Below are positions 1 through 43,488 of a DNA stretch of 43,488 nucleotides, piece by piece. The stretch comes from Bacteroidota bacterium (GTDB lineage: Bacteria; Bacteroidota; Bacteroidia; NS11-12g; UBA9320). The position numbers and the translations under genes are program-made. The stretch spans positions 1 through 43,488 of the forward strand of contig WGNA01000028.1 of NCBI GenBank assembly GCA_016124755.1, in the 5' to 3' direction. Under the pieces are notes generated by a model. That model saw only the letters and a list, made by a program, of their open reading frames with translations. It did no database searches and had not been told where the DNA came from. Each line of letters starts with the position of its first letter. The first letter of the stretch is position 1.

Positions 1-163
1 GTGTAATAGAAGTTCCTTTTGCAGCTTCGAGGTCAAGGATAGCAACCTCAGGGATTTTGATGTCAACGGTGTGTTCGTCGTCGTTGTCGTCTTGTGCGTT
101 AGCTGAGAAGTTGAAGGCGAAGGCAGTTCCTAGAACGGCCATGGCAAATAATTTTCTTTTCAT
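1..163 (-). CDS. Secreted protein, N-terminal part only (runs off window)
   Basis: Reading leftward from an ATG at 161-163 gives 54 codons open to the window edge. The first 24 residues form a classic signal peptide: MKRK, then a hydrophobic run, then SANA before QDDNDDE, so cleavage after ANA is likely. The mature part starts with an acidic DDNDDEHTVD stretch followed by IKIPEVAILDLE. The protein is therefore exported to the periplasm or beyond. I do not recognise the family from this much sequence. An AT-rich region with TTAACTTTTTGG lies upstream (about 205-225 on the complement) and could hold the promoter. Only the first 54 residues are visible, so no function is assigned. Confidence 0.7.
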   Translation of the reverse strand, partial: MKRKLFAMAVLGTAFAFNFSANAQDDNDDEHTVDIKIPEVAILDLEAAKGTSIT

Positions 164-344
164 TAGTAGTACATGCGAAATGTGCTTGACTAAATTCAAC
201 CGAAGTGCCAAAAAGTTAAAACACACAAAAACAGCGCTTTAATAAAAATACCAACCGCCGATACGTTTCAATATTGGAATCTGATCTAATATCGGTGTGA
301 CAAAGTGAAAATGTAAGTGTTGAATTGACACGGTGTACGAAATT

Positions 345-362
345 GTAACGGTAACGGTAACG
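345..362. repeat. Three tandem GTAACG hexamers
   Basis: GTAACG occurs three times head to tail, immediately followed by a purine-rich GGAGAGAGCGGAGGGC stretch. A similar GTAACGGAGAAGAAAAGAGC sequence occurs on the opposite strand near 785-808, so this array and the right side of the region look like inverted relatives. Confidence 0.75.
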
Positions 363-449
363 GAGAGAGCGGAGGGCATAAAGAGCAAAGAGCGCAAGAG
401 CGGGGATCTGTTGATTGTTTTTTATCTTACCACAAAGCACGATTTACAA

Positions 450-507
450 GCATTATCCGTATTTGTAGGGGCAAGGCATGCCTTGCCCCTACAAATACGG
501 ATAATGC
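450..507. repeat. 58-bp perfect palindrome (MITE/REP-like)
   Basis: Every base from 450 to 507 pairs with its mirror position about the centre between 478 and 479, giving two 29-bp arms with no loop. The core is GGGGCAAGGCATGCCTTGCC flanked by ATTTGTA/TACAAAT and ATTATCCG/CGGATAAT. The GTAGGGGC..GCCCCTAC type core resembles short palindromic elements dispersed in many bacterial genomes (from memory, not searched). It does not sit next to a T-run and so does not look like a normal terminator. Confidence 0.9.
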
Positions 508-603
508 AAACTTGCCCTTACCAATTCTACCGACCGATTTATCCTCCAAAAACAAACCGCTCTCCCGCACTTTGCTCTTTCGCTCTTTCGCACTTTTGTT
601 CTC

Positions 604-680
604 CGCTTCAGTTACTTCGCTTCGCTCAGCATGACGATTTGCGTTTCGTGAAATTAGAGATTCTTCGCACGGCTCAGAAT
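604..680. repeat. Dispersed GCTGAGCGAAGCGAAG-type repeat
   Basis: On the minus strand this reads ATTCTGAGCCGTGCGAAGAA, then an AT-rich stretch, then CGTCATGCTGAGCGAAGCGA. Sequences of the form 'CTGAGCGAAGCGAAG' next to 'GAATCTC' recur as non-coding short dispersed repeats in many bacteria (general knowledge). Assignment rests on that resemblance only. Confidence 0.45.
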
Positions 681-727
681 TGATACCGCTCTATCGGTAT
701 TCGTTTTTTAACACCCGATCATGTTCC

Positions 728-769
728 AGTTACAGTTACAGTTACAGTTACAGTTACAGTTACAATTAC
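728..769. repeat. Six tandem AGTTAC hexamers plus one degenerate unit
   Basis: AGTTAC is repeated six times without a mismatch from 728 to 763, followed by AATTAC (764-769) and then GGCTACCG. The unit is one base different from the GTTACC/GTTACG units elsewhere in the same intergenic region, suggesting slippage-driven spread of a common hexamer. In one plus frame it encodes a Ser-Tyr run, which I regard as a chance translation. Confidence 0.85.
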
Positions 770-851
770 GGCTACCGTTTCCCGCTCTTTTCTTCTCCGT
801 TACCGTTTCTTTGCCCCGACTTCCCAATCCAATTTCTGCTACTTTCGTCGC

Positions 852-1412
852 ATGGATTTCGACTTCAGTTATTTCCCGGTTCTCGAAACCCGTCGATTAA
901 CAATGAAGCAACTCACTCCTGAGTTTGCCAATGAAATTTTAGCCATGCGATCCAATCAACGGATTAGTGAATTCATTTTTCGCCCCCCGATGCAATCAGC
1001 AGATGAAGCATTAGAATTAATAAAAAAGGTAGAAAACACTTTTAGCAATAAACAGGGAATCGCATGGACCGGTTTTTTGAAAGAAGAAAAGACAATAATC
1101 GGGACATGTGGTTTCAATTCTATTGATCACCCGAACAACCATGCTGAAATAGGTGGAGAAATGGCAGTTGAGTACTGGGGAAGACGTTTGCCACAGGAAG
1201 CTTTATTTGCTGTTTTAAATTTTGGTTTCACGAAAATGAATCTTCATACCATTGAAGCTAAAATATTACCGGGAAACCGGTCAACAGTTTTCTGGCTTGA
1301 GAAATTCGGTTTTGTTAGGGAAGCGTTGTACCGCGATCGTATATTCCACAACAACAGTTATCATGACATGGCAGTTTACACCTTGCATAAAACGAGTTTT
1401 CAACCAATCTGA
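852..1412 (+). CDS. GNAT family N-acetyltransferase (RimJ/RimL-like)
   Basis: A 186-residue single-domain protein of the GNAT fold, expected to transfer an acetyl group from acetyl-CoA to an amine, possibly a protein N-terminus, an amino acid or an antibiotic. The RimJ/RimL-type start LETRRLTMKQLTPEFANEIL is visible near residues 11-30. The acetyl-CoA binding region lies around EYWGRRLPQEALFAVLNFGF (about residues 108-127). The C-terminal NRSTVFWLEKFGFVREA block (about 142-158) is the usual conserved end of the family. The length is typical and the ATG at 852 directly precedes the domain. The gene sits just after the repeat-rich region, so its promoter may lie within those repeats. The substrate cannot be told from the sequence. 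Confidence 0.88.
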   Translation: MDFDFSYFPVLETRRLTMKQLTPEFANEILAMRSNQRISEFIFRPPMQSADEALELIKKVENTFSNKQGIAWTGFLKEEKTIIGTCGFNSIDHPNNHAEIGGEMAVEYWGRRLPQEALFAVLNFGFTKMNLHTIEAKILPGNRSTVFWLEKFGFVREALYRDRIFHNNSYHDMAVYTLHKTSFQPI

Positions 1413-1463
1413 CAAACAGCCTCGTAAATCTTAAATTTGCCTCCTTGTTACGGACAAATCACA

Positions 1464-2534
1464 ATGAGAAAAGAAAGCAAAAAATTCCTGAAAGATTATC
1501 TCAATAATAATTCACCCACCGGGTTCGAAACTCCCGGTCAGCAACTCTGGTTAAAATATCTGGAACCCTATATCGACTCATATGAGGTTGATGTTTACGG
1601 TTCGGTTGTGGGAATTATTAATCCGGGCAAAGACTATAAAGTGGTTATTGAAGCACATGCGGATGAGATTGCCTGGTTTGTAAATTATATTGATGAAAAG
1701 GGTTATATCTACGTAATACGAAATGGAGGAAGTGATCACCAGATTGCTCCTTCTATGCGGGTTAAACTGCATACAGAAAAGGGAAAGGTTGACGGAATTT
1801 TTGGATGGCCGGCGATACACGTGCGGGATCGTTCAAAAGAACCGGTACCGTCAATTAGTAATTTGTGCATCGACGTGGGAGCCTCCTCAAAAGAAGAAGT
1901 TGAAAAAATGGGAATATACGTTGGCACGGTTGCAACTTTTGATGCCGACACTATGGAACTCAATAAGAAATATGTGGTTGGTCGAGCGCTTGACAACCGC
2001 GCCGGGGGTTTTATGATTGCTGAAGTAGCCCGAATGTTAAAAGAAAATAAAAAGAAACTTCCCTACACCTTATATATAGTGAATGCTGTTCAGGAAGAGA
2101 TCGGACTAAGAGGAGCAGAAATGATCAGCAGAAGATTAAAACCTAACCTTGCAATCGTTACGGATGTTTGTCACGATACGCACAGTCCGATGTACAACCG
2201 AAAGGAACAAGGAGATACATTTTGTGGAGGCGGCCCTTGTGTAACAACCGGCCCGGCAGTTCAAAACAACGTGTTGAAGATGATTACTGAGGTTGCCGAC
2301 AAAAAGAAAATTCCTTTTCAGCGAATGGCCGCATCCAGAAGTACCGGTACCGACACCGACGCATTTGCCTACAGCGACATCGGAGTTGCTTCTGCTCTCA
2401 TCTCATTGCCGTTAAAATACATGCACACTACTGTTGAAATGGTGGCGTATGAAGATATCGAAAACGTGATAAAACTGATTTACGAATTTCTTGTTCAACT
2501 AAAAAGCGGACACGACTTCCGTTATTTTAAGTAA
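1464..2534 (+). CDS. M42 family metallopeptidase (glutamyl/leucyl aminopeptidase type)
   Basis: A 356-residue cytosolic dinuclear-metal aminopeptidase of the M42 (FrvX/TET) family, which trims N-terminal residues from peptides. With the ATG at 1464 as start, the expected residues are seen: His65 and Asp67 in IEAHADEIAW, bridging Asp177 in GRALDNRAGG, the catalytic base pair Glu211-Glu212 in VNAVQEEIGLRG, Asp234 in VTDVCHDT, and His321 in MHTTVEM. The frame is open further upstream to a TTG at 1437, but the ATG matches the usual family N-terminus. Members often form dodecamers. It follows the acetyltransferase gene by 51 bases on the same strand and could be cotranscribed. Family assignment is firm; substrate preference is not. 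Confidence 0.93.
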   Translation: MRKESKKFLKDYLNNNSPTGFETPGQQLWLKYLEPYIDSYEVDVYGSVVGIINPGKDYKVVIEAHADEIAWFVNYIDEKGYIYVIRNGGSDHQIAPSMRVKLHTEKGKVDGIFGWPAIHVRDRSKEPVPSISNLCIDVGASSKEEVEKMGIYVGTVATFDADTMELNKKYVVGRALDNRAGGFMIAEVARMLKENKKKLPYTLYIVNAVQEEIGLRGAEMISRRLKPNLAIVTDVCHDTHSPMYNRKEQGDTFCGGGPCVTTGPAVQNNVLKMITEVADKKKIPFQRMAASRSTGTDTDAFAYSDIGVASALISLPLKYMHTTVEMVAYEDIENVIKLIYEFLVQLKSGHDFRYFK

Positions 2535-2579
2535 CAGAAGTAGCGGTTCAGACTTCACATCAATTCTAATATCGCAGCT

Positions 2580-3338
2580 ATGAAATCAATTGCATTGCGT
2601 TTTGCTGCTATCGTTTTTGGTAGCGCATTATTGTTTGGTTGTTCGAGCACCACAACATCCGGACAGAATAAGTCGAAGAAACTCTCGGCAGTAGAGTTTG
2701 ATAAACAGATTAAAGCTACATCCAATCCCCAAATTCTGGATGTAAGAACACCCGAAGAATTTAATACGGGGCATTTAGCGAATGCACAAAATATCAATGT
2801 CAACTCATCTGCTTTTAACCAAACCGTTGATTTGTTGAGTAAAGACGATACAGTTTTCGTTTACTGCAAATCCGGTGGAAGAAGTGGTGAAGCTGCACGT
2901 AGGTTAATTGCCAAAGGATTTAAAAATGTATACGATCTTGTTGGGGGAACTATGTCTTGGGAAGCTGCAAAACTGCCGTTGGAAGGCGGGGCAGCACAGT
3001 CTCAGTCACAAAATCAAAATCAGGCGCATGGGATAAGTGTTGCCGAGTTCGATTCTGTGGCTAAAAGTCAGCCTACTGTTCTGGTGGATTTTTATGCACC
3101 CTGGTGCGGCCCGTGCAAAGAAATGGCTCCTTATCTTGAAAAACTCAAAAATCAATACCCGGAAGACAAATTGAAAATTGTAAAAATTGACGTGGATCAA
3201 AACAAAACGATCACTCAACACTTTCAAATTTCTTCCATTCCCACAGTTCAGATTTACCACGACGGAAAAACGGTTTACGACCAACCGGGTGTGTTAAACG
3301 AAGAGCAGATTATGGGTTTGATTAAGGAGTATTTGTAA
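2580..3338 (+). CDS. Lipoprotein with rhodanese domain fused to thioredoxin domain
   Basis: A 252-residue two-domain envelope protein. Residues 1-21 are a lipoprotein signal peptide ending in the lipobox LLFGC, with Cys21 the expected lipid-bearing residue, so the protein should be anchored facing the periplasm. Residues about 35-134 are a rhodanese domain with LDVRTPEEF and the active-site loop CKSGGRS (Cys96). A Gln/Asn/Ser-rich linker (QSQSQNQNQ, 140-148) leads to a thioredoxin domain with WCGPC at 175-179 and the cis-Pro segment SSIPTVQIY near residue 220. Both domains keep their catalytic cysteines. The pairing suggests that thioredoxin reduces a persulfide or disulfide formed on the rhodanese, or that the protein handles periplasmic sulfur or disulfide exchange; this is inference. 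Confidence 0.92.
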   Translation: MKSIALRFAAIVFGSALLFGCSSTTTSGQNKSKKLSAVEFDKQIKATSNPQILDVRTPEEFNTGHLANAQNINVNSSAFNQTVDLLSKDDTVFVYCKSGGRSGEAARRLIAKGFKNVYDLVGGTMSWEAAKLPLEGGAAQSQSQNQNQAHGISVAEFDSVAKSQPTVLVDFYAPWCGPCKEMAPYLEKLKNQYPEDKLKIVKIDVDQNKTITQHFQISSIPTVQIYHDGKTVYDQPGVLNEEQIMGLIKEYL

Positions 3339-3341
3339 CAG

Positions 3342-3396
3342 TGATCAGCTAAGGGTTGCTCATTGCATTGCATTAAATTAGCTTTGATCTTTTGTG
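3342..3396. terminator. Possible weak terminator between convergent genes
   Basis: GATCAGCTAA (3343-3352) and TTAGCTTTGATC (3378-3389) can form an imperfect stem around a long loop, followed by TTTTG on the plus strand. It lies just downstream of the rhodanese-thioredoxin gene and faces a minus-strand gene. The long loop makes it a weak candidate. Confidence 0.3.
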
Positions 3397-3451
3397 AGAA
3401 TTTTAAAACTTAGATAGTTATTCAATTTCTATTCAATCAGGATCATCAAAC

Positions 3452-4099
3452 CTAAAAACATACGCCAACACGAATCGCCATAGATCTTGGTGTTACCCAT
3501 CCGAGTCCACTTGAAAGCGGGTAGTTAACAAGGGCATACTCAAATACAGGTGACACCGAGACCTCAATTTCATCGATGTTTACCGAATACGATAAGGATT
3601 GATGGAAAACAACTCCAATTCGACGCTCGAGTGGTAACGTAAATTTTGAATTGAAAAATATTGACTTTACGAACAAAGATGAAGCAAGACTTAAATCCAA
3701 TCCGGTCTGCCATCTCCATTTGGTTTTGCCCAATTCAAGATATGCTGGAAGTTTAAAAAGATAAATAGAGGTGTTCTTCCCGACCCCTAATATCAAGGGA
3801 TCTCCTGCGAATTTTGAATCCATGTCAGATTCAAAGATCAACCCGCGAAAAACATGTCTGCAACTATAACGAGCCACGGAGGCTCCATAGATAAAACGAC
3901 AGTATTCCTGCTTCCCAAGTGACCGCTCAAAACCAAGTCCATTGTACATTCCAATGCTTGAGCGGGAGTCTGTATTCTCAACCAAAGAAACCCCGTTCGC
4001 TAAATAGACCCTGTTCTTCTGTTGACCATAAAGCGCATAATTATACATACCCAAACAAATCATGGGCACTACAAGAAGTTTATAAAACAAAGCCTGCAT
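3452..4099 (-). CDS. Predicted outer-membrane beta-barrel-like protein, paralogue 1
   Basis: About 215 residues when started at the ATG at 4097-4099, which gives a signal peptide of the form MQALFYKLLVVPM...ALYGQ; an earlier in-frame ATG at 4147 would add 16 residues ahead of it. The mature part is rich in alternating aromatic and polar residues and ends in an aromatic residue (MAIRVGVCF), as outer-membrane barrels often do. It aligns along its length with the next gene to the right: NGVSLVENTD with SGISLLEKSD, RGLIFES with STLIFED, KLPAYLELGKTKWRWQTGL with NLPVLLEVGDKWRSQTGL. I do not recognise a named family. The two genes are probably a tandem duplication; envelope location is inferred. 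Confidence 0.72.
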   Translation of the reverse strand: MQALFYKLLVVPMICLGMYNYALYGQQKNRVYLANGVSLVENTDSRSSIGMYNGLGFERSLGKQEYCRFIYGASVARYSCRHVFRGLIFESDMDSKFAGDPLILGVGKNTSIYLFKLPAYLELGKTKWRWQTGLDLSLASSLFVKSIFFNSKFTLPLERRIGVVFHQSLSYSVNIDEIEVSVSPVFEYALVNYPLSSGLGWVTPRSMAIRVGVCF

Positions 4100-4185
4100 T
4101 GCCTTTTTAATTTTGAATAATTCACAGATTTGTTGAAGCGCATTCATCGAACTAATTGTTGTTTGGGTTAATATGATTCATTATC

Positions 4186-4842
4186 TCAAAATCCAAATCC
4201 AACATTCATAGAAAAGCAGGCAGGCCCTAACAATGTTTTGCCAATGCTGGATGAATGAACTTTAAAACCAGAAACATAATATTCTATTTTGGGCATAAGC
4301 ATTATTTCAAAATCCTCAATTGGAATTGTGTACAATACTGATTGTTGAAGAGACAATCCAAATCTTTTTTGAAATTCAAATTCCTTGTTCAGTGTTGGCG
4401 ATTCCTTTGAATTCGATTCATTAATCGTTTTAGTAAAATATTGCATCCCATACCCCAATGACAATCCTGTTTGAGAACGCCATTTATCACCAACCTCCAA
4501 CAGAACCGGTAAATTAAAATCATACAGAATGGCTTTTCTATTAAATGTAGAACTTCCGGTAAATCCGATTGCCGGATTAATATGATCTTCAAAAATGAGC
4601 GTGCTCACATGATTTGAAACAAACCGCTCGAAGGTGATTCCGGAGATTAGTCTGAATTTTTCATTTCCGGTTATTTTTCGCTGAAATGAGATTCCGGAAT
4701 AATATCCGGCATTATCAATTACATCTGATTTCTCCAACAAACTTATCCCGGAAAGAATAAATGCACGATTATCCTTTTGACTAAAAGTAGTGTTCGGATT
4801 AATAATAAAAATAATCAAGGCCAAGAGGATCGACTTGTTCAT
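4186..4842 (-). CDS. Predicted outer-membrane beta-barrel-like protein, paralogue 2
   Basis: 218 residues from the ATG at 4840-4842. The frame stays open upstream into the tRNA gene, but that extension is not credible and the chosen ATG gives a proper signal peptide (MNKSILLALIIFII..TTFSQ). The mature protein has strand-like segments such as YYSGISFQRKI, FRLISGITFERF, LLEVGDKWRSQTGLSLGYG and ends SMNVGFGF, a typical aromatic C-terminal strand. It is homologous to the gene immediately downstream (3452-4099), with 86 bases between them. Transcription probably starts in the space between the tRNA terminator and the ATG. No specific function can be read from the sequence; a small barrel or porin-like role is only a guess. 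Confidence 0.75.
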   Translation of the reverse strand: MNKSILLALIIFIINPNTTFSQKDNRAFILSGISLLEKSDVIDNAGYYSGISFQRKITGNEKFRLISGITFERFVSNHVSTLIFEDHINPAIGFTGSSTFNRKAILYDFNLPVLLEVGDKWRSQTGLSLGYGMQYFTKTINESNSKESPTLNKEFEFQKRFGLSLQQSVLYTIPIEDFEIMLMPKIEYYVSGFKVHSSSIGKTLLGPACFSMNVGFGF

Positions 4843-4868
4843 GGTAAAAAGTTTGGTGAAATATACAA

Positions 4869-4895
4869 ACAAAAAAGCCCCTTTGAGAGGGGCTT
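4869..4895 (-). terminator. Rho-independent terminator of tRNA-Ala
   Basis: On the minus strand, directly after the tRNA 3' end, the sequence reads AAGCCCC-TCTCAAA-GGGGCTT followed by TTTT. This is a 7-bp GC-rich stem with a T-tract, positioned to end the tRNA transcript before the gene at 4186-4842. Confidence 0.85.
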
Positions 4896-4902
4896 CTAAT
4901 TT

Positions 4903-4979
<77 letters not shown>

Positions 4980-5068
4980 TCTGAATAACAGGGTGGCAAA
5001 TTTGATCCTTTTTTTCGAATTCACAAGCAACGTCTTAAATCGCAATAACCAGATACCTTTTCGGGATG

Positions 5069-6016
5069 TCAATGCCATTCAGGTCTTCCAATTATATTAT
5101 GCTCCGGAAGTACACTGTCTGCATTCATCATTTCAAGCGAGTCGGGTAATTGATTTAATAAGGTCAAATCAGGTTGACCGGCATTAATCCAGGCCGTCAT
5201 CCAAAGCGAACCCAGAAGTTTAATGGATGCTCGCATCCGTCGTTCTACCATGTGGTCCAGAAGTTTGAAATACTCCCGGCAAAATTTTTCAGAATAAACC
5301 CGTGTCAAAACTCCGTTGCGGTTTTCATACGAATACTTCTTCCCTTCTCCTACTTTTTGAGTTGCCACTTTTTCGAAATACAAGACACTGTCGGTCGCTC
5401 GTACACTTTCTTCGAATGCATTCCAAACTGCACTTGAAACCGATTCGAGAAATTCCGCTTTGCCAACCAAAACATCAAAGTCATCGGAATACAATTCTAT
5501 CAACCGACTTTCCCAAAGGCCGTGAATTCCTTCCTGACCGGTAAGTTGTCCGTTATAATTATGCGTGCTGTGCAGCGGAACATGCAGGTCTCCCACGTAA
5601 TGTCCTAAATCGGCACTCAACCTTAGAATACGTTTAAGGTTATGTTCCGAAAAAGCATTCGACAATCTGCTCACCATCAACACAACATGCCAGGTCACAA
5701 TGCCATGTTGTAAAACTGTATCCTCTCCATATTTTGAAATCACATCATTCCAAAATCGCGGAATTGTATCTAATGGTAATTCAGATTCATAAAAATCCGC
5801 ATCGAGGTAATGTCGAGGTGCTTCTGAGGTATCAACATATCGCCGTTGGTCAGGTGCCACAGCCTGATCTTCAATAAAGTATAAATGCTTTTTATAAAAA
5901 CCGAACAATTCATCCGGAAGAATAAAAACAGCCGACCGGTTAATTGACTTGTGCGCCTGAAATCCCCATGATGAAAAAAGCAAATAAGAAAAGAGGAAAG
6001 TGAGTTTGGTTTTCAT
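5069..6016 (-). CDS. Zinc-dependent phospholipase C / S1-P1 nuclease family protein
   Basis: A 315-residue exported hydrolase of the trinuclear-zinc family that includes Bacillus cereus phospholipase C and nucleases S1/P1. Signal peptidase cleavage after Ser16 would leave Trp17 as the new N-terminus, as required: in this family Trp1 and His6 are zinc ligands, and here Trp17 and His22 have that spacing. Further ligands fit: His69 in PRHYLDAD, His139-x3-Asp143-x5-His149 in GHYVGDLHVPLH, and His165-x3-Glu169 in IHGLWE. The final acidic ligand is Glu, as in phospholipase C, rather than the Asp of P1 nuclease. It is the last gene of the leftward cluster starting at 11722. Whether it cuts nucleic acid or phospholipid is open. 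Confidence 0.85.
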   Translation of the reverse strand: MKTKLTFLFSYLLFSSWGFQAHKSINRSAVFILPDELFGFYKKHLYFIEDQAVAPDQRRYVDTSEAPRHYLDADFYESELPLDTIPRFWNDVISKYGEDTVLQHGIVTWHVVLMVSRLSNAFSEHNLKRILRLSADLGHYVGDLHVPLHSTHNYNGQLTGQEGIHGLWESRLIELYSDDFDVLVGKAEFLESVSSAVWNAFEESVRATDSVLYFEKVATQKVGEGKKYSYENRNGVLTRVYSEKFCREYFKLLDHMVERRMRASIKLLGSLWMTAWINAGQPDLTLLNQLPDSLEMMNADSVLPEHNIIGRPEWH

Positions 6017-6068
6017 CTCCGCAATTTCCTGATCGCGGTTCAGTCTAAAAATTTATTGGCAAACGAAT

Positions 6069-6827
6069 TTACTGATCGTCGTTCTTTTTAAACTGATAGT
6101 TGATTCTTATAGTTGAATTTGGTTTCTGATCTGGTTCATCCTTGACATTAAAATCCGTGTTTCCCTCCTGAACAGGTGGTTGATCCTGTTGCTGCATATC
6201 AATCCACCATTGTGGCATTACCTCGTCTTCCGGAATTTCGTCGATGTCGTCTTCTGGTCCTGATTTACGATACACTAACGCCATTAGAATTCCTACTAAA
6301 GCCCCGAATAAATGCCCTTCCCACGATATCTTTTCCCCGTCGTAAATCTTTTGAGGCATTAAACCCCAAACCATACTTCCGTATAAAAAAATTAATACAA
6401 GCGCTACTCCGGAGAGTGCCCGGTTTTTCCGAATGATTCCACTCGTTAATAAAAAGGCGACCATACCGTAATCCACTCCGCTCGCACCAATATGCATTGA
6501 GTTCGGATCGCCAAAAATCCAAATACCCAAACCGCTGAAAATCCAGATTGCCGCCAATATGAGCCAGGATTTTTGTTTAAAGAAATGAAAGATGAAAGCA
6601 CCTGAAACTAAAAACGGAATCGTATTGGAAAAAAGGTGTGTAAAACTGCCGTGGAGAAATGGCATGAAAATAATTCCCCTGAGCCCGGTAATGTTGTGTG
6701 GTTGTAGTCCGTAACTATTGAGATTGTAATCGTAAGCCTGATCTGCGAAAAAGCTCAACCAGAAAAACATCAGAAAAACTGCCGGCCACAGCATATCGTC
6801 AATTGCCTGCTGTATTAGCCTGAGCAT
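6069..6827 (-). CDS. Rhomboid family intramembrane serine protease
   Basis: A 252-residue inner-membrane protease that cleaves transmembrane segments of other proteins. The catalytic dyad is present: Ser116 in GASG (114-117) and His172 in WEGHLFGALVG. The upstream oxyanion-type motif HLFSN (His64, Asn68) is also present. About six hydrophobic segments lie between residues 14 and 190, followed by a charged cytosolic tail of about 60 residues rich in Asp, Glu, Pro and Gln. The start abuts the stop of the DUF6438 lipoprotein gene with no gap, indicating one transcript. Its natural substrate is unknown; neighbouring envelope proteins are obvious candidates but that is inference. Confidence 0.93.
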   Translation of the reverse strand: MLRLIQQAIDDMLWPAVFLMFFWLSFFADQAYDYNLNSYGLQPHNITGLRGIIFMPFLHGSFTHLFSNTIPFLVSGAFIFHFFKQKSWLILAAIWIFSGLGIWIFGDPNSMHIGASGVDYGMVAFLLTSGIIRKNRALSGVALVLIFLYGSMVWGLMPQKIYDGEKISWEGHLFGALVGILMALVYRKSGPEDDIDEIPEDEVMPQWWIDMQQQDQPPVQEGNTDFNVKDEPDQKPNSTIRINYQFKKNDDQ

Positions 6828-7280
6828 TTATTTTTTGGTTTGGAGAGTCCAGCCGTCTGTACTGGCAAGGTTGTGCAATCGGGTTTTAAACGTATTCAGA
6901 ATTTCTGGATGATCCCCGGTGACCACCACTTTTTTATTTGTGTTTTTAAAGTGGTATTCGAAAATCGTGCTGGGAAGATCTGAGACGTAAGCAGGGTAAT
7001 CTACTTTTAATGTATCCCACTGAATGCTGTTTAGCAAAGTAAAGAGGGAGCGGGTTTCTTCGGCATTAAATTGTTTTTCGTATTTGCCGATTTTGTCCGT
7101 GAATCGAGTTCCTTCAAAAATTGCCTTACCGTTTCCGTTTAGCGTGAAGGTGTAGATGGGGCAACTTCCGTAACAGGCGGTTCTTTCAAATTTGATTGAA
7201 GCTGATTTAGGGATTTTGCCGGAATTAGCGCACCCGCCGAATAAAATGGTTAACGTGGTAAGTGCGAGAAATAACCTCAT
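6828..7280 (-). CDS. DUF6438 domain lipoprotein
   Basis: A 150-residue lipoprotein. The N-terminus is a lipoprotein signal peptide ending LFGGC (Cys17), which predicts an envelope anchor. The body carries the FERTACYGSCPIYTFTLNGNG signature near residues 31-51 that I associate with DUF6438, with two closely spaced cysteines, and the rest alternates strand-like segments (TIFEYHFKNTNKKVVVTGDH). Function of the family is not known to me. It lies between the LolA-like gene (9-base gap) and the rhomboid gene (no gap), so it is part of the same transcript. Confidence 0.82.
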   Translation of the reverse strand: MRLFLALTTLTILFGGCANSGKIPKSASIKFERTACYGSCPIYTFTLNGNGKAIFEGTRFTDKIGKYEKQFNAEETRSLFTLLNSIQWDTLKVDYPAYVSDLPSTIFEYHFKNTNKKVVVTGDHPEILNTFKTRLHNLASTDGWTLQTKK

Positions 7281-7289
7281 TACGATGTT

Positions 7290-7940
7290 TTAATCTTTGG
7301 TGAGATCAATCACCTGAACACCCGGATGATCTTTCGTTTCGAACTTAAAAAAGGAGTCGTTGATGTTAATGTTGCCGGAAAAACTGGTAACACCATAGAG
7401 TGACTGCATCCCGTTTTTGCTCAAAACCAACATTTCGTCAATCTTGTGTGCGGCCTTGTCAATACTCAGTTTTACTTTAAAATACGACTTGGTTTTGTTT
7501 TGCGGAGTAAGCTCGATGTGCTGAATTTTTTTGGATCCTTTTAATGTTTCACCTGTGTATTTGTAATCGAAACCTTTTTCATAAACAGTGAAAATTTCTG
7601 AAGGATTTATCTCTTGTCCGTTTGGATCGTATTTCGAAATCTGAACTTCATTTTCACTTTTGAAATAGGTCCACATGGTTTTTCCATCACAATAAATTTC
7701 CTGATCGTCCATGTCGATGCGGAACTTTTTTGCTTTCAGATAAAGCGTTCCGGTTTGTTTGATTTTGGAACCGTTTGCAGGATTGGTAATGGTAATATAA
7801 AAACCCGCTTTAATGGTTTTGTAAGCTTTGTAGGTTTTGCTTACGTCGTCTAAAATTTTGGTTGCCGTTTGGTCTTGTGCGATGATGGTGGGAACCCCGC
7901 TCATTAAGAATGCGAGGAATATCATTAGTGCTTTTTTCAT
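7290..7940 (-). CDS. lolA: LolA-like outer membrane lipoprotein carrier
   Basis: A 216-residue periplasmic protein of the LolA/LolB fold, expected to carry lipoproteins or other lipids across the periplasm. The signal peptide MKKALMIFLAFLMSGVPTIIAQ is followed by the typical start ATKILDDVSKTYKAYKTIKAGF. Further family features are GTLYLKAKKFRIDMDDQEIYCDGKTMWTYF (about residues 61-90) and EIFTVYEKGFDYKY. It follows ftsK by 10 bases. The ftsK-lolA pairing is a recurrent arrangement in Bacteroidota as I recall it, supporting the call. It may not be a strict functional equivalent of the E. coli protein. Confidence 0.87.
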   Translation of the reverse strand: MKKALMIFLAFLMSGVPTIIAQDQTATKILDDVSKTYKAYKTIKAGFYITITNPANGSKIKQTGTLYLKAKKFRIDMDDQEIYCDGKTMWTYFKSENEVQISKYDPNGQEINPSEIFTVYEKGFDYKYTGETLKGSKKIQHIELTPQNKTKSYFKVKLSIDKAAHKIDEMLVLSKNGMQSLYGVTSFSGNININDSFFKFETKDHPGVQVIDLTKD

Positions 7941-7950
7941 GCTGTGCGTG

Positions 7951-10368
7951 TTATCCCGGATCGTTCAAATACTGTTCCAGAGCATACTCATCTGGCATGA
8001 GTACCTGCCTGGCTTTGCTCCCCTCAAAAGGGCCTACAATATTAGCACGTTCGAGCTGATCAATCAAGCGCCCTGCACGGTTGTATCCAATCTTCAATCT
8101 GCGCTGCAACAAAGAAGTACTTCCCTGTTGATGCTGAACCACAATTCTGGCAGCTTCTTCAAACAATGCATCCCTTTCATTCGGATCCAGATCTTCGGTT
8201 ACAGCTGAGCCTTCTTCCTGAACTTCCGGCAACTGATACGCCATCGGATAACCTCTTTGCTCACCAATAAAAGATGTGATCGTCTCAACTTCGGGAGTAT
8301 CAACAAACGGACATTGAAGACGGATCAAATCGCTTCCGGTTGAATAAAGCATGTCTCCTTTTCCAATTAACTGGTCGGCTCCATTACCGTCGAGAATGGT
8401 TCGGGAATCTATTTTAGAACTAACTCTGAATGCAATCCGGGCCGGAAAGTTCGCCTTGATTGTACCTGTAATAATATTAACAGAAGGCCTTTGAGTGGCA
8501 AGAACCAAATGGATACCGACAGCACGTGCGAGTTGAGCAATCCGTGCGATCGGATGTTCTACTTCTTTTCCCGCAGTCATGATAAGATCCGCCACCTCGT
8601 CTATTACCACTACTATATAAGGTAGAAATCGATGCCCTTCATTCGGATTGAGTTTTCGTTGGAGAAATTTCTCATTGTATTCTTTAATGTTTCGAACCAT
8701 CGCATCTTGCAGCAATGCATAACGATTGTCCATTTCTACACAGAGACTGTTCAGTGTTCGGATCACTACCTTGTTATCAGTAATAATGGCGTCGGCATCT
8801 CCGGGAATTTTAGCCAGATAATGTCTTTCGATTCTTTGATAAAGTGTGAGCTCTACTTTTTTGGGATCCACCAAAACGAATTTCAATTCTGACGGATGCT
8901 TCTTATAAAGTAGTGAAACCAGAATGGCGTTTAATCCCACCGACTTGCCTTGCCCTGTTGCGCCGGCCATTAAAAGGTGTGGCATTTTGGCAAGGTCGAC
9001 CACATAAACTTCATTGGAAATTGTTTTTCCCAGACAAACCGGCAGATCAAATTTTGATTGCTGATATTTCTTACTGAGAATATTCGACCGCATCGAAACA
9101 ATTTCCGGTTCTTTATTCGGCACTTCAATTCCGATTGTTCCTTTTCCCGGAATTGGTGCGATAATCCGAATGCCCAGAGCCGCTAATGAAAGGGCGATGT
9201 CGTCTTCGAGATTTTTAATTCTGGAAATTTTGATTCCCGGTGCCGGTACAATTTCAAAAAGAGTAACGGTGGGGCCAATCGTCGCACGAATCTGAGAAAT
9301 TTCAATCTTGTAATTGCGGAGCGTTTCCACAATAAGATCTTTACTTCTCTTTAGATCCTCTTCGCTTACTTCGGTTTTCTTGTCGTTGTATTCGTTCAGA
9401 AAATCGAGTTCGGGAAATTTATAGGAGGATAAATCCAGTCGTGGATCGTATTGCGTATCAAGTCCTTGTCGGGTTGGAGGTTCAACTTCAGAGAAATCAA
9501 TGTGTTCTTCCTCCTCATGCCTTGCAACCACAAAATCGAGTTTGGAATCTGAAGGTTTGGATTCCGCAGCAGGTTCCGGCTCCGGTTTTTTAACCTCTTT
9601 CTTCGGTGGAGGTGCGGGTTCTTCTTTAACAACCTCAATCTGATCTTTTTCAAACAGAGTTTCGGTCGGAACTAAAACATCGATATCATCATAGTCGTCT
9701 GCGAATAAATCTTCCTTTACTTTTTCCTCTTTTTGTTTTTTCCTCCAGGCTAAAAAAGCAGAGAACCGATCGGCAAACCATTGAAAAATATCAATTTCAA
9801 AATTCCATATTAGCACACTTGCCAGAAAGAACAGAAGAAAGAGAACCACACCGATTACACCGGTCATTTGTTCCAGCCATTCGTAAAGCTGAATTCCGAA
9901 AATACCGGCCAGAACCGGACGACTACCATGAAAGAACAAAGCAAGAAACAGCGAACAAAACGTAATGATGAGCACACTGTATTTTAAAGCAACATAGATA
10001 TTGAAGACTCTTGAATTCGTATAAATCCGCAAGCCAATCATCCCAAACAAATAGGGCAGTACGAATGCAGACAAACCAAAGCCGCGGTGCATGAGTTCGA
10101 AAGAAAGATGCGCTCCCCACGACTTCATCCAATTGTGAATTGTTTCCGGATGTCGCTCGAAATAATCAGCACCCGACATGATGCTGTCGTCGCTTTTCCA
10201 GGTGAATAAAAAAGAGATAAACGAGAGCAACATGAAGACGGCGAACAGACAGATGAGACCACCGACAATTTTTCGGGTACGCATATCTTTCAGCAGCAGA
10301 TGCTCCTTCCAGTTACCCGTTTTTTTTGCCGGGTTGTTTTTAGGTTTAGCCGTTTTCTTCTTCGCCAT
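7951..10368 (-). CDS. ftsK: DNA translocase FtsK/SpoIIIE
   Basis: An 805-residue septal DNA pump that clears and aligns chromosome termini during division. The N-terminal ~200 residues contain four or so membrane segments (IVGGLICLFAVFMLLSFISF and others). A charged linker rich in Glu, Lys and Pro follows (about 205-330). The motor begins near residue 340, with Walker A GATGQGKS near 467-474 and Walker B VVVIDEVADLIM near 570. The C-terminal gamma winged-helix domain is present (TSLLQRRLKIGYNRAGRLIDQLE), which normally reads KOPS-type DNA signals. The ATG at 10368 precedes a Lys-rich cytosolic start. A TATTTTTG element sits 17 bases upstream. Confidence 0.97.
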   Translation of the reverse strand: MAKKKTAKPKNNPAKKTGNWKEHLLLKDMRTRKIVGGLICLFAVFMLLSFISFLFTWKSDDSIMSGADYFERHPETIHNWMKSWGAHLSFELMHRGFGLSAFVLPYLFGMIGLRIYTNSRVFNIYVALKYSVLIITFCSLFLALFFHGSRPVLAGIFGIQLYEWLEQMTGVIGVVLFLLFFLASVLIWNFEIDIFQWFADRFSAFLAWRKKQKEEKVKEDLFADDYDDIDVLVPTETLFEKDQIEVVKEEPAPPPKKEVKKPEPEPAAESKPSDSKLDFVVARHEEEEHIDFSEVEPPTRQGLDTQYDPRLDLSSYKFPELDFLNEYNDKKTEVSEEDLKRSKDLIVETLRNYKIEISQIRATIGPTVTLFEIVPAPGIKISRIKNLEDDIALSLAALGIRIIAPIPGKGTIGIEVPNKEPEIVSMRSNILSKKYQQSKFDLPVCLGKTISNEVYVVDLAKMPHLLMAGATGQGKSVGLNAILVSLLYKKHPSELKFVLVDPKKVELTLYQRIERHYLAKIPGDADAIITDNKVVIRTLNSLCVEMDNRYALLQDAMVRNIKEYNEKFLQRKLNPNEGHRFLPYIVVVIDEVADLIMTAGKEVEHPIARIAQLARAVGIHLVLATQRPSVNIITGTIKANFPARIAFRVSSKIDSRTILDGNGADQLIGKGDMLYSTGSDLIRLQCPFVDTPEVETITSFIGEQRGYPMAYQLPEVQEEGSAVTEDLDPNERDALFEEAARIVVQHQQGSTSLLQRRLKIGYNRAGRLIDQLERANIVGPFEGSKARQVLMPDEYALEQYLNDPG

Positions 10369-10384
10369 TTTTCGCCTTCATCAG

Positions 10385-10392
10385 CAAAAATA
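10385..10392 (-). promoter_or_regulatory. Candidate Bacteroidota -7 element for ftsK
   Basis: The minus strand reads TATTTTTG, matching the TANNTTTG -7 consensus, 16 bases before the ftsK ATG. No good -33 TTTG is found at the right distance, so the element is uncertain. It would allow ftsK-lolA and the genes after it to be transcribed separately from rnz. Confidence 0.4.
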
Positions 10393-10445
10393 AAATTGCC
10401 TGTAAGGTACATCACGCGCAGCATCCACGTGAGATTGTGGATGAC

Positions 10446-11351
10446 TCAGAATAATTGAATGGTTTGACCTTCCACGGCCAGAATTGTATCAGCAAAAATG
10501 CCTTTAGCCTCCCTAAGATGTTCTTCAAGATCATCATAACGTGCTGAAAAATGTCCGAGAATAAGCCGATTTGCACCGCATAGTTTCGCAAATTCAGCCG
10601 CTTGTTCCGCCGTTGAGTGAAAGGTCTTTTCTGCCCTGTCTATTAAACTACTCAAATAAGTCGCCTCATGGTAAAGAACAGAAACAGGCGCCATTTTCAT
10701 AGCCAACTCAGATAAAAATAGTGTGTCGGTTACGTAAGCATAACTGCCCGTTGGTTCAATCGGAATGGTCAACTCCTGATTCGGAATTACACGACCACTT
10801 TTATCAATGCCGTCTGCTACTTCTTTAATTTTAGAATATTGGGAAATGTCTATTCCCAACTTTTCACAGACCCCGACATTTAGTTTTAATGTATGTCGCA
10901 ATTCCTCAATTTTAAAAGAAAAGCAAGGGATACGATGAAGTGCTTCGAATACATTACAAACCAAAGATTCCAACTCAATTTTCTGACCTGCTTTTAATTC
11001 GTTGTAGTGGATTTCGTAAGTGAGATAAGCGCTCCCGGAAGAAAAATGCATTTGCAGAATTTCCTTTAATCCGGATGGACCATAAATAAAAAGCTCCTTC
11101 TGCCGCCCATTCAACGACATGGTATTCAACAAACCCGGAAGCCCGAGAATGTGATCTCCATGCAGATGAGAAATAAAAATGTATCGGATTTTTTGAAAAT
11201 TGATTCCGAATTCCAGCATTCGGTTTTGAGTTCCTTCTCCGCAATCCAATAAAATGTGATCACGACCAATCACCAGATACTGACCTGAGTGAAAACGCAC
11301 ACGGGTTGGAGTGGCTGAACTGGTTCCCAGAAATGTAAGCCGGTTATTCAA
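10446..11351 (-). CDS. rnz: Ribonuclease Z
   Basis: A 301-residue metallo-beta-lactamase-fold endonuclease that removes 3' trailers from tRNA precursors. The N-terminus RLTFLGTSSATPT is characteristic. The metal-binding motif HLHGDH is at residues 62-67, and further ligands are in VLYHEATY and LILGHFSARY near the C-terminus. The length fits the short RNase Z form. The stop codon of the upstream STAS-like gene lies 8 bases before its ATG, so the two are cotranscribed. Confidence 0.95.
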   Translation of the reverse strand: MNNRLTFLGTSSATPTRVRFHSGQYLVIGRDHILLDCGEGTQNRMLEFGINFQKIRYIFISHLHGDHILGLPGLLNTMSLNGRQKELFIYGPSGLKEILQMHFSSGSAYLTYEIHYNELKAGQKIELESLVCNVFEALHRIPCFSFKIEELRHTLKLNVGVCEKLGIDISQYSKIKEVADGIDKSGRVIPNQELTIPIEPTGSYAYVTDTLFLSELAMKMAPVSVLYHEATYLSSLIDRAEKTFHSTAEQAAEFAKLCGANRLILGHFSARYDDLEEHLREAKGIFADTILAVEGQTIQLF

Positions 11352-11359
11352 TATCGGTT

Positions 11360-11722
11360 TTAGTCTGAAAAATCTTCGTCCAGTTCTTTTTCCAAACGAT
11401 CCATGAAGACATAATCGATAGCTTCGTCAAGTGAAGGAATCGTGGTTAAACCCTTTTCTTCAAAATCATTTTGTTGTGTATCCCGGATGCCCACAAAAAT
11501 CATTAATCCCGAATTGTCTAATACCAATTCGTTTAGATTCTCCCATTGCTCAATCGTGTCACTATCGAGTTCCTCCGGTAGAATAATTTCAACAATTACA
11601 TAAGGGGTTTCGAGAAGACCTTCCGAGAGTTGGCTACTTATAGCAATCACTTCGCCGGCGCTGAGTTCTTCCGTTATATGAACCAGATTATATTCCTGTT
11701 CTGCCTGTACTTCAAATGCCAT
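11360..11722 (-). CDS. STAS-like small protein upstream of rnz
   Basis: A 120-residue acidic protein. The ATG at 11720-11722 is the sensible start; the frame reaches a TTG two codons earlier. The pattern of alternating hydrophobic strands and helices (YNLVHITEE, TPYVIVEIILPEELD, SGLMIFVGIRDTQQNDFEEKGLTTIPSLDEAIDYVFMDRLEKEL) resembles STAS-domain anti-sigma factor antagonists, though I see no clear phosphorylatable Ser in the usual place. Genes like this occur directly upstream of rnz in other Bacteroidota as far as I recall. The role is unknown. Confidence 0.75.
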   Translation of the reverse strand: MAFEVQAEQEYNLVHITEELSAGEVIAISSQLSEGLLETPYVIVEIILPEELDSDTIEQWENLNELVLDNSGLMIFVGIRDTQQNDFEEKGLTTIPSLDEAIDYVFMDRLEKELDEDFSD

Positions 11723-11786
11723 TTGCAAATTTTCACAAATTTTAAAATTTTATTTTAGCCCACTCAATTTGCAAATCCCAATTCTG

Positions 11787-12554
11787 ATGAAGAAAAGAGC
11801 GTTGATCACCGGAGCAACATCCGGTATTGGAATGGCAACCGCTAAGTTGCTGGCACAACACGGATATAATCTGATATTAACCGGAAGAAGAAACGACCGG
11901 CTTCTTCATCTTGCCGAAGAAATCCAAAACGATCATAAGGTTCAGGTTCACTGTCTCAACTTTGATGTGCGGGATGCCAAATCCGTTGAAGAACACATTC
12001 AGGGTCTTCCCGATAAATTGAAGAAAATAGATGTTTTGGTTAATAATGCAGGACTCGCCAGCGGACTCGATAAAATTCAGGACGGCGATATTGAAGACTG
12101 GAATAAAATGATCGATACCAATGTGAAAGGTCTTCTTTTCATGAGCCGCCAGATAATCCCTCTGATGATCGCAAATGGTCATGGCCATATTGTTAATATC
12201 GGTTCGATTGCCGGAAAGGAAGTTTACCCGAATGGCAATGTGTATTGCGGAACCAAGCACATGGTTGATGCGCTCAATCAGGCGATGCGAAGAGAATTAG
12301 CGGCTGATAATATTAAAGTTTCGGCGGTGAATCCGGGCGCTGTGGAAACCGAATTCTCCATCGTTCGTTTGCACGGTGACGAAACAAAAGCCAAAAGTGT
12401 TTACAACGGATTTGAAAATTTAGTCGCAGAAGATATTGCCGATGCGATATGCTGGGTAATCAGCCGCCCGGAACACGTTAACATCAACGATATTATCATT
12501 ATGCCAAAAGCTCAGCCGGCTGCGGGCGAAATAATCCGCAACAAAGGATTATAA
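11787..12554 (+). CDS. SDR family oxidoreductase (YdfG-like)
   Basis: A 255-residue NAD(P)-dependent short-chain dehydrogenase. From the ATG at 11787, the Rossmann motif TGATSGIG lies at residues 8-15, NNAG near 86-89, and the catalytic Ser-Tyr-Lys set is in NIGSIAGKEVYPNGNVYCGTK. An Arg in LTGRRND after the second strand favours NADP. The overall pattern is closest to the YdfG type that oxidises 3-hydroxy acids such as serine and allo-threonine; that substrate is inferred. The frame is open to a TTG at 11769 but the ATG matches the family start. It is divergent from the STAS-rnz genes with 64 bases between, so promoters for both must lie there. Confidence 0.9.
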   Translation: MKKRALITGATSGIGMATAKLLAQHGYNLILTGRRNDRLLHLAEEIQNDHKVQVHCLNFDVRDAKSVEEHIQGLPDKLKKIDVLVNNAGLASGLDKIQDGDIEDWNKMIDTNVKGLLFMSRQIIPLMIANGHGHIVNIGSIAGKEVYPNGNVYCGTKHMVDALNQAMRRELAADNIKVSAVNPGAVETEFSIVRLHGDETKAKSVYNGFENLVAEDIADAICWVISRPEHVNINDIIIMPKAQPAAGEIIRNKGL

Positions 12555-12564
12555 GTGTTTTTCG

Positions 12565-13377
12565 TTAATAACTAACGTTGCCACTTATTGCTAAATCCCG
12601 GCTGTGAATGCTCATCACCGGTACCTGACAATTATTAATGATTTCCTGAGCGTAAGACCCCATCACCATGCTAATGCTCTCGGTATCGGTCATCATAATT
12701 ACCAAACCCGCTCTGATTTCCTTCCGGTATTTTAAAATTGCTTCCGGCGGTTTTACTCCAAATTCTGCTTTAAACGAAGTATGAATTCCGCGCTCAGCAA
12801 GATAGTCGATGGTTTGTTTACCATATTTCTTCAGTCGGTTTTTGAGTATCGGACCTTTTCCTTTGGAAACACAGTAAACATGAACTTTTGCACCATAAGC
12901 TTTTGCCAACATAGCGGCGTACGGAACCTTTTGGCGGGTTGTTGGCGAGTCGTCGATCGGAAGCAAGATATCCTGAAGCGGGCCATCTTTGGTCGTTTCC
13001 TGAATGGAAATAACCGGACAGTTTGATGCACTCACAATCCGGAAGGCATTGCTCCCGATCCAGAAAGGTTGCCATCCCTCAGAACCGTGAGTTCCCACAA
13101 TTATAAGATCAGCACCAATCTCACTTTCCAAAACACTGATCTCTTTGTAAACTTTGCCGTGTCGTTGAATAAATTCGATCTTCAGTCCGCTGCTTTTAGA
13201 AAGTTCTTCAATATGTTTTACGATTTCATCCGGAACACTCTCGTTCTGAGTCCCAATGTACGCAGCATGCAACTGAGCATTTAATTTTTGCGCCATTTCA
13301 ACACCTTTTTTCAAGGCGATCTGTGCCGATAAAGAATAATCGAATCCTACGAGAATATTTTTTAGACTGAACTCCAT
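12565..13377 (-). CDS. Tandem-domain universal stress protein
   Basis: A 270-residue protein of two UspA domains. The first (residues 1 to about 138) begins LKNILVGFDYS and ends with the ATP-binding signature G-x2-G-x9-G-S, seen as GTHGSEGWQPFWIGS, followed by CPVISIQ. The second (about 147-265) starts DILLPIDDSPTTRQKVPYAAMLA and ends VPVMSIHS; in it the glycine motif is degenerate (MTDTESISMVMGS), so nucleotide binding is likely limited to the first half. Such proteins help cells withstand starvation or stress, with mechanism usually unclear. It converges with the SDR gene, with 10 bases between stop codons. Confidence 0.92.
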   Translation of the reverse strand: MEFSLKNILVGFDYSLSAQIALKKGVEMAQKLNAQLHAAYIGTQNESVPDEIVKHIEELSKSSGLKIEFIQRHGKVYKEISVLESEIGADLIIVGTHGSEGWQPFWIGSNAFRIVSASNCPVISIQETTKDGPLQDILLPIDDSPTTRQKVPYAAMLAKAYGAKVHVYCVSKGKGPILKNRLKKYGKQTIDYLAERGIHTSFKAEFGVKPPEAILKYRKEIRAGLVIMMTDTESISMVMGSYAQEIINNCQVPVMSIHSRDLAISGNVSY

Positions 13378-13526
13378 AAAGCAATTGGTTTTACTTGTAC
13401 GAATATAATCAACTTACACGAAAATGACTAAACCGATCATATTGCGGAGGCCTCATTTTCAACCACATGAACGCATTTAATATTTCCGTATTACAGCCTT
13501 GATTGTAACCCAAAATCCATATTTAA

Positions 13527-16500
13527 TCAATTCACCGAATACCGGATATCCAGTTCATCCAGTGTTTTAAACCAATCGTTATCAGCCGAAATTCGATAAC
13601 CGGAAGAAAACATATCAATCGCATATTTATCGGAAGGATCCGAAATCTGCAACTTCAATAAAACATTGCCTCCGTCGCGTTTGGTAAGTTCGGTAATCCG
13701 ATCCACCACATCGTCGTTCAGTTGTTCTAAATAAAACTTTAGGGTAATCTTCTCTAAGTATTTTTCCCTCACATCCTGCAGATAATCGACGGCCTGAATC
13801 TTAAATTCCTTCTGGGTTTTATCGTAATATTTTTCCTGAATTAATCCGGTAATAAAGAGCATGGCATTAGGTCGGATGTAGCCATTGAATTTAGCGTACT
13901 CATCACCGAACAAAGCAAATTCAAACGAACCCGAGAAATCTTCCAAAACAAAAATGGAGAACGGTTTCCCATTCTTCGACATCCGGTTTTGATGCGAAGT
14001 CACAATTCCCGCAACCTTTACTTTTTGATTTTTAGCGGAGTTAATTTCACCCAAATCTGAAAAGTTTAGTGTGCAGAACAAACGGATATCGTGCGAATAT
14101 GCATCGAGCGGATGTCCCGAAATGTACATTCCAATCACCTGTTTCTCCCGGTTCAATCGCTCCATCTTGCTCCACGGTTCCACTTTCGGTAGCCGGGGTT
14201 CACTCAGTGTTACGCCACTTCCTTCTCCGAACAAAGAAGCCTGTGCGGCCTGCTGACCTGCCTGATACTCATTACCAAATCGCAGTGCGAGTTCGATTCC
14301 GTTCATCCCCAAAGGTTCTTCTTCCGGTTTCTCGAGCAACACTCTTCGGTTGCCCTCCGTCATGTGGTCGAATGCGCCTGCCAACGCCAGAGCTTCCAGC
14401 GATTTTTTATTCACGGTTCGCAGATTCACTCTTTTCGTGAGATCAAACAAACTTGCATAGGGCCCGTTTTCCTGCCGGTTAAGAACAATTTCTTCTGCCG
14501 CTGCCTCTCCTACTCCTTTAATAGCTGCCATTCCAACCCGAATCTTTCCTTCTGCATTTACCGAAAACGAGAGCAGACTTTCATTCACATCCGGACTTAA
14601 AACCTCGAGTTTCATGTTGCGGCATTCCTCCATGAAAATCCCGAGTTTTTTAATGTCACTCATGTGGTGCGTTAAAACCGCTGACATGAATTCAGCAGGA
14701 TAATGCGCTTTCAGATAAGCTGTATGAAATGCAACCACCGAATAACAGGTTGCATGACTTTTATTAAAAGCGTACGCCGCAAAAGCTTCCCAATCTTTCC
14801 AGACTTTCTCCATCACTTTGGGATCGTGATTCCGCTCGGTCGATTGCTCGATAAACATCGGTTTGAGTTTATCCAGTAGTTCGCGGTTCTTCTTTCCCAT
14901 CGCCTTCCGCAGCGTATCCGCCTGTCCTTTGGTAAAGCCGGCCAATTTTTGGGAAAGCAACATCACCTGCTCCTGATAAACCGTGATTCCGTAAGTCTCT
15001 TCGAGATTATCCTTCATCTCCGGATCGTCGTAAACAATCTCTTCGCGACCGTGTTTTCGATTGATAAAGTTCGGAATGTATTCCATCGGTCCCGGGCGGT
15101 ACAGGGCGTTCATAGCAATGAGATCTTCGAACTTGGTGGGTTTGAGCTGACGAAGGTTTTTCTGCATTCCCTCCGATTCAAACTGGAAAATACCCACCGT
15201 GGATCCCCGCTGAAAAAGTTCAAATGTGAGTTCGTCGTCGAGCGGAATATCATCCACAATCAATTCGATTCCGTGGCGCTGTTTAACCTGTTCCACGGCA
15301 TCTTTAATAATGGAAAGCGTGCGCAAACCAAGGAAGTCCATCTTCAGCAAACCGGCACTTTCCACCACGCTGTTATCGAATTGCGTAACCAAAAGATCAG
15401 AATCTCTGGCCGTTGTTACCGGAATCAGATTCGTGATTTCCTCAGGTGTTATAATTACTCCGCATGCATGAATTCCCGTGTTTCGCACCGAACCCTCAAG
15501 CATAGTTGCCTCTTTTAAAACCTGGCCTTCGAGGTCGTCGTGATCGGCAATCTTCCGGAGCTCTTCAACGCTCATCATCTGATCCGGGTTGAGTTTGCTT
15601 TTCAGAACTTTCACATCTTCATGAAAGATTTTATTCAGCGAAATATCCGGGACCATTTTGGCGATCCGGTCAACCTGAGGAAGCGGGAGATTTAAAACCC
15701 GCCCGACATCCCGAATCGAAGATTTGGCCGCCATCGAACCATACGTGATAATTTGGGCCACGTTGTTTCGTCCGTATTTATCAATCACATAATCGATAAC
15801 CTTTCCACGGCCGATGTCGTCGAAATCGATATCAATATCTGGAAGGCTTACACGCTCCGGATTCAGAAAACGCTCAAACAGGAGATCGTACTTAATCGGA
15901 TCCACATTGGTAATTCCGATACAATATGCCACAGCAGATCCGGCCGCCGAGCCTCTTCCCGGTCCAACCGAAACACCGAGATTTCTGGCCGCGGTCGTAA
16001 AATCTTGTACAATTAGAAAGTATCCCGGATAACCGGTATTAGCGATGGTTGCCAATTCAAAATCGAGACGTTCGCGAATGGTTTCGGTAATCTCTCCGTA
16101 TCGTTTTCGCGCTCCTTCGTAGGTAAGATGTCGCAGGTATTCGTTCTGATCGGTAAATCCGGGTGGAAGAACAAAGTGCGGCAAAAGCACATCGCGCTTC
16201 AGTTGCGGCGGAGTGATTTTGTCAATAATCAGATTCGTATTGTCGAGTGCTTCCGGAACGTCTTTAAACTTCTGAAGCATCTCTTCCTGCGTTTTGAAAT
16301 AAAACTGGCTGTTGGGAAATCCGAACCGGAAATTTTTCCCGTCGCCAACCGGTGTACTCTGCAGATCACCCGTATTAATGCACAACAAAATATCGTGTGC
16401 ATTAAAGTCGTCTTCGTTTACATAATGCGAGTCGTTGGTGGCGATTACCGGAACGTTGTACTTCTTCGACCACTTCAACAGAACCTGATTCACATCTTCC

Positions 16501-17072
16501 TGACTTTTCCCGGTTCCATCGATGTTCGTTAAATCGTGTCGCTGAATTTCGATGTAATAATCCTCACCAAATATTTCGAGCCATTCCTGAAAAACCTTTT
16601 CTGCTTCTTCTTCTGATTTATGAAGAATTGCCTGAGGAACTTCCGCTCCGATGCAACAGGTGGTGGCGATAATTCCTTCTTTGTGTTTTTTGATTAATTC
16701 TTTGTCGATACGTGGATATTTCCCGTACAGACCTTCCATAAATCCGAGTGAACACAGCTTCGATAAATTCTGATATCCTTCCTGATTTTTGGCCAGCATG
16801 AGCTGATGCCGCCGCACATCTTTCCCGCCTCCGACAAAAGACCGGATGTGACGATCTTCAACTACATAAAATTCACATCCAACAACCGGAATAACACCTT
16901 GTTTTTCGGCTTCCACCACAAATTTGAAAACCCCGAACATGTTTCCGTGGTCGGTTAGTGCCACAGCCCGCATGCCGTCTTCTTTCGCTTTTCCGATCAT
17001 TCCGGGAATGCTCGCAGCCCCGTCGAGAAGTGAAAACTGTGAGTGGCAATGAAGATGAGAAAACTGAGGCAT
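13527..17072 (-). CDS. dnaE: DNA polymerase III subunit alpha
   Basis: An 1181-residue replicative polymerase of the DnaE1 type. It opens with the PHP domain (FSHLHCHSQFSLLDGAA and ALTDHGNMFGVF). The polymerase palm carries DIDIDFDD near residues 411-418, and GRGSAAGS and a fingers segment AYAFNKSHATCYS follow family order. A helix-hairpin-helix region (IRVGMAAIKGVGEAAAEEI) and an OB-fold domain (VKVAGIVTSHQNRMSKNGKPFSIFVLED, about 1010-1040) occupy the C-terminal third. The length is close to that of E. coli DnaE. It stands as a single gene, with 149 bases to uspA downstream and a divergent membrane protein gene upstream. Confidence 0.98.
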   Translation of the reverse strand: MPQFSHLHCHSQFSLLDGAASIPGMIGKAKEDGMRAVALTDHGNMFGVFKFVVEAEKQGVIPVVGCEFYVVEDRHIRSFVGGGKDVRRHQLMLAKNQEGYQNLSKLCSLGFMEGLYGKYPRIDKELIKKHKEGIIATTCCIGAEVPQAILHKSEEEAEKVFQEWLEIFGEDYYIEIQRHDLTNIDGTGKSQEDVNQVLLKWSKKYNVPVIATNDSHYVNEDDFNAHDILLCINTGDLQSTPVGDGKNFRFGFPNSQFYFKTQEEMLQKFKDVPEALDNTNLIIDKITPPQLKRDVLLPHFVLPPGFTDQNEYLRHLTYEGARKRYGEITETIRERLDFELATIANTGYPGYFLIVQDFTTAARNLGVSVGPGRGSAAGSAVAYCIGITNVDPIKYDLLFERFLNPERVSLPDIDIDFDDIGRGKVIDYVIDKYGRNNVAQIITYGSMAAKSSIRDVGRVLNLPLPQVDRIAKMVPDISLNKIFHEDVKVLKSKLNPDQMMSVEELRKIADHDDLEGQVLKEATMLEGSVRNTGIHACGVIITPEEITNLIPVTTARDSDLLVTQFDNSVVESAGLLKMDFLGLRTLSIIKDAVEQVKQRHGIELIVDDIPLDDELTFELFQRGSTVGIFQFESEGMQKNLRQLKPTKFEDLIAMNALYRPGPMEYIPNFINRKHGREEIVYDDPEMKDNLEETYGITVYQEQVMLLSQKLAGFTKGQADTLRKAMGKKNRELLDKLKPMFIEQSTERNHDPKVMEKVWKDWEAFAAYAFNKSHATCYSVVAFHTAYLKAHYPAEFMSAVLTHHMSDIKKLGIFMEECRNMKLEVLSPDVNESLLSFSVNAEGKIRVGMAAIKGVGEAAAEEIVLNRQENGPYASLFDLTKRVNLRTVNKKSLEALALAGAFDHMTEGNRRVLLEKPEEEPLGMNGIELALRFGNEYQAGQQAAQASLFGEGSGVTLSEPRLPKVEPWSKMERLNREKQVIGMYISGHPLDAYSHDIRLFCTLNFSDLGEINSAKNQKVKVAGIVTSHQNRMSKNGKPFSIFVLEDFSGSFEFALFGDEYAKFNGYIRPNAMLFITGLIQEKYYDKTQKEFKIQAVDYLQDVREKYLEKITLKFYLEQLNDDVVDRITELTKRDGGNVLLKLQISDPSDKYAIDMFSSGYRISADNDWFKTLDELDIRYSVN

Positions 17073-17157
17073 ATCGGGAGTTTAGCGGCGTAAAAAACAG
17101 ATGTTCGAAGGTAGCAAAGACCTCAGAAAAAATTAAAATTCTTGATAAAGTGTTGAT

Positions 17158-18132
17158 TTGTTTTCTTTGCCCAAAACTCTCTCCGGCTTGAAGAAATTCA
17201 TTGGTTATATCCTCCGCTTTATAAAGGAAGAACTCAATCCGAAATACCTTCTTTTCCTGATCTGTTATCTGTCATTAGGAATTTATCTGGCGTACCACAA
17301 CGACTGGTATCGCATACAGCGCGAAGAGTTCTACGACTCATGGAAAAGCCTTTGGTTTCATTGTGGGCTCTTTTCAATTTCCTTTGGTGGTGCATGGCTG
17401 GGTTACATGTTCTATTATAAAAGATGGGATCTCCTAAAAAACTGGAAATTCCTGCTGCTCTTCTTCATTTCTATTTTTATTTTTTCGTTCCGGATGGGCT
17501 CCGGAATCTGGCTCGGTGACTTCTGTTTCAACTTGGTTAAATCCACAAAGTATCCGTATTACTGGCTTCGGATTGTGAGTGATTTAGCACGGTATTCTCT
17601 AATCATGATCCCCGTAACTATTATTTGGTGGATCGAACGCTCATCTCCCACTCCTTATGGATTTACGGTTAAAAACATGAACCTGAAACCGTATTTCGGA
17701 ATGGTGTTAATCATGATTCCGGTTGTGATATTATTTGGTTTAACAGATCACTTCGGAGCCACATATCCAAGAGCAGGAAAAGGCGGACTCACCTACTTCG
17801 ACATCAACGTGGCTGCCGATCGCATCTATTTTATATTTTTTGAATTTATCTACGGTGTTGACTTCATCAGTATTGAATATTTCTTCCGGGGATTTTTGGT
17901 GATTGCCTTCGCACGTTTTGTTGGCGCAGGAGCTGTTTTGCCGATGGCTTCGTTTTATGTCTTTATACATTTTGGTAAACCGTACGTCGAAACCATCAGT
18001 TCCTTTTTCGGCGGAAGTTTATTGGGGATATTATCTTTTTACAGCCGAAGCATCTGGGGCGGAATTATCGTTCATGTGGGAATTGCCTGGCTGATGGAAC
18101 TCGGTGCTTTTATCGGAAAAATTAAATCATGA
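17158..18132 (+). CDS. CPBP family intramembrane metalloprotease homologue
   Basis: About 324 residues with some eight hydrophobic segments. The CPBP (CAAX protease/Abi) core is at the C-terminal end: SIEYFFRGFLV (motif 1, near residue 240), ASFYVFIHFGKP (motif 2 with His) and GGIIVHVGIAWLMEL (motif 3 with His). Motif 1 normally reads EExxxR; here the first Glu is Ile, leaving ExxxR. The other motif residues are kept, so activity is plausible but not certain. The start appears to be TTG at 17158, since no ATG or GTG lies near; other TTG codons at 17167 and 17188 are possible. The stop overlaps the recG ATG as ATGA. Confidence 0.8.
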   Translation: MFSLPKTLSGLKKFIGYILRFIKEELNPKYLLFLICYLSLGIYLAYHNDWYRIQREEFYDSWKSLWFHCGLFSISFGGAWLGYMFYYKRWDLLKNWKFLLLFFISIFIFSFRMGSGIWLGDFCFNLVKSTKYPYYWLRIVSDLARYSLIMIPVTIIWWIERSSPTPYGFTVKNMNLKPYFGMVLIMIPVVILFGLTDHFGATYPRAGKGGLTYFDINVAADRIYFIFFEFIYGVDFISIEYFFRGFLVIAFARFVGAGAVLPMASFYVFIHFGKPYVETISSFFGGSLLGILSFYSRSIWGGIIVHVGIAWLMELGAFIGKIKS

Positions 18133-20219
18133 CCAGCTTCGCCGACACACCGATTGGATATCTGAAAGGTGTCGGTCCTCAACGGGCGGAATTGCTTCAA
18201 TCCGAACTGAGTGTTTTTACCATCATGGATTTTCTCCAGCATTTTCCGTTTCGGTATGTCGACAGAACCCACATTTACAAAGTCTCTGAACTCACAGAAG
18301 ATCTGCCGTATGTTCAGTTAAAAGGTACAATCTCTGACCTCAGAGAAATCGGAAAACCCCGACAGAAGCGGCTTACGGGAAAATTCTCAGACGGAACCGG
18401 AACCATCGAACTCGTGTGGTTTAAAGGCGTTTCGTGGATTAAATCCAACATTAAACCGGGAACAACCTACATGCTTTTTGGGAAACCATCCGCCTTTAAT
18501 AAAACCCTGAACATCGCTCACCCTGAATTGGATTCGGAAGAAAATCTTTTGTCTCAACCGAGGTTTCAGGCGGTCTATCCTTCAACGGATAAACTGCGAA
18601 CAAAAAAATTAGATAACCGGGTTATACGCTCGCTGATGATGAATGTGTTTCAGCATCCTTCATTTGAGATTCGGGAATATTTAGCAGAGGAAATACTGAA
18701 GCGATTTGATTTAATTCCCCGTGATCTTGCTTTTAAATGGATTCATTTTCCATCGAATCCGGAGGAAATGAATGCCGCACAAAAACGATTGAAGTTCGAC
18801 GAGTTCTTTTTGCTTCAGATTTCTATCATCAGACTAAAACTAAAAAGATCAGAGCTTCCGGGAATTATCTTTTCTAAAGTCGGAGATAAGTTCAATCAGT
18901 TTTACCAACAGAAAATGGAGTTCGAATTAACCGAAGCTCAAAAACGAGTGATCCGGGAAATACGAATGGATATGGGTTCAGGACGACAGATGAATCGATT
19001 GCTGCAGGGAGACGTTGGCAGTGGAAAAAGCATCGTTGCCATTCTGTGTATTCTCATCGCAATCGACAATGGTTATCAGGCTTCCTTAATGGCTCCGACC
19101 GAAATTCTGGCTGCCCAGCATTTTACCGGTTTTGTGGATGCACTTCATGAAATCGGGGTACGAACCGCTTTATTAACAGGAAGTACAAAAACCGCCGAGC
19201 GAAGGGATATTCTCGCCACTCTTGAAAATGGCGACATTGACTTACTGATCGGTACACATGCATTAATTGAAGATCCTGTAAAGTTCCGGAATCAGGGTTT
19301 GGTGATAATTGATGAACAGCACCGCTTCGGGGTTGCGCAGCGGGCTACACTCTGGTCGAAGTCGAATCATCCTCCGCATGTTTTGGTGATGACCGCAACA
19401 CCAATTCCGAGAACGCTTGCGATGACGGTGTATGGCGACCTCGACGTTTCGCGCATAGATGAACTACCTGGCGGACGAAAACCCATTATAACAGCACATC
19501 GACGGGAGAGTCACCGATTGCGGGTTCGCGGTTTTATGAAAGAACAAATCGATCTGGGCCGGCAGGTGTATGTGGTATTCCCGCTCATTGAAGAATCCGA
19601 AACGCTCGATTATAAAAACCTGAATGAAGGATTTGATCACATTGTTCAGTTTTTTCTGAGACCGCAATATCAGGTTGACATGCTTCATGGACGGATGAAA
19701 CCGGCAGATAAAGACGAGGCGATGCGCAGATTTAAAGAAGGTATAACCGACATTTTAGTTTCCACCACAGTGATTGAAGTGGGGATTAATGTGCCGAACG
19801 CAACGGTAATGGTGATCGAAAGCGCGGAAAAATTTGGTCTCGCACAATTGCATCAGCTTCGCGGCCGGGTTGGCAGAGGATCGGAACAATCGTATTGCAT
19901 TCTGATGTCGGGGAATAAACTCACGCAGGTTGCCCGGGAAAGATTACAGGCCATGGTTCAGACAACCGACGGATTTGAAATTGCCGAATTCGATTTAAAG
20001 CTGAGAGGTCCGGGCGATATTGAAGGAACCCGGCAAAGTGGTCTTGTTAATCTTAAACTTGCATCCATTACAAAAGACGAAGGCATTTTAAAAGCAGCCC
20101 GGGTTGCCGCGATTGAACTTTTAGAAAAAGATCCGGAACTGAGTAAAACAGAACACCAGCCTTTGGTTCAACAACTTAGAGCGAATAAGGGTTATCGGGA
20201 TTGGTCGAGAGTTTCATGA
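18129..20219 (+). CDS. recG: ATP-dependent DNA helicase RecG
   Basis: A 696-residue helicase that remodels stalled replication forks and branched DNA. The N-terminal wedge/OB domain spans about residues 1-240 (IGYLKGVGPQRAELL; KGTISDLREIGK). Walker A GDVGSGKS is near 297-304, the DEQH box (VIIDEQHRFG) near 395, and motif III VMTATPIPRTLAM near 420. Motif VI reads QLRGRVGRGSEQSYC. The C-terminal TRG-type region follows (FDLKLRGPGDIEGTRQSG). Its ATG overlaps the preceding stop by four bases, so the two genes are translationally coupled. Confidence 0.98.
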   Translation: MTSFADTPIGYLKGVGPQRAELLQSELSVFTIMDFLQHFPFRYVDRTHIYKVSELTEDLPYVQLKGTISDLREIGKPRQKRLTGKFSDGTGTIELVWFKGVSWIKSNIKPGTTYMLFGKPSAFNKTLNIAHPELDSEENLLSQPRFQAVYPSTDKLRTKKLDNRVIRSLMMNVFQHPSFEIREYLAEEILKRFDLIPRDLAFKWIHFPSNPEEMNAAQKRLKFDEFFLLQISIIRLKLKRSELPGIIFSKVGDKFNQFYQQKMEFELTEAQKRVIREIRMDMGSGRQMNRLLQGDVGSGKSIVAILCILIAIDNGYQASLMAPTEILAAQHFTGFVDALHEIGVRTALLTGSTKTAERRDILATLENGDIDLLIGTHALIEDPVKFRNQGLVIIDEQHRFGVAQRATLWSKSNHPPHVLVMTATPIPRTLAMTVYGDLDVSRIDELPGGRKPIITAHRRESHRLRVRGFMKEQIDLGRQVYVVFPLIEESETLDYKNLNEGFDHIVQFFLRPQYQVDMLHGRMKPADKDEAMRRFKEGITDILVSTTVIEVGINVPNATVMVIESAEKFGLAQLHQLRGRVGRGSEQSYCILMSGNKLTQVARERLQAMVQTTDGFEIAEFDLKLRGPGDIEGTRQSGLVNLKLASITKDEGILKAARVAAIELLEKDPELSKTEHQPLVQQLRANKGYRDWSRVS

Positions 20220-20234
20220 ACGAAAGAAAGGTAC

Positions 20235-20263
20235 TTGCTAATCATGATTTCTTTCTTATTTTG
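20235..20263 (+). promoter_or_regulatory. Candidate promoter for the cytochrome c gene
   Basis: TTG at 20235-20237 and TTATTTTG at 20256-20263 lie 18 bases apart, close to the Bacteroidota -33 TTTG / -7 TANNTTTG pattern with one mismatch in the -7 element. It lies 20 bases upstream of the ATG at 20284. Confidence 0.4.
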
Positions 20264-20283
20264 GTGTTCCCAAAAACAATGAA

Positions 20284-21237
20284 ATGAAACGCTTTCTCAA
20301 AATCTTAGGCATCATAATCGGTGTCGTTGTCTTAATTTTTGTCGGCTTTGCCCTCTTCATTAATTTTAAACCACCCACTCAATATAAAAATGAGGCGCGG
20401 GATTTAACCATCACTCCCGACAGTGCTAAAGTTGCCGAAGGTGCCAGAATAGCATCGCTGCTTTGTAAATCCTGTCACATGTCGGAAGACGGAAAACTCG
20501 GTGGAGGTTTTATGCCGGATACCAAGGTGTTCGGAAAAATTTATGCTCCGAATATCACGCACAGCGACAAAGCCAGAATTCATGGTTATACGGATGGTCA
20601 ATTGGTTTATTTATTCAGAACAGGAATTAAAAAAGATGGTTATTACGCACCGCCATGGATGCCGAAATTTCCATTAATGAGCGATCACGATATCGAATGT
20701 ATTGTGGCTTTTCTTCGTTCAGATCATCCGATGGTGCAGCCGTCTGATTTGGTGCAGCCGGCTCCTGAACCCAGCTTTTTAGCCAAAGCCCTTTTGTTTG
20801 GTGTTTTCAAACCACTCCCGTATCCGGAACAACCGATTCCGGAACCTGATACCACAAACAAAGTCGAATTCGGAAAATATCTCGCAACGGCAAAATTCGA
20901 TTGTTATTCGTGCCACAGTGCCGATTTCGCAACCAACAACGAAATGGAGCCTTCCAAATCGATCGGATTTTTCGGTGGTGGAAATAAATTGCTGAACAGA
21001 GAAGGGAAACAAATGCTATCGGCCAACATTACCATGGATGCAGAAACAGGCATCGGAAACTGGACCGAAGCACAATTTATCAAATGTGTAAAATACGGCG
21101 AACGTCCTTCCGGAGTTGCCACCCGATATCCAATGGAACCCTGGTCGAATCTCACTGATGAAGAGGTTTCGGCGATCTGGGCATATCTTCAAACTGTTCC
21201 TAAGATCAGCTATAAAGTTGTGCTTCCCGAAAGCTGA
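20284..21237 (+). CDS. Membrane-anchored dihaem cytochrome c
   Basis: A 317-residue protein with a single N-terminal membrane segment (FLKILGIIIGVVVLIFVGFALFI, residues 4-27) and a periplasmic part carrying two c-type haem motifs: CKSCH at 61-65 and CYSCH at 207-211. Possible Met ligands follow each (GGFMPD and YPMEPW). Two cytochrome c folds in tandem suggest an electron-transfer partner for an oxidase or dehydrogenase in the periplasm. No oxidase gene adjoins it here. A strong terminator directly follows, and a candidate promoter precedes, so it is probably its own transcription unit. Confidence 0.92.
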   Translation: MKRFLKILGIIIGVVVLIFVGFALFINFKPPTQYKNEARDLTITPDSAKVAEGARIASLLCKSCHMSEDGKLGGGFMPDTKVFGKIYAPNITHSDKARIHGYTDGQLVYLFRTGIKKDGYYAPPWMPKFPLMSDHDIECIVAFLRSDHPMVQPSDLVQPAPEPSFLAKALLFGVFKPLPYPEQPIPEPDTTNKVEFGKYLATAKFDCYSCHSADFATNNEMEPSKSIGFFGGGNKLLNREGKQMLSANITMDAETGIGNWTEAQFIKCVKYGERPSGVATRYPMEPWSNLTDEEVSAIWAYLQTVPKISYKVVLPES

Positions 21238-21259
21238 TTAATCCAAAAGATTTATTCCC

Positions 21260-21297
21260 GGGTGATCATCAAAACTGATCACCCTTTTTTTCTTTTT
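21260..21297 (+). terminator. Rho-independent terminator after cytochrome c gene
   Basis: GGGTGATCA (21260-21268) pairs perfectly with TGATCACCC (21276-21284) around a 7-base loop, followed by TTTTTTTCTTTTT. It is a textbook plus-strand terminator 22 bases after the stop codon. Confidence 0.95.
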
Positions 21298-21342
21298 AAT
21301 CGAAACCCGAAGGTTTGCATCCTCAGCGTCGGTTGCGATTTC

Positions 21343-21350
21343 TATTTTTG
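21343..21350 (+). promoter_or_regulatory. TATTTTTG -7 element just before the permease start
   Basis: TATTTTTG matches TANNTTTG exactly and lies five bases before the TTG that begins the permease frame. A TTTG at 21314-21317 is 25 bases upstream, longer than the usual spacing of about 18-20. The same TATTTTTGAGCG string occurs at 33527-33538 upstream of the APC permease. Confidence 0.45.
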
Positions 21351-21355
21351 AGCGC

Positions 21356-22594
21356 TTGGAATTGCTCAGGGAAATTTATATAACCCTTCGGAGAAATCCT
21401 CTTCGAACCTTGCTCACCTCATTTGGTGTGAGTTGGGGAATTTTCATGCTCATTATTATTCTGGGTCTCGGCAAAGGACTTGAGAACGGTATTCAGAATC
21501 TTTTCGCCGGATTTTCAACCAACTCGATGTTTCTCTGGTCGCGCACAACAACGCTTCCGTACATGGGTTTCACCGAAGGTCGCCGTATTGAAATGGATAT
21601 TGAAGATGTAGATTACATTAAATCCAGAGTGGAAGGCATTAAAATTCTCGCTCCCAGAACTCAATTGGGCGGACACCGGGGAGGAAACAATGTAAATTAT
21701 AAAAACGAATCGGGTGCTTTTGGTATAAACGGCGACATCCCGGAGATAAAAGAAGTGTATCAATGGCTCATTCCGAAAGGTCGGTTCATAAGTGAAATGG
21801 ATCTGAAGGAAAGCCGGAAGGTATGCGTTATCGGGAACCGGGTTGTCGATATTCTATTTAAAAATATTAATCCGATCGGGGAGTACGTCGAAATTCAGGG
21901 GGTTTATTTTCAGGTGGTCGGAGTGTACAAAACACAATCAACCGGAGAGCGCGCCGAACGCGACGAACAAGCCATCGTAATTCCCTTCACCACGTATCAG
22001 AAAGCTTTTAACGGAGGAAATAAGGTGCAATGGTTTTCGATTGTTTGCGATGATAATTACCATGCCTCCGAAGTTGAAAAAGAAATCGTTGATGCATTAA
22101 AACTGAAGTATAAAATTCATCCGGATGATCCGCGTGCGTTCGGAAGTTTTAATGCCGAAGAACGATTCCGTCCGATGCAAATGACCTTTTTAACCGTTCG
22201 GGTAATTTCATGGTTTGTTGGAGTGATGACGCTTCTGGCCGGAGTTATTGGTGTGAGCAACATTATGCTGGTTACCGTAAAAGAACGAACAAAGGAAATC
22301 GGTATTCGACGAGCGATCGGTGCCAAGCCCGTTAACATAACGATCCAAATTGTTCTGGAATCGGTGATCATGACTTTCCTTGCGGGGTATGTCGGAATGA
22401 TGGCAGGCATCTGGTTAGTGGAAGGACTGGGTCATTCAGGCATGAACGGTCAGATGTTCAGAAATCCGGAAGTAGAAATTCCGGTAGCAGTAACCGCATT
22501 AGTCGTTTTAATTATTTCCGGTTGTCTTGCCGGTTGGTTACCTGCTCAACGGGCGATTCAGATTAAACCGGTCGATGCGTTACGCGCTGAGTAA
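21356..22594 (+). CDS. ABC transporter permease, MacB/FtsX type, without adjacent ATPase
   Basis: A 412-residue inner-membrane protein of the MacB type: one N-terminal membrane segment (LLTSFGVSWGIFMLIIILGLGKGLENG), a large periplasmic MacB_PCD domain (about residues 50-270) and three C-terminal segments of the FtsX domain (VRVISWFVGVMTLLAGVIGVSNIML, then TIQIVLESVIMTFLAGYVGMMAGI, then VAVTALVVLIISGCLAGWLPA). The signature VKERTKEIGIRRAIGA is intact. No ATG lies near the beginning; TTG at 21356 or 21362 gives the family N-terminus. These permeases need an ATPase (LolD/MacB type) and none is encoded beside it, so it must use one from elsewhere or a distant partner gene. Confidence 0.93.
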   Translation: MELLREIYITLRRNPLRTLLTSFGVSWGIFMLIIILGLGKGLENGIQNLFAGFSTNSMFLWSRTTTLPYMGFTEGRRIEMDIEDVDYIKSRVEGIKILAPRTQLGGHRGGNNVNYKNESGAFGINGDIPEIKEVYQWLIPKGRFISEMDLKESRKVCVIGNRVVDILFKNINPIGEYVEIQGVYFQVVGVYKTQSTGERAERDEQAIVIPFTTYQKAFNGGNKVQWFSIVCDDNYHASEVEKEIVDALKLKYKIHPDDPRAFGSFNAEERFRPMQMTFLTVRVISWFVGVMTLLAGVIGVSNIMLVTVKERTKEIGIRRAIGAKPVNITIQIVLESVIMTFLAGYVGMMAGIWLVEGLGHSGMNGQMFRNPEVEIPVAVTALVVLIISGCLAGWLPAQRAIQIKPVDALRAE

Positions 22595-22746
22595 AAGCTG
22601 CCTCAAAAAAGCCGTAAAACCTTTAGTCGAAAAAGATGTCGTTTTAAATTCGCACCTGTACCACCGCCAGTTTTAAGATGGTTTACGGTCTGCATAATCC
22701 GGCAAATGGTGCGTTATTTGTAAAATCCATCACCAGTAAAATCAGG

Positions 22747-24036
22747 ATGTCCGGATCAAAAATTCTCCTTTCGACACTATTGTTGCTAAGTCTCAGCAAC
22801 AGTTCAGTTTCAGCCAAACCAACCCTTCGATACGAAAACTATATTTACGACAGCCTGATAGAAACGGTGTTGTTATCTCAGAACATTGAAGTGTACACGC
22901 CGCTGGCCGTAATGACTCTCGGAACAACTTCTTCCCTCATTCTCAACTTCGACAAACTGATGGCGAGTAATGAATTTTACCAATACACCTTTGTTCACTG
23001 CACCTTCGACTGGAAACCCAGCACGCTTCAAAAAACAGAATATCTCGAAGGAAGTATGATGAGTGATATCCGTACTTATACTTATTCAACAAATTCATTT
23101 CAGCAATACGTGAACTACGAACTGGTATTTCCGGAAGAAGGAATGAAGCCGATTAAATCGGGGAATTATTTACTAAAGGTCTTTCGGAATTTTGATGAAG
23201 AAGACATTGTACTCACCCGGAGGTTTATGGTAGTTGAAGACAGAACTGATATTACCGGAAATGTAAAACCCGCCACACACGCAAAGGATCGCTTTTACAA
23301 ACAGGAAGTGGATTTTCAGGTGGATTATGAAAACTACCCGATTCAAAATCCTTTTACCGACGTAAATGCAGTAATTCTTCAGAACAATTCCTGGAACAAC
23401 GGCATTTACGGATTGAAACCTCTTTTTGTTAATAACAACAACCTGATCTTTAATTACGAAGACGAAAATCTATTCGACGGTACCAATGAATTCCGTTATT
23501 TCGATATCCGGTCGCTCCGTTTTATGGCCAGCAACGTCGAAGAAAAATTTAATACAGACACACTTATTAATGTGGTTTTAAAACCGGATGAGATTAGAGC
23601 TCACCTTTCTTACACCCAATTTATTGATTACAACGGTAAACGTGTAATCCAGAACACCGACGGTAAAAACGTTACCACCAACGGGGATTATGCAGTGGTT
23701 CATTTTACGCTGAAAAGCAGCAACCCTATTAAAGTCGGGGATGTTTATTTATATGGCGAACTCACCGATTGGCGACTTTCACCCAAATACAAAATGATGT
23801 ATTATCCGAAAATGGGTGCGTATTACCTCGAAACCAAACTAAAGCAGAGCTATTACAATTATCACTACGTGGTGCTTGACAGCCTGAACGGAAAGATGGA
23901 GTACGACTTTACAGAAGGAAATCATTTCGAAACCGAAAACGACTATACCATTCTCATTTACCATCACGATCTTTTTTATGGCTATGATCGGTTGATCGGA
24001 TTTAAAACAACTAATACGGCTAACATCCGGGAATAA
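22747..24036 (+). CDS. Type IX secretion system plug protein (DUF5103)
   Basis: 429 residues from the ATG at 22747, which gives a signal peptide (MSGSKILLSTLLLLSLSNSSVSA); a longer frame from the ATG at 22678 is possible but puts 23 residues ahead of the signal. The mature start YENYIYDSLIETVLLSQN and the block FDKLMASNEFYQYTFVHCTFDWKPSTLQKTEYLEG are characteristic of DUF5103. A member of this family was seen to plug the SprA translocon pore in Flavobacterium, so this protein is expected to seal the unused outer-membrane T9SS channel. That fits with T9SS cargo genes at 27408, 38717 and 43020. The C-terminal part (GDVYLYGELTDWRLSPKYKM) is beta-rich. Confidence 0.88.
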   Translation: MSGSKILLSTLLLLSLSNSSVSAKPTLRYENYIYDSLIETVLLSQNIEVYTPLAVMTLGTTSSLILNFDKLMASNEFYQYTFVHCTFDWKPSTLQKTEYLEGSMMSDIRTYTYSTNSFQQYVNYELVFPEEGMKPIKSGNYLLKVFRNFDEEDIVLTRRFMVVEDRTDITGNVKPATHAKDRFYKQEVDFQVDYENYPIQNPFTDVNAVILQNNSWNNGIYGLKPLFVNNNNLIFNYEDENLFDGTNEFRYFDIRSLRFMASNVEEKFNTDTLINVVLKPDEIRAHLSYTQFIDYNGKRVIQNTDGKNVTTNGDYAVVHFTLKSSNPIKVGDVYLYGELTDWRLSPKYKMMYYPKMGAYYLETKLKQSYYNYHYVVLDSLNGKMEYDFTEGNHFETENDYTILIYHHDLFYGYDRLIGFKTTNTANIRE

Positions 24037-24115
24037 ACTGCGGTTAATTTTTTTAAGCGTTTAGAAGCCATGGTTTGAGTTGGCACTCGGTTAATTTCGC
24101 GGGCAACCATCAACC

Positions 24116-25210
24116 ATGAAAGTTCCATTGTTTTATCAGCTTGCTCTGAGCATGATTCCGAATATTGGCGGCCACCTCGTACGTCAGTTACTTCAGCACT
24201 TCGGAGAAGTATCCAACATTTTAAATCAACCGGTTTCTAAACTCACCCGCGTTCCGGGAATCGGAGAACTGCGTGCGAAAGCTATTGCCGAATTCGATGA
24301 TTTTAATCGGGTGGAACGCGAGATGGAATTTATCTATAAAAACAACATTGAAACGAGCTTTTGTCTGGATGAGGATTTTCCCAAGAGGCTTTCGGCTATT
24401 CAGGATCAGCCATTGATTATTTTCCGAAAAGGGGAACACAACTTAGATGATTTTAAAATGATCGCGATTGTTGGAACACGAAAAAATTCGGAACACGGAA
24501 AGGAACTTTGTGAAAATTTTATTCGCGACCTCTCCCCGCTCGACTGCACAATTGTGAGCGGAATGGCTTACGGTATTGATGTAATCGCACACAAAGCTGC
24601 ACTCGAGAACAATTTAAAAACTGTGGGTGTAATGGCGCACGGCCTCGACGTTGTTTATCCTTCTGTTCACCGCAATCTGGCCAGACAGATGATGGAAACC
24701 GGGGCTTTGGTTACCGAGTTTCCCACCAAAACCAAACCGGATCGCGAGAATTTTCCTAAACGTAACCGAATTGTTGCCGGCCTGATCGATGCACTAATCG
24801 TTATTGAATCTCCAGCAAAAGGAGGATCGATGATCACAGCTAATCTCGCATTTAATTACGACCGGGAGGTTGCAGCTTTTCCGGGAAATGTTGAAGACGA
24901 ATTACACCGCGGATGTCACCAGCTTATCAAACAACAAAAAGCGCATCTCATTGAATCTGCGGAAGATCTGGTTCGCTTGATGGGTTGGGAACCATTGAAC
25001 GGAAATGCAGTTCAGAAAACACTTCTGCTCGATTTAAGTGAAAGTGAACTTTCCATTGTAAACCTTCTCAAAGAACACCACACCCTCAGCATCGACTCTC
25101 TTTTTAATTTAACTAATTTGAGTCAGGGTGAACTGGCACAGGTTCTTATCGGATTGGAATTTAAAGACCTTCTGCGAAATTTGCCGGGCAAAAACTATCA
25201 ATTGAAATGA
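24116..25210 (+). CDS. dprA: DNA-processing protein DprA
   Basis: A 364-residue protein that loads RecA on incoming single-stranded DNA in natural transformation. A helix-hairpin-helix SAM-like N-terminus is visible (ALSMIPNIGGHLVRQLL, VPGIGELRAKAI, residues 10-60). The Rossmann-like core follows (IAIVGTRKNSEHGKEL, VSGMAYGIDVIAHKAAL, VMAHGLDVVYPSVHRNLA, FPKRNRIVAGLIDALIVIESPAKGGSMITA). The C-terminal winged-helix region (SELSIVNLLKEHHTLSIDSLFNLTNLS, about 303-330) ends the protein. Its stop overlaps the next ATG as ATGA. Confidence 0.97.
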   Translation: MKVPLFYQLALSMIPNIGGHLVRQLLQHFGEVSNILNQPVSKLTRVPGIGELRAKAIAEFDDFNRVEREMEFIYKNNIETSFCLDEDFPKRLSAIQDQPLIIFRKGEHNLDDFKMIAIVGTRKNSEHGKELCENFIRDLSPLDCTIVSGMAYGIDVIAHKAALENNLKTVGVMAHGLDVVYPSVHRNLARQMMETGALVTEFPTKTKPDRENFPKRNRIVAGLIDALIVIESPAKGGSMITANLAFNYDREVAAFPGNVEDELHRGCHQLIKQQKAHLIESAEDLVRLMGWEPLNGNAVQKTLLLDLSESELSIVNLLKEHHTLSIDSLFNLTNLSQGELAQVLIGLEFKDLLRNLPGKNYQLK

Positions 25211-26421
25211 CGCATGTGCACCCGGAGGATATCAGAATGGAAGACTTTAATTATTCGCTTCCCGACGAACGGATCGCACAAAAACCTTTAGACAAAAGAG
25301 AAAGTTCCAAACTGCTGATTTATCGAAACGGCAATATCGAACACGATCATTTCACCAATATCAACCGTTATTTACCCTCAGATTCGACTTTAATTTTTAA
25401 TAACACACGTGTGATTCCCGCAAGAATGTTTTTCGCCCGGGAAAGCGGATCGGTCATTCAGGTTTTTCTGCTCAATCCTGTAACACCTTATAACAATATG
25501 GAGCAGGCATTGGAAAATACTTCCGGAATTTCAACCTGGCAGTGTCTTGTGGGCAAAGCGAAGAAATGGAAAGCAGGCGAAATTTTAAAACAGCATCTTT
25601 CCGTCGGCGGAATCGACATCGAACTTAGCGCAGATTTACATCGCGAAAACGGTTTTGAAGTTTCATTTCATTGGAATCAACATGTTTCATTTTCGGCAAT
25701 ACTGGATGCGGTTGGCAAAATGCCGCTTCCACCTTATATCCACCGGGAATCTGAGGAAGAAGATGCGGAACGTTATCAAACCGTTTACGCAAAATTTGAA
25801 GGAGCCGTTGCCGCTCCGACCGCCGGATTGCATTTTTCGGATTCGCTTTTAGACCAATTAAAAAAAGAACACAAACTTGCCAATGTAACCTTGCACGTGG
25901 GAGCCGGAACATTTAAACCGGTTGATGCCGAAAATCCCTGGCAACACGATATGCACGAAGAACATTACTCTGTTAATGTTGATGATTTAATGAAGCTGAG
26001 AAGTGCGTCGTCGAGAATTGCTACGGGAACCACTACGCTAAGAACACTTGAAAGCTTGTATTGGAACGCTGTTAAATTGCAAAATCAGATGGAGGATCCA
26101 TTTCAGATAAATCAACATTTTGCATATCAAAATACCGGCACACTTTCTTTTAATGGAGCGCTTGATATTTTAATTGAATATTGTAATTCCAATAATTTAA
26201 AAAGTATTTCCGGGAGTTCGGCAATTATGATTATGCCGGGCTATTCCATTCGTTCCATCGACGGACTAATTACGAATTTCCACCTTCCAAAATCGACTTT
26301 ATTATTGTTAATCGCCGCTTTAATTGGCAAGGAATGGAAGAATATTTACAACTCCGCTTTAGAAAATAATTACCGGTTTCTGAGTTACGGTGACAGTAGT
26401 TTATTAATGAAATCCAACTAA
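25207..26421 (+). CDS. S-adenosylmethionine:tRNA ribosyltransferase-isomerase family (QueA-like)
   Basis: A 404-residue member of the QueA family, which moves the ribosyl part of S-adenosylmethionine onto preQ1 in tRNA during queuosine synthesis. The family start EDFNYSLPDERIAQKPLDKRESSKLLI is clear (about residues 11-38), as are LIFNNTRVIPARMFF, the block around ...APTAGLHFSDSLLDQL (about 200) and TLHVGAGTFKPV, and YSIRSIDGLITNFHLPKSTLLLL. It is about 50 residues longer than E. coli QueA. Bacteroidota often carry both a ~350 and a ~400 residue paralogue as I recall; this is the longer kind, so its exact substrate is less sure. It overlaps dprA by 4 bases and the next gene by 1. Confidence 0.88.
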   Translation: MTHVHPEDIRMEDFNYSLPDERIAQKPLDKRESSKLLIYRNGNIEHDHFTNINRYLPSDSTLIFNNTRVIPARMFFARESGSVIQVFLLNPVTPYNNMEQALENTSGISTWQCLVGKAKKWKAGEILKQHLSVGGIDIELSADLHRENGFEVSFHWNQHVSFSAILDAVGKMPLPPYIHRESEEEDAERYQTVYAKFEGAVAAPTAGLHFSDSLLDQLKKEHKLANVTLHVGAGTFKPVDAENPWQHDMHEEHYSVNVDDLMKLRSASSRIATGTTTLRTLESLYWNAVKLQNQMEDPFQINQHFAYQNTGTLSFNGALDILIEYCNSNNLKSISGSSAIMIMPGYSIRSIDGLITNFHLPKSTLLLLIAALIGKEWKNIYNSALENNYRFLSYGDSSLLMKSN

Positions 26422-27404
26422 TGAATAAGATTACGTTTTTACTATTAGTTATTGCTTTGTTTACGGCTTGTGTTAGCCGACAGGTAGAAATCCCGATGAA
26501 CGAGGATGATATTGATTACGCTAAAATCTGGGAGCCCTCTTCATATAAAAAGGGTTGGTGGTATGTTACCGGAGAAGTATCGGATTCAACCGGCAAAAAA
26601 TATCTCATTCAGTTCACCATTTTCGAGGGACATCATTTATTTCACAAAGGTTTTGCATCGCATCAGGCGGTAACAGATTATACGAATGATGTTCATTCAT
26701 TTCAGGAAAAACTCAAGCGACCGGGTAAGAATGCGGGAGGAGATTCTTCAAAAGTTTTTTTGCTTTCCGATTCTTTGGTGCAAACAGAAAAGGGATTTAA
26801 ACTGTATGGAAGAAACCGGGATTTTTCTTACCAGTTTGATCTGGATTTCCAAAAAGCAATGGCGCTTCACGGCAGCATCGGAATGATTTCAATGGGACAT
26901 CCGGAAAAGCAAAAACAAAACAGTCTCTATGTTTCTTATACCAACCTTTTTGCACATGGATATTTGGTAAATAATAACGGAGACAGCACAGAGGTTACCG
27001 GAACTATGTGGTACGACCGGCAATTCGGGAATTTTAAAGAAATGTATTGGTATTGGTATTCGATCCGGTTAAATGATTATCGGGAAATTATGATATTTCA
27101 TTTCCCTAAAAGTCAATACACTATTGTTGAGGAAATTGATGGAAAAGGCAATGTTCGCCATGTAACGAACTACGAATTTTCGGTCTCAGATTCTATTCAA
27201 AAAAACAAAAAGTATTTTCCGGTATCGGCAACGCTAAAACTACCGGATCAAAATATCACGTACACCATTAAGAACCGAAACACCAACTCGTTTAATGCCA
27301 ACAAAATCGGCCCGCTGTATTGGGAAGGTGTTTGTGATGTGGAAGTGAACGGTTTAAAAACCGGGTATTGTGTAACAGAAATTACGGGCAAAAGGAGGAG
27401 ATGA
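26421..27404 (+). CDS. AttH/CrtC-like lipocalin-domain lipoprotein
   Basis: A 327-residue envelope lipoprotein. The signal peptide ends LFTAC (Cys17), followed by an acidic linker. The body matches the AttH / carotenoid 1,2-hydratase-like twin-lipocalin pattern: KKGWWYVTGEVSDSTGKKYLIQFTIF, ASHQAVTDYTNDVHSFQEK, then VTGTMWYDRQFGNF and YWYWYSIRLNDYREIMIFHF (residues about 192-232), which correspond to the family's GxxWxDrqxG and W-W-x-L-x-GxExM signatures. Family members bind hydrophobic ligands or add water to carotenoids; which applies here is unknown. The start shares one base (TAATG) with the QueA-like stop, so expression is coupled. It ends 3 bases before a convergent gene. Confidence 0.78.
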   Translation: MNKITFLLLVIALFTACVSRQVEIPMNEDDIDYAKIWEPSSYKKGWWYVTGEVSDSTGKKYLIQFTIFEGHHLFHKGFASHQAVTDYTNDVHSFQEKLKRPGKNAGGDSSKVFLLSDSLVQTEKGFKLYGRNRDFSYQFDLDFQKAMALHGSIGMISMGHPEKQKQNSLYVSYTNLFAHGYLVNNNGDSTEVTGTMWYDRQFGNFKEMYWYWYSIRLNDYREIMIFHFPKSQYTIVEEIDGKGNVRHVTNYEFSVSDSIQKNKKYFPVSATLKLPDQNITYTIKNRNTNSFNANKIGPLYWEGVCDVEVNGLKTGYCVTEITGKRRR

Positions 27405-27407
27405 TTT

Positions 27408-28265
27408 TTACATCACCAGTAATTTTTTACGAATGAAATCGGTTGCTGATTCCAACTCCAAATAATAACAACCGGGAATTAATCCATCCAGTTTAATTTC
27501 CGTTGAATTATTTAGATCTTCAATCAATACCGTTTTCACCAATTTTCCGGTTTGGTCATAAATACAAATCTTCCCGGAAGTAATTTTCAGATTTTCAAGC
27601 TTTATAATATCAACCGCCGGATTTGGAAATATTTTTAATGCTGATTTCCCTACCATTTCTACCGAAACGTCATCCACAACATGAACTTCAACTTCAACGG
27701 TATTACTAAAATTCCCACTCAAATCTTTGGTAAACAAAGAGACAAAATAAATTCCGATTTCATGAATATTGAGGCTCGATTGAGCAATGGTTATTCTTTC
27801 AATCAGGTCGGATGGGGCATCGTAATTATCCCGGAATATTATCGCCTTTGTAAAATCAACCGGTTTATTAACCGTGGTAATTATCGGCAGTGTTGTAAAC
27901 AAAGTTAACGTTGGAGCTTCATCGTCCACGACATGAATTATTCTGGTTCGCACAGCAACATTTCCGTGATGATCGGTAGCCGTAAACTTTTCGAAATAGA
28001 ATCCCAGGATATACGGATTGAGGTTCATCTGGCGAACCACCGATATCTGGGTTGAATCCGAACAATTGTCTGTAACCCGGGTCTTAACGGATACATATTT
28101 ATTGTCAACCTCATGTGTAATGGTATCCCGGGTATTGAGATCAATTACCGGAGGAATTAAATCGTTCTCACACTGTGCTAATGATACTTGCGTCGGAGTG
28201 AAAAGCGAAAAAATTGAAAAGAACAGCACTAATTTTTGAAAGCCATAATGATTTGTTTTATTCAT
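27408..28265 (-). CDS. Secreted protein with type A T9SS sorting domain
   Basis: A 285-residue exported protein. The signal peptide is near residues 1-31 (KLVLFFSIFSLFTPTQVSLAQ). The middle contains two related ~75-residue beta domains of a HYR/DUF5011-like kind (VTDNCSDSTQI...FTATDHHGNVAVRTRIIHVVDDEAP, then FRDNYDAPSDL...FTKDLSGNFSNTVEVEVHVVDD). The last ~70 residues are a type A T9SS sorting domain (KIFPNPAVDIIKLEN, ICIYDQTGKLVKTV, IPGCYYLELES, KKLLVM). It should cross the outer membrane through T9SS and be released or attached to the surface. There is no visible enzymatic domain. Confidence 0.88.
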   Translation of the reverse strand: MNKTNHYGFQKLVLFFSIFSLFTPTQVSLAQCENDLIPPVIDLNTRDTITHEVDNKYVSVKTRVTDNCSDSTQISVVRQMNLNPYILGFYFEKFTATDHHGNVAVRTRIIHVVDDEAPTLTLFTTLPIITTVNKPVDFTKAIIFRDNYDAPSDLIERITIAQSSLNIHEIGIYFVSLFTKDLSGNFSNTVEVEVHVVDDVSVEMVGKSALKIFPNPAVDIIKLENLKITSGKICIYDQTGKLVKTVLIEDLNNSTEIKLDGLIPGCYYLELESATDFIRKKLLVM

Positions 28266-28341
28266 TATGCAAGATTTAATCGGAGTCTATTCGAATATAA
28301 TAATTCAGAAGTCTCGTCCGATTTCTCCAAAAACCTGTGAC

Positions 28342-28372
28342 AAAAAAAGGCGATGTCTACCGACACCGCCTT
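28342..28372 (-). terminator. Rho-independent terminator of dnaK
   Basis: The minus strand reads AGGCGGTGTC-GGTA-GACATCGCCT followed by TTTTTTT. This is a 10-bp stem with one G-U pair and a tetraloop, 40 bases after the dnaK stop codon. Confidence 0.93.
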
Positions 28373-28411
28373 CAGACCCGTTGATACGGATCAAGTCGCA
28401 ATATTGGGAGT

Positions 28412-30322
28412 TTATTTCACCTCCTCGAAGTCAACGTCTTCTACATCTTCTGTAGTACCGTTGTCTCCGCCTGTAGAACTATTGTCTGCGCTCTCGCCAC
28501 TGTTGGCCTGAGCTTGTTGTGCATTGTAAAGATCCTGTGATGCGGCTTCCCATGCTTTGTTGAGTGTTTCAACTCCGGCATCAATTCCGGCATTGTCTTT
28601 TGCTTCAAGAGCCATTTTCAAAGCATCTTTCGCTTCTTCAATTGCCTGACGTTTGTCGGCTGGAATTTTATCACCATAATCTTTCAATTGCTTTTCGGTG
28701 GTGAAGATCAATGTGTCGGCCTGATTGAGTTTGTCGGCAGCTTCTTTCGCTTGCTTGTCTGCTTCTGCGTTTGCTTCTGCTTCTTTCTTCATTCTCTCGA
28801 TTTCGGCTTCACTCAATCCGCTTGATGCTTCAATGCGGATGGTTTGTTCTTTACCGGTTCCTTTGTCTTTCGCACTAACGTTCAGAATTCCGTTTGCATC
28901 GATGTCGAAAGTCACTTCGATTTGCGGTACACCGCGTGGTGCCGGTGGAATATCTGAAAGGTGGAACCTTCCGATGGTTTTATTGTCTTTAGCCATTGCC
29001 CGCTCTCCCTGCAACACGTGGATTTCAACAGAAGGCTGACTATCCGCTGCGGTTGAAAAGGTTTCAGACTTTTTGGTCGGGATGGTTGTATTCGATTCAA
29101 TCAGCTTTGTGAATACACCGCCGAGAGTTTCAATACCGAGTGAAAGCGGGGTAACATCGAGAAGAAGTACGTCTTTCACTTCGCCGGTTAAAACACCTCC
29201 CTGAATTGCTGCTCCAATGGCAACCACTTCATCCGGGTTAACTCCTTTTGAAGGTTTCTTTCCGAAGAACTTTTCAACTTCATCCTGAATTCTCGGGATT
29301 CTTGTAGAACCACCTACCAGAATTACTTCATCCACTTCTTTGGCAGAAATTCCGGCATCCTTCAATGCCTGCTGACATGGCTTCAGTGTTCTTTGAATCA
29401 GCGTGTCGGCCAATTGTTCAAATTTGGCTCTTGAAAGTTTGCGAACTAGGTGTTTGGGCACACCGTCAACCGGCATGATATACGGCAGATTGATTTCGGT
29501 TTCGGTGCTGCTCGATAATTCAATCTTAGCTTTTTCCGCAGCTTCTTTCAATCGCTGAAGTGCCATCGGATCTCTTCTCAGATCGATTCCTTCATCACTT
29601 TTAAATTCATCTGCCAACCAGTCGATTATTACCTGATCGAAGTCATCACCTCCAAGGTGTGTATCACCATTAGTAGATTTTACTTCGAAAACGCCATCAC
29701 CCAATTCAAGTACGGAGATGTCGAAAGTTCCTCCACCGAGGTCGAACACCGCAATGGTCATGTCCTTATCTCTTTTGTCGAGACCGTATGCAAGTGCCGC
29801 TGCTGTTGGTTCATTTACGATTCGCTCCACTTTAAGTCCGGCAATCTCACCGGCCTCTTTAGTCGCTTGTCTTTGTGCGTCGTTGAAGTACGCAGGAACG
29901 GTAATTACCGCTCTTGAAACCTCTGTACCGAGATAGTCCTCAGCTGTTTTTTTCATTTTCTGCAACACGATTGCAGAGATTTCCTGTGGCGTATATTTTC
30001 GATCGCCGATCTGAACACGCGGAGTATCGTTATCTCCTTTAATTACCTTATAAGATACTTTATCAACCTCGTTTCCGAGTTCGGAGTAACGCATTCCCAT
30101 GAATCGTTTGATCGACATCACGGTGTTTTCCGGGTTGGTGATTGCCTGACGCTTGGCCGGATCTCCCACCTTTCTTTCACCGTTTCCGTTATCCAGGAAG
30201 CCGACGATAGATGGTGTAGTTCGTCGTCCTTCACTGTTAGGGATTACCACCGGCTCGTTACCTTCCATAACTGCCACACATGAGTTGGTGGTTCCCAGGT
30301 CTATTCCTATTACTTTACTCAT
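28412..30322 (-). CDS. dnaK: Chaperone DnaK (Hsp70)
   Basis: A 636-residue Hsp70 chaperone started at the ATG at 30320-30322, giving [14 protein letters not shown]; a longer open frame upstream is not needed. Hsp70 ATPase signatures are intact: [31 protein letters not shown] (about 190-208) and [14 protein letters not shown] (about 336-349). The substrate-binding domain carries [14 protein letters not shown], and the C-terminal lid ends [11 protein letters not shown], typical of bacterial DnaK. DnaJ and GrpE are not encoded next to it. Its mRNA ends at the strong terminator just downstream. Confidence 0.99.
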
Positions 30323-30493
30323 AATTTTTCGTTGTTTGCCCGCCAATGATCAATCACGATGCCATTGGCTTTTCAACCTAAAGGACACGACAAAAGTTCG
30401 GAATCAGATGCAAACAGACCGCCCATCTGTCAGTAGGTTGAATGCGTTTCTCTAATTAAGGAAGTGCGGATTTTAACAGGTGACAATTCGTCA

Positions 30494-31525
30494 CTACGGA
30501 ATGACAAAGTTCAGTGACTCGGTTCTTTCGGAAACCATTAAACGGTTTTTCATTTCGTCGGTGAGTCCGACATGAGTGAAGCGGTTTACGTGCCTGAAGG
30601 AAAAGATTCCCAATCCGTTTTCAATGTTGGTGTATTCCGGTTTTTTCTGAACAATGCCAATACTTGGTTTATTCACCTGAACATAGGTGTATAAGTCTTC
30701 TCCCGAACCATAAAAAGAAAAATCACAGTCGATACCCTCTCGCTCAACAGTTGAATCTGCTTCAATGGAAGCTCTCAAAAATTCATAAAATGCCGAGCCT
30801 TTTACGGTAATAATCTGCTCTCCCCTTCCATCAAGCCCGTGCGTCTCACGTCCGGTGAAAACAGTCCAGTCGACCGAATCCATTTTAGCAAGAATGGGTT
30901 TGCCTTTGGGGTATTCGAAGTATCGAAAGCGAATCACCAGGTCGTACATGGCGGCATTGAATCCTTCCTGAAAATCGATGTAAATGAATTTCTCGTTTTC
31001 ATCGGATATCGTAATTGTAGGAGATGCGCGTTGCAATCTGGGTGTAACCAGAAACATCGGGCCCACGCTGATTGCGTTGGAGTGATAGATTTTTCCGCTC
31101 ACTTCATTAACGATAACCAGATCGTAATAGTAAGTATCGTACAGGCTGGTGGCCTGAATTTTATATCCCGTACGGTAAAGAATATTCGGTGAGTTCGAGA
31201 AAATGCCTTCGTCTTTTGGCAATCCGATCGTATCGCCGTTTACCTTCTGCATCACGATTGAATTGGTTTCTATACCATTCTTATGTTCAACCAGTTTTAC
31301 CGTAAGATTTTCGAAATTGATGGAATCACTCACTCCGGCATATTGAAGTGCATCACCCTGCTCATTGAGATATGCACGGTTGATACGGAGATAGTTATAT
31401 TCCGCCTCCGGATCGAGCAAACCGTAAACAACGGGAACCTCTTTCCAGGTAGCAGTAACATGTAATTCATTATCGCAACCGGCAATGGCAATAAAAGAAA
31501 ACAGAACAATTAAGAGTTTACGCAT
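30494..31525 (-). CDS. Bacteroidota lipoprotein (possibly DUF4249-like)
   Basis: A 343-residue lipoprotein: the signal peptide ends AIAGC (Cys17), so an envelope anchor is expected. The mature part begins WKEVPVVYGLLDPEAEYNYLRINRAYLNEQGDAL and contains many strand-like segments. It ends with ENGLGIFSFRHVNRFTHVGLTDEMKNRLMVSERTESLNFVIP. The 'NI.NGLGIF' near the end recalls DUF4249-type lipoproteins, but I am not sure of that family. No catalytic motif is seen. It is divergent from the gene at 31593 with 67 bases between them, and lies upstream of dnaK with a 171-base gap. Confidence 0.75.
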   Translation of the reverse strand: MRKLLIVLFSFIAIAGCDNELHVTATWKEVPVVYGLLDPEAEYNYLRINRAYLNEQGDALQYAGVSDSINFENLTVKLVEHKNGIETNSIVMQKVNGDTIGLPKDEGIFSNSPNILYRTGYKIQATSLYDTYYYDLVIVNEVSGKIYHSNAISVGPMFLVTPRLQRASPTITISDENEKFIYIDFQEGFNAAMYDLVIRFRYFEYPKGKPILAKMDSVDWTVFTGRETHGLDGRGEQIITVKGSAFYEFLRASIEADSTVEREGIDCDFSFYGSGEDLYTYVQVNKPSIGIVQKKPEYTNIENGLGIFSFRHVNRFTHVGLTDEMKNRLMVSERTESLNFVIP

Positions 31526-31563
31526 AGGTCTGGAAATGAGTGCCGGCCTAACGCTAATTCAGT

Positions 31564-31571
31564 TAGTTTTG
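31564..31571 (+). promoter_or_regulatory. Candidate -7 element for the coiled-coil secreted protein
   Basis: TAGTTTTG matches TANNTTTG exactly and lies 21 bases before the ATG at 31593. No convincing -33 TTTG is present at the normal distance. Confidence 0.4.
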
Positions 31572-31592
31572 CACCAATAGCACCGCACAAAT

Positions 31593-32627
31593 ATGAAGTA
31601 TTTGAGTTTGCTTTTATTACTGATTCTGTCAAAATTTACAACCGGTCAGATCGTGAACAAACGGTTTGAACGCACCGTTCTGCACGACAATTTCAGCTAT
31701 GTTTCCAGCCGGTGGGAACAGAGAAATACGGCTACCGAAAGTTTTATTACTTCCGATAATAAATACATCGTAAAACGATTGAAGGATTCGTATTTCGCCA
31801 TTAGTCTACCGAACATTTCTGAAGAATATGCCGACTTTGATCTGGTTGCGCTAATCGAAGTGGAGCAATCCAAAGAGAATAAAAATGCCTCCGGCGGAAT
31901 TGTACTTAAGGCACAGAAAAGTGGCGACGGCGCACTGATTTTAGAAATAAATAACAACAAGGAATACCGTCTTCGTCTTATGCAAAAAGGAAAGTTTATC
32001 ACCTTGCTTTCCAACGATAACGAGGGATGGATTAAATCCGGCAACCTAAAAAAGAAAGGTGCAAATCAGGTGAGAATTGTAACGTTCGGAAATGAATTTG
32101 ATCTTTATTTTAATAAACAACACGAACGTTCCTTCGTAGAAACAACCTTTACCGCCGGCAAATTCGGATTATTCGCAAACGCTCAAAGCACATTGATTTG
32201 CACCGATATTAATATAATGGCAAATGAGGCTTATACCGAGATAAATGAAAACGCGGATAAAACCTACACCGAACTCGCCCAGCTTTTTAAAACCAAAATA
32301 GAAAAACAACAAAAAGATCTGGATGACCTTTTCCGACAGCTCAACGAATGCCGCTCAAACCTGATGATTGATACGTCGGCCATGAGTTCCAACAAAACAC
32401 TCATGGATGAAAACTCCCGTCTCAAAAGCAGGGTAAACGAATTAGAAACCGACCTCCAGAAAAACAAAGAACGCCTCTCCTATCTCGAATCGATGAAAGA
32501 GGATATTGAACAAAATTCCAATGGTGATCTCATTATTAATCTCACAGAATTATTAGCAAGGGAGAAAGAGAAAAACACCGAATTACAAAAGGAAAATGAG
32601 CGTCTTAAAAAACTGCTCGAAAATTAG
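31593..32627 (+). CDS. Secreted protein with beta-sandwich domain and C-terminal coiled coil
   Basis: A 344-residue exported protein with signal peptide MKYLSLLLLLILSKFTTGQ. Residues about 25-210 look like a jelly-roll/concanavalin-like domain (FSYVSSRWEQRNT, ASGGIVLKAQKSGDGALILEINNNKEYRLRL, FTAGKFGLFANAQSTLICTDINI), similar in pattern to DUF1080-type domains. Residues about 215-344 are strongly helical with heptad-like spacing (TELAQLFKTKIEKQQKDLDDLFRQLNECRS, LKSRVNELETDLQKNKERLSYLESMKEDI, LLAREKEKNTELQKENERLKKLLEN). The arrangement suggests a carbohydrate- or ligand-binding head on an oligomerising stalk; this is inference. It is 24 bases upstream of panB. Confidence 0.8.
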   Translation: MKYLSLLLLLILSKFTTGQIVNKRFERTVLHDNFSYVSSRWEQRNTATESFITSDNKYIVKRLKDSYFAISLPNISEEYADFDLVALIEVEQSKENKNASGGIVLKAQKSGDGALILEINNNKEYRLRLMQKGKFITLLSNDNEGWIKSGNLKKKGANQVRIVTFGNEFDLYFNKQHERSFVETTFTAGKFGLFANAQSTLICTDINIMANEAYTEINENADKTYTELAQLFKTKIEKQQKDLDDLFRQLNECRSNLMIDTSAMSSNKTLMDENSRLKSRVNELETDLQKNKERLSYLESMKEDIEQNSNGDLIINLTELLAREKEKNTELQKENERLKKLLEN

Positions 32628-32651
32628 AATTCAAAAAACAAATCTTACCAC

Positions 32652-33467
32652 ATGTCGAATACGGAATATAAAAAGGTAACCACGCATGCCTTGCGTGAAA
32701 TGAAGGAACGCGGAGAAAAGATAAGCATGCTCACTGCCTATGATTATTCATTCGCCAGAATCATCGACGCCGCAAACATCGACGTAATATTGGTTGGAGA
32801 TTCGGCCAGCAACGTTATGGCCGGGCATATTTCTACTCTCCCTATTACACTGGATCAGATGATTTATCATGCTCAAAGTGTAATTCGTGCAGTTGACCGG
32901 GCTTTGGTTGTGGTGGATTTACCTTTTGGTTCCTATCAGGGCGACAGCAAAGAGGCTTTGAAAAGTTCGATTCGTATTATGAAAGAAGCCGGCGCTCATG
33001 CGATTAAATTAGAGGGTGGCACAGAAGTAATTGAATCGGTTAAACGCATATTATCGGCTGGAATTCCGGTAATGGGGCATCTGGGATTAACACCGCAATC
33101 GATCTTTAAATTCGGTACGTACTCGGTTCGGGCAAAGGAAGATGCGGAGGCAGAAAAATTACGAAACGACGCCAGACTACTCGAAGACGCGGGATGTTTC
33201 GGAATCGTTCTGGAAAAAATTCCGGCAGCATTAGCCAAAGAAGTAACCGACTCTGTAGAAATACCGGTGATCGGCATCGGAGCAGGATCCGGTGTCGACG
33301 GTCAGGTTCTGGTAATTCACGACATGCTCGGAATCACCAAAGAGTTTCATCCTCGCTTTCTTCGCCGGTACATGAATCTCTTCGACGATGTTCGGGATGC
33401 GGTTTCGCAATATGTAAAGGATGTAAAAGATCAGGATTTTCCGAACGAGGGAGAACAGTATTATTGA
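32652..33467 (+). CDS. panB: 3-methyl-2-oxobutanoate hydroxymethyltransferase
   Basis: A 271-residue class II aldolase-like enzyme that uses methylene-tetrahydrofolate to convert alpha-ketoisovalerate to ketopantoate, the first step toward pantothenate and coenzyme A. The TIM-barrel signatures are clear: [37 protein letters not shown] (about 46-68), [24 protein letters not shown] and [25 protein letters not shown]. The length is typical. It has no panC or panD beside it. Confidence 0.98.
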
Positions 33468-33504
33468 TTGCAGAATTCACTTTCTTTTCAACATTCAGAT
33501 AACC

Positions 33505-33534
33505 TTTGATTCCCCGCCCCTTTTCCTATTTTTG
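33505..33534 (+). promoter_or_regulatory. Bacteroidota-type promoter for the APC permease
   Basis: TTTG at 33505-33508 and TATTTTTG at 33527-33534 are separated by 18 bases, an exact fit to the -33 TTTG / -7 TANNTTTG pattern. The start codon lies 38 bases beyond, leaving a normal leader. Confidence 0.75.
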
Positions 33535-33572
33535 AGCGACATCGGAAAATTCCACTTCAGACCGCTCATTAC

Positions 33573-35312
33573 GTGAAACACACCAAAAAGCTAAACGAAC
33601 TCGCTTCCACTGCTATTTGCGGAAACGACATCTCCTCTTCATGCCTGTACGTTTCGGCATTAGCCATTGTTGCCAGCGGGCAATATGCCTGGATCGCACT
33701 TCTGGTCGTTGGTACAGTTCTCTTTTTATACCGCAAAGTTTATGGTGAAGTAGTGGGCGCACTTCCATTGAATGGTGGGGCGTACAATGCACTTCTCAAC
33801 ACGACGAGCAAATCGATGGCATCTCTGGCGGCGACGCTCACACTCTTGTCGTACATGGCGACAGCGGTAATTTCGGCGAATGAAGCCATGCACTACGCTC
33901 ATGAAATTATTCACGCACTACCGGTTATCATCTCCACGGTAGTTCTGCTCGCCATGTTCATGGGTCTAAGCATTTTGGGAATCGGTGAGTCTTCCAAAGT
34001 TGCGATTGCCATTTTTATTTTTCACCTCACTTCCTTGGTCGTTCTGTCGAGTATAACCGGTTACCATATTTTTAAAAACGGATTGGTTATTTTTCAAAAC
34101 AACAACTCGTTGCTTCCCATGCACGGGAGTATTACAGCAGCTTTGTTTTTTGGATTTTCAGCAGCCATGCTCGGCATCAGCGGTTTCGAAAGTTCAGCGA
34201 ATTTCGTTGAGGAGCAGGCGCGCGGTGTATTCCCGAAAACACTTCGAAATATGTGGATTGTGGTAACTTTTTTCAATCCACTCATGGCATTTCTGGCGTT
34301 GGCTACCATTCCGGTTGAAACCATCCGAATGAACCAGAATTCACTATTATCTTTTATGGGAAATCTCTCAGGCGGACAATGGCTGAGTTTTCTGGTTTCT
34401 CTCGATGCGGCATTGGTGCTTAGCGGTGCTGTTCTTACTTCGTTTGTAGGTGTTACCGGTTTGGTAGAACGCATGACGCTCGACAGAGTACTGCCTCAGT
34501 TTTTATTAAAGAAGAATAATCGCGGGAGTTCGTATCGAATATCGATGGTGTTTTTTGTTTTGTGTGTTTCTATTTTATTGATTACCCAAGGCGATATTGA
34601 AGCACTTGCCGGTGTTTATACCATTGCATTTTTATCGGTAATGGCCTTATTCGGTATCGGAAATATTCTTTTAAAAGTAAAGCGCAAAAATCTCCCGAGA
34701 CCTGTAAAATCCGGATGGATTTCTTTGCTCATTGCAATCGCAGCTGTTCTGATTGCCATCGTGGGTCAGGCTAAACTTCACCCGAAATATTTGTTGGTTT
34801 TTCTGGAATATTTTGTACCGACAATAATTTTGGTAATGATCATGCTCAACCGAACCGTATTGTTGAAGTTTATTCTAAAATTAATAGATTACATATTTAC
34901 GCCACTGCTCAATCTGCTCACAGGTCTCAACAATAAAATTAATACAACAATTGAAGATATTAATTCACAGGAGTTCGTGTATTTTACTAAAGACGATGAT
35001 GTTGCCACACTTAATCGGGTAATGCTTTACATAAAACACAATGAGCACACGAAGAAATTAAAAATTGTAGCAGCAATGGAAGACGGTCAGGATCCTTCAC
35101 CACAGTTTCTGAACGATGTAAATGTGCTGGACCGGGAATATCCGGGAATTAATATCGAGTTTATTGTTTTACACGAAAAATTCGGCCCTACACTAATCCG
35201 AAAATTATCGAAACAATGGAACATCCCGATCAATTTTATGTTTATCGGATCACCGGGTGATCATTTCCCGTATCGCATAGAACAATTGGGAGGAGTTCGC
35301 CTTATTATTTAG
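33573..35312 (+). CDS. APC family amino acid permease with cytosolic C-terminal domain
   Basis: A 579-residue membrane transporter beginning with GTG at 33573. The APC core occupies residues about 1-445 with some 12 hydrophobic segments. It includes the conserved first helix (ASTAICGNDISSSCLYVSALAIVASGQYAW), a Gly-rich NGGAYNALLN segment and AMLGISGFESSANFVEEQA in helix 6. After the last helix, about 120 residues form a soluble domain (FTKDDDVATLNRVMLYIKHNEHTKKLKIVAAMEDG ... RIEQLGGVRLII) with an alpha/beta pattern similar to UspA-like tails found on some APC permeases. The substrate is unknown. It has its own promoter. Confidence 0.88.
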   Translation: MKHTKKLNELASTAICGNDISSSCLYVSALAIVASGQYAWIALLVVGTVLFLYRKVYGEVVGALPLNGGAYNALLNTTSKSMASLAATLTLLSYMATAVISANEAMHYAHEIIHALPVIISTVVLLAMFMGLSILGIGESSKVAIAIFIFHLTSLVVLSSITGYHIFKNGLVIFQNNNSLLPMHGSITAALFFGFSAAMLGISGFESSANFVEEQARGVFPKTLRNMWIVVTFFNPLMAFLALATIPVETIRMNQNSLLSFMGNLSGGQWLSFLVSLDAALVLSGAVLTSFVGVTGLVERMTLDRVLPQFLLKKNNRGSSYRISMVFFVLCVSILLITQGDIEALAGVYTIAFLSVMALFGIGNILLKVKRKNLPRPVKSGWISLLIAIAAVLIAIVGQAKLHPKYLLVFLEYFVPTIILVMIMLNRTVLLKFILKLIDYIFTPLLNLLTGLNNKINTTIEDINSQEFVYFTKDDDVATLNRVMLYIKHNEHTKKLKIVAAMEDGQDPSPQFLNDVNVLDREYPGINIEFIVLHEKFGPTLIRKLSKQWNIPINFMFIGSPGDHFPYRIEQLGGVRLII

Positions 35313-35369
35313 ATTGGAAGTGAATTTTCACGATAAAGAATCTTATTTCAATTAATTGTTCTACTTTTC

Positions 35370-35384
35370 GTTTGTTTAACAAAC
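35370..35384. promoter_or_regulatory. Short dyad GTTTGTT-T-AACAAAC upstream of lipoprotein gene
   Basis: A perfect 7-bp inverted repeat around one base lies 19 bases before the ATG at 35404. It could be an operator or a chance feature in AT-rich sequence. Confidence 0.3.
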
Positions 35385-35403
35385 TAATTTAACTGAGAAC
35401 CAA

Positions 35404-35997
35404 ATGAACAAAATCACAACAATGGCCATTTGTGCCGTAGCAATCGCAGGTTTTACTCTTTCCGGATGCAGCAAAAAAGGGGAAGACGATCCGTTTATTT
35501 CTCTTCGTTCGAGAGATTCCCGATTAAAAGGGGAATACGACTTAACGGGCGTAAGTATTAAGACCGACACCAAAAATACTTCGGGAACTACCACAACCGA
35601 ATCGACAACCGAATCGAGTTATTCCGGAGGTGTTGAAACCACCACTAAAACAAATGTAAAAACGCCTACTACCAGAAAGTACAACATGTCGCTAATGATC
35701 GACAAAGACGGAACGATCACACTTACCTGGGAAGACTTTAACACCAAAGGAGAATCGAACGGGGTTAAAACCATTCAGGGAAACTGGGTTTGGGAAAGTA
35801 CGGCAAAACACAAATCGGGAATTACACTCGCCATCCCGGGTGATCCCAGCGGTTTGGGTTTAACAAACACCTGGAACGTTCAGGAGCTGAAAAACAAAGA
35901 GGTAATTTTTACCCGGGACTCGTATTCCAAAAATGTTACCACGAATTCAACCGGCGAATCCACAGGCAACACCACTCTTACGTTTACTTCGAAATAG
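35404..35997 (+). CDS. Bacteroidota lipoprotein of unknown function
   Basis: A 197-residue lipoprotein. The signal peptide ends TLSGC (Cys22), so an envelope anchor is expected. The mature protein begins KKGEDDPFISLRSRDSRLKGEYDL, a start I have seen in small Bacteroidota lipoproteins with a lipocalin-like beta fold (not checked). A Thr/Ser-rich stretch (about residues 58-85) follows, then strands such as YNMSLMIDKDGTITLTWEDF and IQGNWVWEST. There is no catalytic motif. A bidirectional terminator lies 20 bases after the stop. Confidence 0.82.
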   Translation: MNKITTMAICAVAIAGFTLSGCSKKGEDDPFISLRSRDSRLKGEYDLTGVSIKTDTKNTSGTTTTESTTESSYSGGVETTTKTNVKTPTTRKYNMSLMIDKDGTITLTWEDFNTKGESNGVKTIQGNWVWESTAKHKSGITLAIPGDPSGLGLTNTWNVQELKNKEVIFTRDSYSKNVTTNSTGESTGNTTLTFTSK

Positions 35998-36016
35998 AGG
36001 TATCCGGTATGTTATT

Positions 36017-36053
36017 TTAAAAAACGTGGTTGAATTCAACCACGTTTTTTTTG
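36017..36053. terminator. Bidirectional rho-independent terminator
   Basis: AACGTGGTTGAA (36023-36034) is followed directly by its complement TTCAACCACGTT (36035-36046), with A-run on the left and TTTTTT on the right. It can end both the plus-strand lipoprotein transcript and the minus-strand channel transcript that converge here. Confidence 0.93.
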
Positions 36054-36704
36054 TTACTGATTTTTAAGTTTCGACAATTCCTTGCGGCGTTGATTTGCTA
36101 AATAAACGCCGGCTAAAAAGATCACCGGGATTTTAAAAAACAATAAAAAGAATGTAACGGTTGGCATAAAAAAACTAAGAACAACGCACAGCAATCCGTT
36201 AATCATATCAAAATTAAACATAACCCGAAACCGCTCGCGTTCGTCCTGAGAGATGATTTCCCGATCAACAAAATCCTTTTTTAAATCGGAACTATCCCAG
36301 ATTGCATTTTGAAAAACCGATAAAGCCAAAATATTAAAACTATAAATAAAAACAGCTACAGATTCTCCGAAATGAGTACTTAAAACTGTAGTTGAAAACG
36401 GCAAAATAATGATGAACAACAACCAGCCGATATTATATATCATGATGCGACCATTCATCTTTTTAACATAGGTATAAATCTGATGGTGTGTTCTCCAGAA
36501 ACTGGCGATATTGAAAAACGAAAGCAAAAAAGCAAGATAGTTTTTCCAGGGCAGCAAGAGATCTTTAAAGGTGAGATGCTGATCTTCCGGAACATCCAAC
36601 TTTAGATCAAGTGCCAGTAAAGTAATGGCGATCGCCACAACCGCATCGCTGAAAAACAGAACCCGTTCATACGGAACTTCCCGGGTCTTTAATTCGCTTT
36701 TCAT
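36054..36704 (-). CDS. TMEM175 family (DUF1211) potassium channel homologue
   Basis: A 216-residue membrane protein. The first helix carries the family signature FSDAVVAIAITLLALDL (residues about 18-34), which in TMEM175 channels lines the pore. Five more hydrophobic segments follow (for example YLAFLLSFFNIASFWRTHHQIY, IMIYNIGWLLFIIILPFSTTVL and LCVVLSFFMPTVTFFLLFF). Bacterial members form tetrameric K+-permeable channels. A TTG and a TAATTTG spaced 20 bases lie just before the ATG and may serve as its promoter. Confidence 0.9.
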   Translation of the reverse strand: MKSELKTREVPYERVLFFSDAVVAIAITLLALDLKLDVPEDQHLTFKDLLLPWKNYLAFLLSFFNIASFWRTHHQIYTYVKKMNGRIMIYNIGWLLFIIILPFSTTVLSTHFGESVAVFIYSFNILALSVFQNAIWDSSDLKKDFVDREIISQDERERFRVMFNFDMINGLLCVVLSFFMPTVTFFLLFFKIPVIFLAGVYLANQRRKELSKLKNQ

Positions 36705-36800
36705 TGTGCCAAATTACTTGAGATGCGCAATTAAATCAATAGTTATCTGAGTTCGGCATCAGAGTTCGATTTTCAGGAAATCCGAAAATTTCTCGCGGAA

Positions 36801-37616
36801 TCAGTTGTACGTTGAATCGTAATCCCGGTGATTTTTTCTTAAAAGGAAATATACAAATCCCGGTGCCAGCTTCAATAAAATATGCTGGGCTTTCCCCATC
36901 AGAGTAAGTGTTTTTTGATTGGTTCGGTTATAGATTAATCGTGCCACAGAATTAGCCACCGATTCCCGTGAAGACAATTTCAAACCGCCCCGTTTCGGAA
37001 TTGTTTTGTACGCACCATCCGGCCCCAGAATTTCCTTTTGATTTTCATTCTCGGTAAAACCGACGAAGATGAGTCCGCAATGCAAATCCTTTTTAGAATA
37101 TTCATTTTGCATGGCTCGGGCATAAGCTGTTAATGCCATTTTGGAAGCCGAATACGCTGAATGTCCAGGCAAACCAACCTTTGCCGCCATGCTGCTGATA
37201 ATTACAATGCTTCCTTTAGATTTTAGAATATGTGGAAGAGCATAATACGAACAATTAACAACACCATTAAAATTGATGTGCATGGTTTGTTCCCAGGCTT
37301 CCGGAGTGGTTTCGTCAATTTTTCCGCGACTTGCGATTCCTGCATTATTAATTAAAACGTCGAGAGATCCGAAACGATCAACACAACCCTTAATTAATTT
37401 TTCGGATTCGGATGGAACGGATACATCGGCAGCAATGGCGATGCATTCTATTCCTTTGGATCGCAGTTCTTCCTCAACTTTTTTGATTTTATGTTCACTC
37501 CGTCCATTAATACAAACCCGGGCGCCCATTTCACCGAATGTGAATGCCATGGTTTTCCCGATTCCCTGACCAGAACCGGTAATACAAATAACTTTTCCTT
37601 TGAAGAACTCCTTCAT
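36801..37616 (-). CDS. SDR family oxidoreductase with hydrophobic C-terminus
   Basis: A 271-residue short-chain dehydrogenase. The nucleotide motif TGSGQGIG is at residues 13-20, INGRSEHK follows the second strand (Arg suggests NADP), NNAG is near 90-93, and the catalytic residues are in IISSMAAKVGLPGHSAYSASK. The last ~45 residues (LTLMGKAQHILLKLAPGFVYFLLRK) are hydrophobic with basic residues, as in membrane-bound SDRs that reduce lipid substrates such as 3-ketosphinganine. That role is only a suggestion. Its ATG shares one base with the stop of the epimerase gene upstream, so the two are made together. Confidence 0.9.
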   Translation of the reverse strand: MKEFFKGKVICITGSGQGIGKTMAFTFGEMGARVCINGRSEHKIKKVEEELRSKGIECIAIAADVSVPSESEKLIKGCVDRFGSLDVLINNAGIASRGKIDETTPEAWEQTMHINFNGVVNCSYYALPHILKSKGSIVIISSMAAKVGLPGHSAYSASKMALTAYARAMQNEYSKKDLHCGLIFVGFTENENQKEILGPDGAYKTIPKRGGLKLSSRESVANSVARLIYNRTNQKTLTLMGKAQHILLKLAPGFVYFLLRKNHRDYDSTYN

Positions 37617-38602
37617 CAGGGCAGATAACCTTCTTTATTGAACCATTTCACAGCTTCACGAATTGCATCTTCAACAGGTGTTTGAGGCATGTCTAATTCG
37701 TTCACTGCTTTACTGCAATCGTAAAAATGCTGCTCGTTTGAAATTACCGCCAACGGATAATTAATAACCGGTTCTTTACCCCGAAGCGTTCCCATCCAGC
37801 CGGAAATTCGTCCATAAGAATTAACCAGAACCGGAGGCATTTTCAGTTTAGGCGCCTTCTCTCCCACAATTCCGGCAATCTTTTCAAACATTTCCTTGTA
37901 CGATAAATTTGCATTACCAAGAACATAACCTTCACCAATTCGACCTTTGTGAATAGCGTTTACAATGGCGGCCGCAACGTCGTTCACATACACAAAGTTC
38001 CTCCCGCCTTTCGAATAACCGGGAACTTGTCCGCGGGCAACTGAAATTATCATCTTACCCGAACTGGGTTTCACATCGTATGGCCCGATCATAAAGGTCG
38101 GATTTACAATAAGAGCCGGAAATCCTTTAGCAACTTCTTCAAGCAGATATTCCTGTGCTTTGTATTTAGAAGTGATATAATCGAGTTTGTATTTATCCGC
38201 GACAAATGGTTTCAGCTCGTTACCGGGATCTTCCGTTGTTCCCGCCCCAAATGAGTTTGAAGTACCCACATGAATAAATCTTTTTACCCCGTGCTCTTTT
38301 GCTGCTTCAACCACATTGCGGGTTCCGTCAACATTTACATGGTAATAAATTTCTCCCTGTGTTGGCCATGTATTGGTTAATGCCGCAGCATGAATTACCA
38401 CGTCACAACCTTTTACCGCTCTGCTGATTTCACCTTTATTGAGGATGTCTCCGTGACTAACCTCAATTGGAAGATCAGACAAATAACCCAGAGGTTTGCC
38501 GGATTGCAGAAAAATTTTAACGGAATATTTTTTCTTCAACAACAAACGAACAAGGTTATTTCCCAATAGTCCGTCGGCCCCCGTCACAAATACTTTTTCC
38601 AT
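37616..38602 (-). CDS. NAD-dependent epimerase/dehydratase (extended SDR)
   Basis: A 328-residue extended SDR started at the ATG at 38600-38602; a GTG six codons earlier is possible. It begins EKVFVTGADGLLGNNLVRLL (glycine motif at about 8-14). The catalytic Ser and Tyr-x3-Lys are visible in VGTSNSFG and DYITSKYKAQE. The pattern DVVIHAAALTNTWPT, FIHVGTSNSFGAG and GRNFVYVNDVAAAI resembles 3-beta-hydroxysteroid dehydrogenase or dihydroflavonol reductase-like members, often lipid or isoprenoid reductases in bacteria. It is coupled to the SDR gene downstream. Confidence 0.9.
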   Translation of the reverse strand: MEKVFVTGADGLLGNNLVRLLLKKKYSVKIFLQSGKPLGYLSDLPIEVSHGDILNKGEISRAVKGCDVVIHAAALTNTWPTQGEIYYHVNVDGTRNVVEAAKEHGVKRFIHVGTSNSFGAGTTEDPGNELKPFVADKYKLDYITSKYKAQEYLLEEVAKGFPALIVNPTFMIGPYDVKPSSGKMIISVARGQVPGYSKGGRNFVYVNDVAAAIVNAIHKGRIGEGYVLGNANLSYKEMFEKIAGIVGEKAPKLKMPPVLVNSYGRISGWMGTLRGKEPVINYPLAVISNEQHFYDCSKAVNELDMPQTPVEDAIREAVKWFNKEGYLP

Positions 38603-38647
38603 TCGCGCCTTATCAGTCACCCGATTTTTTCAGGCCGCGAATTTAAG

Positions 38648-38669
38648 CCCCCGATCCCTTAATCGGGGG
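38648..38669. terminator. CCCCCGAT/ATCGGGGG hairpin
   Basis: CCCCCGAT (38648-38655) pairs perfectly with ATCGGGGG (38662-38669) around a 6-base loop. It lies 48 bases after the stop of the minus-strand T9SS gene and just upstream of the epimerase. No proper T-run follows on the minus strand, so it may be a weak terminator or a dispersed hairpin. Confidence 0.5.
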
Positions 38670-38716
38670 ACAAATTCCAAGTTTCTATATGATTTCGGTA
38701 ATCGTTTTTCCCGATC

Positions 38717-41224
38717 TTACTGAATTACAATGTTCAGCACCCGGCTTCCACTGTTCGAAATAACTTGTAGCGTATACATTCCTTTCGCAAAATTTCTCAC
38801 ATCAAGTTCACCGGATTTCCCATTGATTTCCATTCGCAGCATTTCACTTCCTTTTTGATCGGAAAATATTACACTGCCAATGGTTTCATCAGCCTGAACA
38901 TACAATGTATTCTGAGTCGGATTCGGGTAAACTCTGAGATTAGCAGTTGAAAGATCGTTAATACCGAGCGAGGTTACGTTAACCTCTTCGGATGTGTTTT
39001 CACAACCATTTCCGCCTTTAACCTTAACCGTGTATTTCCCGATTTCCTTTGCAGTATAGACTTGCGCGGTTGCACCTGAAATTTCATTTCCGTTGAGATA
39101 CCATACATAGGTACTAAAACCTTTAGTCGCCACCAGATTACTTCCCTGTTTGTCGATAGCAATTGCCGGAGCCGGCAAAACATCAATACTCACAGTTGCG
39201 GTTTTTACACAGCCTTTTTCTGTTGTGGCTTTTAACTTATAGGTTCCCTTATTGGCAGTAGTTGCTTTTGAGATTTCCGGTGATTTTTGATCTGAGGTAA
39301 ATCCGCCTGGCCCGCTCCAGGAATACTGGATGGCATCGGTAGTTCCAGACAACGAAATACTGAGACCTTCACAAAGCGATTCCGGTCCACTGGCAGTAAC
39401 TGTTGGTAACGCATTCACTTCCACAACCCGGGTGTAAGTGTTCATGCAATTATTTTCATCGGTTCCGGTAACCTTGTAAGTACCCCCATCATTAACTGTC
39501 GCACTTGAAATCTGAATGGAAGCAGATGTTCCGGCAGGATTTCCGTCTTTAGTCCACATATAATCGGTTGCTCCGGACGCGTCGAGCTTTAATTCATTTT
39601 CGGCACAAAGAGTACCTTCACCGGAAATGCTAACCGGAGGTAATGGATTTACGGTTACTGATTTTTCGTCACTCACGCTGCAATTCTCTTTGGTGCTAAC
39701 GGTAACTGAGTATTTTCCGGAATGACCTGTTCCGGAATTATAAATAGTAGGATTGGCAGAAGAACTGGTATAACCCCCGGGGCCGTTCCACGCAAAAGTA
39801 TAGTTGCCGGTTGCCATAAATTTGAGCGTATCGCCGGCACAGAAAGTTCCTCCACCGGTAATTGTGGTCACAGGAAGCGGATTAACTGTTATTTGGTGTG
39901 TGGATGTTGTTATACATCCGAATGAGTTTTCGAGTTTCAATGTGTAGGTTCCCGTCATTTTCGTTTGTGCATTTGCCACAACAATGTGAGAAGTATCGGA
40001 TGTGAATCCGTTCGGACCCGTCCATGAATAAGAGCTACCACCAGTTGCCATGAGGTTAAAATTATCTGCTTCACAAAGGGGTGTGTTTGATGTGAATTTT
40101 GCAACCGGCAAAGTATCTACAGTAATGCCTTTAGAATAGGTTACCACACAACTGTTAACATCCGTAATGGTTACATAATAATTACCGCCATTCCCCTTAA
40201 CTGCTGAAGTAAACACCGGAGATTGATCGGTACTTTTAAATCCGTTCGGTCCTGTCCACGAATAATCCTTTGCTTTATCAACGGTTAGTTTCAGAGTATC
40301 TCCTTCGCAAACCGGTGCGTTGCTGGTAACGCCTCCACCGGATTTAGTTTGAAATACAAGTGCCTTTGACCATTCGGTGGTATCTCCTTTTCCGCAAATT
40401 GTGCGGATGTAGAAAAACTGAAGTTTATTAGGACAAAGTCCGGTCGCACTGTATGCGGTATCTTTGGTAAAGGTTCCGGAGCCGGTAGGTGTTCCCGAAG
40501 TAGAAGCCAGAACATATTCGTACCCCTGAGCACCCGACAAAGCCTGATTCCATTTGATATCTGCACTGCTGGAAGTAATGGTAGTGGTTGTTATGTTCTT
40601 GGGCAACGCACAATACGGATCAATTTCAAACTGAACAAAAGGCTTGTAATTAAAAGTGTTGGAGGTATTTGAACCGCACGAAGAACCTTTTCCGAATTCT
40701 CCCCGCCGCTGATACGATGAATTATTATACAAGTAAACAGAACCGGAAGCACCAGTTGCCGTAAGCTGTCCGTAACAAACGTCGATCAGGATATTACTGG
40801 TTCCGTCCCATGAAAAGGTAGAATCCAGTTCAACGGTATTCCATCCCGGCTGACCAATCGGAAATGTAAAGGTTCGTTTCACCACCTTCATCGCACTACC
40901 ATCGTGACTTTGTGCATTTGTGGCAGAAGTATTTTTCATACGGATGTTGTATGATATGAGCGGAGTTGTAATGGTGTCTTTTACTTTCCACGCTATGGAA
41001 GTGATGTCTCCGGCCGTTCCTCCGGCAGATGTAATTTCAGAAGCGGTATACACAAACTGCATGTGTTGATTGATCTCGTACATGTTGTACGGAGAAGGTT
41101 CGGTATTACCGGGATTCGAAGCAACAGTTCCCGAGCCAAGCGTAACTGTGATCTGCGCTTTAACAGCGATGTCAGTTAGAAAACAAAAAATAAAAGCCAG
41201 TAGAAATGTAAAAGATTGTCTCAT
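38717..41224 (-). CDS. T9SS cargo protein with FN3 and Ig-like repeats
   Basis: An 835-residue exported protein. The signal peptide (MRQSFTFLLAFIFCFLTDIAVKA) cleaves before Gln24. Residues about 24-209 form a beta-rich N-terminal domain (TEPSPYNMYEINQHMQFVYT...FNYKPFVQFEI). Residues about 210-297 are fibronectin type III-like (PKNITTTTITSSSADIKW). Then come six Ig-like repeats of about 78 residues each; most of them share a pattern like C.GD.L.L.A.G...Y.W.GP.GFTS......I..A....G.Y.V. The final ~70 residues are a type A sorting domain (NLRVYPNPTQNTLYVQ, IFSDQKGSEMLRMEI, KGMYTLQVIS). It is probably a surface adhesin or structural protein. It stands as a single gene. Confidence 0.93.
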   Translation of the reverse strand: MRQSFTFLLAFIFCFLTDIAVKAQITVTLGSGTVASNPGNTEPSPYNMYEINQHMQFVYTASEITSAGGTAGDITSIAWKVKDTITTPLISYNIRMKNTSATNAQSHDGSAMKVVKRTFTFPIGQPGWNTVELDSTFSWDGTSNILIDVCYGQLTATGASGSVYLYNNSSYQRRGEFGKGSSCGSNTSNTFNYKPFVQFEIDPYCALPKNITTTTITSSSADIKWNQALSGAQGYEYVLASTSGTPTGSGTFTKDTAYSATGLCPNKLQFFYIRTICGKGDTTEWSKALVFQTKSGGGVTSNAPVCEGDTLKLTVDKAKDYSWTGPNGFKSTDQSPVFTSAVKGNGGNYYVTITDVNSCVVTYSKGITVDTLPVAKFTSNTPLCEADNFNLMATGGSSYSWTGPNGFTSDTSHIVVANAQTKMTGTYTLKLENSFGCITTSTHQITVNPLPVTTITGGGTFCAGDTLKFMATGNYTFAWNGPGGYTSSSANPTIYNSGTGHSGKYSVTVSTKENCSVSDEKSVTVNPLPPVSISGEGTLCAENELKLDASGATDYMWTKDGNPAGTSASIQISSATVNDGGTYKVTGTDENNCMNTYTRVVEVNALPTVTASGPESLCEGLSISLSGTTDAIQYSWSGPGGFTSDQKSPEISKATTANKGTYKLKATTEKGCVKTATVSIDVLPAPAIAIDKQGSNLVATKGFSTYVWYLNGNEISGATAQVYTAKEIGKYTVKVKGGNGCENTSEEVNVTSLGINDLSTANLRVYPNPTQNTLYVQADETIGSVIFSDQKGSEMLRMEINGKSGELDVRNFAKGMYTLQVISNSGSRVLNIVIQ

Positions 41225-41241
41225 AATCAGAAGATTTCGGA

Positions 41242-41273
41242 AGTGTTAACAATACTACAAAAAAGTTAACACT
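41242..41273. promoter_or_regulatory. 9-bp dyad flanking the presumed promoter of the T9SS adhesin gene
   Basis: AGTGTTAAC (41242-41250) and GTTAACACT (41265-41273) are exact inverted repeats 14 bases apart, 17 bases upstream of the ATG at 41224. On the minus strand the right arm runs into TTAACTTTTTTG, which could be part of a -7 region. The dyad is a candidate regulator binding site. Confidence 0.45.
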
Positions 41274-41784
41274 GAGACCACCCCGTAATACTTGGATAGA
41301 CTTTACAGGCTTTGAGAATAAAATGGATTATTGATTTTTGTTGTTCTTATTAAAAGAGGATGTAGCCCCCGGAAGCCACTAAAACCGGGGGTCCACATCC
41401 GGAAATCAGATGGATATCTGATATTGTAACCGGACCTTCGATCGACTCTCAACGATCTTCAGGTCACATAGCGTTTCTTTCATTAAATATGCATTGTTGC
41501 GCACCTCGAAATTGTGATTCCAACTCATATAAGAACAGGAAGAGCTAAAGTCACATGGGTTTAATAATGCATATCGGAATCCGTAAAAATGCAATTGAGC
41601 AGTGTGTCGGAAACGGTATTCCCGAAATTTATTACTGCATTTTTCCGACGTAGTTTTCATTGTTTTTCTGATGTCTTGATTAAAACTAAAACAAACGGTT
41701 TTGCTGAGCCATTGTCTGACAAGACAATTAACGCACAGGAGTTTCAGGCATTAAATTAAAGAGTGCCCTACGCTCAGTTAAAAA
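41274..41784. other. Gene-poor stretch, no convincing gene
   Basis: Between the T9SS gene and the small secreted protein I see only a 15-bp imperfect inverted repeat (41358-41400) and a short open frame at 41406-41660 (minus, 84 codons) whose composition (many Cys, Ser, Arg, Asn, Tyr; no signal peptide or motif) does not look like a real protein. The frame could be a decayed gene piece. Confidence 0.5.
41358..41400. repeat. GC-rich hairpin with CCCCCGG/CCGGGGG arms
   Basis: GGATGTAGCCCCCGG (41358-41372) pairs with CCGGGGGTCCACATCC (41385-41400) with one small internal mismatch, around a 12-base loop AAGCCACTAAAA. It resembles the CCCCCGAT hairpin at 38648 in having a C5/G5 stem. There is no T-run suitable for a terminator, so a dispersed hairpin repeat is more likely. 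Confidence 0.6.
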
Positions 41785-42135
41785 TCAAATTCGAAAAACG
41801 GAAAAGACTAAATGGGTTCGGGCGTTAATTCCAATGGGCTGATGTGCCGGAATTGTACGTCCGTGTTTAACACTGAATTCAGTATTCAGGTTTGAAGTGT
41901 AAAAAACAACCAGAAATTCTCTTACCTGACCATCATCTTCAGTTCTTGATTCTTCTTCAGAGGCGACATAACCATACGTGAGTATTGGGTTTGAACTGTC
42001 GTCTTCGTTTGTGATGGTTTGACCGGTAGAAGTATTTTGACAGGCAGAAACGGAGTTCTGTGTAAGCGGACTTCCGATCGCCCAAAGATTGGCGAGGAGC
42101 AGGAAAACCGATAACCAGATTCTAGAAAATCTCAT
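41785..42135 (-). CDS. Small secreted hypothetical protein
   Basis: A 116-residue protein with a plausible signal peptide (MRFSRIWLSVFLLLANLWAIGS). The mature part has SACQNTSTGQTITNEDDSSN, an acidic stretch SEEESRTEDDGQVREFLVVFYTSNLN, and ends THLVFSVFRI. I recognise no family. Support for it being real comes from the signal peptide and from a perfect TAAGTTTG -7 element 16 bases upstream. Downstream a weak 5-bp GAGCG/CACTC hairpin followed by TTTAATTT may terminate it. Confidence 0.55.
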   Translation of the reverse strand: MRFSRIWLSVFLLLANLWAIGSPLTQNSVSACQNTSTGQTITNEDDSSNPILTYGYVASEEESRTEDDGQVREFLVVFYTSNLNTEFSVKHGRTIPAHQPIGINARTHLVFSVFRI

Positions 42136-42151
42136 CTGTCTAATTCGGGTA

Positions 42152-42159
42152 CAAACTTA
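42152..42159 (-). promoter_or_regulatory. TAAGTTTG -7 element of the small secreted protein
   Basis: On the minus strand TAAGTTTG matches TANNTTTG exactly, 16 bases ahead of the ATG at 42135. No clear -33 TTTG is seen. Confidence 0.45.
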
Positions 42160-42221
42160 AAAGACTCTTTCACATATTGGAGTAAAGTTTTAAAGAAAAT
42201 CAGCACCGGAATATTTATCCG

Positions 42222-42520
42222 CCGAAGCGATTGCGACTGCAATTGCGTAGGCGGATTACCATCTGATTTCCTACACCTTACTCCTTCCCCGAAGCGATTG
42301 CGACTGCAATTGCGTAGGCGGATTACCATCTGATTTCCTACACCTTACTCCTTCCCCGAAGCGATTGCGACTGCAATTGCGTAGACGGATTACCATCTGA
42401 ATTCCTACACCTTGCTCCTTCCCCGAAGCGATTGCGACTGCAATTGCGTAGGCGGATTACCATCTGATTTCCTACACCTTACTCCTTCCCCGAAGCGATT
42501 GCGACAGCAATTGCGTAGAC
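42222..42520. repeat. 67-bp tandem repeat, four full copies and a partial fifth
   Basis: Units begin at 42222, 42289, 42356, 42423 and 42490, exactly 67 bp apart. The first, second and fourth copies are essentially identical; the third has three base changes (GTAGAC, GAATTC, TTGCTC). The fifth is cut off after about 31 bases. Each unit starts CCGAAGCGATTGCGACTGCA and contains a small hairpin CGATTGC-GACT-GCAATTG (one G-U pair); the loop is GACA in the fifth copy. 67 is not a multiple of three, so it does not code in one frame. Confidence 0.95.
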
Positions 42521-42532
42521 GTATTTCACGCG

Positions 42533-42709
42533 GAGGCGCAGAGTTTTCGTATAAACAAGAAATTGTTTCCCCAAATAATCTTCGGAGCCAGATCGTAAAT
42601 CGCCGATCCGAAATCGAACTTTTTTCACCCACCGAAGCCGTTCAAAATTGCTTTTAAAATTTTGATATCGATATGGCGAAGGTGGGTTTTTCACGCAGAG
42701 ACGCAGAAA
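42533..42709. repeat. Direct duplication, left copy (~175 bp)
   Basis: Starts GAGGCGCAGAGTTTTCGTAT and ends near GCAGAGACGCAGAAAC. The first 120 bases are nearly identical to 42782-42902, with changes such as CGATCCG/CGATCTG and ATCGAAC/ATCGTAC. After a short divergent stretch both copies rejoin at ATGGCGAAGGTGGGTTTTTC. Both ends carry CGCAGAG(G/A)CGCAGA-type motifs, a form common in dispersed bacterial repeats. Confidence 0.9.
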
Positions 42710-42728
42710 CAAATCACCAAATGAACCT

Positions 42729-42752
42729 GTCGGTAGCTTCCAAGCTACCGAC
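42729..42752. repeat. Perfect 11-bp-stem hairpin between the duplicated copies
   Basis: GTCGGTAGCTT and AAGCTACCGAC form a perfect stem around CC, followed on the plus strand by TTATTTTG. It may be an independent small dispersed hairpin inserted between the two copies of the ~175-bp repeat. A terminator role is possible but no gene on the plus strand ends nearby. Confidence 0.8.
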
Positions 42753-42781
42753 TTATTTTGTGTTATAAAATAAAGTGCCAA

Positions 42782-42960
42782 GAGGCGCAGAGTTTTCGTA
42801 TAAACAAGAAATTGTTTCCCCAAATAATCTTCGGAGCCAGATCGTAAATCGCCGATCTGAAATCGTACTTTTTTCACCCACCGAAGCCGTTCAGAAAATT
42901 GCTTTTTTAGGTTGAGGTAATATGGCGAAGGTGGGTTTTTCACGCAGAGGCGCAGAGCTT
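42782..42960. repeat. Direct duplication, right copy (~175 bp)
   Basis: Second copy of the element at 42533-42709, offset by 249 bp, starting GAGGCGCAGAGTTTTCGTAT and ending GCAGAGGCGCAGAGCTT. Long open frames on the minus strand here simply follow the repeat and repeat the same peptide twice, so I do not call a gene. Confidence 0.9.
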
Positions 42961-43019
42961 TCTCACATACTCGAATCATTCCTAAAAAATACTTAGAGAG
43001 AGTTCGTAAATTATCGAAA

Positions 43020-43361
43020 TCACCTCAACACATTGACCGTCCCGGATGCTTGCTTCAATTGCGGTCCACCACCGATAATGCCTGTGTAAACGGCCAAATA
43101 AAAATAAGCTCCCGACTGAACAGGAATTCCGTTGAATGTAAGATCCCAACGATCGTCGACCGAGTAAGTATCAAATAATCTTTCGCCCCAACGATTGAAA
43201 ATCTGTAGATGATATCGTTCGAGATATTGACAAAATACCGTTGGACCAAAGGTTTCATTCAGTCCGTCGAAATTGGGTGTGACCGCATTCGGGAAAAGCA
43301 GATCGCAAAAACACTCTTCTAATTTTATAAATAAATTCTGCGAGTCGTATAATCGCGAAAT
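43020..43361 (-). pseudogene. Orphan T9SS type B (CHU_C) sorting-domain fragment
   Basis: The minus strand from 43361 to the TGA at 43020-43022 encodes ISRLYDSQNLFIKLEECFCD, then LLFPNAVTPNFDGLNETFGP, then LQIFNRWGERLFDT, and ends SGTVNVLR. This is the CHU_C / gliding-motility-associated domain that forms the very C-terminus of large surface proteins exported by T9SS type B (PNAxTPNxDGxNxxF ... FNRWGxxxF). The frame has no Met codon and is stopped upstream by a TGA at 43362-43364. All three upstream frames contain stops in a repeat-rich stretch. I read it as the tail left after a large gene lost or had its 5' part replaced. A frameshift joining it to sequence beyond the window is possible but several stops make it unlikely. 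Confidence 0.82.
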
Positions 43362-43375
43362 TCAAATAATCGGAT

Positions 43376-43444
43376 TTTCAAATTCAAATGCGAAATAAGG
43401 CAAGGTTTTCAATTACTCAATTTGCCTTATTTTCAAATTCAAAT
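43376..43444. repeat. Stem-loop flanked by 14-bp direct repeats
   Basis: TTTCAAATTCAAAT occurs at 43376-43389 and again at 43431-43444. Between them AAATAAGGCAA (43393-43403) pairs exactly with TTGCCTTATTT (43422-43432) around an 18-base loop. The arrangement abuts the point where the CHU_C fragment is interrupted. Confidence 0.8.
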
Positions 43445-43445
43445 A

Positions 43446-43488
43446 TCAAAAACTTAATTTTCTGAATTCATCTCGAAGTTCGATGTAA
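43446..43488 (-). CDS. Possible C-terminal end of a gene entering from the right
   Basis: On the minus strand one frame is open from the window edge and reads YIELRDEFRKLSF before a TGA at 43446-43448. The 13 residues look protein-like (charged, helical), and the stem-loop at 43393-43432 lies just downstream. So little is visible that this could be chance. Confidence 0.3.
   Translation of the reverse strand, partial: YIELRDEFRKLSF

Follow-up and report, generated by a model that had tools for sequence, protein, structure and literature searches.

How two long arms come to be exact inverted copies of each other, and stay so, is the question raised by a palindrome near the start of the window (the whole 43,488-nt stretch of Bacteroidota DNA analysed here). 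The original prediction, made from the sequence alone, described two 29-bp arms without mismatch or loop, with no T-run following and no obvious target duplication. The palindrome scan bore out the structure (arms 450–478 and 479–507, 29 nt each, 100% complementary, 0 nt between them), and by inspection the window palindrome has neither a T-run 3' of it nor a direct target duplication. Folded as single-stranded DNA, the region reaches −32.9 kcal/mol, whereas 200 shuffles average −8.05 with an SD of 2.15, which puts the region at z −11.6.

A dispersed core with copy-specific arms

Table 1. Features of the palindrome locus in the window
Feature	Position	Strand	Basis
Whole feature, 58-bp perfect palindrome	450..507	.	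palindrome scan, folding
Core, 28 bp, dispersed unit, centre between 478 and 479	465..492	.	genome search
Left outer arm, 15 nt, specific to the window copy and its diverged paralogs	450..464	+	
Right outer arm, the left outer arm copied exactly in inverted orientation	493..507	+	
Longer dispersed segment surrounding the palindrome; paralogs on C26, C11 and partly C3, their palindromes imperfect	382..521	+	

The palindrome is flanked by a divergently oriented gene pair, with a minus-strand frame at 2–226 on the left and a GNAT acetyltransferase gene at 852–1412 on the right, and one window protein carries a T9SS sorting domain. An Rfam scan of the window placed no family over the palindrome, its sole match being a tRNA at 4906–4979, and no family was found at the core in six other loci. 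Short six-base tandem arrays at 346–362 and 725–770, inverted relative to each other, flank the palindrome, and nested imperfect inverted repeats across 327–807 result from these arrays. Positions 581–755 belong to a dispersed repeat that includes CTTCGCTTCGCTCAGCATGACG; C3 carries five copies of it, and several more lie on C26 and C11 (80–95% identical). The second-longest loopless palindrome of the window (36019–36050, 32 bp, perfect, 16-nt arms) has A/T runs at its ends and is terminator-like.

Copies of the core are dispersed through the genome. A 28-base query found 19 places at up to 3 mismatches in the whole genome (G000, 4.05 Mb), a gapped pattern search added a 30-bp core variant on C1, and 22 copies were scored, decayed ones included. 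The original prediction had proposed a genome search with the full 58-bp sequence and with its core. Copies were indeed found, but the repeated unit is the inner 28 bp only; the outer arms differ from copy to copy, and the outer 15 nt of each window arm are confined to that site and its diverged paralogs. A single copy together with absence from all relatives, or a fold-back read, had been named as a result that would weaken a mobile-element reading. The genome holds 22 copies, and because the core is multi-copy a fold-back artefact is very unlikely. These are contig assemblies with some copies near contig ends (C7, C12, C17), as an artefact of assembly or amplification might produce, but the arms end after 2–20 nt with unique DNA beyond them on both sides, and the effect is confined to the core and is seen in two assemblies independent of each other. 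We give this explanation almost no weight.

The palindrome runs 2–20 nt past the core in 22/22 copies, and its letters there are different each time. The extensions are 2, 2, 3, 3, 4, 5, 5, 6, 8, 8, 8, 9, 12, 12, 13, 13, 15, 15, 16, 16, 17 and 20 nt, where the window copy has 15 and the value of 20 on C1 becomes 19 if measured from the ends of its own 30-bp core. Beyond the arms, alignment revealed no older, decayed symmetry in this genome; base-by-base symmetry was slightly up (0.318 versus 0.277), with 30 of 1000 shuffles as high. Core variants are often altered on both sides, though not on C6, C12, C15 and C17 or in the decayed copies of C3 and C18.

GC skew near the 22 copies averages +0.33 over the 80 bases left of the core and −0.37 over the 80 bases right of it, compared with +0.04 and −0.05 at cores of other genomes. 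Another dispersed hairpin repeat (GTCCGTAG...CTACGGAC) is frequently found 45–70 bases off a core, in either orientation, with sites at L179 9080–9170 (beside a half core) and on L034, L027, L031, L026 and L030.

The core in other genomes

The core was found in none of 57 relatives of G000, and of 395 genomes drawn from across the class, only G000 and G074 contained it. A scan of species genomes matched it in at least 118 stretches. Titles among the matches listed were Chloroflexi, Cyanobacteria, Bacteroidales, Deltaproteobacteria, Acidobacteria, Nitrospirae, Omnitrophota, Planctomycetota, Chlorobiaceae, Actinomycetes and others; since metagenome-bin titles can be wrong, single phylum rows are not to be trusted. 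Matches were also present in nine viral contigs, and a search of plasmids and phages returned one Nostoc plasmid (8 places), a weak match in Nonomuraea and no phage. In Coleofasciculus (L051, L156 and related loci), the core is embedded in a larger cyanobacterial repeat, itself multi-copy, and has gained copies along with that repeat. In other genomes, 74% of 347 flanks have a pyrimidine directly adjoining the core, a possible target preference.

Extended arms are absent around most cores elsewhere. Among 174 distinct copies from other records, 127 showed no extension, 28 extended by one nt, nine by two, four by three and six by at least four, counts that lie near four-letter chance save for the last group. 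G074, which belongs to the same class as G000, has 21 copies, 16 without extension, four with 1 nt and one with 2 nt. Termite-gut Bacteroidales (13 copies, 6 without extension, maximum 5 nt) possibly show a weak form of the same behaviour. The 13-nt extension at L069 looks like a core nested inside a diverged core, and an 11-nt extension at L098 led to G439, described below. A Mann-Whitney comparison of extension in the G000 copies with that in 193 copies from elsewhere, even with most of the Chloroflexi ones among the latter, gave p = 1e-16. Alignment scores past the arms were raised in the mixed set of other genomes, but we draw nothing from this because the control pairs were made across genomes that differ in composition.

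Perfect, copy-specific extensions recur in G439, a Chloroflexi MAG unrelated to G000. It carries 15 core copies and all 15 are extended, each by at least 3 nt (3, 4, 5, 5, 5, 5, 6, 6, 8, 11, 11, 11, 15 and 18 nt; the fifteenth, interrupted by a contig end, by at least 3). The 15 cores contain seven different inner triplets, every one matched on both sides. Since all copies in this genome are extended, arm extension belongs to whole genomes and not to single sites, and it has either had two or more origins or goes with a host state.

Gene content of the carriers was considered in this context. SbcD, a subunit of a palindrome nuclease, scored below the cut-off in G000 and 19 relatives, which makes it plausible that long palindromes are retained in a permissive host, and it also scored below the cut-off in G439. 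Loss of SbcD as the cause of extended arms was nevertheless rejected, as two carriers with clean flanks, G074 and G446, are also without a match. The protein scored above the cut-off in G445, G447 and G450, where the copies seen have clean flanks, and also in G451, where the one copy seen extends 3 nt. SbcD loss may permit long arms but does not determine them. MutS is present in G000.

Origin of the extended arms

Selection for a strong hairpin, acting as a terminator, an mRNA stabiliser or a protein site, could keep the arms paired, and both the strong fold and the intergenic position of many copies agree with this. An intrinsic terminator, however, consists of a hairpin and then a T-run downstream of a gene, and the window copy lacks a T-run and lies between a divergent pair. 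Orientations of neighbouring genes are mixed across the 22 copies (5 divergent, 5 minus tandem, 4 convergent and 1 plus tandem, the remainder being 1 without a right neighbour and 6 within short mechanical frames). Selection at the RNA level would also allow G-U pairs and has no need of loopless perfection, and the flanks of cores elsewhere are unpaired. We consider such selection a distinctly improbable source of the arms.

A different order of events would start from loopless palindromes or cruciforms already in place, with the core inserting precisely at their centre; the outer arms would then represent the original target and the core a later arrival. This would account for symmetric flanks at every copy in G000, and some published REP families lie inside target palindromes, according to the accessible text of PMC3733652. 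The same text states that target palindromes without a REP were not found in two of three genomes with such families. In a background sample of 400 kb of G000, not picked for cores, there were 23,386 core-less loopless palindromes with arms of at least 2 nt, eight with arms of at least 8 nt, one with at least 9 nt and none with at least 11 nt. Insertion into such targets would yield mostly 2–4 nt, but 14/22 copies extend by at least 8 nt and 10/22 by at least 12 nt, and nearly every long palindrome in the genome would need to hold a core. In most other genomes, cores lack any preference of this kind. Given that no core-less arms of at least 11 nt occur in the 400 kb, insertion into ready-made palindromes is unlikely, and the core-less counts indicate that long palindromes are tied to the core. 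A genome-wide surplus of long palindromes was rejected on the same 400 kb, where none was seen (samples from relatives were small, 206 kb and 35 kb). One core-less palindrome, with 25-nt arms and a 1-nt spacer, lies at L026 10417–10467 (C33).

On balance, the window palindrome is one copy of a dispersed 28-bp element whose arms have probably been lengthened and kept identical by fold-back template switching. Under this mechanism, the strand bearing the core would become single-stranded, at a fork or during insertion of the element, and the core would snap into a hairpin. The 3' end of the hairpin would prime short synthesis on its own strand, copying 2–20 nt of the adjoining flank, and synthesis would then go back to the normal template. 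The predicted product is a perfect palindrome in which the inner 28 bp are common and the outer part is an inverted copy of local flank, and the same reaction could later clear mismatches between the arms. We examined coding flanks in G439 to tell template from copy; two long open frames run into the core but do not establish the original gene end. In E. coli, template switching is an established route by which quasipalindromes become perfect (PMC7202029, in the portion available).

Differences between the window copy and its paralogs are consistent with fold-back copying. The window copy and the C26 paralog are identical at 56/68 and 36/53 flanking bases. Paralogs on C26, C11 and C3 contain the same long palindrome with many arm mismatches, whereas the window copy has none, and between the window copy and C26 one outer position and one core position, a small number, show symmetric differences, as read by eye from an alignment. 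Arms more perfect than those of a related sequence, accompanied by symmetric changes, characterize quasipalindrome template switching, and both are seen here, at these few positions. The exact arms and symmetric paralog differences are as expected from arm-to-arm copying. The perfect window palindrome suggests later correction of the arms, and the imperfect paralogs show that arms decay as well. Core mismatches remain uncorrected on C6, C12, C15 and C17, so correction is not constant.

Some loci contain partial cores. On C1 of G000 and at L057 and L104, a half core runs straight into a tandem repeat of what precedes it, with another core beyond. This arrangement fits strands halting and switching at the palindrome centre, but recombination could give the same result. 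Half cores beside the GTCCGTAG-hairpin repeat (C1, L179) were also considered as a pre-palindrome state and rejected, as tandem duplication or decay explains them equally well.

The shortest extensions bear on when copying might occur. No copy in G000 or G439 has an extension of 0 or 1 nt, although some would be expected if fold-back were a random later process, and this absence favours copying as part of insertion. It is possible, if on the unlikely side, that the core is a cross-phylum 28-bp mobile palindrome that in some hosts undergoes hairpin-primed insertion with an obligatory inverted target-site duplication of 2–20 nt. The paired 3' end of the element would be extended on the target strand before rejoining. 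If so, each new copy would be a longer, site-specific perfect palindrome, and the inverted target duplication would differ from the direct repeats left by known transposons. In a search for an empty site, which turned up none, the joined flanks of the core-bearing cyanobacterial repeat matched one flank or the other, never across the join.

Relation to known repeats

Among known systems, GTAG-tagged REPs are the nearest description of the core family (PMC3733652, available text). REPs and REPINs with this tag share with the core a short, dispersed palindrome, GTAG at an end, compensatory two-sided changes and occurrence in several phyla, and REPs are likewise mostly extragenic and sometimes located within larger palindromes (accessible portions of PMC3733652 and PMC3116915). 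The 28-bp core in 22 copies also has the size and dispersal of such REPs (palindromes of 20–40 bp in many copies). However, a GTAG-tagged REP has an unpaired GTAG, as given in the open part of PMC3733652, whereas here GTAG at 465–468 pairs with CTAC at 489–492 and leaves no free tag. A REPIN contains two inverted REPs around a spacer, whereas the palindrome here is single and loopless, no REP-flanked RAYT gene stands alongside the core, and, unlike in GTAG-tagged REPs, each copy has outer arms of its own.

The original prediction offered three readings, namely recent origin, a selected role, or active mobility as a MITE or REP-type element moved by a RAYT-like transposase. Its mobile-element reading holds as far as a dispersed, multi-copy palindrome is concerned, but the link to RAYT does not. 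GTAG and CTAC ends, copy number and three Y1_Tnp genes in G000 are in keeping with movement by a RAYT-type Y1 transposase, as in a classical REP/REPIN or MITE. Against this, the suggested check for a REP-associated transposase came back negative, as none of the three genes is near a core (no core within ~1.5 kb) and GTAGGGG is absent from all three loci. The GTAG is paired, there is no REP dimer structure, and 173 other copies showed no consistent direct target duplication, such as accompanies the terminal inverted repeats of a MITE, but a slight excess of short matches (2-base matches 22 versus 10.4 expected, 3-base 7 versus 2.9, none above in number). A classical element of this type is quite unlikely.

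Small dispersed repeats (SDRs) of Nostoc, attributed to Elhai in 2008, are reportedly 21–27 nt long, partly palindromic and presumed mobile. In these general traits they may resemble the core, but arms extended into the flank are not known for SDRs.

Two systems resemble the proposed copying more than the core itself. In quasipalindrome template switching (Ripley; Dutra and Lovett; PMC7202029, available part), a strand likewise folds back, copies itself and perfects the arms. The switching described there occurs at single imperfect palindromes, whereas here it would affect all copies of a dispersed element and carry the arms on into new flanks. The coding palindromes of Nematomorpha mitochondria are also many perfect inverted repeats in one lineage for which template switching was proposed to homogenise the arms, but they lie in mitochondrial genes, and the accessible text mentions no common core sequence (PMC6649704). 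The open-access literature searched, core strings included, contained no description of the core repeat family in its available text.

If fold-back copying is right, a tiny repeat present in unrelated bacteria builds longer perfect palindromes from its surroundings. The 37 copies in two genomes would then be natural, replicated records of template switching. Why some hosts allow extension would become testable, and the pattern may reveal a new kind of insertion footprint.
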